The notes beneath the pieces are model-generated. The model searched no databases. It saw only the letters and a program-made list of their open reading frames with translations, and was not told where the DNA came from. A stretch of DNA of 47,510 nucleotides from an uncultured Granulosicoccaceae bacterium (GTDB lineage: Bacteria; Pseudomonadota; Gammaproteobacteria; Granulosicoccales; Granulosicoccaceae), in assembly GCA_938003855.1 (NCBI GenBank), contig CALKXD010000070.1, positions 1 to 47,510 on the forward strand, given 5' to 3'. The position numbers were made by a program, and so were the translations under genes. Shown here in pieces: positions 1-47,510 of this stretch; the stretch's first letter is position 1, and every line of letters starts with the position of its first letter.

Positions 1-26
1 TTACCAATATACGACATTTTTTTCAT
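1..26 (-). CDS. Possible start of a gene leaving the left edge
   Basis: On the minus strand an ATG at 26 opens a frame reading Met-Lys-Lys-Met-Ser-Tyr-Ile-Gly, still open at the window edge. A short basic start followed by hydrophobic residues would suit a signal peptide. Only eight codons are visible and no clear Shine-Dalgarno sequence precedes it, so this is a suggestion. It would be divergent from the peptidase gene starting at 214. Confidence 0.22.
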
Positions 27-37
27 TTTCGTTACAC

Positions 38-61
38 TAACACCATATTAAGTTGGTGTTA
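38..61. repeat. 8-bp inverted repeat in the leading intergenic region
   Basis: TAACACCA at 38-45 and TGGTGTTA at 54-61 are perfect inverted copies separated by 8 bases. There is no T-run on either side, so an operator or mRNA hairpin is more likely than a terminator. It lies just upstream of the possible minus-strand start at 26. Confidence 0.4.
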
Positions 62-213
62 TCCGTGCATCATCCCAGTAAACAATCTGGGAAGCATTCT
101 GTCTTGGGAGCGTCTCTACAAGCGGAGTTCACTGGTTTCCACCGCCCTGAAGTAGACAGACCAGCGTCGTATCGATTGCTACCCAACAGATTAAGAAATC
201 CGGACAGACCACA

Positions 214-795
214 GTGCTGAAAGATATCGAACAACCAGACAGCCCAACTACCATCGATTCAACACGTCGTAAGCTTGCTCTCGTCACAGCCGCCACGGCC
301 CTTGCGCCATGGGAAATGGTACGCGCCGGAGTCAGCCGGAAAATCGTCTATCCGGATCGGACACTGTCGCTGTACAACGTACATACGGCCGAAAAAGAAA
401 ATATCGTGTATTGGTCAGACGGAAAATATCTGCAGACCGGACTCGACAAAATCAACTGGATAATGCGGGATTTTCGCACCAGCGATATCAAATCCATTGA
501 CCCTCGACTCCTGAATATTGTCTACCTGCTGACACGCAAGCTCGAGTCAGAAAAACCCATTCAGCTGCTGTCGGGCTTCCGTTCGAAAAAAACCAACGAC
601 ATGCTGCGCGCGACTACCGAAGGGGTTGCCCGACGCAGTTTTCACATGGCGGGGCGCGCCATGGATATTCGCATTCCCGGAATACAAACCCAGCACATCC
701 AGAAAGCGGCCCTCAGACTTGGCGGCGGAGGGGTCGGTTTTTACCCGAGCTCCAACTTCGTCCATCTCGACTCTGGCCCGGTTCGCACCTGGTAG
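214..795 (+). CDS. Tat-exported DUF882/YcbK-type M15 peptidase
   Basis: This 193-residue protein looks like the YcbK (MepK)/DUF882 family of zinc peptidases that cut murein cross-links in the periplasm. The N-terminus carries a twin-arginine-type signal (TRRKLALV, then an Ala-rich stretch, about residues 17-32). The C-terminal half has the family core: SGFRS, then SFHMAGRAMDI with its His and Asp zinc ligands, then FVHLD with the last His. The start is a GTG at 214; the in-frame stop at 148-150 leaves no ATG upstream, and no good Shine-Dalgarno site is visible. Family and export signal are clear; the exact bond cleaved is inferred from relatives. Confidence 0.85.
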   Translation: MLKDIEQPDSPTTIDSTRRKLALVTAATALAPWEMVRAGVSRKIVYPDRTLSLYNVHTAEKENIVYWSDGKYLQTGLDKINWIMRDFRTSDIKSIDPRLLNIVYLLTRKLESEKPIQLLSGFRSKKTNDMLRATTEGVARRSFHMAGRAMDIRIPGIQTQHIQKAALRLGGGGVGFYPSSNFVHLDSGPVRTW

Positions 796-1048
796 CTGAC
801 CTGCAGGCACCGCGGTCAGGCCAACGTTAACATCATCGGCGACCGCATTCGCTACACATCCGCGTCGCGCTCCAACAGCAGGGAACACCGCGCTCTTCTG
901 CGCAGAGTCGCTCGATCATCCATTGCAGCGTAATTACCACTCCGACGGGGCGCCTGCTCACGTCGTTGTAATTCACATCAGCACGGCAAACGTGTGACCA
1001 TTCCCGCTGCAGCACATAATTTTTGTCGCCTACGCAGGTTGTAACCCA

Positions 1049-1732
1049 ATGAATCTAACGAAACACTTCTGCCGCACTTTGGCAGCCGGCAGCGCCTTGC
1101 TGTTCGCCTCTGTCTCACAAGCCAACTGGACTGGCGGACTGGAAGCTGGCACACAACTCGGCTCCGGCGAACGCCCGGCATTGCGATTCTATGCCCGCAA
1201 TCTCGGTAACCCCTTGTCACACTATTTATATCTGGACTGGAGTCACGAGTCAGGCGGCAGCAGCTATCGGCTCGGTTACAACCCCACTTTCGCGGTCAGC
1301 AAATCAATCTACAGCTTCGGTAAATTCAGTATAGAGCAGGATGACCCCGGCGAAATTGAACGCCAGATCGATGCAACCGTTGGTGTCGGCAATCATATTT
1401 TCAGATCGCAAAACAGCAGAGCAACCGTTGAAGCCGGCATTGGCGGCAGGCAATTCAGACGCCCTGATGAAAAAAGTGAAACCGACGGATTTTTCTTTTT
1501 AGGCGGCCTGGTCACCAGTAAACTGATTGACCTGCTTCGACTCGACGTGAGCACTGAAATACGTGCCGGAGACTCGCAAACAACCATCGACTCTGAAGTC
1601 GGGATTTCATTTCGGATCGGGCCGAACTCTGCGATCAAATACGCCTATCGTGCCACCCGCTACGACTTCGACGGTACCGCTGACACGATCAATGATGAAG
1701 ACAGTTTTTTTACCCTGACCTACGGGTTTTGA
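1049..1732 (+). CDS. DUF481/YdiY-like outer-membrane beta-barrel
   Basis: A 227-residue protein with a Sec signal peptide (cleavage likely after SVSQA, near residue 25) followed by alternating polar and hydrophobic strands with many Gly and aromatic residues. It ends in Phe, the usual last residue of barrels handled by the BAM machinery. The pattern matches the DUF481 (YdiY-like) family; function is unknown. Start ATG 1049, with a weak AGG upstream. It converges on the OmpA-domain lipoprotein gene, with a hairpin between them at 1762-1790. Confidence 0.75.
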   Translation: MNLTKHFCRTLAAGSALLFASVSQANWTGGLEAGTQLGSGERPALRFYARNLGNPLSHYLYLDWSHESGGSSYRLGYNPTFAVSKSIYSFGKFSIEQDDPGEIERQIDATVGVGNHIFRSQNSRATVEAGIGGRQFRRPDEKSETDGFFFLGGLVTSKLIDLLRLDVSTEIRAGDSQTTIDSEVGISFRIGPNSAIKYAYRATRYDFDGTADTINDEDSFFTLTYGF

Positions 1733-1761
1733 TCTCGTTTTTCTGCCCCGCTAACGCAAAA

Positions 1762-1790
1762 CCGGGCGGCGCTGAAACAGCACCGCCCGG
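1762..1790 (-). terminator. Hairpin terminator between convergent genes
   Basis: Arms of 13 bases (1762-1774 and 1778-1790) pair with one mismatch around a 3-base loop. On the minus strand the hairpin is followed by TTTT, so it best serves the OmpA-domain lipoprotein gene. The plus-strand side has no T-run, though the stem may still stop plus-strand transcripts. Confidence 0.65.
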
Positions 1791-1842
1791 AATTGCAACG
1801 ACCGGACAGATCTACCTGAAAACGATCTAACGCATTACAGCG

Positions 1843-2439
1843 TTACTGCTGAACCATCGCGTCAACATTCACTTCAACGCGACGATTTTTCTGCCGACCT
1901 GCGTCAGAGACATTATCTGCCACCGGCAATGTTTCACCCATGCCACTGGCCTTAACTTCAACATTGCTCAAAGTTGATTCCAGGTAGCTTCGCACAGTTG
2001 CCGCACGGCGCTCGGACAGACTCTGGTTGTAGTCGGAGCTGCCGATGCTGTCAGCGTGCCCGACAACATCAATACTGCCAATACCGCCATGGCGTTTCAG
2101 CTTGCTGACCAAACTGTTTAACTCAAGCCTACCCAGCGTAGTCAATTCTGCAGAATCAAACGGGAACAGAGCCCGGCCATCAAAGGAAACGCGAGCCAGC
2201 GTCGGCGTCGGTGCAACTTCAGCAACCGGAGTTGAACTTGCAGTGCATTCGACGATCAACTGCTCACTCGACCAACCAACACTGCGCAGGCAATCTCCGG
2301 AGCCACTCAGTACTCCTCCGCTGTTCGCCGCGACAAATGCCTCATTAGTGGCCGCAGCAGTCACTGCCGTTTCCGACATAGTAGAACAGCCCTGTGTAAT
2401 TGCCGCCGCTACAACGACAGGCCATAGCATCTTTTGCAT
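1843..2439 (-). CDS. OmpA-domain (Pal-like) lipoprotein
   Basis: A 198-residue lipoprotein: hydrophobic signal, then a lipobox ending in Cys18 (ITQGC). The middle is Ala/Thr/Ser-rich, and the C-terminal half (about residues 85-195) is an OmpA-like peptidoglycan-binding domain. Marker motifs are FDSAEL, VVGHADSIGSSDYN, LSERRAATVRSYL and KNRRVEV. It probably ties the outer membrane to the cell wall. The ATG at 2439 has GGAG seven bases upstream. It stands alone rather than in a tol-pal cluster, so it should not be called pal. Confidence 0.85.
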   Translation of the reverse strand: MQKMLWPVVVAAAITQGCSTMSETAVTAAATNEAFVAANSGGVLSGSGDCLRSVGWSSEQLIVECTASSTPVAEVAPTPTLARVSFDGRALFPFDSAELTTLGRLELNSLVSKLKRHGGIGSIDVVGHADSIGSSDYNQSLSERRAATVRSYLESTLSNVEVKASGMGETLPVADNVSDAGRQKNRRVEVNVDAMVQQ

Positions 2440-2789
2440 CGATTAACTCCACTCACTGTGAGGTATTATTAGGTTAACAATCGAGCATGCAGCGCACATT
2501 CGTGCACAGCATTCGCTCTCTTACTTCATGTGACTGCCGATCCGGGTTTTTCTTTAGTGATAAAAATGGCAGACGATCAGAAACCCCTGCCATTGTCAGT
2601 AAACAGGCAGTAGTCGACATAAAGCCCACAATCTATTAGTTGCTTGCTCACGGCAGTTCACGAAACCCGATATTTCCACCACTGCGACGCGCAGGCCATC
2701 AGTTGACACTAGAGCCGCCCCGCTGAACGTCTAATCAGCCACGCATTACTATCGCGTCGAGCAGCGATCTGCTTTCCAAGGGCAGGCGC
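2440..2789. other. Intergenic gap, no gene seen
   Basis: This 350-base stretch separates sdaA from the OmpA-domain lipoprotein gene, both on the minus strand. It must hold the promoter of the latter; an AATAAT hexamer near 2463-2468 (minus strand) could be its -10, but no matching -35 was found. No coding frame, RNA gene or strong terminator was seen. Confidence 0.4.
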
Positions 2790-4193
2790 CTAGCACTCGA
2801 TAATGTTCACCGGGACCTCAATAACATTGATCGCCAGTCCGCCGCGGGAAGTTTCTTTATATTTGGTCTTCATATCCCGTCCGGTATCACGCATGGTTTT
2901 AATCACCTTATCGAGCGATACAAAGTGAGTTCCATCGCCACGCAGCGCCATGCGAACTGCGTTAATCGCCTTGATCGAGGCCATCGCATTGCGCTCAATG
3001 CATGGCACTTGCACCAGACCACCCACCGGATCGCAGGTCAGGCCAAGATTGTGCTCCATGGCAATTTCTGCCGCGTTTTCCACCTGATCCGGTGTACCGC
3101 CCATGACTTCGCACAAGGCTCCGGCTGCCATTGAACAGGCCGAACCCACCTCCCCCTGGCAGCCAACTTCAGCGCCGGATATCGATGCATTTTCCTTGTA
3201 GAGCACACCAATAGCACCGGCTGTGAGCAAAAATCGAACAACGCCCTCTTCAGTGGCACCGGGCACAAAACGCTCGTAGTAGTGCAGCACCGCAGGAATA
3301 ATTCCGGCTGCACCATTGGTCGGTGCTGTTACAACACGACCACCGGCGGCATTTTCTTCATTCACTGCCAGGGCATAAAGGTTTACCCAATCCAGGATAC
3401 TCAATGGATCACGCAAAGCTAACTCTGGCCGCTCAGACAATTGCCGATACATTTGCGCGGCGCGCCGCTTTACCCTGAGACCGCCGGGTAGGATTCCTTC
3501 CTGCTCGCAACCGTTTTGCACGCAATCGCGCATCACCTGCCATATCGACATCAACTGATTGCGAATTTCCTCTTCGGTGCGCCAGACTTTTTCGTTTTCG
3601 AACATCACATCACTGATGCTGCAATCATGAGCGCGGCACTGCTCCAATAAAGTGGCACCCGTGGTAAACGGCCGCGGCAAAGGTGTTTCATCCTCCACAA
3701 TAGGGTTGTTGCCGGTGGCAGCGGCCTCATCAACCACAAACCCCCCGCCTACCGAGTAGAAAACACCGGAGCTTATCTCCGCGCCATTTTCATCAAAAGC
3801 ATCAAAACGCATTCCATTGGGGTGAAAAGGCAATGTTTTTCGCTTGTGCAGTACCAGATGGTTTTTCTCGATAAAAGCGATCTCACGGACACCGGCCAGA
3901 CTCACCACACCGCTCGCTCTCACGGCGTCGAGTTTACCGGCCACCGCCGCTGGATCGACTTCATCAGGTACCTCACCCATCAATCCAAGAATAACCGCCT
4001 TGTCACTACCATGGCCCTTGCCGGTCGCTCCTAGAGAACCATACAACTGCACCTTCAGCCCGCACACAGACTCAAGCTGGTTTTGCTCTCGCAGCCCTGC
4101 CACAAACCGGCACGCGGCCAGCATCGGACCCACCGTGTGAGAGCTTGACGGGCCAATACCGATTTTAAAAAGATCAAAGACGCTCAAAGACAT
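2790..4193 (-). CDS. sdaA: L-serine dehydratase (L-serine ammonia-lyase), iron-sulfur type
   Basis: A 467-residue one-chain L-serine dehydratase (E. coli SdaA is 454) that converts L-serine to pyruvate and ammonia with a [4Fe-4S] cluster. The N-terminal beta domain starts with [20 protein letters not shown], the family signature. The C-terminal alpha domain has [14 protein letters not shown] and the cluster cysteines in [18 protein letters not shown] and VPCIERNA. The ATG at 4193 has GGAG eight bases upstream. It appears monocistronic, with no serine transporter beside it. It faces away from the DUF6279 lipoprotein gene. Confidence 0.96.
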
Positions 4194-4414
4194 AAATCAA
4201 ACTCCGGGATACACCCGTATTTTTATCGTGGAATCGACCAACACTCAGTGCCGCACGCAACAGACTGAACCTATAATAGTCATCAGCAGCCGTGCCTGTT
4301 TCTTTACCAACAAGCAGCAACCATGATCGGTACAATTATTGTGCTGCACCGTTGTAACAGCTTTTAGCCCGGTAACAAGCCGAATCACGTACATGTCTCG
4401 TTTAGAACATCGCT

Positions 4415-5347
4415 ATGCCAAATTTTTATAGACACCGCCGTTTCACCGGGCAGCCAACAGTAAGGTTGCTGTTGCTTATAACATTGTTGACAACAGTCGG
4501 CTGCACAAGCCCGCTGGTACTCGGCCGGCTCTACGACAGAATACCGAACAGCAGTAGCAAATCAGTGGCGCGTTACGCTGACTTCAACAAAGCACAGACG
4601 CAAGTCATCAAAACGTCGGTGCAACGCTATCATCGCTGGCACCGGGAAACACAGTTGCCCGAGTACGCTGTTTTTTTACGCTCAGTCGCCAATAGTGTGA
4701 ATAACGGTTCACAACCCGACCGGGAAACCGTCGCAGGTTGGCTTAATACCGTTGATGAATTCTCCAGCCGCCTGAGACAATGCAATCCGCTCAATGACTC
4801 CGCCGACCTGCTGGCCGGGCTGAGCGATAAGCAGGTGCAGCAGATTGCAACGCAACTGAAAAAAGAAAAAGATCTGGAACTCAAAGAGTATCAAGAGGAA
4901 TCCGAACCTCAACGACGACAGCGACGCTATAAGTTTGCAGTCAAATGGGCACGCAGAATCGGTCTGCCGTTAAACCCGCAGCAAAAAGCTCTGCTGCAGG
5001 AAACCTTAAAACAGCAACAAAGCCTCGGTTTACAGCGCATGTCACTATGGCGAGTCTGGTCAGAGCAATTTATCAATTTACTGCAAAACCGCCACCAGCC
5101 GGAATTCAACAGCACGGTTAATCCGCACATCCACGCGCTATGGAGCCTGACCAAAGATAATTACCCGAACGAGTGGCAGCACACCAAAGCGCTCTGGCAG
5201 GACTTTCTCTATACCTTTATGGCAATGCAATCGGAGCAGCAAAACAAAGCAATGGAAATAAAGCTGAATGCAATGGCCGAGATCGGCGGGAAATTATCCC
5301 GCAAAGCTGTCACCGGTCCCCCGGCGCAGTGCTTTCGCCTTAATTGA
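4415..5347 (+). CDS. DUF6279-family lipoprotein
   Basis: A 310-residue protein with a lipoprotein signal (lipobox TTVGC near residue 30) followed by LGRLYDRIPN, then a long mostly helical region rich in Gln, Glu and Arg. The segment with Q-x-x-x-I and WHRETQLPEYA matches the DUF6279 family of gammaproteobacterial lipoproteins, whose function is unknown. No good ribosome site precedes the ATG at 4415. It converges on the S41 protease gene with only about 16 bases between the stops. Confidence 0.7.
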   Translation: MPNFYRHRRFTGQPTVRLLLLITLLTTVGCTSPLVLGRLYDRIPNSSSKSVARYADFNKAQTQVIKTSVQRYHRWHRETQLPEYAVFLRSVANSVNNGSQPDRETVAGWLNTVDEFSSRLRQCNPLNDSADLLAGLSDKQVQQIATQLKKEKDLELKEYQEESEPQRRQRRYKFAVKWARRIGLPLNPQQKALLQETLKQQQSLGLQRMSLWRVWSEQFINLLQNRHQPEFNSTVNPHIHALWSLTKDNYPNEWQHTKALWQDFLYTFMAMQSEQQNKAMEIKLNAMAEIGGKLSRKAVTGPPAQCFRLN

Positions 5348-5363
5348 CACACCCACCGCTAAC

Positions 5364-6767
5364 TCAGCGCTGTGTATGGTGGATCGCTCCCTGCGACGAT
5401 TCGGATTCGTTGATATCAAGCAACACACTGCCAGGCTGCACAGCCAGTGACTGCCGGTCCGAATACGCGGTGGTGAGATCAGGACAGCGACCATTTTCTG
5501 CATAGAACAGCGCTGCACTGATTAGCGATTCACCCGGGTCATTCAGCGGCAGAACCGGATCATCTTCTACCGCACAAGTCGGTGCGAACCCTTCAAAGAA
5601 ATCGCCCTCGCCGAGCGCGTTAACACTGCGACTGTCGAGGATATTAGCATTCACCAACTCAGGAATAACGGTAAACGATTGTGACGCATACGGCTTACCA
5701 CAGGTAACCGACCCGATAGTTATCACCTCCATGAATGGCTTTAACCCATTGATCACTTCTTCTGATGCAGAGCAGGTATTGCCTGTAGTGAGGATGAAAA
5801 CACGCGTCAGGTACTGAAAAGCCCCGTCAAAATCGAGGAAACGGTAGGTAAAGTTCTCATCGGTGTGCTTATCGTTGCGTTGCAATGTGGTGTAGATATC
5901 AGTGGTTTGCCCCTGACCATAAATAGTGCTGGCCAGATCTCTCGACGCAAAAACAAACCCGCCGCCGTTGTAACGCAGATCCACAATCAGATCATTGAGG
6001 CCCAGCGCACCGAAATCAGCGCGTAAATCATAAAGCGATAGCGCCGTCTGGTTAATAAATTCCTCGACCATCACATAGCCGACCTGACGACCGCTCTGCG
6101 CACTGGTGAACACCGACCGCTTGCGAACCGGGTTTAATGCATGCTCAGTGCGGGTTATGGTGTAGTCTGCTTCCCGGCCGTCCGGGTGACGGATGCGCAA
6201 GGTACGCTCAACACCAAGACCGGGTTCAGAAAAAAGCGCTCTGAAGCCGTCCTCACCCAACTCATCAATAGTTTGATCAGGCGTTCCAAGAACCCGATCA
6301 CCGCGTTGGATTCCGGCCAGCGCAACGGTACCGAAATCATCAACAGATGCAATGCGGATATCCAGTGGATCTACGCTGCGTATCGCAAAACGCAAACCGT
6401 AGCTACCGGTCACGCCCTGCTGCAGGCGTTGTTCCTGAGACACAGCATTGGTCAGCGCACTGAACTGATCTTCCGGTTTTTTGCGCAGATCTTCCAGCAA
6501 ATTACGCAAATCGGCGTAGCGTTCATTTTGCAGGTCGAGCACCGGCAGATCCCGATACCATAGATAGCGATCCTCCATGTGGTTAAGGAGAGCCTGCCGC
6601 ACAGACACCGACGCATCAGTAAGCGCCGCCAGCACATCTTCGGTAGTCGCGTCCGGATTGCTATCACCATTTGCCGTTTGGTCAGCAGAGCCACCACTAC
6701 TGCCTCCACTACAGGCCACCACCAGCAAGCACAGGCACGCAACACTCAATAGTCGACTTATTTTCAA
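5364..6767 (-). CDS. S41 (C-terminal processing type) peptidase lipoprotein
   Basis: A serine protease of the S41/tail-specific family, about 467 residues from the proposed start. A lipoprotein signal ends in LLVVAC followed by a Ser/Gly linker. Then come an N-terminal helical domain, a PDZ-like segment (near GIQRGDRVL) and the catalytic core: DLRYNGGG, the nucleophile Ser in TCSASEE, and the Lys in VTCGKPYA. The frame stays open to a TTG at 6884. I prefer the TTG at 6767 because GAGGT lies seven bases upstream and the lipoprotein signal then starts at residue 1. It probably trims envelope proteins. The methyltransferase gene lies upstream on the same strand. Confidence 0.85.
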   Translation of the reverse strand: MKISRLLSVACLCLLVVACSGGSSGGSADQTANGDSNPDATTEDVLAALTDASVSVRQALLNHMEDRYLWYRDLPVLDLQNERYADLRNLLEDLRKKPEDQFSALTNAVSQEQRLQQGVTGSYGLRFAIRSVDPLDIRIASVDDFGTVALAGIQRGDRVLGTPDQTIDELGEDGFRALFSEPGLGVERTLRIRHPDGREADYTITRTEHALNPVRKRSVFTSAQSGRQVGYVMVEEFINQTALSLYDLRADFGALGLNDLIVDLRYNGGGFVFASRDLASTIYGQGQTTDIYTTLQRNDKHTDENFTYRFLDFDGAFQYLTRVFILTTGNTCSASEEVINGLKPFMEVITIGSVTCGKPYASQSFTVIPELVNANILDSRSVNALGEGDFFEGFAPTCAVEDDPVLPLNDPGESLISAALFYAENGRCPDLTTAYSDRQSLAVQPGSVLLDINESESSQGAIHHTQR

Positions 6768-6774
6768 TTCATTT

Positions 6775-6779
6775 ACCTC
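6775..6779 (-). promoter_or_regulatory. Ribosome-binding site deciding the S41 protease start
   Basis: GAGGT on the minus strand, seven bases before TTG 6767. No comparable site precedes the longer TTG start at 6884. Confidence 0.6.
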
Positions 6780-6880
6780 AGTAGAGCACGGCCTAAGCGT
6801 GACCGGCTCTGAAAAATCACCGACCCTGTCGATGTGGATTTGAAACGATTCAGACCTGGCACAGGGATCCGGCTTACTTG

Positions 6881-7483
6881 TCAATGGCCGCCAGGCTCGG
6901 CTTCCATTGCCGTGTTTCTTATCAGCACCACGCGTCCTTTATCAGGCCCCGGCACAGTATTGATATACTCGACAATAAAGTGGTCTTCGGTTTGCGCCGT
7001 GTCGAGTGCGACGGCCCAGTCCGCTGATTCCCACATCTCGTTGCTGACGGTCAGCACCAGCGGCGCATCTGCTTTCAGCATCGCAAGCATTACCGCGAGA
7101 TGTTCCAGCCCGACCTCGCTGAAGCCCATCACATTTGTGCAAATACCGGCCTCAAATGCGGCCCCACCGGTTCCGGCAAGGGTTAGATCGTGGTGTATTG
7201 TCTGGTTGTAACACTGACGTTTTTCGGCTGATTTCAACTTTTCTGATGAGGTGTCTAATCCAGCCAGCCGGCTGAATCCCAGCCCCTGTAATGCGACCCC
7301 GGCATCGCCGCTGCCACAACCGAAATCAATGACGCTGACATCGTCCGCCACAAGTTTCGACAGCAGCATGCAAGCGGCCTCGCGACCACTTTGCAATGGA
7401 TCCGGCACACTATTTCCAGAGGCACTTGCCGCGCTGCCATTGGACCGTGCTTTTCCCGCCCCGGCGTTATCTTCATTGTTCAA
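6881..7483 (-). CDS. Class I SAM-dependent methyltransferase
   Basis: A roughly 200-residue methyltransferase fold: motif I is VIDFGCGSGDAG (SAM-binding), followed by GLDTSSEKL where the acidic residue would bind ribose. The substrate cannot be told from sequence; it resembles generic Methyltransf-type domains. The frame opens at a TTG at 7528, but the TTG at 7483 has AAGGA seven bases upstream and is preferred. The residues before motif I look like low-complexity linker. It lies upstream of the S41 protease gene on the same strand, so co-transcription is possible. Confidence 0.75.
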   Translation of the reverse strand: MNNEDNAGAGKARSNGSAASASGNSVPDPLQSGREAACMLLSKLVADDVSVIDFGCGSGDAGVALQGLGFSRLAGLDTSSEKLKSAEKRQCYNQTIHHDLTLAGTGGAAFEAGICTNVMGFSEVGLEHLAVMLAMLKADAPLVLTVSNEMWESADWAVALDTAQTEDHFIVEYINTVPGPDKGRVVLIRNTAMEAEPGGH

Positions 7484-7490
7484 AATACTG

Positions 7491-7495
7491 TCCTT
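7491..7495 (-). promoter_or_regulatory. Ribosome-binding site favouring the shorter methyltransferase start
   Basis: AAGGA on the minus strand, seven bases upstream of TTG 7483. The alternative TTG 7528 has no clear site. Confidence 0.5.
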
Positions 7496-7574
7496 TGCTT
7501 GCTTGCAATAGCCGCTGGTACGTTGCAAAAAGCACTTGTGTTAATGTAAGGGTCCCGATCTCAGGATATGACAA

Positions 7575-8438
7575 GTGCATCCCCAGTCGTTCAGAACACG
7601 CTACTTTAACAGGCCACTCGCCTGTTGCGCTCTAGTATCCTTGCTCAATGCATGTGACAGTGTTTCTGATATCAACTACGGCGAAATCACACCAGACCAG
7701 ATCAGCATCGAGTTACCCCAGCGAATCCGCAATGCAAGCGCAGTTGATATTACTGCTGTGACCGCCGTCGCAACCGTCAACGGCGTTGAGCATACCCTGA
7801 TCCGCAATGGTGGCAGATTTGAGGCAAGTATTACCGTACCATCAAATTCAACGGTCAATGTAGCGTTGCTGTTCACAGAGACGCTACCGTCCGGCGCCGT
7901 GATTAACCTGGCCCGGCACCCGACCGTATCCACTTCGGTCGGAACCGACAATCAAACCCTGGAATTTTTCGATGACGCCTACGATACGTCTTCGTTCGAT
8001 GCAGATGGTGACGGCTTCAGCAATATTGCAGAGCGCGAGCTAGGCACTGATCCACTGGTTTTTTCCAACACCGCCACTCAGCGTAATATTGTTGTCAGCT
8101 TTGATTTACCAGCCGACATACCGGATCCGCCGGTGACTCAGGTGATTGCAACATTTGCCGGAATACCGCGAGCCGTCAGACGCACCGGCAACCGTTTTGA
8201 AGTTTCCGGAACAGTATCAACAGCGTCGGAAATCAGCATCGAAGTAATCCTGTTGCAGCAATTCAACGGGCAGCGTGTAGTGCTGGCCACAGCACGTCAG
8301 TCACTCGGTGTGGGTATCGACGCCGAGACAATCCCATTGTCCAGCGGCGACTTCGACTTCAACGAAGACACCGATGGTGATGGCAGGAACAACGCCGATG
8401 AAATCCGCGCCGGTACTAATCCTTTCATCCAGGACTAG
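7575..8438 (+). CDS. Lipoprotein with thrombospondin-type-3 / EF-like calcium motifs
   Basis: A 287-residue lipoprotein: signal ending in LLNAC (Cys27), then beta-rich repeats. Two Asp-rich loops, DADGDGFSNIAERELGTDP (about residue 139) and DTDGDGRNNADEIRAGTNP near the C-terminus, match thrombospondin-3-type calcium loops. Two segments beginning near VTAVATVNG and TQVIATFAG look like copies of one beta domain, each followed by a calcium loop, so the protein may be a two-unit duplication. GTG start at 7575 with AGGA eight bases upstream. Function is unknown; a surface or periplasmic calcium-stabilised protein is likely. Confidence 0.7.
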   Translation: MHPQSFRTRYFNRPLACCALVSLLNACDSVSDINYGEITPDQISIELPQRIRNASAVDITAVTAVATVNGVEHTLIRNGGRFEASITVPSNSTVNVALLFTETLPSGAVINLARHPTVSTSVGTDNQTLEFFDDAYDTSSFDADGDGFSNIAERELGTDPLVFSNTATQRNIVVSFDLPADIPDPPVTQVIATFAGIPRAVRRTGNRFEVSGTVSTASEISIEVILLQQFNGQRVVLATARQSLGVGIDAETIPLSSGDFDFNEDTDGDGRNNADEIRAGTNPFIQD

Positions 8439-8985
8439 CTCTGAGCCCGGTAACGCCACCCCGTCAGTGTATGCGATGGCCTATGCTGTTTACTGAACGG
8501 CTTGTGCATTGCCTGCCTGATAGCTTCTGGCTTTGGCAAGCGCCGCATGAGACCGACTCATAAGCAGTGTCGCTAAACCTCTGTAAATCGGTGCCAGCGC
8601 CCGCCGTAAAAAACGCATACGCCGCCTGTTTCGGGCAATCCACCCCGGGTTACATTGCGGCGCCCAATAGTTTTCTGCGACGTTACCATTTATTCATTTA
8701 ACCGCACGCCTGTTGCACTTTCACGACGCAGAGAACCCCTGCGACCAGACAACTAAAGACCATCGGTAAAGTTTAACGATATGCAATCCAATTGAGCTGT
8801 CCTTACGCTTCGATTATTCGTCCCATGCTGTACCATCAGCCGTGAGTGACAGTAGTGGACGACTCGTTCCCTGTCACGCACGGGATCATTCCACCGGAGA
8901 TATTTCTGGCGGCCACTGCGTAATAGTGTCTTTCCCGCACGAGTGGAACACAACTCGGACTCAATTCAAACCGGACACCTGACTT
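8439..8985. other. Intergenic gap with one possible small gene
   Basis: About 550 bases between two plus-strand lipoprotein genes. The only coding candidate is the 42-residue minus-strand frame at 8490-8618, listed separately. No terminator with a T-run and no convincing promoter for the CHRD lipoprotein gene was found by eye. Confidence 0.4.
8490..8618 (-). CDS. Possible 42-residue basic small protein
   Basis: An ATG at 8618 opens 42 codons ending in TAA. The product starts MRFLRRALAPIYRGLATLLM, a basic amphipathic N-terminus, and continues Ala/Ser-rich. AGG lies six bases before the ATG. Codons look like those of neighbouring genes (CTG, GCG, CGG). The size and basic helix recall small proteins such as DUF1127, but no family motif is present. 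It would be antisense to the leader of the CHRD lipoprotein gene. Confidence 0.4.
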   Translation of the reverse strand: MRFLRRALAPIYRGLATLLMSRSHAALAKARSYQAGNAQAVQ

Positions 8986-10377
8986 ATGAACACATCTTAT
9001 CTTTCTAAAAAGCGCTGGCTACCATTGGCAGTATTGCCATTGGTTGGTGCCACTTTTCTTTCCGCTTGCAGCAGCGATGACGACACGGTCGTGGTAACGC
9101 CGCCAACGGCACTGGATGTCGGTGACGCAAACGCAAACGGCATACTCGATGCCGTCGAAATTGCCACCACCGGCGGTACAGACGCCAATAGCAACAATGT
9201 CGACGACACCTTCGAATCTCCGGTCAGCAGCACAGTCACTGCTGCTGATACCAACAGCAATAATGTCGATGATTCTTTCGAGGTTGAATTCACTCTGGGC
9301 ACAGACGCCAATGCCGACGGCATCGATGATGCCGCTGCTGAAGCACTCGCGGCAATCGACAATTCGCTGTCTGAGTCCGACCTGAATGCAAACGGCATCC
9401 CCGATGCACTTGAGGCGGCCAATACCGGTGGCACCGACGCCAACAGTGACCTCGTCGACGATCTATACGCCCAGCCGGCGGAAGGCAGCACAGCCACCGC
9501 CGCTGACACTAACGGTAACGGTGTTGATGACTCCTTCGAAGTCGCACTAACCGGCGGTAACGATCTTAACTCGGACGGCGTTGACGACGATGCTGCTGCA
9601 CTGGTAGCAAACTCAAATGGCGATGGCAATGGAAACGGAAACGGAAACGGCACAGCCACCGGTAACCTGAACGCGGTCGCAATCGGCAACGATCAGGGCA
9701 CCGTTGATTTCAACTTCGAGAACTCCACGCTTACCGGTACCGTGACACTGGCAGATGGTGTTACCGCCTCAGACGTGTGGATCTACAGCGGCGTTGCCGC
9801 ATCCCGCGATCCCGGTAACCCGTCGGTACAACTGGTTGGCGACGGCTCAACCTATTCCATACCAAACCCGCTGTCAGCGGATCAAAGCTCCGGCATCGCA
9901 AATAACATGTTATCCGGCAACTTATTCGTATTGGTCAACACAACCAGTGGCGATACTTTGCGTTCGCTGCAGATCCTCCCGGCGGATAATTCAGTCATTG
10001 CCACATACACCTCGCTGTCCGGATCAAATGGATCAACGGTCGCGTCTGGTGGCGAGGCATTCCTGAATTACAACAAAAATTCCGGAGAGTACTCTGCGGT
10101 GCTAACCGTGACGCTGAGCGCATCAGATGTCGACGGCAGCGGCGCGCCGATTACCATCGGCAATGCCCACATTCACACTGACAGTATTTCCGGCAATGTC
10201 ATTATCGGGCTGACCGGCAACGGCGACAGCACGATCTGGTCGGCCACTGGCGTGATGGATGCCGCTGCTCTAGCGGTGATCAACACCAATAACGGCTGGT
10301 GGAACGCGCATCAAAATGATGGCACTACTCCCGGAGCAAGCTTCCTGAGCGGTCAGATTCAGGCTGTTGCTCCCTAG
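8986..10377 (+). CDS. CHRD-domain lipoprotein with duplicated Asp-rich calcium repeats
   Basis: A 463-residue lipoprotein: signal with lipobox LSAC (Cys28) and an acidic linker. Residues 47-131 and 132 to about 208 are two copies of an 85-residue unit of Asp/Asn loops (DANANGILDA, GTDANSNNVDD, AADTNSNNVDDSFE). A Gly-Asn linker (about 211-222) follows, then a C-terminal CHRD-like domain containing NAHIHT and ending in FLSGQIQ. CHRD domains are found in chordin and in many bacterial surface proteins of unknown role. The Asp loops probably bind calcium. It is followed by a strong terminator at 10450-10489. Confidence 0.8.
   Translation: MNTSYLSKKRWLPLAVLPLVGATFLSACSSDDDTVVVTPPTALDVGDANANGILDAVEIATTGGTDANSNNVDDTFESPVSSTVTAADTNSNNVDDSFEVEFTLGTDANADGIDDAAAEALAAIDNSLSESDLNANGIPDALEAANTGGTDANSDLVDDLYAQPAEGSTATAADTNGNGVDDSFEVALTGGNDLNSDGVDDDAAALVANSNGDGNGNGNGNGTATGNLNAVAIGNDQGTVDFNFENSTLTGTVTLADGVTASDVWIYSGVAASRDPGNPSVQLVGDGSTYSIPNPLSADQSSGIANNMLSGNLFVLVNTTSGDTLRSLQILPADNSVIATYTSLSGSNGSTVASGGEAFLNYNKNSGEYSAVLTVTLSASDVDGSGAPITIGNAHIHTDSISGNVIIGLTGNGDSTIWSATGVMDAAALAVINTNNGWWNAHQNDGTTPGASFLSGQIQAVAP
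9631..9648 (+). repeat. GGAAAC hexanucleotide repeat, three copies
   Basis: Three exact GGAAAC units follow the variants GGCGAT and GGCAAT, coding the Gly-Asn linker before the CHRD domain. Unit changes would keep frame and only alter linker length. Confidence 0.85.
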
Positions 10378-10449
10378 CGGATAATCCTCATCGCGACACT
10401 GCATCTGTAACAGCGTCGCCGGCCGGATAATGACCGGCACCACTCAAAG

Positions 10450-10489
10450 GGCGATAAAACCTGCAACGGTTTTATCGCCTTTTTTATTT
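10450..10489 (+). terminator. Intrinsic terminator after the CHRD lipoprotein gene
   Basis: A perfect 12-bp stem (GGCGATAAAACC at 10450-10461 with its complement at 10468-10479), a 6-base loop, then six T and TTT after one A. It lies about 70 bases past the stop codon. On the other strand the T-run is poor, so it acts mainly on plus-strand transcripts. Confidence 0.93.
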
Positions 10490-10591
10490 CACTCCCACGG
10501 GTTATTGCGTTATCCGCTAAAATCACCCGCGGTTAACTTCACCGCCCGGCACCTCGCATCCGCGACACCGGAAAATCCGCCCGACAGGCAT

Positions 10592-11173
10592 CTAGTGGCG
10601 TACCTGCGCCAGCATATTTTCCAGTGCATCAATCTTTCTTTCGCGCATGGCAAGCTCTGCGCTCAGTGCGGTCAGATCACTCTGATCACCGTATTGATCC
10701 AGAGACAACTGCAGTGTCGAGATCATTTTGTCACGGACCGCTACAGCGTCCCGCAGTGACACCAGCTGCGAAGCAGAATCATCGGAACTGCTATCCCGGG
10801 TTCTCAGTCGACTGGCCTGCTGATATTTCGAAGCACCCCCTGATAACGTATTGCGAAGTTGCTGAACCTGCTCCTGTGACGCTTTTAACTCAGCGATCAG
10901 AGTCTGGTTGCGCGCTTTAAGCGGGGCGAGCTCATCATTGTCGACAGCCGCAACAGGATATTCATCAGAAATTCTGCGTTCAGCGAGTTGCGCATTGCGC
11001 GCCCGCAGCTGTTGGATATCCGATCGATACCTGGCGTTGTCCCGTCGCAAGTCCTGAATAGACCCACTGTCAAACTCACGTCGTCGCCATCGCCACAGCA
11101 AAAATCCGATCAACAGCCCGACCAGAAACGCCAGTAGTATCGGAAGCACAATATCCCATAAAACCCATAACAT
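10592..11173 (-). CDS. Membrane-anchored coiled-coil protein
   Basis: A 193-residue protein with one N-terminal membrane helix (about residues 8-28, ending in WRWRRR) and then a long charged region rich in Leu, Gln, Arg and Ala with heptad character. The basic residues after the helix suggest the coiled coil is cytoplasmic. It starts 89 bases after the OmpA/BON gene on the same strand and probably shares its transcript. No known family recognised; it may be a structural partner of the OmpA-like protein across the inner membrane. Confidence 0.7.
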   Translation of the reverse strand: MLWVLWDIVLPILLAFLVGLLIGFLLWRWRRREFDSGSIQDLRRDNARYRSDIQQLRARNAQLAERRISDEYPVAAVDNDELAPLKARNQTLIAELKASQEQVQQLRNTLSGGASKYQQASRLRTRDSSSDDSASQLVSLRDAVAVRDKMISTLQLSLDQYGDQSDLTALSAELAMRERKIDALENMLAQVRH

Positions 11174-11262
11174 AATGCTGTCTCTTTAATTTGACCCGGC
11201 ACTGGCAGCTTGCATCCCACGCGCAATCGCTCACCGGAAGTAGTGTGTTTGCAGGACCGACT

Positions 11263-12825
11263 TTACGGCTTGCCGTTAAACCGGGGCTGCGCCCTGAATT
11301 CAACACGACGATTCTGTTTTTTACCAAACTCGGTTTGATTGTTGGCAATATGCGACGACTCGCCAAGACCGAGAGCCCTGAGTCGATTCTCTTCGATACC
11401 ACTGAAACGCAGATATTCACTGACCGACGAGGCCCGCCGCAAACTCAACTCACGGTTTTCGTCATCAGAGCCGGTATCGTCAGTATGCCCGCTGATATCC
11501 ACAACCGGCCGCTGGTATCGGTTCATCGCGTCGACAATTTTATCCAGTGTTTGCTTGGCCACAAAATCGAGCTCGTCATCAGCAGAATCAAACACCACCG
11601 TCTCGCGAATCTCGTTGGTCAGCGCGTCTATCTCTTTCTGCAGCATTGCCACTTCACGCTCCAGAGAAATCTGCCGGGACTGTATTTCTCCACCCACCGT
11701 CAGCCCCAGAAGCTCGGCTTGACGTCGAAGTCCAACCAGTGTGGCAGAGTCCTCTTCGTACTCCAGCAAAGCATCAACACGCAATTCCGAATTGCCCAGC
11801 CTCACATCGGCCTCGATGATATTGGGAAAATCGGCGATCATCGCCGCGATCAGCCGCACACGCTGATCGGCAACCCCGGCCCCGTCAACTGCGCTCGCCA
11901 CAATGATCTGGTCGCTGACACTATCGGCACCGACGACCACCGCCGCCGCATCGACCAGCAGTGCTTTTTGCGAATCACTCAGGACAATGCCGGACAGGCT
12001 GATGCGCCCGCTGTCGTAACCGACATCAACTTCCAGAACACCACCCGGTGTGCTCTTTCTAGCGATAATATCGCCACTGATAACCAGCCCTAGATCACCG
12101 GCAACACCTCGACGTCGCAGTAGATCGTCAACATCGTTTTCATCGGATACAGTGGCACTGAAGCGGAAATCAGTCGCAGACAGCGCAGCGTCTGCGTCAA
12201 CGGCATGGTCCAGGCCCGCAATAGAATTTGCCAACGACTCGACCCGTTCATCGGAGCCCGGTATCGACTCACCGAGGCCCGACACCTTGAGTTGATCAAC
12301 AAAGCTATCACCCACCGCATTTCTGGCCGCCTCTCTGAGTCGATCACGCTGCTGACGGCTCAGCACAGTGCCGGTCAAAAACACCACGCCTTCCTGCAAC
12401 CTGACTGCAACATCGACAGTCCCGGTGGCCGGCGTTGTGGCCGGGTCCGGCTCGGGCTCGGTGGTCAGCAGCGACAGCTGACGGATGCCCCCCTGGTCGA
12501 CCGAGCGCAACAGCTCTCTGAGACGCGCGTTGCTCACTCCGACCGGAAGCTCTCCAGCCACCGTCAGATCACGATACTTCCAGGTCAGACTCAGCCCACT
12601 GGCATCGATGTCGTTAGCCAGCAGTGCCGCACGAGCCTGATCATCAAGGCGCTGCTGGAAATGCTGAGTGCCCCACTTGACAGTGACCACCGCAATTACA
12701 GACACCATCACCAATGCCAGCGCAGCAGTCGCCGCGGCCGGCCAAGGCCAGCGCTGCGCCTTGTCTGGTGCGACCAGTGTTTTTTTTGCAGAGGCTGTCG
12801 GGCGCTGCTGTGAGTTAACTGCCAT
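11263..12825 (-). CDS. OmpA-family protein with BON-like repeats and an N-terminal membrane anchor
   Basis: A 520-residue protein: cytoplasmic N-tail, one membrane helix (about residues 28-50), three or so alpha/beta modules with the BON-like pattern of a short strand then V-x-L-x-G (VVFLTGTVLSRQQRDRL, RISLSGIVLSDSQ), and a C-terminal OmpA domain. That domain shows VVFDSADDELD, DISGHTDDTGSDDENRELS and KQNRRVEF. The layout recalls mycobacterial OmpATb/ArfA, which also joins an N-terminal helix, BON repeats and an OmpA domain. It likely spans from inner membrane to peptidoglycan. A candidate promoter at 13076-13104 overlaps an operator-like site. Confidence 0.82.
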   Translation of the reverse strand: MAVNSQQRPTASAKKTLVAPDKAQRWPWPAAATAALALVMVSVIAVVTVKWGTQHFQQRLDDQARAALLANDIDASGLSLTWKYRDLTVAGELPVGVSNARLRELLRSVDQGGIRQLSLLTTEPEPDPATTPATGTVDVAVRLQEGVVFLTGTVLSRQQRDRLREAARNAVGDSFVDQLKVSGLGESIPGSDERVESLANSIAGLDHAVDADAALSATDFRFSATVSDENDVDDLLRRRGVAGDLGLVISGDIIARKSTPGGVLEVDVGYDSGRISLSGIVLSDSQKALLVDAAAVVVGADSVSDQIIVASAVDGAGVADQRVRLIAAMIADFPNIIEADVRLGNSELRVDALLEYEEDSATLVGLRRQAELLGLTVGGEIQSRQISLEREVAMLQKEIDALTNEIRETVVFDSADDELDFVAKQTLDKIVDAMNRYQRPVVDISGHTDDTGSDDENRELSLRRASSVSEYLRFSGIEENRLRALGLGESSHIANNQTEFGKKQNRRVEFRAQPRFNGKP

Positions 12826-13073
12826 CAGCCCGCCGTTGTATCGCTTCTAAAACGCGCTGAACCCGCGCCATCATTGGCCGATCGCACTGCGGGTCCACAG
12901 GCGAGTCTGTTCGCAGCACAGGCCATAGCAACCCGTCACACGTTCACCACTGTGTGCCGGTGGGGAAAAACCATCAGAGTCAGGCAAGCTTAGTTCCCGG
13001 GGATAATCAATAGACACAGTTGAGGCACACGTTGTTCAAAATGTTCTCTGGCGGAAAGCGCAAACCATTGCGC

Positions 13074-13091
13074 ATAGTGTAATGACACTAT
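13074..13091. promoter_or_regulatory. Operator-like site A (TGTAATGACA core)
   Basis: ATAGTGT and ACACTAT form 7-bp inverted arms around AATG. The core differs by one base from sites B and C at 13314 and 13341. It covers the -10 and part of the spacer of the minus-strand promoter that would drive the OmpA/BON gene. Confidence 0.55.
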
Positions 13092-13104
13092 TTTACATTG
13101 CCAA
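13076..13104 (-). promoter_or_regulatory. Candidate promoter for the OmpA/BON operon
   Basis: On the minus strand TTGGCA (13104-13099), a 17-base spacer, then TACACT (13081-13076). The leader to ATG 12825 would be about 240 bases. The hexamers match 5/6 and 4/6 of the sigma-70 consensus. Confidence 0.45.
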
Positions 13105-13312
13105 ACGGTAAAAGCCCCTGTCTTGCAATAAAATCTTTTATCAGGTCGCGATTCGACCAACCACCGGGCCGACTGACCCCCGATCGTCCTTGTTCTGATC
13201 ACCGGTGGCACACAGTACAACGTCTCGCCGAAGAACACGTTCCCGGGCCGCACATTAGAATCGCTCTCGTCGGTCGGTGTTATCAATCTTTGTTAAATTT
13301 ACTCCAGATTTT

Positions 13313-13341
13313 TTGTCATGACACGTTAATTGCACTATAGT
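13313..13341 (+). promoter_or_regulatory. Candidate sigma-70 promoter of the 25-residue peptide
   Basis: TTGTCA at 13313-13318, exactly 17 bases, then TATAGT at 13336-13341. Transcription would start near 13348, about 39 bases before the ATG. Both ends are covered by identical TGTCATGACA palindromes. Confidence 0.65.
13314..13323. promoter_or_regulatory. Operator-like site B, perfect palindrome TGTCATGACA
   Basis: A perfect 10-bp palindrome overlapping the -35 element of the plus-strand promoter. A repressor here would block RNA polymerase binding. Confidence 0.6.
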
Positions 13342-13350
13342 GTCATGACA
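13341..13350. promoter_or_regulatory. Operator-like site C, perfect palindrome TGTCATGACA
   Basis: An exact copy of site B, 27 bases downstream, starting on the last base of the -10 and covering the predicted start point. Paired operators at -35 and +1 are typical of repressed promoters. Confidence 0.6.
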
Positions 13351-13386
13351 ATTTATTAGTTAACTCACCAACTTAAGGACTCACCT

Positions 13387-13464
13387 ATGATCGCCTGCCT
13401 CTTTATTGCATTTTTCTTCTACGTGCTGCGTTCACCAGCTCACGACATTATGGATCAGGCGTAG
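13387..13464 (+). CDS. 25-residue hydrophobic small membrane peptide
   Basis: ATG 13387 to TAG 13462-13464. The peptide starts MIACLFIAFFFYVL, a membrane-spanning or membrane-surface segment, followed by a short polar tail. AAGGA lies seven bases before the ATG and a well-formed promoter with two operator-like palindromes lies just upstream, which is why I regard it as real despite its size. It could be a small membrane protein or a leader peptide. The barrel gene 270 bases downstream has its own candidate promoter. No family recognised. Confidence 0.55.
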   Translation: MIACLFIAFFFYVLRSPAHDIMDQA

Positions 13465-13684
13465 GCGCCGTAAAAAAACCCACCCTGCCATATTCGCGAC
13501 CGGCACCGCAGTAACCGCTAACAGCCTACCCCCGGGCATTGCAGCGCCAAAGTGCGCTCCCGTCAGCTGATTGTCGCCGCAGCAACCAGCGGTCAACCAC
13601 CCGCTGCCTTCCATCACCCCGATGCCTCCAGCCGACGGCGGCTGCCGACAGGCAAACGAACCCGATATCGGTTACCATCCTCCT

Positions 13685-13716
13685 TTGTCAGCCCTGTGCT
13701 CTGTGTTTGCTATAGA
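13685..13716 (+). promoter_or_regulatory. Candidate extended -10 promoter of the small barrel gene
   Basis: TGCTATAGA (TATAGA at 13711-13716) is an extended -10; TTGTCA at 13685-13690 is a possible -35, but the spacer is long at 20 bases. The start would fall near 13723, a few bases before the ribosome site at 13728-13732. Confidence 0.4.
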
Positions 13717-13727
13717 TTCACTTCATC

Positions 13728-13732
13728 GGAGG
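13728..13732 (+). promoter_or_regulatory. Ribosome-binding site deciding the small barrel start
   Basis: GGAGG five bases before GTG 13738. It excludes the longer frame from 13552, whose first 62 residues look non-coding and precede the signal peptide. Confidence 0.7.
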
Positions 13733-13737
13733 TTACT

Positions 13738-14310
13738 GTGTCCCGATCAACACCAGTGTCAATTGCTGCAGCCATCTGCGGCGCACTTGCCTGCACATCC
13801 GCCCACAGCGCGGACGGCATCTTTTCCAAAGGACCCAGTGTCTTTAACTACAACTACGTCGAAGCCAAGTTTCTTGATTTCGACGGCGCAGACGGACTGG
13901 CGTTTACCGGTTCTGCAGATATCAAAAAAAATATCGCACTGAATGTCGAGTACGCAAAGCTCAGTGACGGACCCGCCGATCTCGATGTGCTTGCCTTTGG
14001 CGCAACTTTTTACAAACAATCGGTACGCTACCCTCAAGCGGACTACCTTCTGGCCGCCGGGCTGGAGCGCTTTTCCGGCAACGGCTCATCAAGCGATACC
14101 GGAATATATCTGAGTGCTGGCACCCGCTATGCCCTGAATGACGCCATGGAAATCAACGGCGCATTGCAACTGTCAACCACTGGCGATACCGATATCAGTG
14201 TCCATCTAGCCGCCTTGTACGAAGTTTCACCGGGGTTTTCCGGTCTCGTCGAAACCGATATCGGTGACGGCAATTCATTCGGTCTTGGTGTGCGCTTTTA
14301 CTGGCGCTAG
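13738..14310 (+). CDS. Small outer-membrane beta-barrel protein
   Basis: From the GTG at 13738 the product is 190 residues: a signal peptide (cleavage likely after TSAHSA), then about eight amphipathic strands separated by short Asp/Gly turns, ending in GLGVRFYWR. The shape resembles small 8-stranded porin-like or OmpW/attachment-type barrels, but no family motif is certain. Repeated features are YNYVEAKFLDFDG near the mature N-terminus and alternating residues such as LSAGTRYAL. It follows the 25-residue peptide gene and may share some of its transcripts. Confidence 0.65.
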   Translation: MSRSTPVSIAAAICGALACTSAHSADGIFSKGPSVFNYNYVEAKFLDFDGADGLAFTGSADIKKNIALNVEYAKLSDGPADLDVLAFGATFYKQSVRYPQADYLLAAGLERFSGNGSSSDTGIYLSAGTRYALNDAMEINGALQLSTTGDTDISVHLAALYEVSPGFSGLVETDIGDGNSFGLGVRFYWR

Positions 14311-14446
14311 GTAGCTCCCCTCAGTAGTTCCCCGGAGTCGCCGGCACGCGTCCCGGCGGGAAAAAACGTCAGCCCGGTGCAACCCACGGCGGTTTAACGG
14401 CCGGATCACTACCTGCCTCGCAGCCGTCGCCGCGTCAAACAACCTT

Positions 14447-14496
14447 GATCACCGTTGGTGATCCACTAACACCCACACTCAGCGGCCACCGCTGAG
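14447..14496. repeat. Two tight inverted repeats before the oxidoreductase gene
   Basis: GATCACC-GTT-GGTGATC at 14447-14463 and CTCAGCGG-CCA-CCGCTGAG at 14478-14496 are perfect hairpins with 3-base loops. A 6-1-6 palindrome (AGTGCATTGCACT) follows at about 14508-14520. None has a T-run. They could be Rho-assisted stops for the barrel gene or control sites for the oxidoreductase gene; a TATAAA at 14556-14561 may be its -10. Confidence 0.4.
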
Positions 14497-14605
14497 CTCT
14501 GGCTCACAGTGCATTGCACTGATGCCTGTGCAATTTATTCTCACTGCGGTTAAAGTATAAACTCTCCAAATCCTGTGCACTTTGTGCCATCTTCGGGAAA
14601 CGTCC

Positions 14606-16330
14606 ATGCGAACCTATTGCCACATTGATCTCGCCAATCAGTCTGTAAAAAAACAAGAGATGCATGGCGAAGAAATCATCAGCGCCGGTCGTCATTTTAT
14701 CGCCAAATCACTGCTCGAACTTGGCGCCGCAACAGTCGATCCGCTATCCCCGGAAAACCCGCTGATATTCTCGGCCGGGCCATTCGCCGGTACCAATTTC
14801 TCCAATGCAAATCGCACCAGTGTCGGTTGCAAAAGCCCACTGACCGGCGGTATCAAAGAGTCAAATTCCGGCGGTACTTTCAGCTTCGCGCTGGGCCAGC
14901 TGGAACTGGCCGGTTTCACCTTGTACAACTGCTCCGACGACTGGGTAATCATCCATTTCTGTAAGGACGGCAGCATTAACTTTGAGTCTGCAGACCCGTA
15001 TATGGGTATGGGTAATTTCGAAACCGCGGCAAAGCTGCATGAGAAATACGGCAAAAAAGTCAGTATCGGTCTGTGCGGACCCGTCGGTGAATACCAAGGA
15101 CTGCTGGCTGGCATCGCATTCAGTGATATAGATCTGCGTCCGTCGCGACTCAGCGCGCGCGGGGGTGTCGGCGCGGTCATGGGCAACAAAAAGGTCAAGG
15201 CAGTGATCGTCGACCTGCACAAAATGCCACAATTTCACGAGCGCAAAAAGCTGATGGGCGCGGTCCGCGAGTACAACAAAATGCTCAAAGCTGAACCGGC
15301 TATTGATAACTTTGCCAACACCGGCACCGCCATGATGTCTGATGTTATCAACCAGCTGGGTGGTATCCCGGTACGAAATTTCACCGCCGGTGCAGCCGTC
15401 GAAACCGGTGAGGAATTCAAACTCAGCGGTGATTACCTGCGCGAGCAAAATATCGAGCGCGGTGGCGAAACCACGCACGCCTGTATGCCCGGCTGTCTGA
15501 TTCAATGCAGCAATGTGTATGCGGACGCAGACGGCAACGAGGTGGTATCCCCCATCGAGTACGAAACTATCGGTCTGCTCGGCACCAACTGCGGCATTAG
15601 CGAGCCCGACGATCTGGCCAGAATCAACTGGCTTGCCAACGACCTCGGGGTAGATACCATCGAACTCGGCGGAACGCTCGGTGTGTTGATGGACGCCACC
15701 GACGCCGAATTCGGCGATGTCCCCTTTATGGAAAATATTATCGACGTCGAACTCCGCCAGGGCACCGAACACGGCAGGCTGCTGGCACAAGGCGCGGCAC
15801 GCGTCGGCGAACACTACAAACTGCACCGTGTACCAGTCATTAAAAAGCAAACCATCAGCGCTTATGACCCACGGGTGATTGAAGTCACCGGCATAACCAT
15901 GATGATGACCGCACAAGGTGCGGATCACACCGCCGGTAACCTGCCCACCTATGAGTCACAAGGCAAAGACGCCGAAGAACTGGTACACGCCAGTCTCGAA
16001 ATGCAGGCGCTGTGCGCGTCTACGGATTCACTCGGCCTGTGTATTTTCGGGCGCTCAGTCACCAATGTGCAAACTGAGTTCATGGTCAACGCACTGAACG
16101 ATGCACACGGCACAGCACTGACCGGTGATTTTTTCAGACAGCTGGGTGTCGACACACTGCGCTATGAAAATGAGTTCAACGATCTGGCCGGATTTAATAC
16201 CGACGACGATGAACTACCAGAGTTTTTCTACCGGGAGGCACTGGCACCAACCAATAAGCAGGCGCGTTTTCACGCCGCCGAGGTGAAAAACTCGGCCAAC
16301 AGCTGGTGGCAGCAAAATCCACCTGCCTGA
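14606..16330 (+). CDS. Aldehyde:ferredoxin oxidoreductase-family tungsto/molybdoenzyme
   Basis: A 574-residue member of the AOR family, which uses a tungsten- or molybdenum-bis-pterin and one [4Fe-4S] cluster. The N-terminal pterin domain has GPFAGTNFSNANR and SARGGVGAVMGNKKVKAV. Three cluster Cys lie in ACMPGCLIQCSN (about residues 292-303), the CxxxCxxxC variant, and the fourth in DSLGLCIF (about 477). The ATG at 14606 is preferred to the TTG at 14582 since family members begin near this point. No partner ferredoxin subunit or cofactor-synthesis gene is adjacent. The substrate is unknown; aldehyde oxidation is a family-based guess. Confidence 0.88.
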   Translation: MRTYCHIDLANQSVKKQEMHGEEIISAGRHFIAKSLLELGAATVDPLSPENPLIFSAGPFAGTNFSNANRTSVGCKSPLTGGIKESNSGGTFSFALGQLELAGFTLYNCSDDWVIIHFCKDGSINFESADPYMGMGNFETAAKLHEKYGKKVSIGLCGPVGEYQGLLAGIAFSDIDLRPSRLSARGGVGAVMGNKKVKAVIVDLHKMPQFHERKKLMGAVREYNKMLKAEPAIDNFANTGTAMMSDVINQLGGIPVRNFTAGAAVETGEEFKLSGDYLREQNIERGGETTHACMPGCLIQCSNVYADADGNEVVSPIEYETIGLLGTNCGISEPDDLARINWLANDLGVDTIELGGTLGVLMDATDAEFGDVPFMENIIDVELRQGTEHGRLLAQGAARVGEHYKLHRVPVIKKQTISAYDPRVIEVTGITMMMTAQGADHTAGNLPTYESQGKDAEELVHASLEMQALCASTDSLGLCIFGRSVTNVQTEFMVNALNDAHGTALTGDFFRQLGVDTLRYENEFNDLAGFNTDDDELPEFFYREALAPTNKQARFHAAEVKNSANSWWQQNPPA

Positions 16331-16343
16331 TCATCGGTATGAC

Positions 16344-16368
16344 ACCGCCTGATATCCGCCCAGGCGGT
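16344..16368. terminator. Hairpin between convergent oxidoreductase and tdk genes
   Basis: ACCGCCTG (16344-16351) and CAGGCGGT (16361-16368) pair perfectly across a 9-base loop in the 50-base gap between the two stop codons. No T-run follows on either strand, so it is at best a weak or bidirectional stop. Confidence 0.4.
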
Positions 16369-16381
16369 CGCTCTGCTGACA

Positions 16382-16963
16382 TCAGTCGTCATAATACGCA
16401 GCCTTAAAGTGCCGCCGGCAGGTCGATTCATAGCGATCGTTGCCGCCAATCTCTATCTGTGCGCCTTCCGTCACCGCTTTACCCGACGCATCGCGTCTGA
16501 CCACCATGGTGGCTTTGCGCCCGCAATGGCAGATCGCTTTGAGCTCTTTTAGATTGTCGGCCCAGGCCAGCAGGTACTTACTGCCTTCGAACGGCTCTCC
16601 CTGAAAATCAGTGCGAATACCGTAGGCGAGTACGGGTATATCAAGGTTGTCACACACGTCGGTCAGCTGAAACACCTGCGCACGACTGAGGAACTGAGCC
16701 TCGTCAATCAGCACACAACTCAGTGGCGTTTGCTGATGCTGTTTTTCAATTAATCCGAAGACATCATCCTGTGCGGTAAAAATAGTGGCATCGGTTTTCA
16801 AGCCGATACGTGATGCCACCACACCATTGCCATAGCGGTCATCAATAATAGGCGCCAGCACCAGCGTGTTCATGCCGCGCTCACGATAGTTGTAACTCGA
16901 CTGCAACAGCGAGGTCGACTTGCCTGCGTTCATCGAGGAGTAATAAAAATAGAGCTTCGCCAT
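16382..16963 (-). CDS. tdk: Thymidine kinase
   Basis: A 193-residue type II thymidine kinase (E. coli Tdk is 205) that phosphorylates thymidine for salvage. It shows the P-loop in [20 protein letters not shown], the catalytic Glu in [11 protein letters not shown], a lasso region with GGNDRY, and zinc ligands in AICHCGRKA plus the C-terminal CRRHF. The frame extends to 17023, but the ATG at 16963 gives the conserved N-terminus MAKLYFYYS and is chosen. It appears to be a single-gene unit, divergent from the CoA-transferase gene. Confidence 0.96.
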
Positions 16964-17080
16964 GCGATTACTGTGTGACTGTGGTTTGTGCGGCAGACTA
17001 AACCAGCGCCAAAGCCATCGCAAGCCTCGTTATACGACCGCCATGCAGGGTAAACTGTGATTTTTAAAACGGCTACGACT

Positions 17081-18277
17081 ATGCAAGGTCCATTGGAAGG
17101 CGTCAGAGTACTGGACTTGACCAGCATGATTTCAGGTCCGCTGTGCACCATGATGCTGGCTGATCAAGGTGCCGATGTTGTCAAAATCGAATCACCACAC
17201 GGCGATCACAGCCGTCGGGTAGCAACGCGGCGCAACGGATTTTCCGCCTCATTTCTGAACAACAATCGCAACAAGCGATCCGTTGTGATTAATCTCAAGC
17301 AGGCCGACGGTCTGGAGGTATTAAAAACGCTGGTCAAAGACACCGATGTGTTTGTGCAGAACTTTCGACCCGGCGTCGCCGAGCGGCTGGGCATTGGCGA
17401 GCAAGCCCTGCGCGCGATCAAGCCCGATCTCATCTATGTATCAATCTGCGGATTCGGGTTTGAAGGACCATATGCCCAAAAACCCGTATTCGATCCACTG
17501 ATACAAGCCGTCTCCGGACTCACCACGGTACAGGCAGGGTCTGACCAGCAGCGACCACGGCTGGTCCGAACCATCGTACCGGACAAGCTCACCGCCATTC
17601 AAACCTCGCAGGCAATAACAGCAGCCCTGTACGCCAGGCTTAAACACGGCACCGGTCAGCACATCAGCATCTCAATGCTCGATACCATCGTCTATTTTCT
17701 ATGGAGCTCGGATATGGGGGGCCATACTTTTATCGGTGACGAACTCGAACAGGAAACCGCACAGTCCTACATTGATCTGGTCTATGAAACCGCCGACGGC
17801 TATATCAGTGTGGCGGTGGTCGCCGACAAGGACTGGAAAGGTTTATCACTGGCACTGCAGCGCCCCGACTTCCTCAGCGACGAGCGCTTTAAAAACGCCA
17901 CCCTGCGCGAGGAAAATAAAGACGCCCGAACCCGCCTCACGCAAGAGGCGCTGCGGCACTGTAAAAGCACAGAGATCCTTAAACGACTGGAAGACCTCGA
18001 TGTGCCGTCAGCACCAGTGCTTACCCGTCGTGAAATGATTCGGCACCCGCAAATTCAGTCCAACCAGACCCTGCTCGAGGTAAACCACCCGGTCGCCGGT
18101 CGACTACGGCAGGCCAGACAACCAGCACGCTTTTCGAGCTCGGGTCATAACACAGTCAGCCCCGCGCCGGTGCTTGGGCAGCATACCCGTGAGGTCTTGC
18201 AGCAGGCCGGTTTTGACGATACTGCCATTGACACACTGCTACAGGCGGGCGCACTTGCTGAGGCGACTCCACCGTAG
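17081..18277 (+). CDS. CaiB/BaiF-type (class III) CoA-transferase
   Basis: A 398-residue CoA-transferase that moves CoA between carboxylic acids through an aspartyl intermediate. Family marks are GPLEGVRVLDLTSMISGP, LADQGADVVKIE, NRNKRSVVINLK and the proposed nucleophile Asp168 in VPDKLTAIQ. The substrate cannot be read from sequence. The frame also offers GTG 17057, which has AGGG six bases upstream; ATG 17081 fits the family N-terminus better, so the start is uncertain by eight codons. The GST and thioesterase genes follow on the same strand. Confidence 0.92.
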   Translation: MQGPLEGVRVLDLTSMISGPLCTMMLADQGADVVKIESPHGDHSRRVATRRNGFSASFLNNNRNKRSVVINLKQADGLEVLKTLVKDTDVFVQNFRPGVAERLGIGEQALRAIKPDLIYVSICGFGFEGPYAQKPVFDPLIQAVSGLTTVQAGSDQQRPRLVRTIVPDKLTAIQTSQAITAALYARLKHGTGQHISISMLDTIVYFLWSSDMGGHTFIGDELEQETAQSYIDLVYETADGYISVAVVADKDWKGLSLALQRPDFLSDERFKNATLREENKDARTRLTQEALRHCKSTEILKRLEDLDVPSAPVLTRREMIRHPQIQSNQTLLEVNHPVAGRLRQARQPARFSSSGHNTVSPAPVLGQHTREVLQQAGFDDTAIDTLLQAGALAEATPP

Positions 18278-18379
18278 CACCGACTGAACTCCGTCATTGC
18301 CGGCATACCCTGCGGCAAGCACACAATGTTGAGCGTTCCAGTACACTACCCAACGTCTTCTTTTTTTCTGGCAACAACA

Positions 18380-19090
18380 ATGATCGACCTGTATTACTGG
18401 CCAACACCGAATGGCTGGAAAGTCTCTATCGCACTGGAGGAACTGGCGCTTGAGTACCGGACAATTCCGGTGGAAATCGGTGCGGGGGATCAATTCACTG
18501 ACGAATTTCTATCGATCAGCCCCAACGCTAAAATGCCCGCCATTGTTGATCACGACGCGGTTGATCCACAGACCGGCAAACCAGTCACGGTATTCGAGTC
18601 AGGTGCTGTTTTGTATTATCTGGCTAATAAAACCGGCATGCTTATGCCAAGCGATGACAATGGCCGCAAGGAAACTCTGGAGTGGCTGTTCTGGCAGACC
18701 GGCAATCAAGGGCCAATGGCCGGGCAACTCAGTCACTTCAGCAATTATGCACCCGACAATCAGGACTATTCGCTACAACGCTATCTGGGCGAATACGACC
18801 GCAACCTCGCCGTGCTCGAACGCCGCCTCAGTGACCGGGACTATATTCTCAACGATTACTCCATCGCCGACATCCTCAGTTTTCCCTGGGTATTAATCGC
18901 CAAACCACTGGGCGCCAGTCTGGAAAAATTTCCCCGCGTCAGCGCCTGGCGTCAACGCATCAAAGAACGGCCGGCAGTGCGGCGTGGTGTCGATCTGCTC
19001 AAGGACCGGCAAAACCGTGGGCAGCATAACGCGCAAAACAACAAGCTGTTGTTTAACCAGGGCGCCAATCATCTTCTGAAAAAGAGTTAA
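18380..19090 (+). CDS. YfcG/YghU-like glutathione transferase family protein
   Basis: About 236 residues. The N-terminal thioredoxin-fold domain opens MIDLYYWPTPNGWKVSIALE, very close to E. coli YfcG (MIDLYFAPTPNG), and includes ISPNAKMPAIVDHD and FESGAVLYYLA. The C-terminal helical domain has EWLFWQTGNQGPMAGQ. YfcG is a glutathione-dependent disulfide oxidoreductase, so the same role is likely. The last 20 or so residues exceed the YfcG length. Start ATG 18380 by homology, with no strong ribosome site. Its stop lies four bases before the thioesterase start, so the two are almost certainly co-transcribed. Confidence 0.9.
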   Translation: MIDLYYWPTPNGWKVSIALEELALEYRTIPVEIGAGDQFTDEFLSISPNAKMPAIVDHDAVDPQTGKPVTVFESGAVLYYLANKTGMLMPSDDNGRKETLEWLFWQTGNQGPMAGQLSHFSNYAPDNQDYSLQRYLGEYDRNLAVLERRLSDRDYILNDYSIADILSFPWVLIAKPLGASLEKFPRVSAWRQRIKERPAVRRGVDLLKDRQNRGQHNAQNNKLLFNQGANHLLKKS

Positions 19091-19094
19091 CCGT

Positions 19095-19535
19095 ATGCTT
19101 GTCACAACGATGCGACTGCGCGTTGGCTGGTGCCATTGCGACCCCGCACAAATCATATTCAACCCGCACTATTACATCTGGATGGATACCTCGACGCACG
19201 CCTTGCTCAAGCAGGCCGGTCTGGACTTAGCCGACGCTATCAAGGACCCGTTGGCGCGTGGCTGTCCGCTGGTCACCAGCAGTGCAGAATTTCATACACC
19301 CGCCTACCTCGGCGACGAACTGCTGATCACAAGCCAGGTGACCAGGTTCGGCAACACGTCATTCCACGTTGAACATCAGTTTACCCGTGATGACACTCTA
19401 CTCTGCAACGGTCGTGAAGTACGAGTCTGGGCTGGCAGTGACGCCGAAGACAACCGCAAGCTGGTGGCCGCAACGGTACCGGACTGGCTCAGAGAAAACC
19501 TCTCGCAACCGGGAAAAGTAGACGTCTCCGTCTAG
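19095..19535 (+). CDS. Hotdog-fold acyl-CoA thioesterase (4HBT/YbgC type)
   Basis: A 146-residue hotdog enzyme that hydrolyses acyl-CoA thioesters. The signature WCHCDPAQIIFNPHYYIW carries the catalytic Asp of the 4-hydroxybenzoyl-CoA thioesterase family; later strands include LGDELLITSQVTRFG and FHVEHQF. It is directly coupled to the GST gene (four-base gap) and follows the CoA-transferase gene, hinting at an acyl-CoA pathway for a substrate not identified here. ATG 19095 is preceded by AAAGAG; a Met six codons in is an alternative. Confidence 0.88.
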   Translation: MLVTTMRLRVGWCHCDPAQIIFNPHYYIWMDTSTHALLKQAGLDLADAIKDPLARGCPLVTSSAEFHTPAYLGDELLITSQVTRFGNTSFHVEHQFTRDDTLLCNGREVRVWAGSDAEDNRKLVAATVPDWLRENLSQPGKVDVSV

Positions 19536-19616
19536 CAGACTGCGCCGTGGCAGGATGCTGTCGCCAACCGACTATTTGCCGCATGTTTCCAAAGGCATTG
19601 GATTGCCCGCTAATCC

Positions 19617-19907
19617 CTAGCGCAGCTCTGTTTCCACAAAGACAAATTCATAGTCATTCGCATTGACCACATTGTGCTCAACCCCCTCCCCTTTGTAGTA
19701 GGCGATGCCACTGGTGAGTTCAGCCTCGTGGTTGCCTTCTGCGGTTTCCAGTAGCAGCGTGCCACTGGTTTGCGGCACCACGACATAGTCGTACCCGTGG
19801 CGATGCCAGCCGGTTTCGCCGCCCGGAGGAAAACGCCACTCTGTGACAATCACTCGTTCGTTATCCACCTGCACGGTTGGCACGGCTTTGGGGCGATCAG
19901 TTGTCAT
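19617..19907 (-). CDS. Small single-domain cupin
   Basis: A 96-residue cupin barrel. The metal site is GGETGWHRHGYDYVVV with the HxH pair, and the second motif ends in GVEHNVVN. No activity can be assigned; such proteins act as small isomerases, dioxygenases or ligand binders. The ATG at 19907 has AAGGAG seven bases upstream, so it is preferred over the start at 19925. It converges on the thioesterase gene and diverges from the aminotransferase gene. Confidence 0.8.
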   Translation of the reverse strand: MTTDRPKAVPTVQVDNERVIVTEWRFPPGGETGWHRHGYDYVVVPQTSGTLLLETAEGNHEAELTSGIAYYKGEGVEHNVVNANDYEFVFVETELR

Positions 19908-20073
19908 AACAGAACTCCTTGGCAATCAATAAATAGTGCGCATCAGTCAAACTTACGCCCTCGATGAAGCCGCCACCGACGAGCTGAGCAGTTTGCGTTG
20001 AAAAACGCTACCAGAAAGTCCCGCTGGGCGCACCGCAGGTTTACAATACCAAAACGATACTCAGGAGGCCTCC

Positions 20074-21483
20074 ATGACACCAGTTAACAATAAAGCGAGT
20101 AACTACGCAAAAGATATCTGGCAAAAGGATAAAGACCATCATTTGCATCCCTGGCAACTGTTCGACAGCTTCGGCACCGAAGGCGCTCTGGTGATGGACA
20201 AAGCATCTGGAGCACAAATGTATGACCTCCACGGACACGAGTATCTCGACTCGATCGGTGGTTTATGGTGCACCAATATTGGTCAGGGCCGCGAGGAAAT
20301 GATCGAGGCGGTGGCGGATCAAATGCGGCAAATGGCCTATGCTAGCCCGTTTGTCGATATGACTAATGCACCCGCTGCACTGCTTGCAGCGAAACTCGCC
20401 GAGCTCGCCCCCGGATCACTCAACCACGTGATGTTCAGCTGTGGCGGGTCCACCGCCATAGATTCAGCTTATCGTTTGATTCAGTTCTACCAGAACTGTC
20501 GCGGCAAGCCGCAAAAAAAACACATCATCGCACGTGATGCGTCCTACCACGGCACCACTTATATTGCGATGTCAATCGGTGGCAAAAAAGCAGATCACCC
20601 GCCCGAATTCGACTACAAACGCGACACCATCCATCATGTCTCAAGCCCCAACTACTACCGTGCCGCCCCCGACCTGACCGAATCACAGTTCCTCGATTTT
20701 CTGATTGACGAACTGGAAGAAAAAATTCAGTCCATTGGTGCTGACAACGTAGCGGCATTTTTTGCCGAGCCCATCCTTGGTGCAGGCGGCGTTGTGGTAC
20801 CACCGACCGGCTATCACAAACGCACGTTTGATCTCTGCCGGCGTCACGATATCCTGTATGTCTCCGATGAAGTCGTCACCGCATTCGGGCGGCTTGGCCA
20901 CTGGTTCGCCTCCGATGACGTGTTTGATATCCAGCCCGATATCATCACCTGCGCCAAGGGCATTACCTCAGGCTATCTTCCGCTTGGAGCCACCATCTAC
21001 TCCGATGAAATTCACAACGTTATCAGCGAGCCGGGACAAGGCCGTTACTTCGCACATGGCTTTACCTACTCCGGTCATCCGGTGACCTGCGCTGCGGCTC
21101 TAAAAAACATAGAAATTATAGAGCGTGAGAATTTGCTCTCCCACGCCAGTGACATCGGCGACTACTTCCAGCAACAACTTCACACCTTAAACGATCTGCC
21201 AATCGTCGGTCAGATACGCGGCATGAAGCTGATGCAGTGTGTGGAGTTTGTTGCCAACAAAGAGACCCGTGAAGTCTTTCCCGAGGAAATTGACATCGGA
21301 AAAATTATTTCCAATATCGCCGATAAAAAAGGTTTGCTGGTACGCCCGATTATCAACCTCAATGTGATGTCGCCACCTTTGATTATTAATCGCGAGCAAG
21401 TCGACTTCATCGTTACAACGTTGCGTGAAAGTATCGAGGAAGCGATGATTCAGCTACGCCAAAGCGGCCACCTCAGCGCCTAG
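20074..21483 (+). CDS. Class III (omega) aminotransferase
   Basis: A 469-residue PLP enzyme of the class III group that moves amino groups from omega-amines or omega-amino acids to pyruvate or 2-oxoglutarate. It shows GGLWCTNIGQGR, FSCGGSTAIDSAYRL (phosphate site), SDEVVTAFGRLG (Asp to the pyridine N) and the Schiff-base Lys in TCAKGITSGYLPLGA. The N-terminal DKDHHLHPWQLF recalls taurine- and beta-alanine-type pyruvate aminotransferases, but the donor is not resolved. AGGAGG lies a few bases before ATG 20074. Its stop is 31 bases before the ThDP decarboxylase gene, so one operon and one pathway are likely. Confidence 0.9.
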   Translation: MTPVNNKASNYAKDIWQKDKDHHLHPWQLFDSFGTEGALVMDKASGAQMYDLHGHEYLDSIGGLWCTNIGQGREEMIEAVADQMRQMAYASPFVDMTNAPAALLAAKLAELAPGSLNHVMFSCGGSTAIDSAYRLIQFYQNCRGKPQKKHIIARDASYHGTTYIAMSIGGKKADHPPEFDYKRDTIHHVSSPNYYRAAPDLTESQFLDFLIDELEEKIQSIGADNVAAFFAEPILGAGGVVVPPTGYHKRTFDLCRRHDILYVSDEVVTAFGRLGHWFASDDVFDIQPDIITCAKGITSGYLPLGATIYSDEIHNVISEPGQGRYFAHGFTYSGHPVTCAAALKNIEIIERENLLSHASDIGDYFQQQLHTLNDLPIVGQIRGMKLMQCVEFVANKETREVFPEEIDIGKIISNIADKKGLLVRPIINLNVMSPPLIINREQVDFIVTTLRESIEEAMIQLRQSGHLSA

Positions 21484-21514
21484 ATTTTCACTTTTAACCC
21501 CCGGGGCTACTGCC

Positions 21515-23155
21515 ATGCAAAACACTACAGCACCACACAGCTGCACGGTCGGTGAAGCACTTATTGCTCTGTTGTCCGACTACGGCGTAAGCCACGTGTT
21601 TGGTATCCCCGGGGTGCACACAATTGAATTGTATCGGGGCTTAGCCAGCAGCAACATTGCGCATCATACACCACGCCATGAGCAGGGTGCCGGCTTCATG
21701 GCCGACGGCTATGCACGGGTCAGTGGCAAACCCGGTGTCTGCTTTGTTATCACCGGACCGGGCTTCACTAACATCGCCACCGCCATGGCACAGGCACTGG
21801 CCGACTCTATCCCGATGCTGGTGATCTCCAGTGTTAACGATACACTCAACACACCGCAGGCACGCGGCATGCTACATGAAATGCCCGATCAACTGGCGTT
21901 TAGCGCCGAGGTCACCCGGTTCAGTGCCACCGTTAACACCGCTGACGAATTACCCCGGGCACTGGCCCGCGCTTTCAATGTATTTACCAGCAGCAGACCG
22001 GGCCCGGTGCATCTACAGCTGCCGGTGGCTCTGCTGGGCACGGCGACCAATCTGTTGCACACAACAACACCGGTTACAGATCGTCCGGTAGCACGCGCTC
22101 CTGCTGCAAACCCCATCGACATTCAAGCAGCCGCTACCTTGCTGAACACCGCCGGCAAACCACTGATACTGACAGGCGGCGGCGCCAGACACGCCCGCCG
22201 TGCGGTAAGTGCACTGGCCGAAAAACTCGATGCACCGGTGCTGATGACTATCAACGCACGCGGACTGTTGGCCAACGATAACCCTTACGCCTTACCCGCA
22301 ACCGGATCACTCGAATCTATCAGAGCGCTGGTACAAGCCTCTGACGTGGTTATTGCACTGGGCACAGAGTTAGCCGCAACGGATTATGATATGTACAAAA
22401 ACGATGGCTTCACACTACCCGGCAAACTGATTCGCTGTGATATAGACGCAATGCAGCTAAACAATAACTACCTCTGTGACCTGGCGTTGCTCGGCGATGT
22501 CACCGATACCGTCACTTCCCTGCTACCGTTGTTATCCGAAATAACCGATCGGGGCGGTGTCACCCGAACCGCCAACGCCATGAAAAGCGCCAACCACGAA
22601 TTATCCAGCGAAATGAAGCGACATTTGCAGCTGCTCGATAAAATAAAACACACTTTGCCTGACGTGACTTTTGTCGGCGATTCTACACAGCTGGTTTATA
22701 GCGGCAATATGGTTTTCAATCCCGACGCGTGCAACCAGTGGTTTAATTCATCGGTCGGGTTTGGCACCCTTGGCTATGCCCTGCCAGCCGCCATCGGTGC
22801 AGCACTGGCCGGCAACGGCAACCCGGTGGTCTGCCTGATTGGTGACGGTGGTTTGCAATTTGTACTAGGCGAGCTTGGCACACTGAAAGACAGTGCAATA
22901 CCTGTAGCAATCATTGTCTGGCGCAACAACGGCTATCGCGAGATCAAAACCACCATGGAAGATGCCGGTGTCACGACCGTGGGCGTAGAACTCGCAGTAC
23001 CGGATTTTACTGCCATCGCAACTGCCTATGGCCTGCAGGGCAGCAAAGTCTCAAGCGACGAGCAACTCTGTGAAGTACTGGCACAAGCCCATGCCAACGG
23101 CGAATCAATATTGATCGAACTGGAAGAAGATCAGTTTATGCAACAGACTCACTAA
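21515..23155 (+). CDS. ThDP-dependent decarboxylase, AruI-like (acetolactate synthase family)
   Basis: A 546-residue thiamine diphosphate enzyme. The N-terminal segment VFGIPGVHTIELYRGL, then HEQGAGFMADGYARVSGKPG, is very like Pseudomonas AruI, 5-guanidino-2-oxopentanoate decarboxylase of the arginine transaminase route. The catalytic Glu is in RHEQGAGF and the ThDP/Mg site in IGDGGLQFVLGELGT ending with RNNGYREI. No acetolactate synthase small subunit is present. The partner here is a class III aminotransferase rather than the class I enzyme AruH, so the substrate may be a different 2-oxo acid. Confidence 0.87.
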   Translation: MQNTTAPHSCTVGEALIALLSDYGVSHVFGIPGVHTIELYRGLASSNIAHHTPRHEQGAGFMADGYARVSGKPGVCFVITGPGFTNIATAMAQALADSIPMLVISSVNDTLNTPQARGMLHEMPDQLAFSAEVTRFSATVNTADELPRALARAFNVFTSSRPGPVHLQLPVALLGTATNLLHTTTPVTDRPVARAPAANPIDIQAAATLLNTAGKPLILTGGGARHARRAVSALAEKLDAPVLMTINARGLLANDNPYALPATGSLESIRALVQASDVVIALGTELAATDYDMYKNDGFTLPGKLIRCDIDAMQLNNNYLCDLALLGDVTDTVTSLLPLLSEITDRGGVTRTANAMKSANHELSSEMKRHLQLLDKIKHTLPDVTFVGDSTQLVYSGNMVFNPDACNQWFNSSVGFGTLGYALPAAIGAALAGNGNPVVCLIGDGGLQFVLGELGTLKDSAIPVAIIVWRNNGYREIKTTMEDAGVTTVGVELAVPDFTAIATAYGLQGSKVSSDEQLCEVLAQAHANGESILIELEEDQFMQQTH

Positions 23156-23189
23156 CACCGGCCGCAAGCGATAATTGCTGCCAACCACG

Positions 23190-23786
23190 CTATAGACCAA
23201 ACGCCTTCTCGATGGCTGCATAGCACTGATCACTTCGCTTGAAGTGCAGTGCCTGCATGCCGGCTGCTCTGGCGGCCTCTATGTTGGGCAGGCTATCGTC
23301 CATGAAAAAAACCTCTGAGGCGTTAAAGCGGTAGCGATCAATCACCCGCGCAAACAGATCGGGGTCAGGCTTGATCAGTTTTTCCTGCGCCGAGATCACA
23401 ATGCCGTCAAACCAGTCAAAGTAGTCACGGGTTCTCAGATACCGGTAATTCACGTCACCCATGTTGGATAGCACGTACATCGGGATACCGGCCGCTTTGA
23501 CCCGCTGCATTATTTCTATCGAGCGCGGTATGTCGGTCAGCGACTCCCGCACAACCTCAAAGCAACGCTGCACCTGCTCGGACGTCAGATCTGTTTCGGC
23601 AATCAAACGCTGCCCTACCGACACTTCAGTCGCCACGCCACGGTCGATGTCGAGCCAGTCCGAATGGCCAAGCAATTGCTGACGCACGGTATCTGTCTGC
23701 CGCTCTGAAAACGCCAATGACTTGAGAATCCCTTCCGGGTCCCAGTCGACCACTACATTACCCAGATCCCACAGTGCGATCATCAA
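23190..23786 (-). CDS. HAD-superfamily phosphatase, YihX-like
   Basis: A 198-residue HAD subfamily IA hydrolase. Motif I is ALWDLGNVVVDWDP (nucleophile Asp; the DxG form seen in E. coli YihX rather than DxD), motif II Ser in YVLSNMG, Lys in KLIKPDPDLF, and motif III in FFMDDSLPNIEAA. YihX removes phosphate from alpha-glucose-1-phosphate; the substrate here is not certain. ATG 23786 has GGAG seven bases upstream. It converges on the decarboxylase gene and diverges from the iron-binding protein gene. Confidence 0.9.
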   Translation of the reverse strand: MMIALWDLGNVVVDWDPEGILKSLAFSERQTDTVRQQLLGHSDWLDIDRGVATEVSVGQRLIAETDLTSEQVQRCFEVVRESLTDIPRSIEIMQRVKAAGIPMYVLSNMGDVNYRYLRTRDYFDWFDGIVISAQEKLIKPDPDLFARVIDRYRFNASEVFFMDDSLPNIEAARAAGMQALHFKRSDQCYAAIEKAFGL

Positions 23787-23882
23787 AAAGCTCCAGAACC
23801 TTAAAACCCCTGATTATCCGTGATAACTGTGACTCAGGCGTAAAATTTACCTCTGCGCAATCTGTCAACGATCGAAATGCAA

Positions 23883-23911
23883 TTGGCGATGCGAATAATT
23901 CGCACTACAAT
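23883..23911 (+). promoter_or_regulatory. Promoter of the iron-binding protein gene
   Basis: TTGGCG at 23883-23888, a 17-base spacer, then TACAAT at 23906-23911. The hexamers match 4/6 and 5/6 of the sigma-70 consensus. Transcription would start near 23918, a dozen bases before ATG 23930, or two dozen before ATG 23942. Confidence 0.6.
23890..23904. promoter_or_regulatory. Fur-like 7-1-7 palindromic operator
   Basis: TGCGAAT-A-ATTCGCA is a perfect 15-bp palindrome lying wholly inside the promoter spacer. It agrees with the Fur 7-1-7 consensus (TGATAAT-N-ATTATCA) at five of seven positions in each arm. Together with an iron-binding protein gene downstream, this points to iron repression by Fur or a relative. 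Confidence 0.6.
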
Positions 23912-23929
23912 TCCCGCTCGTCCTACAAC

Positions 23930-24949
23930 ATGATCAAAGCCATGAAGCTGCTACAAAAAACCTGTATCGCGCTGCTCACCGCGGGAACGCTGTCGGTGGC
24001 CCACGCAGACGTGAATGTTTATTCCTACCGGCAGGCTTATCTGATCGAGCCGGTATTTGACGCCTTCACCGCCGAGACGGGCATTGCAGTCAATACCGTG
24101 TTCGCCAAAAAGGGACTGATTGAGCGATTACGTCGCGAAGGAAAAAACAGCCCGGCCGATCTGATCCTCACCACCGACAGCGGTCCTCTTATCGCCGCTG
24201 TCAGCAGCGGGCTGACTCAGTCGGTCAGCAGCGAAAAACTCTCTGCGCGAGTGCCTGCCGAATACCGCGATCCCGATGGTCACTGGTTTGGCGTATCCAC
24301 CCGTGCTCGCATTATCGTCGCATCAAAAGATCGCGTTAACCTCGATGAGGTGCAAAGCTATGAAGACCTCGCCTCTGCCGAGATGCGCGGGCGAGTCTGT
24401 ACTCGCAGTGCCAAACACACTTACATGGTCGCACTGACTGCATCAATCATTGCCCACTCAGGCGAGACCGCGGCACAGAGCTGGCTCGAAGGCGTGAAAA
24501 GCAACCTGGCCCGCAAGCCACAAGGCAATGACCGCGCACAGGTCAAGGCGATCAAGGAAGGCGAGTGCGATGTCGCCGTTATAAACAGCTACTACATGGG
24601 CAGTATGTTGTCCGACGACGATCAGAAAACCTGGGCCAACGCGGTCAATATTATCTACCCGAATCAAGCCGATCGCGGTACACACATGAACATCAGCGGT
24701 GTTTCCCTGACCGCTGCTGCGCCTAATCGTGACGAGGCGATACAACTGATAGAGTTTTTAACCGACCATGCTGCTCAGGAAATCTACGCAGAGCAAAATC
24801 ACGAATTTCCGGTTAACCCTGCAGTCTCCCGATCAGACCTTGTCGCCTCCTGGGGCGACTTCAAAGCAGACAGCCTGTCACTGGCAGAAATCGCCGGGCA
24901 TCGGGCTGGAGCCGTGAAAATGGCCGATGTGGTGGGTTACGACAACTAG
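23930..24949 (+). CDS. Periplasmic iron(III)-binding protein of an ABC transporter (FutA/FbpA type)
   Basis: About 339 residues: a signal peptide ending in SVAHA, then a type II periplasmic binding fold. VNVYSYRQAYLIEPVFDAF and NTVFAKKGLIERL are typical of the FutA/FbpA group; NSYYMGSM supplies the tyrosine pair that binds ferric iron. The frame begins upstream at 23774, but the signal peptide fixes the start at ATG 23930 or 23942. No permease or ATPase gene is adjacent, so the rest of the transporter must be elsewhere. Its promoter carries a Fur-like palindrome. Confidence 0.9.
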   Translation: MIKAMKLLQKTCIALLTAGTLSVAHADVNVYSYRQAYLIEPVFDAFTAETGIAVNTVFAKKGLIERLRREGKNSPADLILTTDSGPLIAAVSSGLTQSVSSEKLSARVPAEYRDPDGHWFGVSTRARIIVASKDRVNLDEVQSYEDLASAEMRGRVCTRSAKHTYMVALTASIIAHSGETAAQSWLEGVKSNLARKPQGNDRAQVKAIKEGECDVAVINSYYMGSMLSDDDQKTWANAVNIIYPNQADRGTHMNISGVSLTAAAPNRDEAIQLIEFLTDHAAQEIYAEQNHEFPVNPAVSRSDLVASWGDFKADSLSLAEIAGHRAGAVKMADVVGYDN

Positions 24950-25048
24950 CCGGCAACCCGCAAAACAACGCACCGTCAGTGCGTCGATAGCCGCGGACAG
25001 ACAGCGACAGTAGCTGCCGGCCCCACCTTCAATGACCAGAGACCCGTC

Positions 25049-25513
25049 ATGCAAAAATACCTGCTCAGTAAAGAAGAAATCGATGCGTTGCCGGGTACCG
25101 AAAAAACCCACTTCCTGAATGACAACGCCAGGCGGCTGAACAAGTCACTCGGCGATCTAACCGGGTTAAACGCGATTGGCTTCCACCTGATCGAAGTGCA
25201 GCCCGGTTGCGAGTCCACCGAATATCATATGCACCACTTTGAAGAAGAGTGCGTCTATATTCTGGAAGGCGAAGGCGAGTCGCTGATCGGGGATACCACA
25301 ACGGTAGTAAAAGCCGGTGACTTTATTGGTTACCGTGCTGGTGGGCACGCACACAAACTTACCAATACCGGCAGCGGCGTTCTTAAATGCATAGTCGTCG
25401 GGCAACGACTCGACAATGATGTCGGCGACTACCCGCACAAGCACCAACGCATCTACCGCAACAAAGGCCTGCCGTGGGATCTGGTTGATCACAGCGACAT
25501 AAAAGAACCCTGA
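25049..25513 (+). CDS. Cupin-domain protein
   Basis: A 154-residue single cupin. The metal-binding motif is STEYHMHHFEEECVYILEGEG (His-x-His then Glu), with the second motif GGHAHKLTN. The pattern resembles stand-alone cupins often annotated as regulators, but there is no DNA-binding domain, so an enzyme or ligand-binding role is as likely. It follows the iron-binding protein gene by about 100 bases, with a small 6-bp hairpin at 24968-24984 between them, and may be separately transcribed. Confidence 0.8.
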   Translation: MQKYLLSKEEIDALPGTEKTHFLNDNARRLNKSLGDLTGLNAIGFHLIEVQPGCESTEYHMHHFEEECVYILEGEGESLIGDTTTVVKAGDFIGYRAGGHAHKLTNTGSGVLKCIVVGQRLDNDVGDYPHKHQRIYRNKGLPWDLVDHSDIKEP

Positions 25514-25559
25514 CAACTCACAATCCGGCGCCGTGGCCGGATTGCTAAATGCATCGCGA

Positions 25560-27056
25560 CTAGCGAGGCGGACAACTTCTACCGGCTTCGCTATCCCAAC
25601 CCCAACCGTTGTTATTGGCGGCGTCGGTATAGTCACAGTGCTCATCCCCACGCGGCGGGCAGCTTTTGTTGGTTACCGAGTTCCAGCCATAACCCCCATT
25701 GCTGTCAGCGTCACTGTAGTCGCAACCCAGTGGCAAGGTTGTCGCTTCGAGCCACTCGTAGTGAAGCCCTTTCGCGGTGCGATCTGCAAAGCCGTTCCAG
25801 TAGGTATGGGTGTCGTCCTCTACGCCATCAGTGACCGAGTAGACGCCATCATTTGATGACGGGATCAGATCAAGGTAGTCAGCCGAGTCGGCATCAGCCA
25901 GCAGATATTTACCCAGCCAGGCGGTAACAAAATGCTGCGAGATATTATTCATGCGTGCGGTATCCCATACCGCATCAGCGTAGTGTTCGTAGGGATAAAA
26001 ACCCAGCGTCGCGTTAAACTCAAAGCTTTCTTTCGGTGCCGGGTACGGGGCACCGGCATTATGATTGGCATGATCAAAAGTAAGTAAGCCTCGATCAACG
26101 GCGGTTGCCCCTTCCCAGATGGCACGGGTACCCTGCTCGTATCCGGAGACATCGTCCTGTGATCCGGCGATAAACAACATCGGGATATTTATTCCGGCCA
26201 GACCCTGGGCGTCCCAGAAACCGGTATTCATTCCCCAGGGACCAAAAGCGATGGCTGTCTGTATACGCGGATCGAACAAGGCATTGTGACTATCGCTGCC
26301 CGCTCTGTGCACCCCGAGTTGCCCGTGAGCCGCGCCCCAGGGATACTCAACCGACGTTTGAGTGACACCACCACCAGCGGTAATTACCGCACCGTAGCCT
26401 CCCATCGAATAGCCGATGATCGCGGTCTTTGAGCTGTCTACCATATCACTCAGAAAATGGCTGCTGTCACCGGACAGCCGCTCCATTTCATTGAGTACAA
26501 ATAACTGGTCAAGAGAGCGGTTAACCAGCGTCGAGCCAAACGCAGCCTGTGTGCGATAGGTTGAATCGGTATGATCTATCGAGGCTACCACATAGCCTTT
26601 AGAGGCCAGATTATCCGCCAGATGGGACAATAAAAAACGGTTACCCGGATAGCCGTGTGAAATAATCACCAGTGGAAATCCGCTGTCGCCGGTGACCGTC
26701 GCGGCATCTCTGATTGCACGACCGGTCAGCATTACCTCTGTTACAGCGTCGCGCATCGTTGCTCGCAACTGATTATCACCCGTCACCGCACTATCAGCCG
26801 GATACCAGACCTCTACGGTTAGCGGCCGATCGTAGCGTGGTAACGGGTCGGGAACGGGTTGGGCATTATCCAGTTGCAGAATATCAATCTGGTTTGCATT
26901 TACCAGTTCAACAGAGCGCACCCCAACGGCATAACTGCCATAGGCGGCAAGGTCGGGAGCCCCCGGCAGCTGAGTATCAATTCGGTTGTCTGCCATCGCT
27001 ACACCTGTAACAAAAAAGACTGACAACGATAAGTATCGAATAATACGTGCGCACAT
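25560..27056 (-). CDS. Secreted alpha/beta-hydrolase with two C-terminal Cys/Trp modules
   Basis: A 498-residue exported hydrolase: signal peptide ending in GVAMA, then an alpha/beta-hydrolase domain like dienelactone hydrolases or platelet-activating-factor acetylhydrolases. It shows the oxyanion segment IISHGYPGNRF, nucleophile Ser217 in IIGYSMGGYG and a late His in FDHANHNAG. The last 60 residues are two copies of a C-x-Y-x-DA-(6-7)-GWxW-(6)-SCPPR-type unit, CDYSDADSNGGYGWNS and CDYTDAANNNGWGWDS, recalling CBM10-like carbohydrate-binding modules. The substrate is probably an ester on a polymer or lipid. ATG 27056 has GAGG upstream. Confidence 0.83.
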   Translation of the reverse strand: MCARIIRYLSLSVFFVTGVAMADNRIDTQLPGAPDLAAYGSYAVGVRSVELVNANQIDILQLDNAQPVPDPLPRYDRPLTVEVWYPADSAVTGDNQLRATMRDAVTEVMLTGRAIRDAATVTGDSGFPLVIISHGYPGNRFLLSHLADNLASKGYVVASIDHTDSTYRTQAAFGSTLVNRSLDQLFVLNEMERLSGDSSHFLSDMVDSSKTAIIGYSMGGYGAVITAGGGVTQTSVEYPWGAAHGQLGVHRAGSDSHNALFDPRIQTAIAFGPWGMNTGFWDAQGLAGINIPMLFIAGSQDDVSGYEQGTRAIWEGATAVDRGLLTFDHANHNAGAPYPAPKESFEFNATLGFYPYEHYADAVWDTARMNNISQHFVTAWLGKYLLADADSADYLDLIPSSNDGVYSVTDGVEDDTHTYWNGFADRTAKGLHYEWLEATTLPLGCDYSDADSNGGYGWNSVTNKSCPPRGDEHCDYTDAANNNGWGWDSEAGRSCPPR

Positions 27057-28023
27057 AGTTTTTCCTCAATCTGAGCAAATTGCCAGCGGCTCACGATATC
27101 ACAGCAACAACACGAATCAAGGGATATATTGCGGCGCTATACCACGGCAGGTTGTTCTAACCACTAGATTGCCGCGGTGATTACACCGTCAATCAAAAAC
27201 ATCATCAGACCTCGCAAACATGACAGGCGCAGTCAGAGTCTATGCAGACATACCATGCCACTCGATCAGTTTCTATCCACCGTAATCATCACCAATCAAA
27301 CGTAATCGATTTACAAAGATAGTGTCTTAAAAAATCAACGGCACGTAACAACCCGACGGCGCGACGGCCCGACTATTGATCAAAGACCGGGATACCGGAT
27401 AATTCAATGATAGCGGTTAAGCAATAGCGACCACAGTCCGATCATCGAGTCACCACACCCCACCATTTGCAGTGTTATGCACTGAGCCGCAACCATCAAT
27501 TTGCGACCGGGTGGTTAAATAAAAATATTCTTAGCCAGGCCTGGACGCGTGACAAGCCATACCACTGGCGCATCACAACACGAACATCAGATTGAGGCAG
27601 AACACTACTGCGTCTAGTTTTATCAAATCGATCAGGCGAGCGGCCAGCAGTAATAAATCTTCCCGGGCAAACACCGCACTGATAATGAAGGATTAGCACA
27701 TCAGTAAAACGCAGCAGAGTAAACAGGCGACAACAGGCCTGGCGAAATGAGCACACGGTACTCTAGACACATACAGATTGCCAAACGCAGGTCATCACAC
27801 TAAAAAACAGCCAATCACCCAGGCAGCAATGCCGCAGACTATGGAAACCAATTAAATCAGCCTTTTTACGAAATTCTCTATTGTGTTCGCCACACGCCAT
27901 TGAGCGGCACTTTGTCCCCGCACTTAGCGCTCCGGGAAACACTAAAGTTCTACCTTCGCCACATTTGGCAATTCCTATATCGATTAACATCTCTGCTCTG
28001 ACCATTCAACACACTCCGCGCAG
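27057..28023. other. Long intergenic gap, no gene seen
   Basis: Nearly 1 kb between the divergent hydrolase and repeat-protein genes. The open frames here are short, begin without ribosome sites and have unlikely compositions. The sequence looks richer in A+T than its neighbours. It may hold regulatory sites or an unrecognised RNA; nothing specific could be supported. Confidence 0.4.
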
Positions 28024-28045
28024 TTGCTTGGTCAAGCAATATAGA
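28024..28045 (+). promoter_or_regulatory. Palindrome abutting the -10 of the repeat-protein gene
   Basis: TTGCTTG-GT-CAAGCAA at 28024-28039 is a perfect 7-2-7 inverted repeat, directly followed by TATAGA at 28040-28045. No good -35 lies 17 bases upstream, which fits an activator-dependent promoter. AGAGG shortly before ATG 28075 is the ribosome site. Confidence 0.45.
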
Positions 28046-28074
28046 ACACTTGTACAAACTCTAAGAGGTATCAA

Positions 28075-29514
28075 ATGTTACGCCCATCAACCACGCAACC
28101 CGGTAACAAATTCAAGATCGCCGCCATTGCAGGTGCTCTGTGCTTTGCCGCCACCTCCGCTCCCGTTTTTGCCAGCAACGCATACAGGGTCGACATCAAC
28201 GGAAATGCCGTCATCAACATCACCGACGACAGCTTCAATAGGTTAACCCTCAGTCCGGGAGCCAATCTAAACGAGATTGCATACACCCTGGTAGATTCTT
28301 CAGGCACCATCAGCGACGTTCTCATGGATGTCACAGGAAACTTTCTTATTCGGAGCTTTGCCGGTGCCGACACTATAACCGTGCAAAACGTTGAATTTCC
28401 CGGATCAGTTCGGATCGTCACCGGCAACGCCGCTGACGATATCGAGCTCGCCGGTGGATCCGTCGCAGGCGGTATTCAGATCATCTCTGGCGCGGGCTCT
28501 GATAACGTCGTTGCAAACGGCGTTACGGTGAACGGTAGAACACGAATTGTTACCGCAAGCGGTAACGACCAGATTGCGGTCCACGATCACACAGCCCGCA
28601 ATATCTTTATCATATCTTCCGGCTCTGACGCAGACACCGTTAACGTTGCAAACCTCAATGTAGTCGGCAGAACCTCAATCCTCACCGGTGCCGGCGCGGA
28701 CCAGGTAAAAGTAGAGGATGCGACATCGAACGACAGATTTGTTGTAATTGCCGGTGGCGAAGATGACTCCGTAGATCTTACCGGTTTGCTACTCTCCGGA
28801 CGTGCAGTATTCACCCTTGGTGCTGGCGATGATTTTCTATCTATAGGTGACTCTACCATCGACACAACCAATCCTTTGTTCAAAGGTGGTATCGGCGAGG
28901 ACACCCTGGAAGATAGAGGGACCAACGATCTTACAGACGTCAACCCGCAGTACAACACGTTTGAAGAAATAATCGATGGCAACCTGACCTATGCTGTAGG
29001 AGAAACCGGCCCCGGTGGCGGCACGGTTTTTCAGGTGGATGACACCGGCCGGACAGGACTGGAGATCTGGCGATCCGATATCACGGAAGGAGGCCTGGCA
29101 GCCTACGGATGCCACACGGTAGACATACCGCGAGTTAACAACGTACCCGGTGTGAACGAAAGCACCATAGAGGCACAGTCAGGTCAGGAAATGACTCGCG
29201 AACTGATCAGGGAAGAATGCCTGAGCGAAACTGACGCCGCGTCGCTGGCAGATGCCTTCATGTCACCCAACGGCACCGCTGACTGGTATCTGCCTTCAGC
29301 GACAGAACTACTTACCGCAGTAAGACAGTTGTCACGCCTGCATTCACCCGACGCCCTGTCCAACTATTGGTCAGCGTCCGAGCAAACCGACCTGAACGCT
29401 TTTGTGGTGTTCGAGACCATCCGGTCCATTGACGGTGTATCCACTGTTGTCGGAGACGCCGGCAGCCAGTCGAAGCTCGCAACAACCCGCGTACTACCGG
29501 TAAGAAGCTTCTAA
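28075..29514 (+). CDS. Exported RTX-like repeat protein with C-terminal DUF1566-type domain
   Basis: A 479-residue exported protein. The signal peptide ends in APVFA. Residues about 45-300 are about ten imperfect repeats of 20-25 residues with a Gly-Ala/Ser-Gly-x-Asp turn (FAGADTITVQNV, SGAGSDNVVANGV, TGAGADQVKVEDA, LGAGDDFLSIGDS), predicting a beta-solenoid like RTX proteins but with atypical spacing. The C-terminal 170 residues match the DUF1566/Lcl type: GPGGGTVFQVD, DWYLPSATELLTAV and NYWSASEQ. Such domains occur on surface or host-contact proteins. The codons and signal peptide are clear; the function is unknown. Confidence 0.75.
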   Translation: MLRPSTTQPGNKFKIAAIAGALCFAATSAPVFASNAYRVDINGNAVINITDDSFNRLTLSPGANLNEIAYTLVDSSGTISDVLMDVTGNFLIRSFAGADTITVQNVEFPGSVRIVTGNAADDIELAGGSVAGGIQIISGAGSDNVVANGVTVNGRTRIVTASGNDQIAVHDHTARNIFIISSGSDADTVNVANLNVVGRTSILTGAGADQVKVEDATSNDRFVVIAGGEDDSVDLTGLLLSGRAVFTLGAGDDFLSIGDSTIDTTNPLFKGGIGEDTLEDRGTNDLTDVNPQYNTFEEIIDGNLTYAVGETGPGGGTVFQVDDTGRTGLEIWRSDITEGGLAAYGCHTVDIPRVNNVPGVNESTIEAQSGQEMTRELIREECLSETDAASLADAFMSPNGTADWYLPSATELLTAVRQLSRLHSPDALSNYWSASEQTDLNAFVVFETIRSIDGVSTVVGDAGSQSKLATTRVLPVRSF

Positions 29515-29545
29515 TACAACCTCAGTCATCAGACTGATTACGTCG

Positions 29546-29572
29546 GGAAAAGCGGGTACAGCCCGCCTTTCC
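29546..29572 (+). terminator. Possible terminator after the repeat-protein gene
   Basis: An 11-bp stem with one mismatch (29546-29556 with 29562-29572) and a 5-base loop, about 30 bases past the stop codon. The following T-run is absent, so termination would be weak or Rho-assisted. Confidence 0.4.
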
Positions 29573-29746
29573 CCGGCGCTTCTGGCTGGACAACGTTATA
29601 TCCACCAAGGCCCCTTCCTTTTGAATCACACTCGATAGGCCCGGCTCAACCGCACAGGATAAAAGCCGCAACGCGCCACCCCGCTACTGGCACGAATTCT
29701 GCCTCCGCGTGACCCACCTCACAATCGGTCACTCGTTTTAACCCCT

Positions 29747-31435
29747 GTGCAAACCACACAACGCCCAACAGACAGTCATGCCGGCAGTGCCGTGGCGCGC
29801 AAACCGCTGCACTGGTTGGCATTAGTGTTGGCCATTACCCTGACTACGACGATGCTGACGCCGGGCTTCCGGACATCACCGACCGACGCCCCCGTTACGG
29901 CTAACGCCAATGCCTACCTGATAAAAACCGGCTCACCAACGTTGCTGAAGAGAGTGCTGTCGCTAACCGGCATTGAACTCAAGGTCACGCGAAGACTCTC
30001 CGGCCAGTCAGTACTGGCCACACTCGCTAGTCATCAGCCGGGTCGTGCCATAGGCGGTATTCTTGATCTATTAACAACAGCCCGCTTAATAGACTACGCA
30101 GAACCTGACGATCTTGTGGTCCCGGTGACCCTGCCAGCAGACGATTCCACAGACAGTTTCTTCAGTCTGCAATGGCAACTCGGCGACAGCCACTCTGCCG
30201 CTGCAGCTATTAACCTGCAGGATGCCTGGCGGCACTCTGAAGGTTCACCGGCTACCACTATCGCTGTGATTGATTCAGGTGTCAGATTCGAGCATCCCGA
30301 TTTAACCGGACGGCTATTGCCGGGCTACGATTTTGTCTCTGACCTAATGCAGGCAAACGATGGTGACGCCCGCGATGCTGATCCCTCCGACCCCGGTGAC
30401 GGCGTCGACCCGGCGACGTCAGACTACTACACAAGCCAGGGTCGGGACTGCGAAAGTAAACCCAGCAGCTGGCACGGAACGGCCGTCGCATCGCTAATCG
30501 CTGGCAACGGGAATCTCACCAACGGAATCACCGGTGTAGACCTCCATGCGAATGTGTTACCGGTCAGGGCTATCGGACAATGCGGTGGTCGGCGCTCGGA
30601 CTTTCATGATGCATTGCGGTGGGCCGCCGGAGTCAGTGATCCCTCACTGCCAGTCAATCCGACACCGGCTAGAATTATCAACCTCAGTATCAATGTTGCG
30701 GGTTACTGCACCACCGCCGATCAGCATGCTATCGACGACGCTATCAGAGCGGGGGCAATAATTGTCACTGGCGCTGGTAACTCTGCAGCAGACCTGGGTT
30801 CATTCCCAACATCACCGTCTACCTGCGAAAACGTCATAAGTGTCGCCGCCGTGAACTCAGCTGCGGCACGTGCAATTTACAGTAACTACGGCAGGCAGAT
30901 AAATATCGCAGCACCGGGCGGAGAAAGTGCCGCAGGTGATGGCCGGAAAATTCTTGCAGCCTCCAACGCCGGACAGCAACATGCGGTAGCCGGCAACTAC
31001 TATCGACGGTACGCCGGCACCAGCGTCGCCGCACCGCTGGTCAGTGGTGTATTAGGACTAATGATCGGTGCTAATTCAGCACTAACTAATGATCAACTGG
31101 TTGAGTTGCTGTTATCAACGACCCGGGATTTCCCACAGTACGGTGGCGCCACTGACTGCACAACAAACACCTGCGGCACCGGGCTTCTCGACGCTGCCGC
31201 CGCGATAAGCGCAAGCACAAACTACAGCGCCTTTTTAAGCGATAACCCCACAGCCTCCATCAGCCGCAACGCCGACGCCACTGACAGCAGCGGCGTCGGG
31301 TCTATGGGGCTACTGATATTTTCTCTGCCGCTAGTGATGATGCTTCTAGTGACCAGACGCAAACCCGGCATTGTCGTGCCACAGCCGCTTGAAGAGATCG
31401 GCGTCGCTGTCGGCGGCGATGTCGGACGATCTTAG
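29747..31435 (+). CDS. Subtilisin-family (S8) serine protease with C-terminal membrane anchor
   Basis: A 562-residue exported protease. The N-terminus carries a membrane/signal helix (about 22-40) and a propeptide. The catalytic triad is Asp176 in IAVIDSGVRFEHPDL, His243 in SWHGTAVASLIAGN and Ser426 in YAGTSVAAPLVSG. The end has a Gly-rich spacer, a membrane helix (SMGLLIFSLPLVMMLLV) and TRRK, resembling a GlyGly-CTERM sorting tail, but 22 further residues follow. Those residues and the helix are encoded on DNA also used by the convergent lipoprotein gene. GTG start at 29747 without a clear ribosome site. Confidence 0.9.
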   Translation: MQTTQRPTDSHAGSAVARKPLHWLALVLAITLTTTMLTPGFRTSPTDAPVTANANAYLIKTGSPTLLKRVLSLTGIELKVTRRLSGQSVLATLASHQPGRAIGGILDLLTTARLIDYAEPDDLVVPVTLPADDSTDSFFSLQWQLGDSHSAAAAINLQDAWRHSEGSPATTIAVIDSGVRFEHPDLTGRLLPGYDFVSDLMQANDGDARDADPSDPGDGVDPATSDYYTSQGRDCESKPSSWHGTAVASLIAGNGNLTNGITGVDLHANVLPVRAIGQCGGRRSDFHDALRWAAGVSDPSLPVNPTPARIINLSINVAGYCTTADQHAIDDAIRAGAIIVTGAGNSAADLGSFPTSPSTCENVISVAAVNSAAARAIYSNYGRQINIAAPGGESAAGDGRKILAASNAGQQHAVAGNYYRRYAGTSVAAPLVSGVLGLMIGANSALTNDQLVELLLSTTRDFPQYGGATDCTTNTCGTGLLDAAAAISASTNYSAFLSDNPTASISRNADATDSSGVGSMGLLIFSLPLVMMLLVTRRKPGIVVPQPLEEIGVAVGGDVGRS

Positions 31436-32035
31436 AAAATCAACCGACCCCAGAATCCGACGCATTTGCACTTCGTTCTCAGAGAAACGGGTTGTCGCTG
31501 ATCTGCAATCTATGAAAAAGACGGCTGCAATGCCAAAACTGGTCGATGCTTCACCGAGATAGTACAAGTTCAAAATGGTGGTAACGTCCAGGCCATTGGA
31601 CTGCTCCGCCTGTATGATCGCTTCTTTTACCGGACCGGTCTCTTTACTGATATCAGACACCGACACAAAGGTTGCGGTTGTACTGTTTTCTACGTAACGA
31701 GTGAAGTTGGCTTCCAACCCACTGTCCGCAGTGAGTAATTCCGTCGAGGCGATACAGGTCAGCTGCTGCGAATCATTCCGCACAATTGACAACGTCTGTG
31801 GCTCGAAGTTAGTCAGACTAGCGTCGGGAAAATCTTCGGTGCCTGCTAAATCTTCGGTGTTCCATTCAAAACGGCCAACGAACAGATCGCCGTTTGTACC
31901 GGGTTGCTCGGTAATCGGTACGGTGGTGTCATCGCCACCGGAACTGCTTCCACCACCACACCCGGCCAGCAGAAACAGTACAAAAACAGAGCCAAACAGC
32001 ACAGCCCGTGAGCGACAAAGCAGACTAGTAAACAA
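31346..32035 (-). CDS. Lipoprotein of unknown function, overlapping the protease gene end
   Basis: From TTG 32035 the product is 229 residues: a short basic start, hydrophobic core and lipobox LLAGC followed by GGGSSSGGDD. The mature part is acidic with no recognised family; it includes FVGRFEWNTEDL, one Cys in LTCIAS and another in FIDCRSA, which may pair. GGAGG lies seven bases before the TTG and the signal peptide then begins at once, so this start is preferred over 32071. Its last 90 bases overlap the 3-prime end of the protease gene on the other strand. Confidence 0.7.
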   Translation of the reverse strand: MFTSLLCRSRAVLFGSVFVLFLLAGCGGGSSSGGDDTTVPITEQPGTNGDLFVGRFEWNTEDLAGTEDFPDASLTNFEPQTLSIVRNDSQQLTCIASTELLTADSGLEANFTRYVENSTTATFVSVSDISKETGPVKEAIIQAEQSNGLDVTTILNLYYLGEASTSFGIAAVFFIDCRSATTRFSENEVQMRRILGSVDFLRSSDIAADSDADLFKRLWHDNAGFASGH

Positions 32036-32042
32036 GACGTCA

Positions 32043-32047
32043 CCTCC
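32043..32047 (-). promoter_or_regulatory. Ribosome-binding site for the lipoprotein TTG start
   Basis: GGAGG on the minus strand, seven bases before TTG 32035. Confidence 0.65.
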
Positions 32048-32656
32048 ATAGCGAACACACATGGCCTCCACGCACTGCCTTATTCACAGTGGACGGGCTG
32101 CCCCGATAGTGAAAGAACGCTACTGAAACATTAAGCGCCGCACAATAGCTCGAATGGGTGATTGACACTATATACAGGACAAAACACAAGTTTTATAGAA
32201 CGAAACATAAGAAAACTTTCTGTTGAGCCTGACAATACCCCTGTTGCCAACCGTCAGAATCCACACCTGTACCGGAAATCACAAAAACACCATGGCGGCA
32301 ATGTAGACTATGTGTGATGTGGCCAGCACCTCCCCGGCTTACAACCGGCAATCGGCATCGCTGCGTGTCTGCTCAAAACATCAACGCACCGGGCCTTGAC
32401 TTTACATAAGCAACATATCGGTGCACAAACGCTACGCAATCACGGCAGCGGGATAATTCAGTAAAGGCGCACATAATTGACGACAGGCACGGCAATCACG
32501 ACACAAGTCGCGGGCTATAAAGTTCAGTAATCAGAACTATCTGCCCCTACAGAGTTAACGGCGAGTCACACGGGCAATCATGCCCGCGTGATCGATGCTG
32601 CAGTATCAGGCACTCGCCATCATGGACTACCAGTAAATCAGTACAGGAACAAAATC
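32048..32656. other. Intergenic region between divergent lipoprotein genes
   Basis: About 600 bases. An AT-rich patch at 32160-32225 contains TATATA and TATAAA hexamers reading toward the minus-strand lipoprotein gene and is probably its promoter. On the plus side, GCTATAAAG at about 32514-32522 is a possible -10 for the gene at 32657. A hairpin at 32566-32591 is listed separately. No coding frame was supported. Confidence 0.4.
32566..32591 (+). repeat. Leader hairpin before a small lipoprotein gene
   Basis: Arms 32566-32576 and 32581-32591 pair over 11 bases with one mismatch around a 4-base loop, 65 bases before the ATG. With no T-run it is more likely a leader structure than a terminator. 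Confidence 0.35.
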
Positions 32657-33130
32657 ATGTATGCATCAGCAATAAAAGCGGCGCTGTTTTCATCGATAGT
32701 TTTACTCAGCACCGGTTGCTCAACCGTCGTCACCAAAGAATCAAGAGACACAACCGGCCAGTTCGATGGCAGCTGGAGTGGCGAGGTTTTCCGAGCATCT
32801 TCTCCGCAAACCGCTCAGGGCTGGACCTACACGTGCAGTGACCTTTCGCAAAAAGCCCCCATGACGGTCAGCGACGGAGTTGTCAGTATCACCCTGGAAG
32901 ATCAGAAATTCAGTACCTACATCAATAGTGACGGTCGATTCAAGATCAAAATGGATGCTGGCCGCACCCGCGCCAGCAGTTCCTCGGAAATCCCGTTATC
33001 AAACCCGAATGTCCGTTTGTTTATCACCGGTAATCTGGCAAAATCCCCGGCCTCCGGTGCCCTGGTCATTGGCCTGGCAGAAATCGGCTATCACGGCTGC
33101 AAATCTAAAATGACCTACACAAAGCTGTAG
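32657..33130 (+). CDS. Small lipoprotein, unknown family
   Basis: A 157-residue lipoprotein from ATG 32657, with AGGAA eight bases upstream; the longer frame from 32588 has no ribosome site. The signal ends in LLSTGC. The mature part begins GQFDGSWSGEV, a FDGxWxG opening shared by many small periplasmic beta-barrel proteins, and has Cys in YTCSDLS and YHGCKSKM, which may form a disulfide. Function is unknown. Confidence 0.7.
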   Translation: MYASAIKAALFSSIVLLSTGCSTVVTKESRDTTGQFDGSWSGEVFRASSPQTAQGWTYTCSDLSQKAPMTVSDGVVSITLEDQKFSTYINSDGRFKIKMDAGRTRASSSSEIPLSNPNVRLFITGNLAKSPASGALVIGLAEIGYHGCKSKMTYTKL

Positions 33131-33187
33131 TGCACGGTACAACCGCTTGACCAGACAGCCTCTCAGGCGTGCAGTTTTGCCCGCCTG

Positions 33188-33228
33188 CTACAACCTGATC
33201 GGGCCTGCTGATTCTCGATCAGTTGTAG
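33188..33228. repeat. Long inverted repeat between convergent genes
   Basis: 33188-33201 and 33216-33228 pair over 13 bases with one bulged C and a 14-base loop. It lies between the lipoprotein stop and the stop of the minus-strand gene at 33280. There is no T-run on either side. Confidence 0.45.
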
Positions 33229-33279
33229 CGCCTGATCTACCTGCCCCCGGTACAACATAAACACAGCACAAACTCCGGT

Positions 33280-33555
33280 CTAGAAGCGCACCGGCATGTG
33301 CACGGTAGCCCCTCGATTGAAGGCACCGTCAATGCTGCCGGTAAGATCCGCATCCCACGGGCGATAACCTGACCGACAGGCCCCACCAGCCACCGCCTGC
33401 GCATCGATCATCATCAGATAATCAACCACTTCGCCTCTGATGCCCTTACAGCAATACGTCCGGTGCAGACCCTGGATAATCGATTGACAGGCCGACGTCA
33501 GCGCGGTAAATCCCATAGTCCGTTTCAGGCAAAAGAGATACACTGTCGCTACCAC
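33280..33555 (-). CDS. Hypothetical Cys-containing protein
   Basis: A 91-codon frame with codons like nearby genes (many CTG, GGC, GCG, ATC) and no overlap with other genes, so I regard it as probably real. It has six Cys (for example SACQ, TYCCKG, GACRSG) and a Trp in GYRPWDADLTGS; no family recognised. The GTG at 33555 is the first start; ATG at codon 14 is an alternative. The region upstream is shared with the divergent sbcD gene. Confidence 0.45.
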   Translation of the reverse strand: MVATVYLFCLKRTMGFTALTSACQSIIQGLHRTYCCKGIRGEVVDYLMMIDAQAVAGGACRSGYRPWDADLTGSIDGAFNRGATVHMPVRF

Positions 33556-33605
33556 TGCAATGCAACCCTTCCGTCTTCGGAGCCGGTCCAGGCTGAATTA
33601 AAATT

Positions 33606-34889
33606 ATGCGTATTATCCACACCGCCGACTGGCATTTAGGGCAGCACTTTATGGGGAAAAGCCGTGAAGTCGAACATCAAAAATTTCTGGACTGGTTGCT
33701 GTGCACCATAAAAAAACAACAGATAGACGCGATCATTGTTGCCGGTGATATTTTTGATACCGGAACACCGCCAAGCTACGCCAGACAGATGTTCAACCGT
33801 TTTGTTGGCGACTCAAAAGACACCGGCTGCCAGCTGCTGTTACTTGGGGGCAACCATGATTCAGTCGCCATGCTCGAGGAAACCTCAGAGCTTCTGCGCA
33901 GGCTTGGTGTGCACCTGGTGGCAAAACCCACTGATGATCCGCTGGATCAGGTGGTTTGCCTGCAAAGCAATGGCAGTCAACAGTCACCCGGGGCACTGGT
34001 TTGTGCCATTCCTTTCATTCGGCCGCGATACATCGTTAAAAGCGTTGCGGGACAAGACGGAAGCACCAAACAGCAGCAGTTGCAAACCGCCATCGCCGCG
34101 CATTATCAATCCGTCTACGATGCCGCGGTGAAACTGCGCGCCGACAAGCAATGGGACTGTCCAATCATTGCAACCGGCCACTTAACGGCAGTGGGGGCCA
34201 GCCGCTCCGACTCTGTCAGGGATATTTACATCGGCACGCTCGAAGCATTTCCCGCCAATGCATTTCCACCGGCAGACTACATAGCGCTTGGTCATATTCA
34301 TGGTGCACAAAAGGTCGCAGGCAACGAAAAAATTCGCTACAGCGGCTCGCCAATACCTTTAAGCTTCGACGAAAGTGGTCACGGCTTAAAAAAATCTGTT
34401 GTGCAGCTAACCACCGGAGCCGGAAGTTCCATCGATTTTAACATCATCCCTCTGCCCGATTTCCGCACACTCCACACCATTCGCGGCGACCTGGACTCGA
34501 TAGAAACGCAAGTGGCAGCCCTGGTAGCAGACAACCCCCCTGACCCTGACCTGACCACCTGGCTTGAAGTAATCGTATCCACCGAAGGCTACCTCGACGA
34601 TCTGCAACAACGGGTGGCCGCTCTGGTGCAAGACCACCACATTGAAGTACTGCTTCTGCGTCGGGAAAAAAAGCTCCGCAGTGCCACCCTTGAGACCAGC
34701 CGCAAGCAAACCTTAAGCGAGCTCAACGAGCACGATATCTTTGAGCATCGACTGAAGGTCGAGTACCCGGACGGCGTTACCGTTGAAGAAGATCAAACCG
34801 GGCAGCCCGGCTCCACCGAAGAACTCAATCGCCTGCGGACTCTTTACCAGCAGGTGGTGGGCGAAGTTAACAGTGGTGAGGCGGTGTGA
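33606..34889 (+). CDS. sbcD: Exonuclease subunit SbcD
   Basis: A 427-residue calcineurin-like nuclease subunit (E. coli SbcD is 400). With SbcC it forms the bacterial Mre11-Rad50 complex that cuts hairpins and DNA-protein blocked ends. All phosphoesterase motifs are present: [37 protein letters not shown] and LGHIHGAQ, which bind two manganese ions. The C-terminal part supplies the SbcC-binding region. Start ATG 33606 by homology. The stop overlaps the sbcC GTG by four bases (GTGA), so translation is coupled. Confidence 0.96.
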
Positions 34890-37800
34890 AAATTCTGACC
34901 CTGCGATTTCGCAATATCAACTCACTTAAGGGTGAGTGGTACATAGACTTTACCCGTGAACCATTTTCCGGCAACTCGCTGTTTGCCATAACCGGGCAGA
35001 CAGGCGCCGGTAAAACCACCATACTTGATGCGATCTGTCTGGCGTTGTACCACAAAACACCTCGTCTAGATGTATCGCAAAACGAAAATCAGGTAATGAC
35101 GCGGCACACCGCAGAGAGTCAGGCCGAGGTTGAGTTTGAAGTACAGGGTAAGACTTATCGAGCGTTCTGGTCTCAGCGACGCGCCAGACAAAAGCCTGAC
35201 GGAAACCTGCAAGCCCCAAAGGTCGAATTAGCCGACGGCGACGGTAAAATAATCGAGACGCATATTAGCAAAAAGGTAAAACGCGTTGCGCTGATTACCG
35301 GCCTGGACTTCGGCAGATTTACGCGCTCCATGCTGCTGGCGCAAGGCGGCTTTGCTGCTTTCCTGAACGCTGGTGCTAATGAACGTGCAGAACTGCTGGA
35401 AGAACTTACCGGCACGGAGATCTATAGCCATATTTCCCGCAAGGTCTACGAGCATTTCACCACCGCAAAAAAAGACCTCGAACTACTACAGGCAGAATCT
35501 AATGCCGTAAAGTTCCTGAATGCTGAATCCCTCGCTGACATCCATCAAAGAATCACGCAGCACACCGCAGATGAGGGTCGGCACAAAACCAATCTGTCAG
35601 CACTTCAACAAGAATATAAATGGGCGTCTGATGTCGCGCAGCTAAAAACGCTATGCGAACAACAACACCAATCTCTGCGGCACGCCGAACATAACCTGCA
35701 ACAAGAGCAACCATCACTCGAAAAATTATTACGCGCAGAAAACGCACAACCGCTGCGAAGTGTGTACGATCGCTATCTGTCGGACAGCGAGACATGCCAG
35801 CGAACGCAGACACAATTATCGGCGCGACTGCCAATGCAGCAATCCCTGAAAGCTGAGCTGCAAACGCTCGATCAGGCCCTTAAGACCGCACAGGCAACAG
35901 CCAGTGAGTTAAAGCAATCGCATACCGATATTGAAAACCTGATCCATCAGGTACACCCGATAGATGCGACTATTATAGCGCTAACCAAAGATCAGCAGGC
36001 GCTACAAAGTACTGTAGATGAGCTCGGGCAAAATAAAATCACCCGACTGACAAAACAAAAAACCATCACCGCAGACATAGAGCAGCTGGAGAAAAACGTC
36101 ACGGAGCTCAACGCTCAGCTACAGAAGAACCAACTGCACGAAAAACAACAGATGCACTTGCAAGGCTGGCGCGCAGAATTAACACGCTGCCGGCAGCAAC
36201 GGGCCGGGTTGCACAAAGACCAGCTCGCAACTGAAGCGCTGATGCAGGAGATAGCATCATCCGGGGTGCAACTAAAAGCTCTGGAGGACAAAAAATCCAC
36301 CACAACAGCCAATAAGCAAGCTGCGCTTACCGCGCTGCAGAGCTTTGCCAGCACACTTGAGCAGACAGTCGGATCGGCCGACATCAAAACCCTGACTGAT
36401 AAGCTGGAACAAACGCAAAGCAACACCGCGCTTCTGCAGAAGCTCGGCACGGTGCAGGAACGCTTTCATTTAAACAACACAGAGCTTAGCCAGGCCCGGG
36501 CAACGGCCGTTGAAATCAATACTCAAAAAGCCACCCTTGAGCTGCAGAAAATACCGCTGGAAAATCAACTTTCCGATTGCAGGCAGTCAATAACTGATCT
36601 TGAGACCCTATTGGATCAGCAGCGTCGCATAGCAAGTCTTGAAGATCATCGAAACGCTCTACAGTCCGGCGATGAATGCCCTCTGTGCGGGGCAACGGAG
36701 CACCCGGCACTCAGCGGCGGCCGACCGCCCCCCGACACCGCAGCAACGCAGGCCCGGCTGGACAACGCAAAACAAACACTTCAATCAAACAACACAAGCC
36801 TGCAAAAAATAGCCGACGAAATACTCACCAGAACCACCCGTTATGACGACCTGCAACGGTCGATAAAAAAACTACAGCAGACAGGCACGTCTTTGCAAAC
36901 CGAATGGGAATCGTACTGCCAAACGGCTGCCTTGCAGCTGGACATCCACAACAGTCCGGCGCTGGAAGCACTGATTGAAAAAAACAAGCAGACAGAATCA
37001 GCGCTGAAAAACTCACTGGAAGATTTTCGCAATAAAGAAAAGCAGCTTCAGACGCTCAAAGACAGCCATACCAAGGCAGAAACAACTTTGCTACAGGTCA
37101 CAGGCCAGATCGATGCAGCACTCGCCGCACAGCAAGGCAGGCAAAAGTCACTGGCGGACAAAACAGACCGGGCCACTGCACTGACCACGGCAACAGAATA
37201 TCTAGAACATGAAACACTCGACGCTATTCAGAACTTTGGCCTGACAGCGCCAGCGCTGGATAATTTCAACCAATGGCTGGATCAGCGTGAAAAAGAAAGC
37301 ACCGATTGGCAATCGGGGAAAACCCGTCTACAAACAATGCAAAAAGAACTGGATCAGAGCAACCTTCTGAAAACCGGACTTGATACCGAACTCAAAGGGT
37401 TGCAGGCACAATTGACCGCTGCCCATAAAAATCAACAGGAAAAAAAACGGCAGCTGGACAACAGGCAAACCGAGCGCCGCAATCTGTTTGGTGATAAATC
37501 GGTACAGGCCGAGCGCGATCGCATACAGGCAGAACGTGAGGCATCAAACAAAAATCTCGAAGCACTACTAAAAACCAAAGGCGAAAAACAAACCGAGGCA
37601 GACAACAACGCCGGTCGCATTGCGGCGCTGGAAAAGCAGCTGGCAGCGCAAACACAGTTTGCCAGCGACAGCAGGCAGCGCTGGCACGAGGTATTCAGCA
37701 AAAGTGACTACACCACCGAAGAGACTTTCCTGGCCAATCTGCTCGACCCGACAGAAATCAAGCAACTGACAGAACTGCGAGAGCGGCTCACCGATGCCGC

Positions 37801-38605
37801 TAATAAAGCCACAGCGTTACTCAAGCAAAGTCAGCAACAATCAGACGCATTAGAACGCGCACAACCGTCCATGGCAGATGACAATCTAAGGCAACTTCTG
37901 GCTGACCACAACGACACAGAATCATTATCGCTCACAGCGCGTATAGAAGAGGAACAAAACACCCTGGCTGCGGTACTTGAAAAACTGGGTGGCCTTAAAA
38001 ACCAACTAACAGCCGATGAACAACAACGCGAGCAACACAAAGGGCTGTTGCAGGAAATACAGGCTAAACAAAAATACTATAACGACTGGAGTCAGCTTAA
38101 CAGCCTGATCGGGTCTGCCGACGGGGCCAGGTATCGGAAATTCGCACAAGGCCTGACACTGGAGCACCTGGTACATCTGGCCAACCAGCAACTGGAGCGT
38201 TTGCATGGCCGCTATCTGCTGTCACGCAAAAAAGGCGAAGCACTGGAGCTGGAAGTCATAGACACCTGGCAGGCTGACGTAGTGCGCGATACTAAAACAC
38301 TGTCCGGAGGCGAGAGCTTTCTTGTCAGTCTGGCACTGGCGCTGGCACTCTCCGAGCTGGTCAGTCACAAAACCAGTATTGACTCGCTGTTTCTCGATGA
38401 AGGCTTCGGCACCCTGGATCCGGAAACACTCGATGTCGCACTCGATGCACTCGATAGCCTTAATGCCAGTGGAAAAATGATTGGCATCATCAGTCATGTC
38501 GAAGCCTTGAAAGAACGCATACCGATCCAGATTCATGTCAGTAAAGGGGCGGGTATGGGTGTCTCCAGACTCGACGATCACTACCGCGCAACGACTACGC
38601 AATAG
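34886..38605 (+). CDS. sbcC: Exonuclease subunit SbcC (Rad50-like ATPase)
   Basis: A 1239-residue SMC-like ATPase, longer than E. coli SbcC (1048), with the extra length in the coiled coils. Walker A is [18 protein letters not shown] (about residues 37-54). Two long coiled coils flank a zinc hook, [11 protein letters not shown], near residue 596. The C-terminal half has the signature [20 protein letters not shown] (about 1138) and Walker [12 protein letters not shown] (about 1168). It starts with GTG overlapping the sbcD stop. The next gene, recC, starts 130 bases downstream on the same strand. Confidence 0.96.
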
Positions 38606-38736
38606 CGCAAGCGCTACCGGGCCACCAGCGCCACTGGGCGGGCTGGACGCTAGTATGTCTTGTCATGGCCGGCGTTGATGCTCTCTGCACACCGGGGGCA
38701 GGCATGGTAAATTAACCCCCCGTTATTCGCCGTGCA

Positions 38737-41700
38737 ATGACCATGCTCCACGTCTACCACAGCAACCGTCTTGAAGCGTTGTGTATCTTATTGTGCTCGT
38801 TGCGCGAGTCACGCCCACCGGCCGATCCCATCACACCTGAAACGGTGTTGGTTGCCAACCCCGGCATCGGGCGCTGGCTGAATTTTCAGATCGCCGACCG
38901 CAGTGGTATCGCCGCCAATATCGACTATCTGCTGCCGGCCACCTTTGTCTGGAAGCTCTACCGAAAATGCCTCGATGATGTGCCGGAGCAATCGGCATTC
39001 GAAAAAGGCGCATTGCGTTTGCGCGTGCTGCATGAACTGAGCAGCATCAGCAACACCGGCCGGAAAGTCTGGGCACCGCTGCAGCGCTACCTCGATGCAG
39101 ACGCCGGTGCCGTCGGTGATGCCAAGCGCGTGCAGCTCGCCTCACGGATTGCCGACGTCTTTGACCAGTATCTGGTCTATCGCCCGCAAATGGTGCTTGA
39201 CTGGGAAAAAGGCTCCGACGCAGTGCCCGGTAATGATCCGGCACAGCACTGGCAGCCAGCACTGTGGCGACGGTTAATAGAGTCGACGGACGAACATCAC
39301 CGCGCCCGCCTCTGGCAGCAGTTCTGCTCGCGCGCCGACAAAGGACAAATAGACCCCGACCAACTGCCGCCGCATCTGCACCTGTTTAATGTGGGGCTGC
39401 TACCACCCAGCTCACTGGATGTATTAGTGCGCTTATCGAAAATGACCGATGCCGACACCGAGCGCGTATCGCTTTACTTTCTAAATCCCGCGGTAGATTA
39501 CTGGGCTGACCTGCTCGACATGCGTCGCGCTGCGCGTCAGCGTCTAGCGCTCAGCGCTACCGCCGAACCACTCGCCGATGACCAGAATGGCAACCCGTTG
39601 CTAAGCTCACTGGGCGGCAGCGGCCGCACCCTGATGAAACTGCTGGGTGATCGCAGCGAATGGGTACACGACGAGCAATTCTTTTTACCCGCCGACGATC
39701 AAAGCCTGCTGGCAGCCGTACAGCGTGATCTGCTGCATCCCTACGACAACACACCGCCCGACAGCAAACTGCCGGCCACCGATGACGACGAAAGCATTCA
39801 GCTCCATCAATGCTATAGCCCGTTGCGTGAGGTACAGGCACTGCATGATCGCCTGCTTGATCGATTCAACGCGGACACCACCCTCGAACCCGCCGACGTG
39901 CTGGTGATGGTGCCCGACATCAACACCTATGCCCCCATCATCGAAGCGGTGTTCGGCAGCGTTGGCGGCGATCCGGACGGTAGCGGCCGCACCCGCTATA
40001 TTCCGTGGTCGGTCGCCGACCGTTCGCTGGTGCAGGTATCACAGATAGTCGGGTGCGTAGAGCGCCTGTTCGACCTTCCCGACTTCGAGTTCGAAGCCAC
40101 CGGTGTACTGGCCTTTGCCGCAGAACCTGCCATTGCACGACGCTTTGGGTTTGACGAAAGCGCATTAAAAACACTCGGCCAGTGGCTGCGCGAAACCGGA
40201 GTCCGCCGCACCCTGGCGGGTCAGCATAAAAAAACCCTTCAAGCACCAGTGGCCGACCTGCACAGCTGGGACTTCGGCTTGCGACGTCTGCTGCTTGGTC
40301 GCGCCATGCCCGAGGGCAGTGATGCCGTAGGTGATTGCCTGCCGTGGACCCATGTTGACGGTCAGCAGGCGGGTTTACTCAGCCAGCTGCTGAACCTGCT
40401 GGAAGCACTTCACGAGACCCAAAAAAAACTCACCGCACCGCGCACTGTCGCCGCGTGGGTGGACGCACTCAACGACATGGTCACACGCCTGCTGGTGCCC
40501 GACGAGCAGGAAGCCGACGCCCTGGCCCAGTTTCGAGAGTTGCTGGCCGGGCTTGATACCGATGCCCTACGCGCCGGCAACACCCATGCAATGAGCCATG
40601 CTACGTTCGCAGAAATTTTGCGCGGCGTGTTAGTCGCGGCAGAGCAGAAAAATCATCGCTACCTGACTGGACGTGTCACCTTCAGCTCTATGGTGCCGCT
40701 GCGCTCGGTGCCGTTTCGGGTGGTTGCCATGCTGGGCCTGAACGACAGCGACTTCCCGCGCCAGCGCCCCAAGCTGGGTTTCGATTTAATTGCACTGCAC
40801 CCGCAACCCGGTGACAGATCAGTGCGCGACGACGACCGCTATCTATTTCTTGAAGCGCTGTTGTCCGCCCGTGACGAGCTCTATCTATCGTGGATCTACC
40901 GCAACCTGAACGACAACGCCGAACGCGAACCATCAGTACTGGTATCAGAGCTGCGTGACTACCTCACCAAGCGCTACCCCAACACCCAACCGCGGAGCAT
41001 TGAACACCCGTTACAGCCATTCTCAACGTCACTGTTCAACGCCGACCAGCCCGCCCTGCATACCTTTGCCGCAGAATGGGCACCACCAGCTGACGCCCCG
41101 GCGGCCGTATCGCTTGCCACCACCGGGTTACAAGCACCCGTAGAACCGGTCATCAACCTTGATGATTTTCAGCGTTTCTGGCGCAACCCGTCTGACTGGT
41201 TTTGCCGTCGGGTACTGGGCATTGGCTTATGGCGTGAGGAAAAAGAACCCGAAGACGCCGAACCCTTCGAGATCGATGCACTGGCAGGCTATGGTTTGCG
41301 CAGTGAGTTATTCGACTTTCTAATGACAACCCCTGATGCCGACCCGGCATCAGGCAAGCGCGCCGCTCACACACGACTGACCAACAGCGGTGTGCTGCCG
41401 CATGGCGGGCTGGGCGATCTGGTATTTGACGGGGTATACCGCGAAGCCACAGATCTGCTGGCGCGGGTAAATACGCATCCGGCGACCGTATTACCGGCCG
41501 TCGATATCGACATCAACGTTCTAGAGCACCGCTTGCACGGACGCCTGCCCGGTGCCGTGACATGGGCTGATAACAGCACCGGTTTGCGGCACTACCGTGC
41601 ATCCACCCTGAAGGGCAATCAAATTGTCACGCTATGGCTGGCGCATCTGATCGGATCAGCCGCCGGGGTACTGACCGGGCCATCGCGCCTGATCACCAAA

Positions 41701-42012
41701 GACACCGACCGCCAGCTAACGGCCATCACCCCAGACGATGCACTCACCCGATTGCAGCCGTGGGTGACCGGGTGGCAACAGGGTCAGGCCAGTGCCTTGC
41801 CGTTTTTTGCCAACACCAGTGCGGCGATTGCCGGTGTCGTAAAAGGCAAACCCGAAGCGTCCTGGCTGACATCGTCGTATGGCGGCGGGCCCGGCGAAAG
41901 CGACCACGAAGCCGTACAGTTGCTATACCCCGACACCGGTGCGGTTCTGACCAGACAAGATGTCTTCGACTGGGCCATCAAGCTTCTTAGTGATGGGGAG
42001 TTAACATCATGA
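38737..42012 (+). CDS. recC: RecBCD subunit RecC
   Basis: A 1091-residue gamma chain of exonuclease V (E. coli RecC is 1122), the subunit that scans single strands for the Chi sequence and splits the duplex. The N-terminus LHVYHSNRLEALCILL, followed by GIGRWLNFQIADRSGIAANI and LLPATFVWKLYR, matches E. coli RecC closely, as does VTFSSMVPLRSVPFRVVAMLGLNDSDFPRQ. The ATG at 38743 would give exactly the E. coli-like N-terminus, so either ATG is possible. The stop overlaps recB by four bases. The recC-recB-recD order lacks the ptrA gene that sits after recC in E. coli. Confidence 0.96.
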   Translation: MTMLHVYHSNRLEALCILLCSLRESRPPADPITPETVLVANPGIGRWLNFQIADRSGIAANIDYLLPATFVWKLYRKCLDDVPEQSAFEKGALRLRVLHELSSISNTGRKVWAPLQRYLDADAGAVGDAKRVQLASRIADVFDQYLVYRPQMVLDWEKGSDAVPGNDPAQHWQPALWRRLIESTDEHHRARLWQQFCSRADKGQIDPDQLPPHLHLFNVGLLPPSSLDVLVRLSKMTDADTERVSLYFLNPAVDYWADLLDMRRAARQRLALSATAEPLADDQNGNPLLSSLGGSGRTLMKLLGDRSEWVHDEQFFLPADDQSLLAAVQRDLLHPYDNTPPDSKLPATDDDESIQLHQCYSPLREVQALHDRLLDRFNADTTLEPADVLVMVPDINTYAPIIEAVFGSVGGDPDGSGRTRYIPWSVADRSLVQVSQIVGCVERLFDLPDFEFEATGVLAFAAEPAIARRFGFDESALKTLGQWLRETGVRRTLAGQHKKTLQAPVADLHSWDFGLRRLLLGRAMPEGSDAVGDCLPWTHVDGQQAGLLSQLLNLLEALHETQKKLTAPRTVAAWVDALNDMVTRLLVPDEQEADALAQFRELLAGLDTDALRAGNTHAMSHATFAEILRGVLVAAEQKNHRYLTGRVTFSSMVPLRSVPFRVVAMLGLNDSDFPRQRPKLGFDLIALHPQPGDRSVRDDDRYLFLEALLSARDELYLSWIYRNLNDNAEREPSVLVSELRDYLTKRYPNTQPRSIEHPLQPFSTSLFNADQPALHTFAAEWAPPADAPAAVSLATTGLQAPVEPVINLDDFQRFWRNPSDWFCRRVLGIGLWREEKEPEDAEPFEIDALAGYGLRSELFDFLMTTPDADPASGKRAAHTRLTNSGVLPHGGLGDLVFDGVYREATDLLARVNTHPATVLPAVDIDINVLEHRLHGRLPGAVTWADNSTGLRHYRASTLKGNQIVTLWLAHLIGSAAGVLTGPSRLITKDTDRQLTAITPDDALTRLQPWVTGWQQGQASALPFFANTSAAIAGVVKGKPEASWLTSSYGGGPGESDHEAVQLLYPDTGAVLTRQDVFDWAIKLLSDGELTS

Positions 42013-45000
42013 ACGCACTCGATACTGCCACCCTGCCACTGCACGGTCGTCACTTAATAGAAGCCAGCGCAGGCACCGGTAAAACGTTCGCGGTGGCTAA
42101 TTTATATGTGCGCCTGCTGATCGATGCACGCCACAGTACCCCGCACACGGTCGAAGACATTCTGGTGGTTACCTTCACCAAAGCGGCCACCGAAGAACTT
42201 CGCGCCCGACTGCGCGCAAGAATAGAAATAGCACTACGAGTACTGGACGGTGAATCCCCCGACGATGCCGACCAAACCCTGCACGAGGTACTCGACCCGC
42301 ACCTGGCCCTGCCCGACACCCGCGCACGTCTTGAGCTGGCGTATCAGAGTATGGACCAGGCGGCGATATTCACTATCCACGGTTTTTGCGACCGTGTACT
42401 GCGCGAGCAGGCCTTTGAAAGCGGCGAGCTGTTCGATGCCGAACTACAGACCGATGCCGACGCGTTAAGCCTTCGATCTGCGCAGGCCTGGTGGCGTGGC
42501 AAAGTAACCCCGCTGCCGCGTGACGCCACCGAGAACATTCCCGCTGCGTGGCGTAAGCCCGGTGCCGTACTGAGGCGTTTGTCATCAGTGATTGCCGATC
42601 CCGACGGAAAAATAGTACCGACCGCCAGCACCGAAGAAGTAAGCAAAGCACACGCAGCCTATGAAGCGGCATGGCATTCCTTCAGTGACGCATGGAAACA
42701 GCACGGCACTGACTGGACCGAACAGATTCGCGCAGGCGTCGAAACAAAATTAATCAATAAAAGCTCAGGTAAATACACCACAGATACCGTCGCAGAAAAC
42801 GCACTACTGGCGACAGAGCTTGCCGCACAACCCGAAGCCCCCGCAGCCATTGCCGGCAGCCTCGCTATATTTGGCAATGACGTTCTGGCCGACTGCACCC
42901 GCAAAGGCAAAGAACCATTACAGTCGCCACTGGGTGACAGCATTGACACCCTGATAAGCACAGTTAACGAGGTCAGCCTGCTGGCACGGGTTGTACTACA
43001 GTGCGATGCCAGAGACTTCATCAGCATTGATCTGGCACAGCGCAAGCAGCTGGCACGGGAACGCACCTTCGATGATCTGCTTTTGCAACTGCATCAAGTG
43101 CTGTACAGCAACGCGGGCGAACGCCTGACAGAAGTCCTGCGTGCGCGTTTTCCAGTCGCCTTGATCGATGAGTTTCAAGACACCGACCGGATTCAATACG
43201 AAATCTTCGACCGCCTGTATCCGGTGACGGCTGACGCCGCCATTGACACTACCCCGGCACTCTATCTGATCGGCGACCCCAAGCAATCTATCTATCGCTT
43301 TCGCGGCGCTGATATCGACATCTATCTGCGCGCCCGCAACAGCACCGATGGCTTGTACTCAATAGACAGAAACTGGCGTTCTGCAGAACGCCTGATCAAC
43401 GCACTGAACAACCTCTATGCCCAGTCCGACCGACCATTCGGCAGCGTTGATATCCAGTATCAGCAGGTAACGGCCGGCGGTCGGGCAGAAGGCCGGGGCT
43501 TAACCGTCAACGGAGAGCTTCTGCCGCCATTGCAGTTCGACTTCATCAAAGCGCCCGAAGACAAAATGCCGGCTATCGGCTTATCAGAAACACAGCTCGC
43601 TGAAGCCTGCGCCCAACGTGTCGCATGGTTACTCAGTGATGCACAGGCTACTCTGGGGGACACGCCCGTGACCTCCAAAGACATTGCTGTGCTGGTGTGG
43701 ACCCACGCACACGCGCAACTGATCCGGCAGGCGTTGGCGCAAGTCGGCGTAGGCAGCGCAATGCAGTCCCGCGAGAATGTGCTTAACAGCCCGGAAGCGC
43801 TGGACATACTGGCGTTTCTGCGAGTACTTGCCCGGCAGGGAGACAGCGCCAGTTTGAGCCGTGTTCTGGTATCACCCCTGGGCGGGTACGGTGCCGAAGA
43901 GCTACTGCAACAGCGCGATGACGCCGTCGCCTGGCAACACATAGAAGACGCCGTAGACCGATGCCGTGATCAGTGCCGGCAAGCCGGGCCGCTGGCCGCT
44001 GTGCTGCAGTTTATGTCGCTGTTTAATACCCGTGTACGGGCACTGGGCTGCAAAGCCGCCGACGCACGCGGTATAGACCGCATGCTGGGCAATTATCTGC
44101 ATCTGGCAGACGTACTGCAAACCGCCTGGCAGGATCAACCCGATGTACGTGCCCTGTTGCAAACAGCACAGCGCTGGCGCGAACAAGGCGCTGCTGAAAC
44201 TCTGCAGCTGAGACTGGAAAGCGACGAAGCGCTGGTGCAGATTGTCACTGTGCATAAGTCAAAAGGCCTGCAGTACCCGGTGGTGATGTTGCCATTCGCC
44301 TGTATGGGTAAAGACCCCACCGTGAAAGGCGACGCGATAGCCTTTACCGAAAACGGCCTGCCCCGCCTTGACGTTGGCAGCCCGCAACAAAATGATCGCC
44401 GCAATGCGGCAACACAGGCACAGGCGGATGAAGCCATGCGCACCTTGTATGTAGCACTGACACGGGCCGAGCAAAGCTGCTGGATTGGCGTAACCGCCAA
44501 TAAAAACGCCAGGTCCGCCGCCTTGTGGAAACTAATGAACGTGCAATTTCCAGCCAAAGCCAATATCAGCCATTATCAGAGCGCTATCGAAACCGCACTC
44601 AGACAACTGACTGACGCAAGCCCGGACAGCGCACGCTCTGACACACTGTCCGCACGGGGTCCGCTGGCAATCACCAACACCACAGCGACCGGGCAACTGG
44701 CGCGCAGCGCCGACCGCCGTGTGCACGCAAGTTGGCGGGTCGGCAGTTACTCAGCACTGGCACGCCATGCCACCCACGCTGCAGAGCAACCGGACCACGA
44801 CGCCGTCGACGTACCCGTCGCAAAACCCGAGACTGTTGATTACACCGACCCCTTTCATTTTCCACGCGGCGCGGATGCCGGTACGCTGGTGCATGCTGTA
44901 TTTGAACATCTGGACTTCAGCACTGCAGACAGCATCGACCTGCCCGCCTACGCCGAGCAACACCTGCGTGCCCACAGTGTCGATACAATCTGGACACCGG

Positions 45001-45590
45001 CACTGTGCACCCTGGTGCGCAACACCCTCGACACACCGTTGACCAGCAGTGGTTTCTCGCTTGGCGCGCTCACCGGCAAAGACCGCCTCGACGAGCTTAG
45101 CTTTCACTTTCCGGTCGGCGCACTGGAAGCCGCAGCACTCGCCGGGCTGTTACAGGAACATGGCGTGATCAACGCCGACGATGGCCTGCAGTTTGACCGT
45201 CTCGACGGTTACATGACAGGCTTTATCGATCTGACCTTCCGCCACAATGGCAAATGGTACATCGCTGATTATAAATCCAATCACCTCGGCTACGCACAAG
45301 ACGAATACAACACCAAAGCACTGACCACTGCCATGCAGCACCATCGCTATGATCTGCAATACCTGATCTACGCCGTGGCCTTGCGACGGTATCTAACCGC
45401 GAGAATCCCAGACATTGACTGGGCGCGTGATTTCGGCGGTGTGTACTACCTGTTTGTACGCGGCATGCCCGGTGCCACCACGCCCCCGACAGAATCAACA
45501 CCGCACACCGGCGTACACGTCGCGCACCCCCCTGAACACCTGCTACAGGCGCTGGATCAGCTGCTAACCGGAGACGTCTCTAATGCGTAA
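42009..45590 (+). CDS. recB: RecBCD subunit RecB (helicase-nuclease)
   Basis: A 1193-residue 3-prime to 5-prime helicase and nuclease (E. coli 1180). UvrD-type motifs: Walker A EASAGTGKTFAVANL (about 18-32), DEFQDTDRIQYEIF (about 387), GDPKQSIYRFRGADI, TVHKSKGLQYPVVM and LYVALTRAEQSC. The C-terminal nuclease domain has GTLVHAVFEH (about 957), GFIDLTF (about 1070) and IADYKSNHLG (about 1084), with the Asp-Asp-Lys active site intact. GGAG lies eight bases before the ATG; the start overlaps the recC stop and the end overlaps recD. Confidence 0.97.
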   Translation: MNALDTATLPLHGRHLIEASAGTGKTFAVANLYVRLLIDARHSTPHTVEDILVVTFTKAATEELRARLRARIEIALRVLDGESPDDADQTLHEVLDPHLALPDTRARLELAYQSMDQAAIFTIHGFCDRVLREQAFESGELFDAELQTDADALSLRSAQAWWRGKVTPLPRDATENIPAAWRKPGAVLRRLSSVIADPDGKIVPTASTEEVSKAHAAYEAAWHSFSDAWKQHGTDWTEQIRAGVETKLINKSSGKYTTDTVAENALLATELAAQPEAPAAIAGSLAIFGNDVLADCTRKGKEPLQSPLGDSIDTLISTVNEVSLLARVVLQCDARDFISIDLAQRKQLARERTFDDLLLQLHQVLYSNAGERLTEVLRARFPVALIDEFQDTDRIQYEIFDRLYPVTADAAIDTTPALYLIGDPKQSIYRFRGADIDIYLRARNSTDGLYSIDRNWRSAERLINALNNLYAQSDRPFGSVDIQYQQVTAGGRAEGRGLTVNGELLPPLQFDFIKAPEDKMPAIGLSETQLAEACAQRVAWLLSDAQATLGDTPVTSKDIAVLVWTHAHAQLIRQALAQVGVGSAMQSRENVLNSPEALDILAFLRVLARQGDSASLSRVLVSPLGGYGAEELLQQRDDAVAWQHIEDAVDRCRDQCRQAGPLAAVLQFMSLFNTRVRALGCKAADARGIDRMLGNYLHLADVLQTAWQDQPDVRALLQTAQRWREQGAAETLQLRLESDEALVQIVTVHKSKGLQYPVVMLPFACMGKDPTVKGDAIAFTENGLPRLDVGSPQQNDRRNAATQAQADEAMRTLYVALTRAEQSCWIGVTANKNARSAALWKLMNVQFPAKANISHYQSAIETALRQLTDASPDSARSDTLSARGPLAITNTTATGQLARSADRRVHASWRVGSYSALARHATHAAEQPDHDAVDVPVAKPETVDYTDPFHFPRGADAGTLVHAVFEHLDFSTADSIDLPAYAEQHLRAHSVDTIWTPALCTLVRNTLDTPLTSSGFSLGALTGKDRLDELSFHFPVGALEAAALAGLLQEHGVINADDGLQFDRLDGYMTGFIDLTFRHNGKWYIADYKSNHLGYAQDEYNTKALTTAMQHHRYDLQYLIYAVALRRYLTARIPDIDWARDFGGVYYLFVRGMPGATTPPTESTPHTGVHVAHPPEHLLQALDQLLTGDVSNA

Positions 45591-47379
45591 AGTAGTCACC
45601 GCAGCAGTCGCCGATGGCAAGGTAAACTCCGCCGATATTGCGTTTGCCGATCTACTAATGACACTGGCACAAGCACCGTCCGATGAACTCTGGACCGCCG
45701 CCGCACTGGCGAGTGCCGCAGTACAGAATGGCGATGTATGCGTAATGCTTAAAGATCTGGCCGCCGGTGATAACGGTATCAACGCCGATGCCGTTCACGA
45801 CGCCTTGCAAAACAGCGGCATGGTACAGAAACCCCAACAACCGGTCACATTGCCACTGGTACTGGACACCGATGGTCGTTTGTATCTAGCCCGCTACTGG
45901 CAGGAAGAACGTGATCTTGCCGAAGCCCTGCAGACACGGCTGCAAGCCTCAGCAGGCACTGACCAGACACCCCCTCTGGATCTACTCGACGCCCTGTTTC
46001 CAGCACCTACCGACCCCACAGAACCAGACTGGCAGCGCGTAGCCGCCGTAGTGGCGGCACAACAGCAATTATGTGTTATCACCGGCGGACCCGGCACCGG
46101 CAAAACCCGCACTGTGGCCAGGTTGCTTGCCGTACTACTGGCACAGTCACGGGATTCACAGCGCATCGCCCTGCTCGCCCCCACCGGTAAAGCCGCCGCG
46201 CGACTACTGGAATCACTACGTGCCGAAGAGCTCAACCTAAAAGCGCTAAACATCCACATCGACCTGCCAGCCAGCGCATCCACCATGCACCGCGCACTGG
46301 GCTACCAACCCGGACGCCGGGGCTTCAGACACAATGCCGGTAACCCGCTACCGTTTGATCTGGTATTGGTCGATGAGGCCTCAATGGTCGACCTATCTTT
46401 AATGCACTCACTGGTATCAGCGCTGGCCCCGGAAACACGACTGATCATGTTGGGCGACCGGGATCAACTGGCCTCAGTCGACGCTGGTAACGTACTTGGT
46501 GATATCGTCGGCTACGCATCACCGGAGCGATACAGCAAACCACTAAGAGACGTATTACTAAAGACCTGCCCCGGGTTTGACACCATCGGCACCCACAAAG
46601 ACAACGGTGGCATGGCAGACGCCATCGTGCAGTTGCAACACAGCTACCGGTTTGATTCACAATCGGGCATTGGCCACTTTGCCCGAGCCGTAAACGCCGG
46701 GGACGCCAATGCCGCCTGTAATGTGGGTAGCGATACCAACTTCCCGGACCTTAAATTTATCAACCCCGATCAAACACCGTTACACACCCATCTTCTAACC
46801 CGCGCCCTGCCAGCGGCCACCGCTGTTATAGAAAATAGCAACGTAGAAGAAGCAATGACCGCACTGCAGGAATACCGCGTGCTCTGTGCGTTGCAACTGG
46901 GACCACGGGGCGTAGAGCAGATCAACCAGTTTATAGAATCAAAACTGGTTAGCCTCAGGCATATGCAAGCGAACCAGTTATGGTATCGGGGCCGACCGAT
47001 TCTAATCAACCGCAACGATCCGGCAAACAATCTGTACAACGGCGATACCGGCCTGATCTGGCCGGATGACAACGGTAATACTATGGCCTGGTTTCCGGAT
47101 GGCGAAGGTGGGGTCCGCACTGTAGCGCCTGGGCGGTTACCGGCGCATCAAACTTGTTATGCGATGACTGTACACAAAACTCAGGGATCGGAGTTTACCA
47201 ATGTACTCATGGTGCTGCCGGAGGAACGCCACCCGCTGCTGAGTCAGGATTTGTTATATACCGGTATTACCCGTGCCCGGCGTAATGTGGAAGTTTACGG
47301 GAGTGAGGGGGCTATTCGAGCTGGGTGTGAGACCAAGCGGGTTCGGGCTTCCGGGTTGTTGGGGCAGTTGTGGTGGTGA
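45583..47379 (+). CDS. recD: RecBCD subunit RecD (5-prime to 3-prime helicase)
   Basis: A 598-residue SF1B helicase (E. coli 608). Walker A is GGPGTGKTRTVARLL near residue 167; further motifs are LAPTGKAAARLLESL, LVDEASMVDLSLM, MLGDRDQLASVDAGNVLGDI, YAMTVHKTQGSEF and LLYTGITRARRNVEVYG. All helicase motifs are present, so RecBCD should be fully active. It starts inside the recB end (eight-base overlap) with GGAG nine bases upstream. Its final codons are unusually G/T-rich, and the base composition changes sharply right after its stop. Confidence 0.96.
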   Translation: MRKVVTAAVADGKVNSADIAFADLLMTLAQAPSDELWTAAALASAAVQNGDVCVMLKDLAAGDNGINADAVHDALQNSGMVQKPQQPVTLPLVLDTDGRLYLARYWQEERDLAEALQTRLQASAGTDQTPPLDLLDALFPAPTDPTEPDWQRVAAVVAAQQQLCVITGGPGTGKTRTVARLLAVLLAQSRDSQRIALLAPTGKAAARLLESLRAEELNLKALNIHIDLPASASTMHRALGYQPGRRGFRHNAGNPLPFDLVLVDEASMVDLSLMHSLVSALAPETRLIMLGDRDQLASVDAGNVLGDIVGYASPERYSKPLRDVLLKTCPGFDTIGTHKDNGGMADAIVQLQHSYRFDSQSGIGHFARAVNAGDANAACNVGSDTNFPDLKFINPDQTPLHTHLLTRALPAATAVIENSNVEEAMTALQEYRVLCALQLGPRGVEQINQFIESKLVSLRHMQANQLWYRGRPILINRNDPANNLYNGDTGLIWPDDNGNTMAWFPDGEGGVRTVAPGRLPAHQTCYAMTVHKTQGSEFTNVLMVLPEERHPLLSQDLLYTGITRARRNVEVYGSEGAIRAGCETKRVRASGLLGQLWW

Positions 47380-47510
47380 GATGTTGTAGAATTTTTAGGA
47401 AGAAGACCAACAGAGGCTGGAGCAGAAAGATTATATAATTTTTGGGCAGATTATAAGTTTGATGAAAATAGTTTTGCTAAAAACTTTGGTTTAGGATTAG
47501 GCTTTAACGG
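47380..47510 (+). pseudogene. AT-rich TonB-dependent receptor fragment at the window end
   Basis: Directly after the recD stop, 131 bases with 33% G+C (43 of 131 by hand count) hold an open frame reading DVVEFLGRRPTEAGAERLYN, then FWADYKFDENSFAKNFGLGL, up to the edge. This matches the C-terminal barrel region of TonB-dependent siderophore receptors. Codons (TTA, AAA, AGA, TTT) differ from every other gene here and resemble Bacteroidota. There is no start codon context or signal peptide. A mis-assembled contig end, or a foreign insertion, explains it better than a native gene. Confidence 0.6.

Follow-up and report, generated by a model that had tools for sequence, protein, structure and literature searches.

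The palindromic decamer TGTCATGACA is, with a probability of about 0.7, an operator bound by a dimeric regulatory protein, which probably acts as a repressor and controls a lineage-specific surface regulon, the promoter of a 25-residue peptide gene included. The window, i.e., the whole stretch of DNA analysed (47,510 nucleotides from an uncultured Granulosicoccaceae bacterium), contains the following features of the locus:

11263 to 12825, minus strand: OmpA/BON protein, the divergent gene (Pfam OmpA and BON; synteny in 15 genomes).
13074 to 13091, no strand: one-base variant palindrome ATAGTGTAATGACACTAT, over the minus-strand promoter-like sequence 13104-13076; its function is unsupported.
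13313 to 13341, plus strand: predicted promoter of the peptide gene, sigma-70 type, TTGTCA-17-TATAGT (promoter scan).
13314 to 13323, no strand: putative operator A, TGTCATGACA, overlapping the -35; its octamer is invariant in 14 aligned orthologous promoters.
13341 to 13350, no strand: putative operator B, TGTCATGACA, overlapping the last -10 base and the predicted start point.
13387 to 13464, plus strand: 25-residue peptide MIACLFIAFFFYVLRSPAHDIMDQA of a conserved small-protein family (orthologues, codon differences).
13738 to 14310, plus strand: small outer-membrane beta-barrel-like protein, OMP (weak Pfam OMP_b-brl match below the cut-off; synteny).
14609 to 16330, plus strand: aldehyde ferredoxin oxidoreductase, AFOR (Pfam AFOR_N and AFOR_C; conserved downstream neighbour).

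The three copies of TGT(A/C)ATGACA reported by an earlier sequence-only reading were all recovered, and they are the only sites of the pattern TGTMATGACA in the whole window, two being TGTCATGACA and one TGTAATGACA; counted as strand-matches, they amount to five against 0.11 expected, a number attained in 0 of 100 shuffles. Sites A and B are identical palindromes 27 bp apart, with the arms at 13313-13324 and 13340-13351 mutually complementary over 12 bp, and the promoter scan bore out the earlier statement that they cover the -35 and the start point; such an overlap with the -35, the -10 or the start point of a predicted sigma-70 promoter is the placement of a repressor operator. The same scan recovered the minus-strand promoter TTGGCA-17-TACACT, which had been proposed along with them, at 13104-13076, and the longer inverted arms ascribed to the variant ATAGTGTAATGACACTAT at 13074-13091 were found to be perfect over 7 bp, with TGTAATGACA contained at 13078-13087. 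A one-mismatch site, TGTCATAACA, was observed elsewhere in the window, at 19902-19911, in intergenic DNA about 167 bp upstream of an aminotransferase ORF at 20074.

Orthologues of the OmpA/BON protein, by which the loci were located, are present in 15 genomes: the 14 of the genus, among them that of the window, and G017 from a sister genus. A pair of the octamer GTCATGAC sits between OmpA/BON and the downstream genes in 15/15 loci and brackets the promoter in every one of them (14 of the window's genus and one of the sister genus). Across 14 aligned promoters both octamers are invariant and the -35, like the TA of the -10, almost so, while most other columns vary. The octamer spacing, from start to start, is 27 bp in ten loci and 24, 25, 28 or 29 bp in the others, and a third site lies 31-32 bp further upstream in four genomes.

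The variant at 13078 is absent at the orthologous loci of 14 out of 14 relatives and is, therefore, either new in this genome or a product of chance. An arrangement in which the three window sites, this one included, act together as a single switch of the two divergent operons would agree with the clustering of three copies in 277 bp of this genome and with the overlap of the 13078 copy with the minus-strand promoter-like sequence; however, its lack in all the relatives makes such a switch improbable and leaves the 13078-based link to the OmpA/BON operon unsupported. Thus, of the earlier proposal of one dimeric regulator for both operons, the part on the peptide promoter, with its conserved pair, is supported, while the joining of OmpA/BON to the unit of the peptide through 13078 is not. 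The conserved pair itself may possibly act on OmpA/BON, since it shares the intergenic region of this gene.

In 14 of the 15 loci, that is, in every locus with a long enough contig, the promoter is followed by a peptide of 24-31 residues. The peptide family has 13 invariant residues, with the pattern M..CL.(I/V)AF.F.VLR.PAHD, and its pairwise codon differences in 14 genomes are 887 synonymous against 309 non-synonymous; the frame is kept and the third codon positions are the most variable, as in a small coding gene, which indicates purifying selection on the peptide and a new conserved small-protein family. Within the bacterial family the peptide was found in the genera g1 and g5 only, and among 369 genomes of the class the window's own peptide was the sole strong match. 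Like bacterial small membrane proteins generally, it is very short, hydrophobic and provided with its own promoter, but its sequence gave no Pfam match and was found in two genera only. A second peptide copy, MSLCLLVAFIFYVLRSPAYDLML, was noticed downstream of an ammonium-transporter-like ORF (L437, G013:C12), without the operator. The gene order in the genus is peptide, OMP, AFOR; in the sister-genus genome G017 it is peptide, AFOR, with OMP not seen between them. Neither the operator nor the peptide was present within about 690-780 nt upstream at seven AFOR loci of g2, g3 and g4. Selenocysteine in three AFOR orthologues was rejected, the listed in-frame TGA being the terminal stop.

The genome-wide frequency of the decamer, which the earlier reading had named as a check, showed no more than a modest excess in the window's own genome (12 perfect decamers versus 6 of the backward control). 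In the genus, 86 of the 93 decamer sites at the fetched loci precede an ORF start by at most 350 bp, and 4 are in coding DNA. Single decamers numbered 73 versus 14 backward controls in four genomes, and octamer pairs 57 versus 2 in 14 genomes. A raw excess over the backward pattern was not accepted as evidence by itself, because genus g4 shows an excess too, inside genes. This observation is also what could favour the decamer being common functionless DNA, produced by codon bias or chance, as in the two g4 genomes it exceeds the backward control and yet 25 of 33 sites are coding; against the upstream placement in the window's genus and the retention of the pair in 15/15 orthologous loci, such an explanation keeps hardly any probability. 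It is the relatives that carry the evidence beyond chance, through this retention and the ratio of octamer pairs to controls. The gene types at the sites of G017 resemble those of the window's genus, those of G015 (genus g3) do not and its sites are mostly within genes, and operator use, therefore, appears, over the sampled genera, not to extend beyond g1 and g5.

When 67 sites were aligned by gene direction, a symmetric AT-rich flank was found on both sides, with hardly any G or C at a distance of 2-3 bp from the core; judged by these sequences, the decamer belongs, across the genus, to a symmetric operator spanning about 16-20 bp. The positions of the predicted -10 elements are clustered, and the operator sites often overlap the core promoter as a result. 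Several species have the same operator in front of related genes, as in a conserved regulon, and the site-adjacent genes encode mostly secreted proteins and lipoproteins, such as CBM10-like, CBM9/TSP3, GH12-like and cadherin-like proteins, GT87 and a capsule epimerase (Pfam names CBM_10, CBM9, GH12 (weak), TSP3, GT87, Polysacc_synt_2 and bacterial Ig/cadherin-like). Secreted-like proteins make up 76 of the 100 genes next to sites versus 46 of the 118 neighbouring genes, and the GWGW motif 35 versus 4, respectively, with the genes being mechanical ORF picks in mostly fragmentary genomes, secretion called by a crude rule (simple hydrophobicity and lipobox), and several loci per gene family being orthologous, so that the counts are not independent events. 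The envelope-type regulon imagined from the window alone was thus supported and proved larger than supposed, comprising surface and secreted genes genus-wide. A secreted hydrolase resembling PETase/PAF-acetylhydrolase, encoded on the minus strand of the window at 25560-27056, has two GWGW motifs at its C-terminus, as the regulon proteins do, but no TGTCATGACA lies upstream of its gene.

In the proposed mechanism, two regulator dimers would occupy the sites at a distance of 27 bp; one would cover the -35, the other the last part of the -10 together with the start point, and their binding would thereby block RNA polymerase. The peptide gene would be shut off, and possibly also the downstream genes for OMP and AFOR. 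With the same operator at the promoters of the genus-wide surface and secreted proteins, the peptide would be co-controlled with them, and one protein presumably binds all the sites, represses, and is released by some signal lifting the repression. Paired sites are spaced variably, from 15 to 27 bp and more, a variability that does not favour a single fixed cooperative complex. The repression reading draws on predicted promoters, and against the main reading as a whole stand the modest decamer excess in the window's own genome (12 versus 6) and the genus loci, where no operator-bearing regulator gene was seen among the listed matches. A regulator acting mainly as activator, or in a dual manner, e.g., an NtrC/FleQ-like enhancer-binding protein working by recruitment or by a change of DNA shape, is a less likely alternative: several surface-gene promoters have two or three tandem sites, and unrelated sulfur-oxidiser-like genomes have TGTCATGACA pairs by PAS-type enhancer-binding regulator-like genes, whereas at the peptide promoter, of sigma-70 type, the sites overlap -35, -10 and start point, which is classically where a repressor sits.

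The regulator gene with the same site upstream, which the sequence-only reading had suggested looking for, was not seen among the listed matches from 87 loci in the genus. When 103 neighbouring proteins were scanned against Pfam, the 25 commonest families, besides which 83 further ones matched, included neither a recurrent regulator family nor a linked enhancer-binding regulator of the NtrC/FleQ-like type. The suggestion of a FadR-type GntR protein could not be upheld, because the clear FadR examples of GT...AC have half-sites spaced by N3, e.g., TGGTAAGACCA and TTTGTGTCACAAA (PMC2018728), and the inverted repeat GT...AC shared with them is spaced by N4 here. This GT-N4-AC geometry is that of the HutC example TGGTCTATACCA (PMC2018728), and a GntR-family protein of HutC type as the reader of the sites, which we regard as doubtful, would further agree with the genome G034 of the Granulosicoccus group, where a GntR/UTRA regulator gene is preceded, at about 20 bp, by TGTCATGACA (L350:2288-2297), and with a Halomonas record, where a GntR-like gene and a transporter-like gene, in divergent orientation, are separated by three near-tandem TGTCATGACAAAGAGC-type copies (L160:3748-3789). 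However, the G034 protein, from another genus, was discarded as a candidate for having no close relative in the window's genus (best 36% identity), and the UTRA/HutC regulators of the genus, counted family-wide and examined at 22 loci as a subset of the UTRA genes, were rejected as linked, as those examined stand beside unrelated genes with no GTCATGAC in their upstream regions. DoeX of Halomonas elongata was also set aside: an oligonucleotide with TGTCATGACA was used in the assay, but specific binding was reported for another fragment, F3 (PMC3187862). A literature search for the decamer turned up no bacterial regulator among the papers listed.

Control of the FleQ type acts on exopolysaccharide and adhesin promoters through boxes with spaced half-sites. 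The sites described here share with it the surface and polysaccharide genes, the GTCA/TGAC half-sites and the location of boxes around the promoter, but their half-sites abut, and no FleQ-like gene was linked to them among the 25 commonest neighbour families. With the GntR/HutC-type operators, such as the dre-sites of NagR, which is described as repressing through operator binding (PMC4333415, PMC2018728), they have in common a palindrome with GT-N4-AC half-sites, and they differ in the core CATG, in the perfect palindromes arranged in tandem, in the large set of surface-protein genes, and in that no examined HutC-type regulator is linked to the sites in the window's genus.

This set of DNA switches has apparently not been described before; the literature found on Granulosicoccus and regulon contained, judged by title, nothing about such a regulon. 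Relatives of these bacteria were reported from macroalgal surfaces (PMC10233909, PMC12131803, PMC11879540). Tentatively, and as a possibility rather than an expectation, the surface and glucan-binding proteins of algae-associated Granulosicoccaceae might, through these sites, be under a master regulator not described so far. The new microprotein would be among the most constant targets of this regulator and might serve as a membrane-bound helper or signal, linking the locus of the aldehyde oxidoreductase with the surface programme. The putative operator offers a direct handle, by which the regulator of many adhesion and carbohydrate-binding proteins could be reached through one short DNA, and the peptide adds a small-protein family backed by selection in 14 genomes.

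Further occurrences were met outside these genera. In one Coriobacteriaceae MAG, a 37-bp pair recurs on several contigs (L148, L159, L177, L191, L203, L204), and at L148 it lies in the tandem repeat TTGGGGACTGTCCCCTTTGTCATGACA, so that some genome-wide matches are no operators. Pairs of TGTCATGACA were also observed at L143, L145, L151, L158, L182 and L216 beside other gene types, which, named by eye, are FAD-dependent sulfide oxidoreductase-like, CRP/FNR-like or PAS-type enhancer-binding regulator-like.
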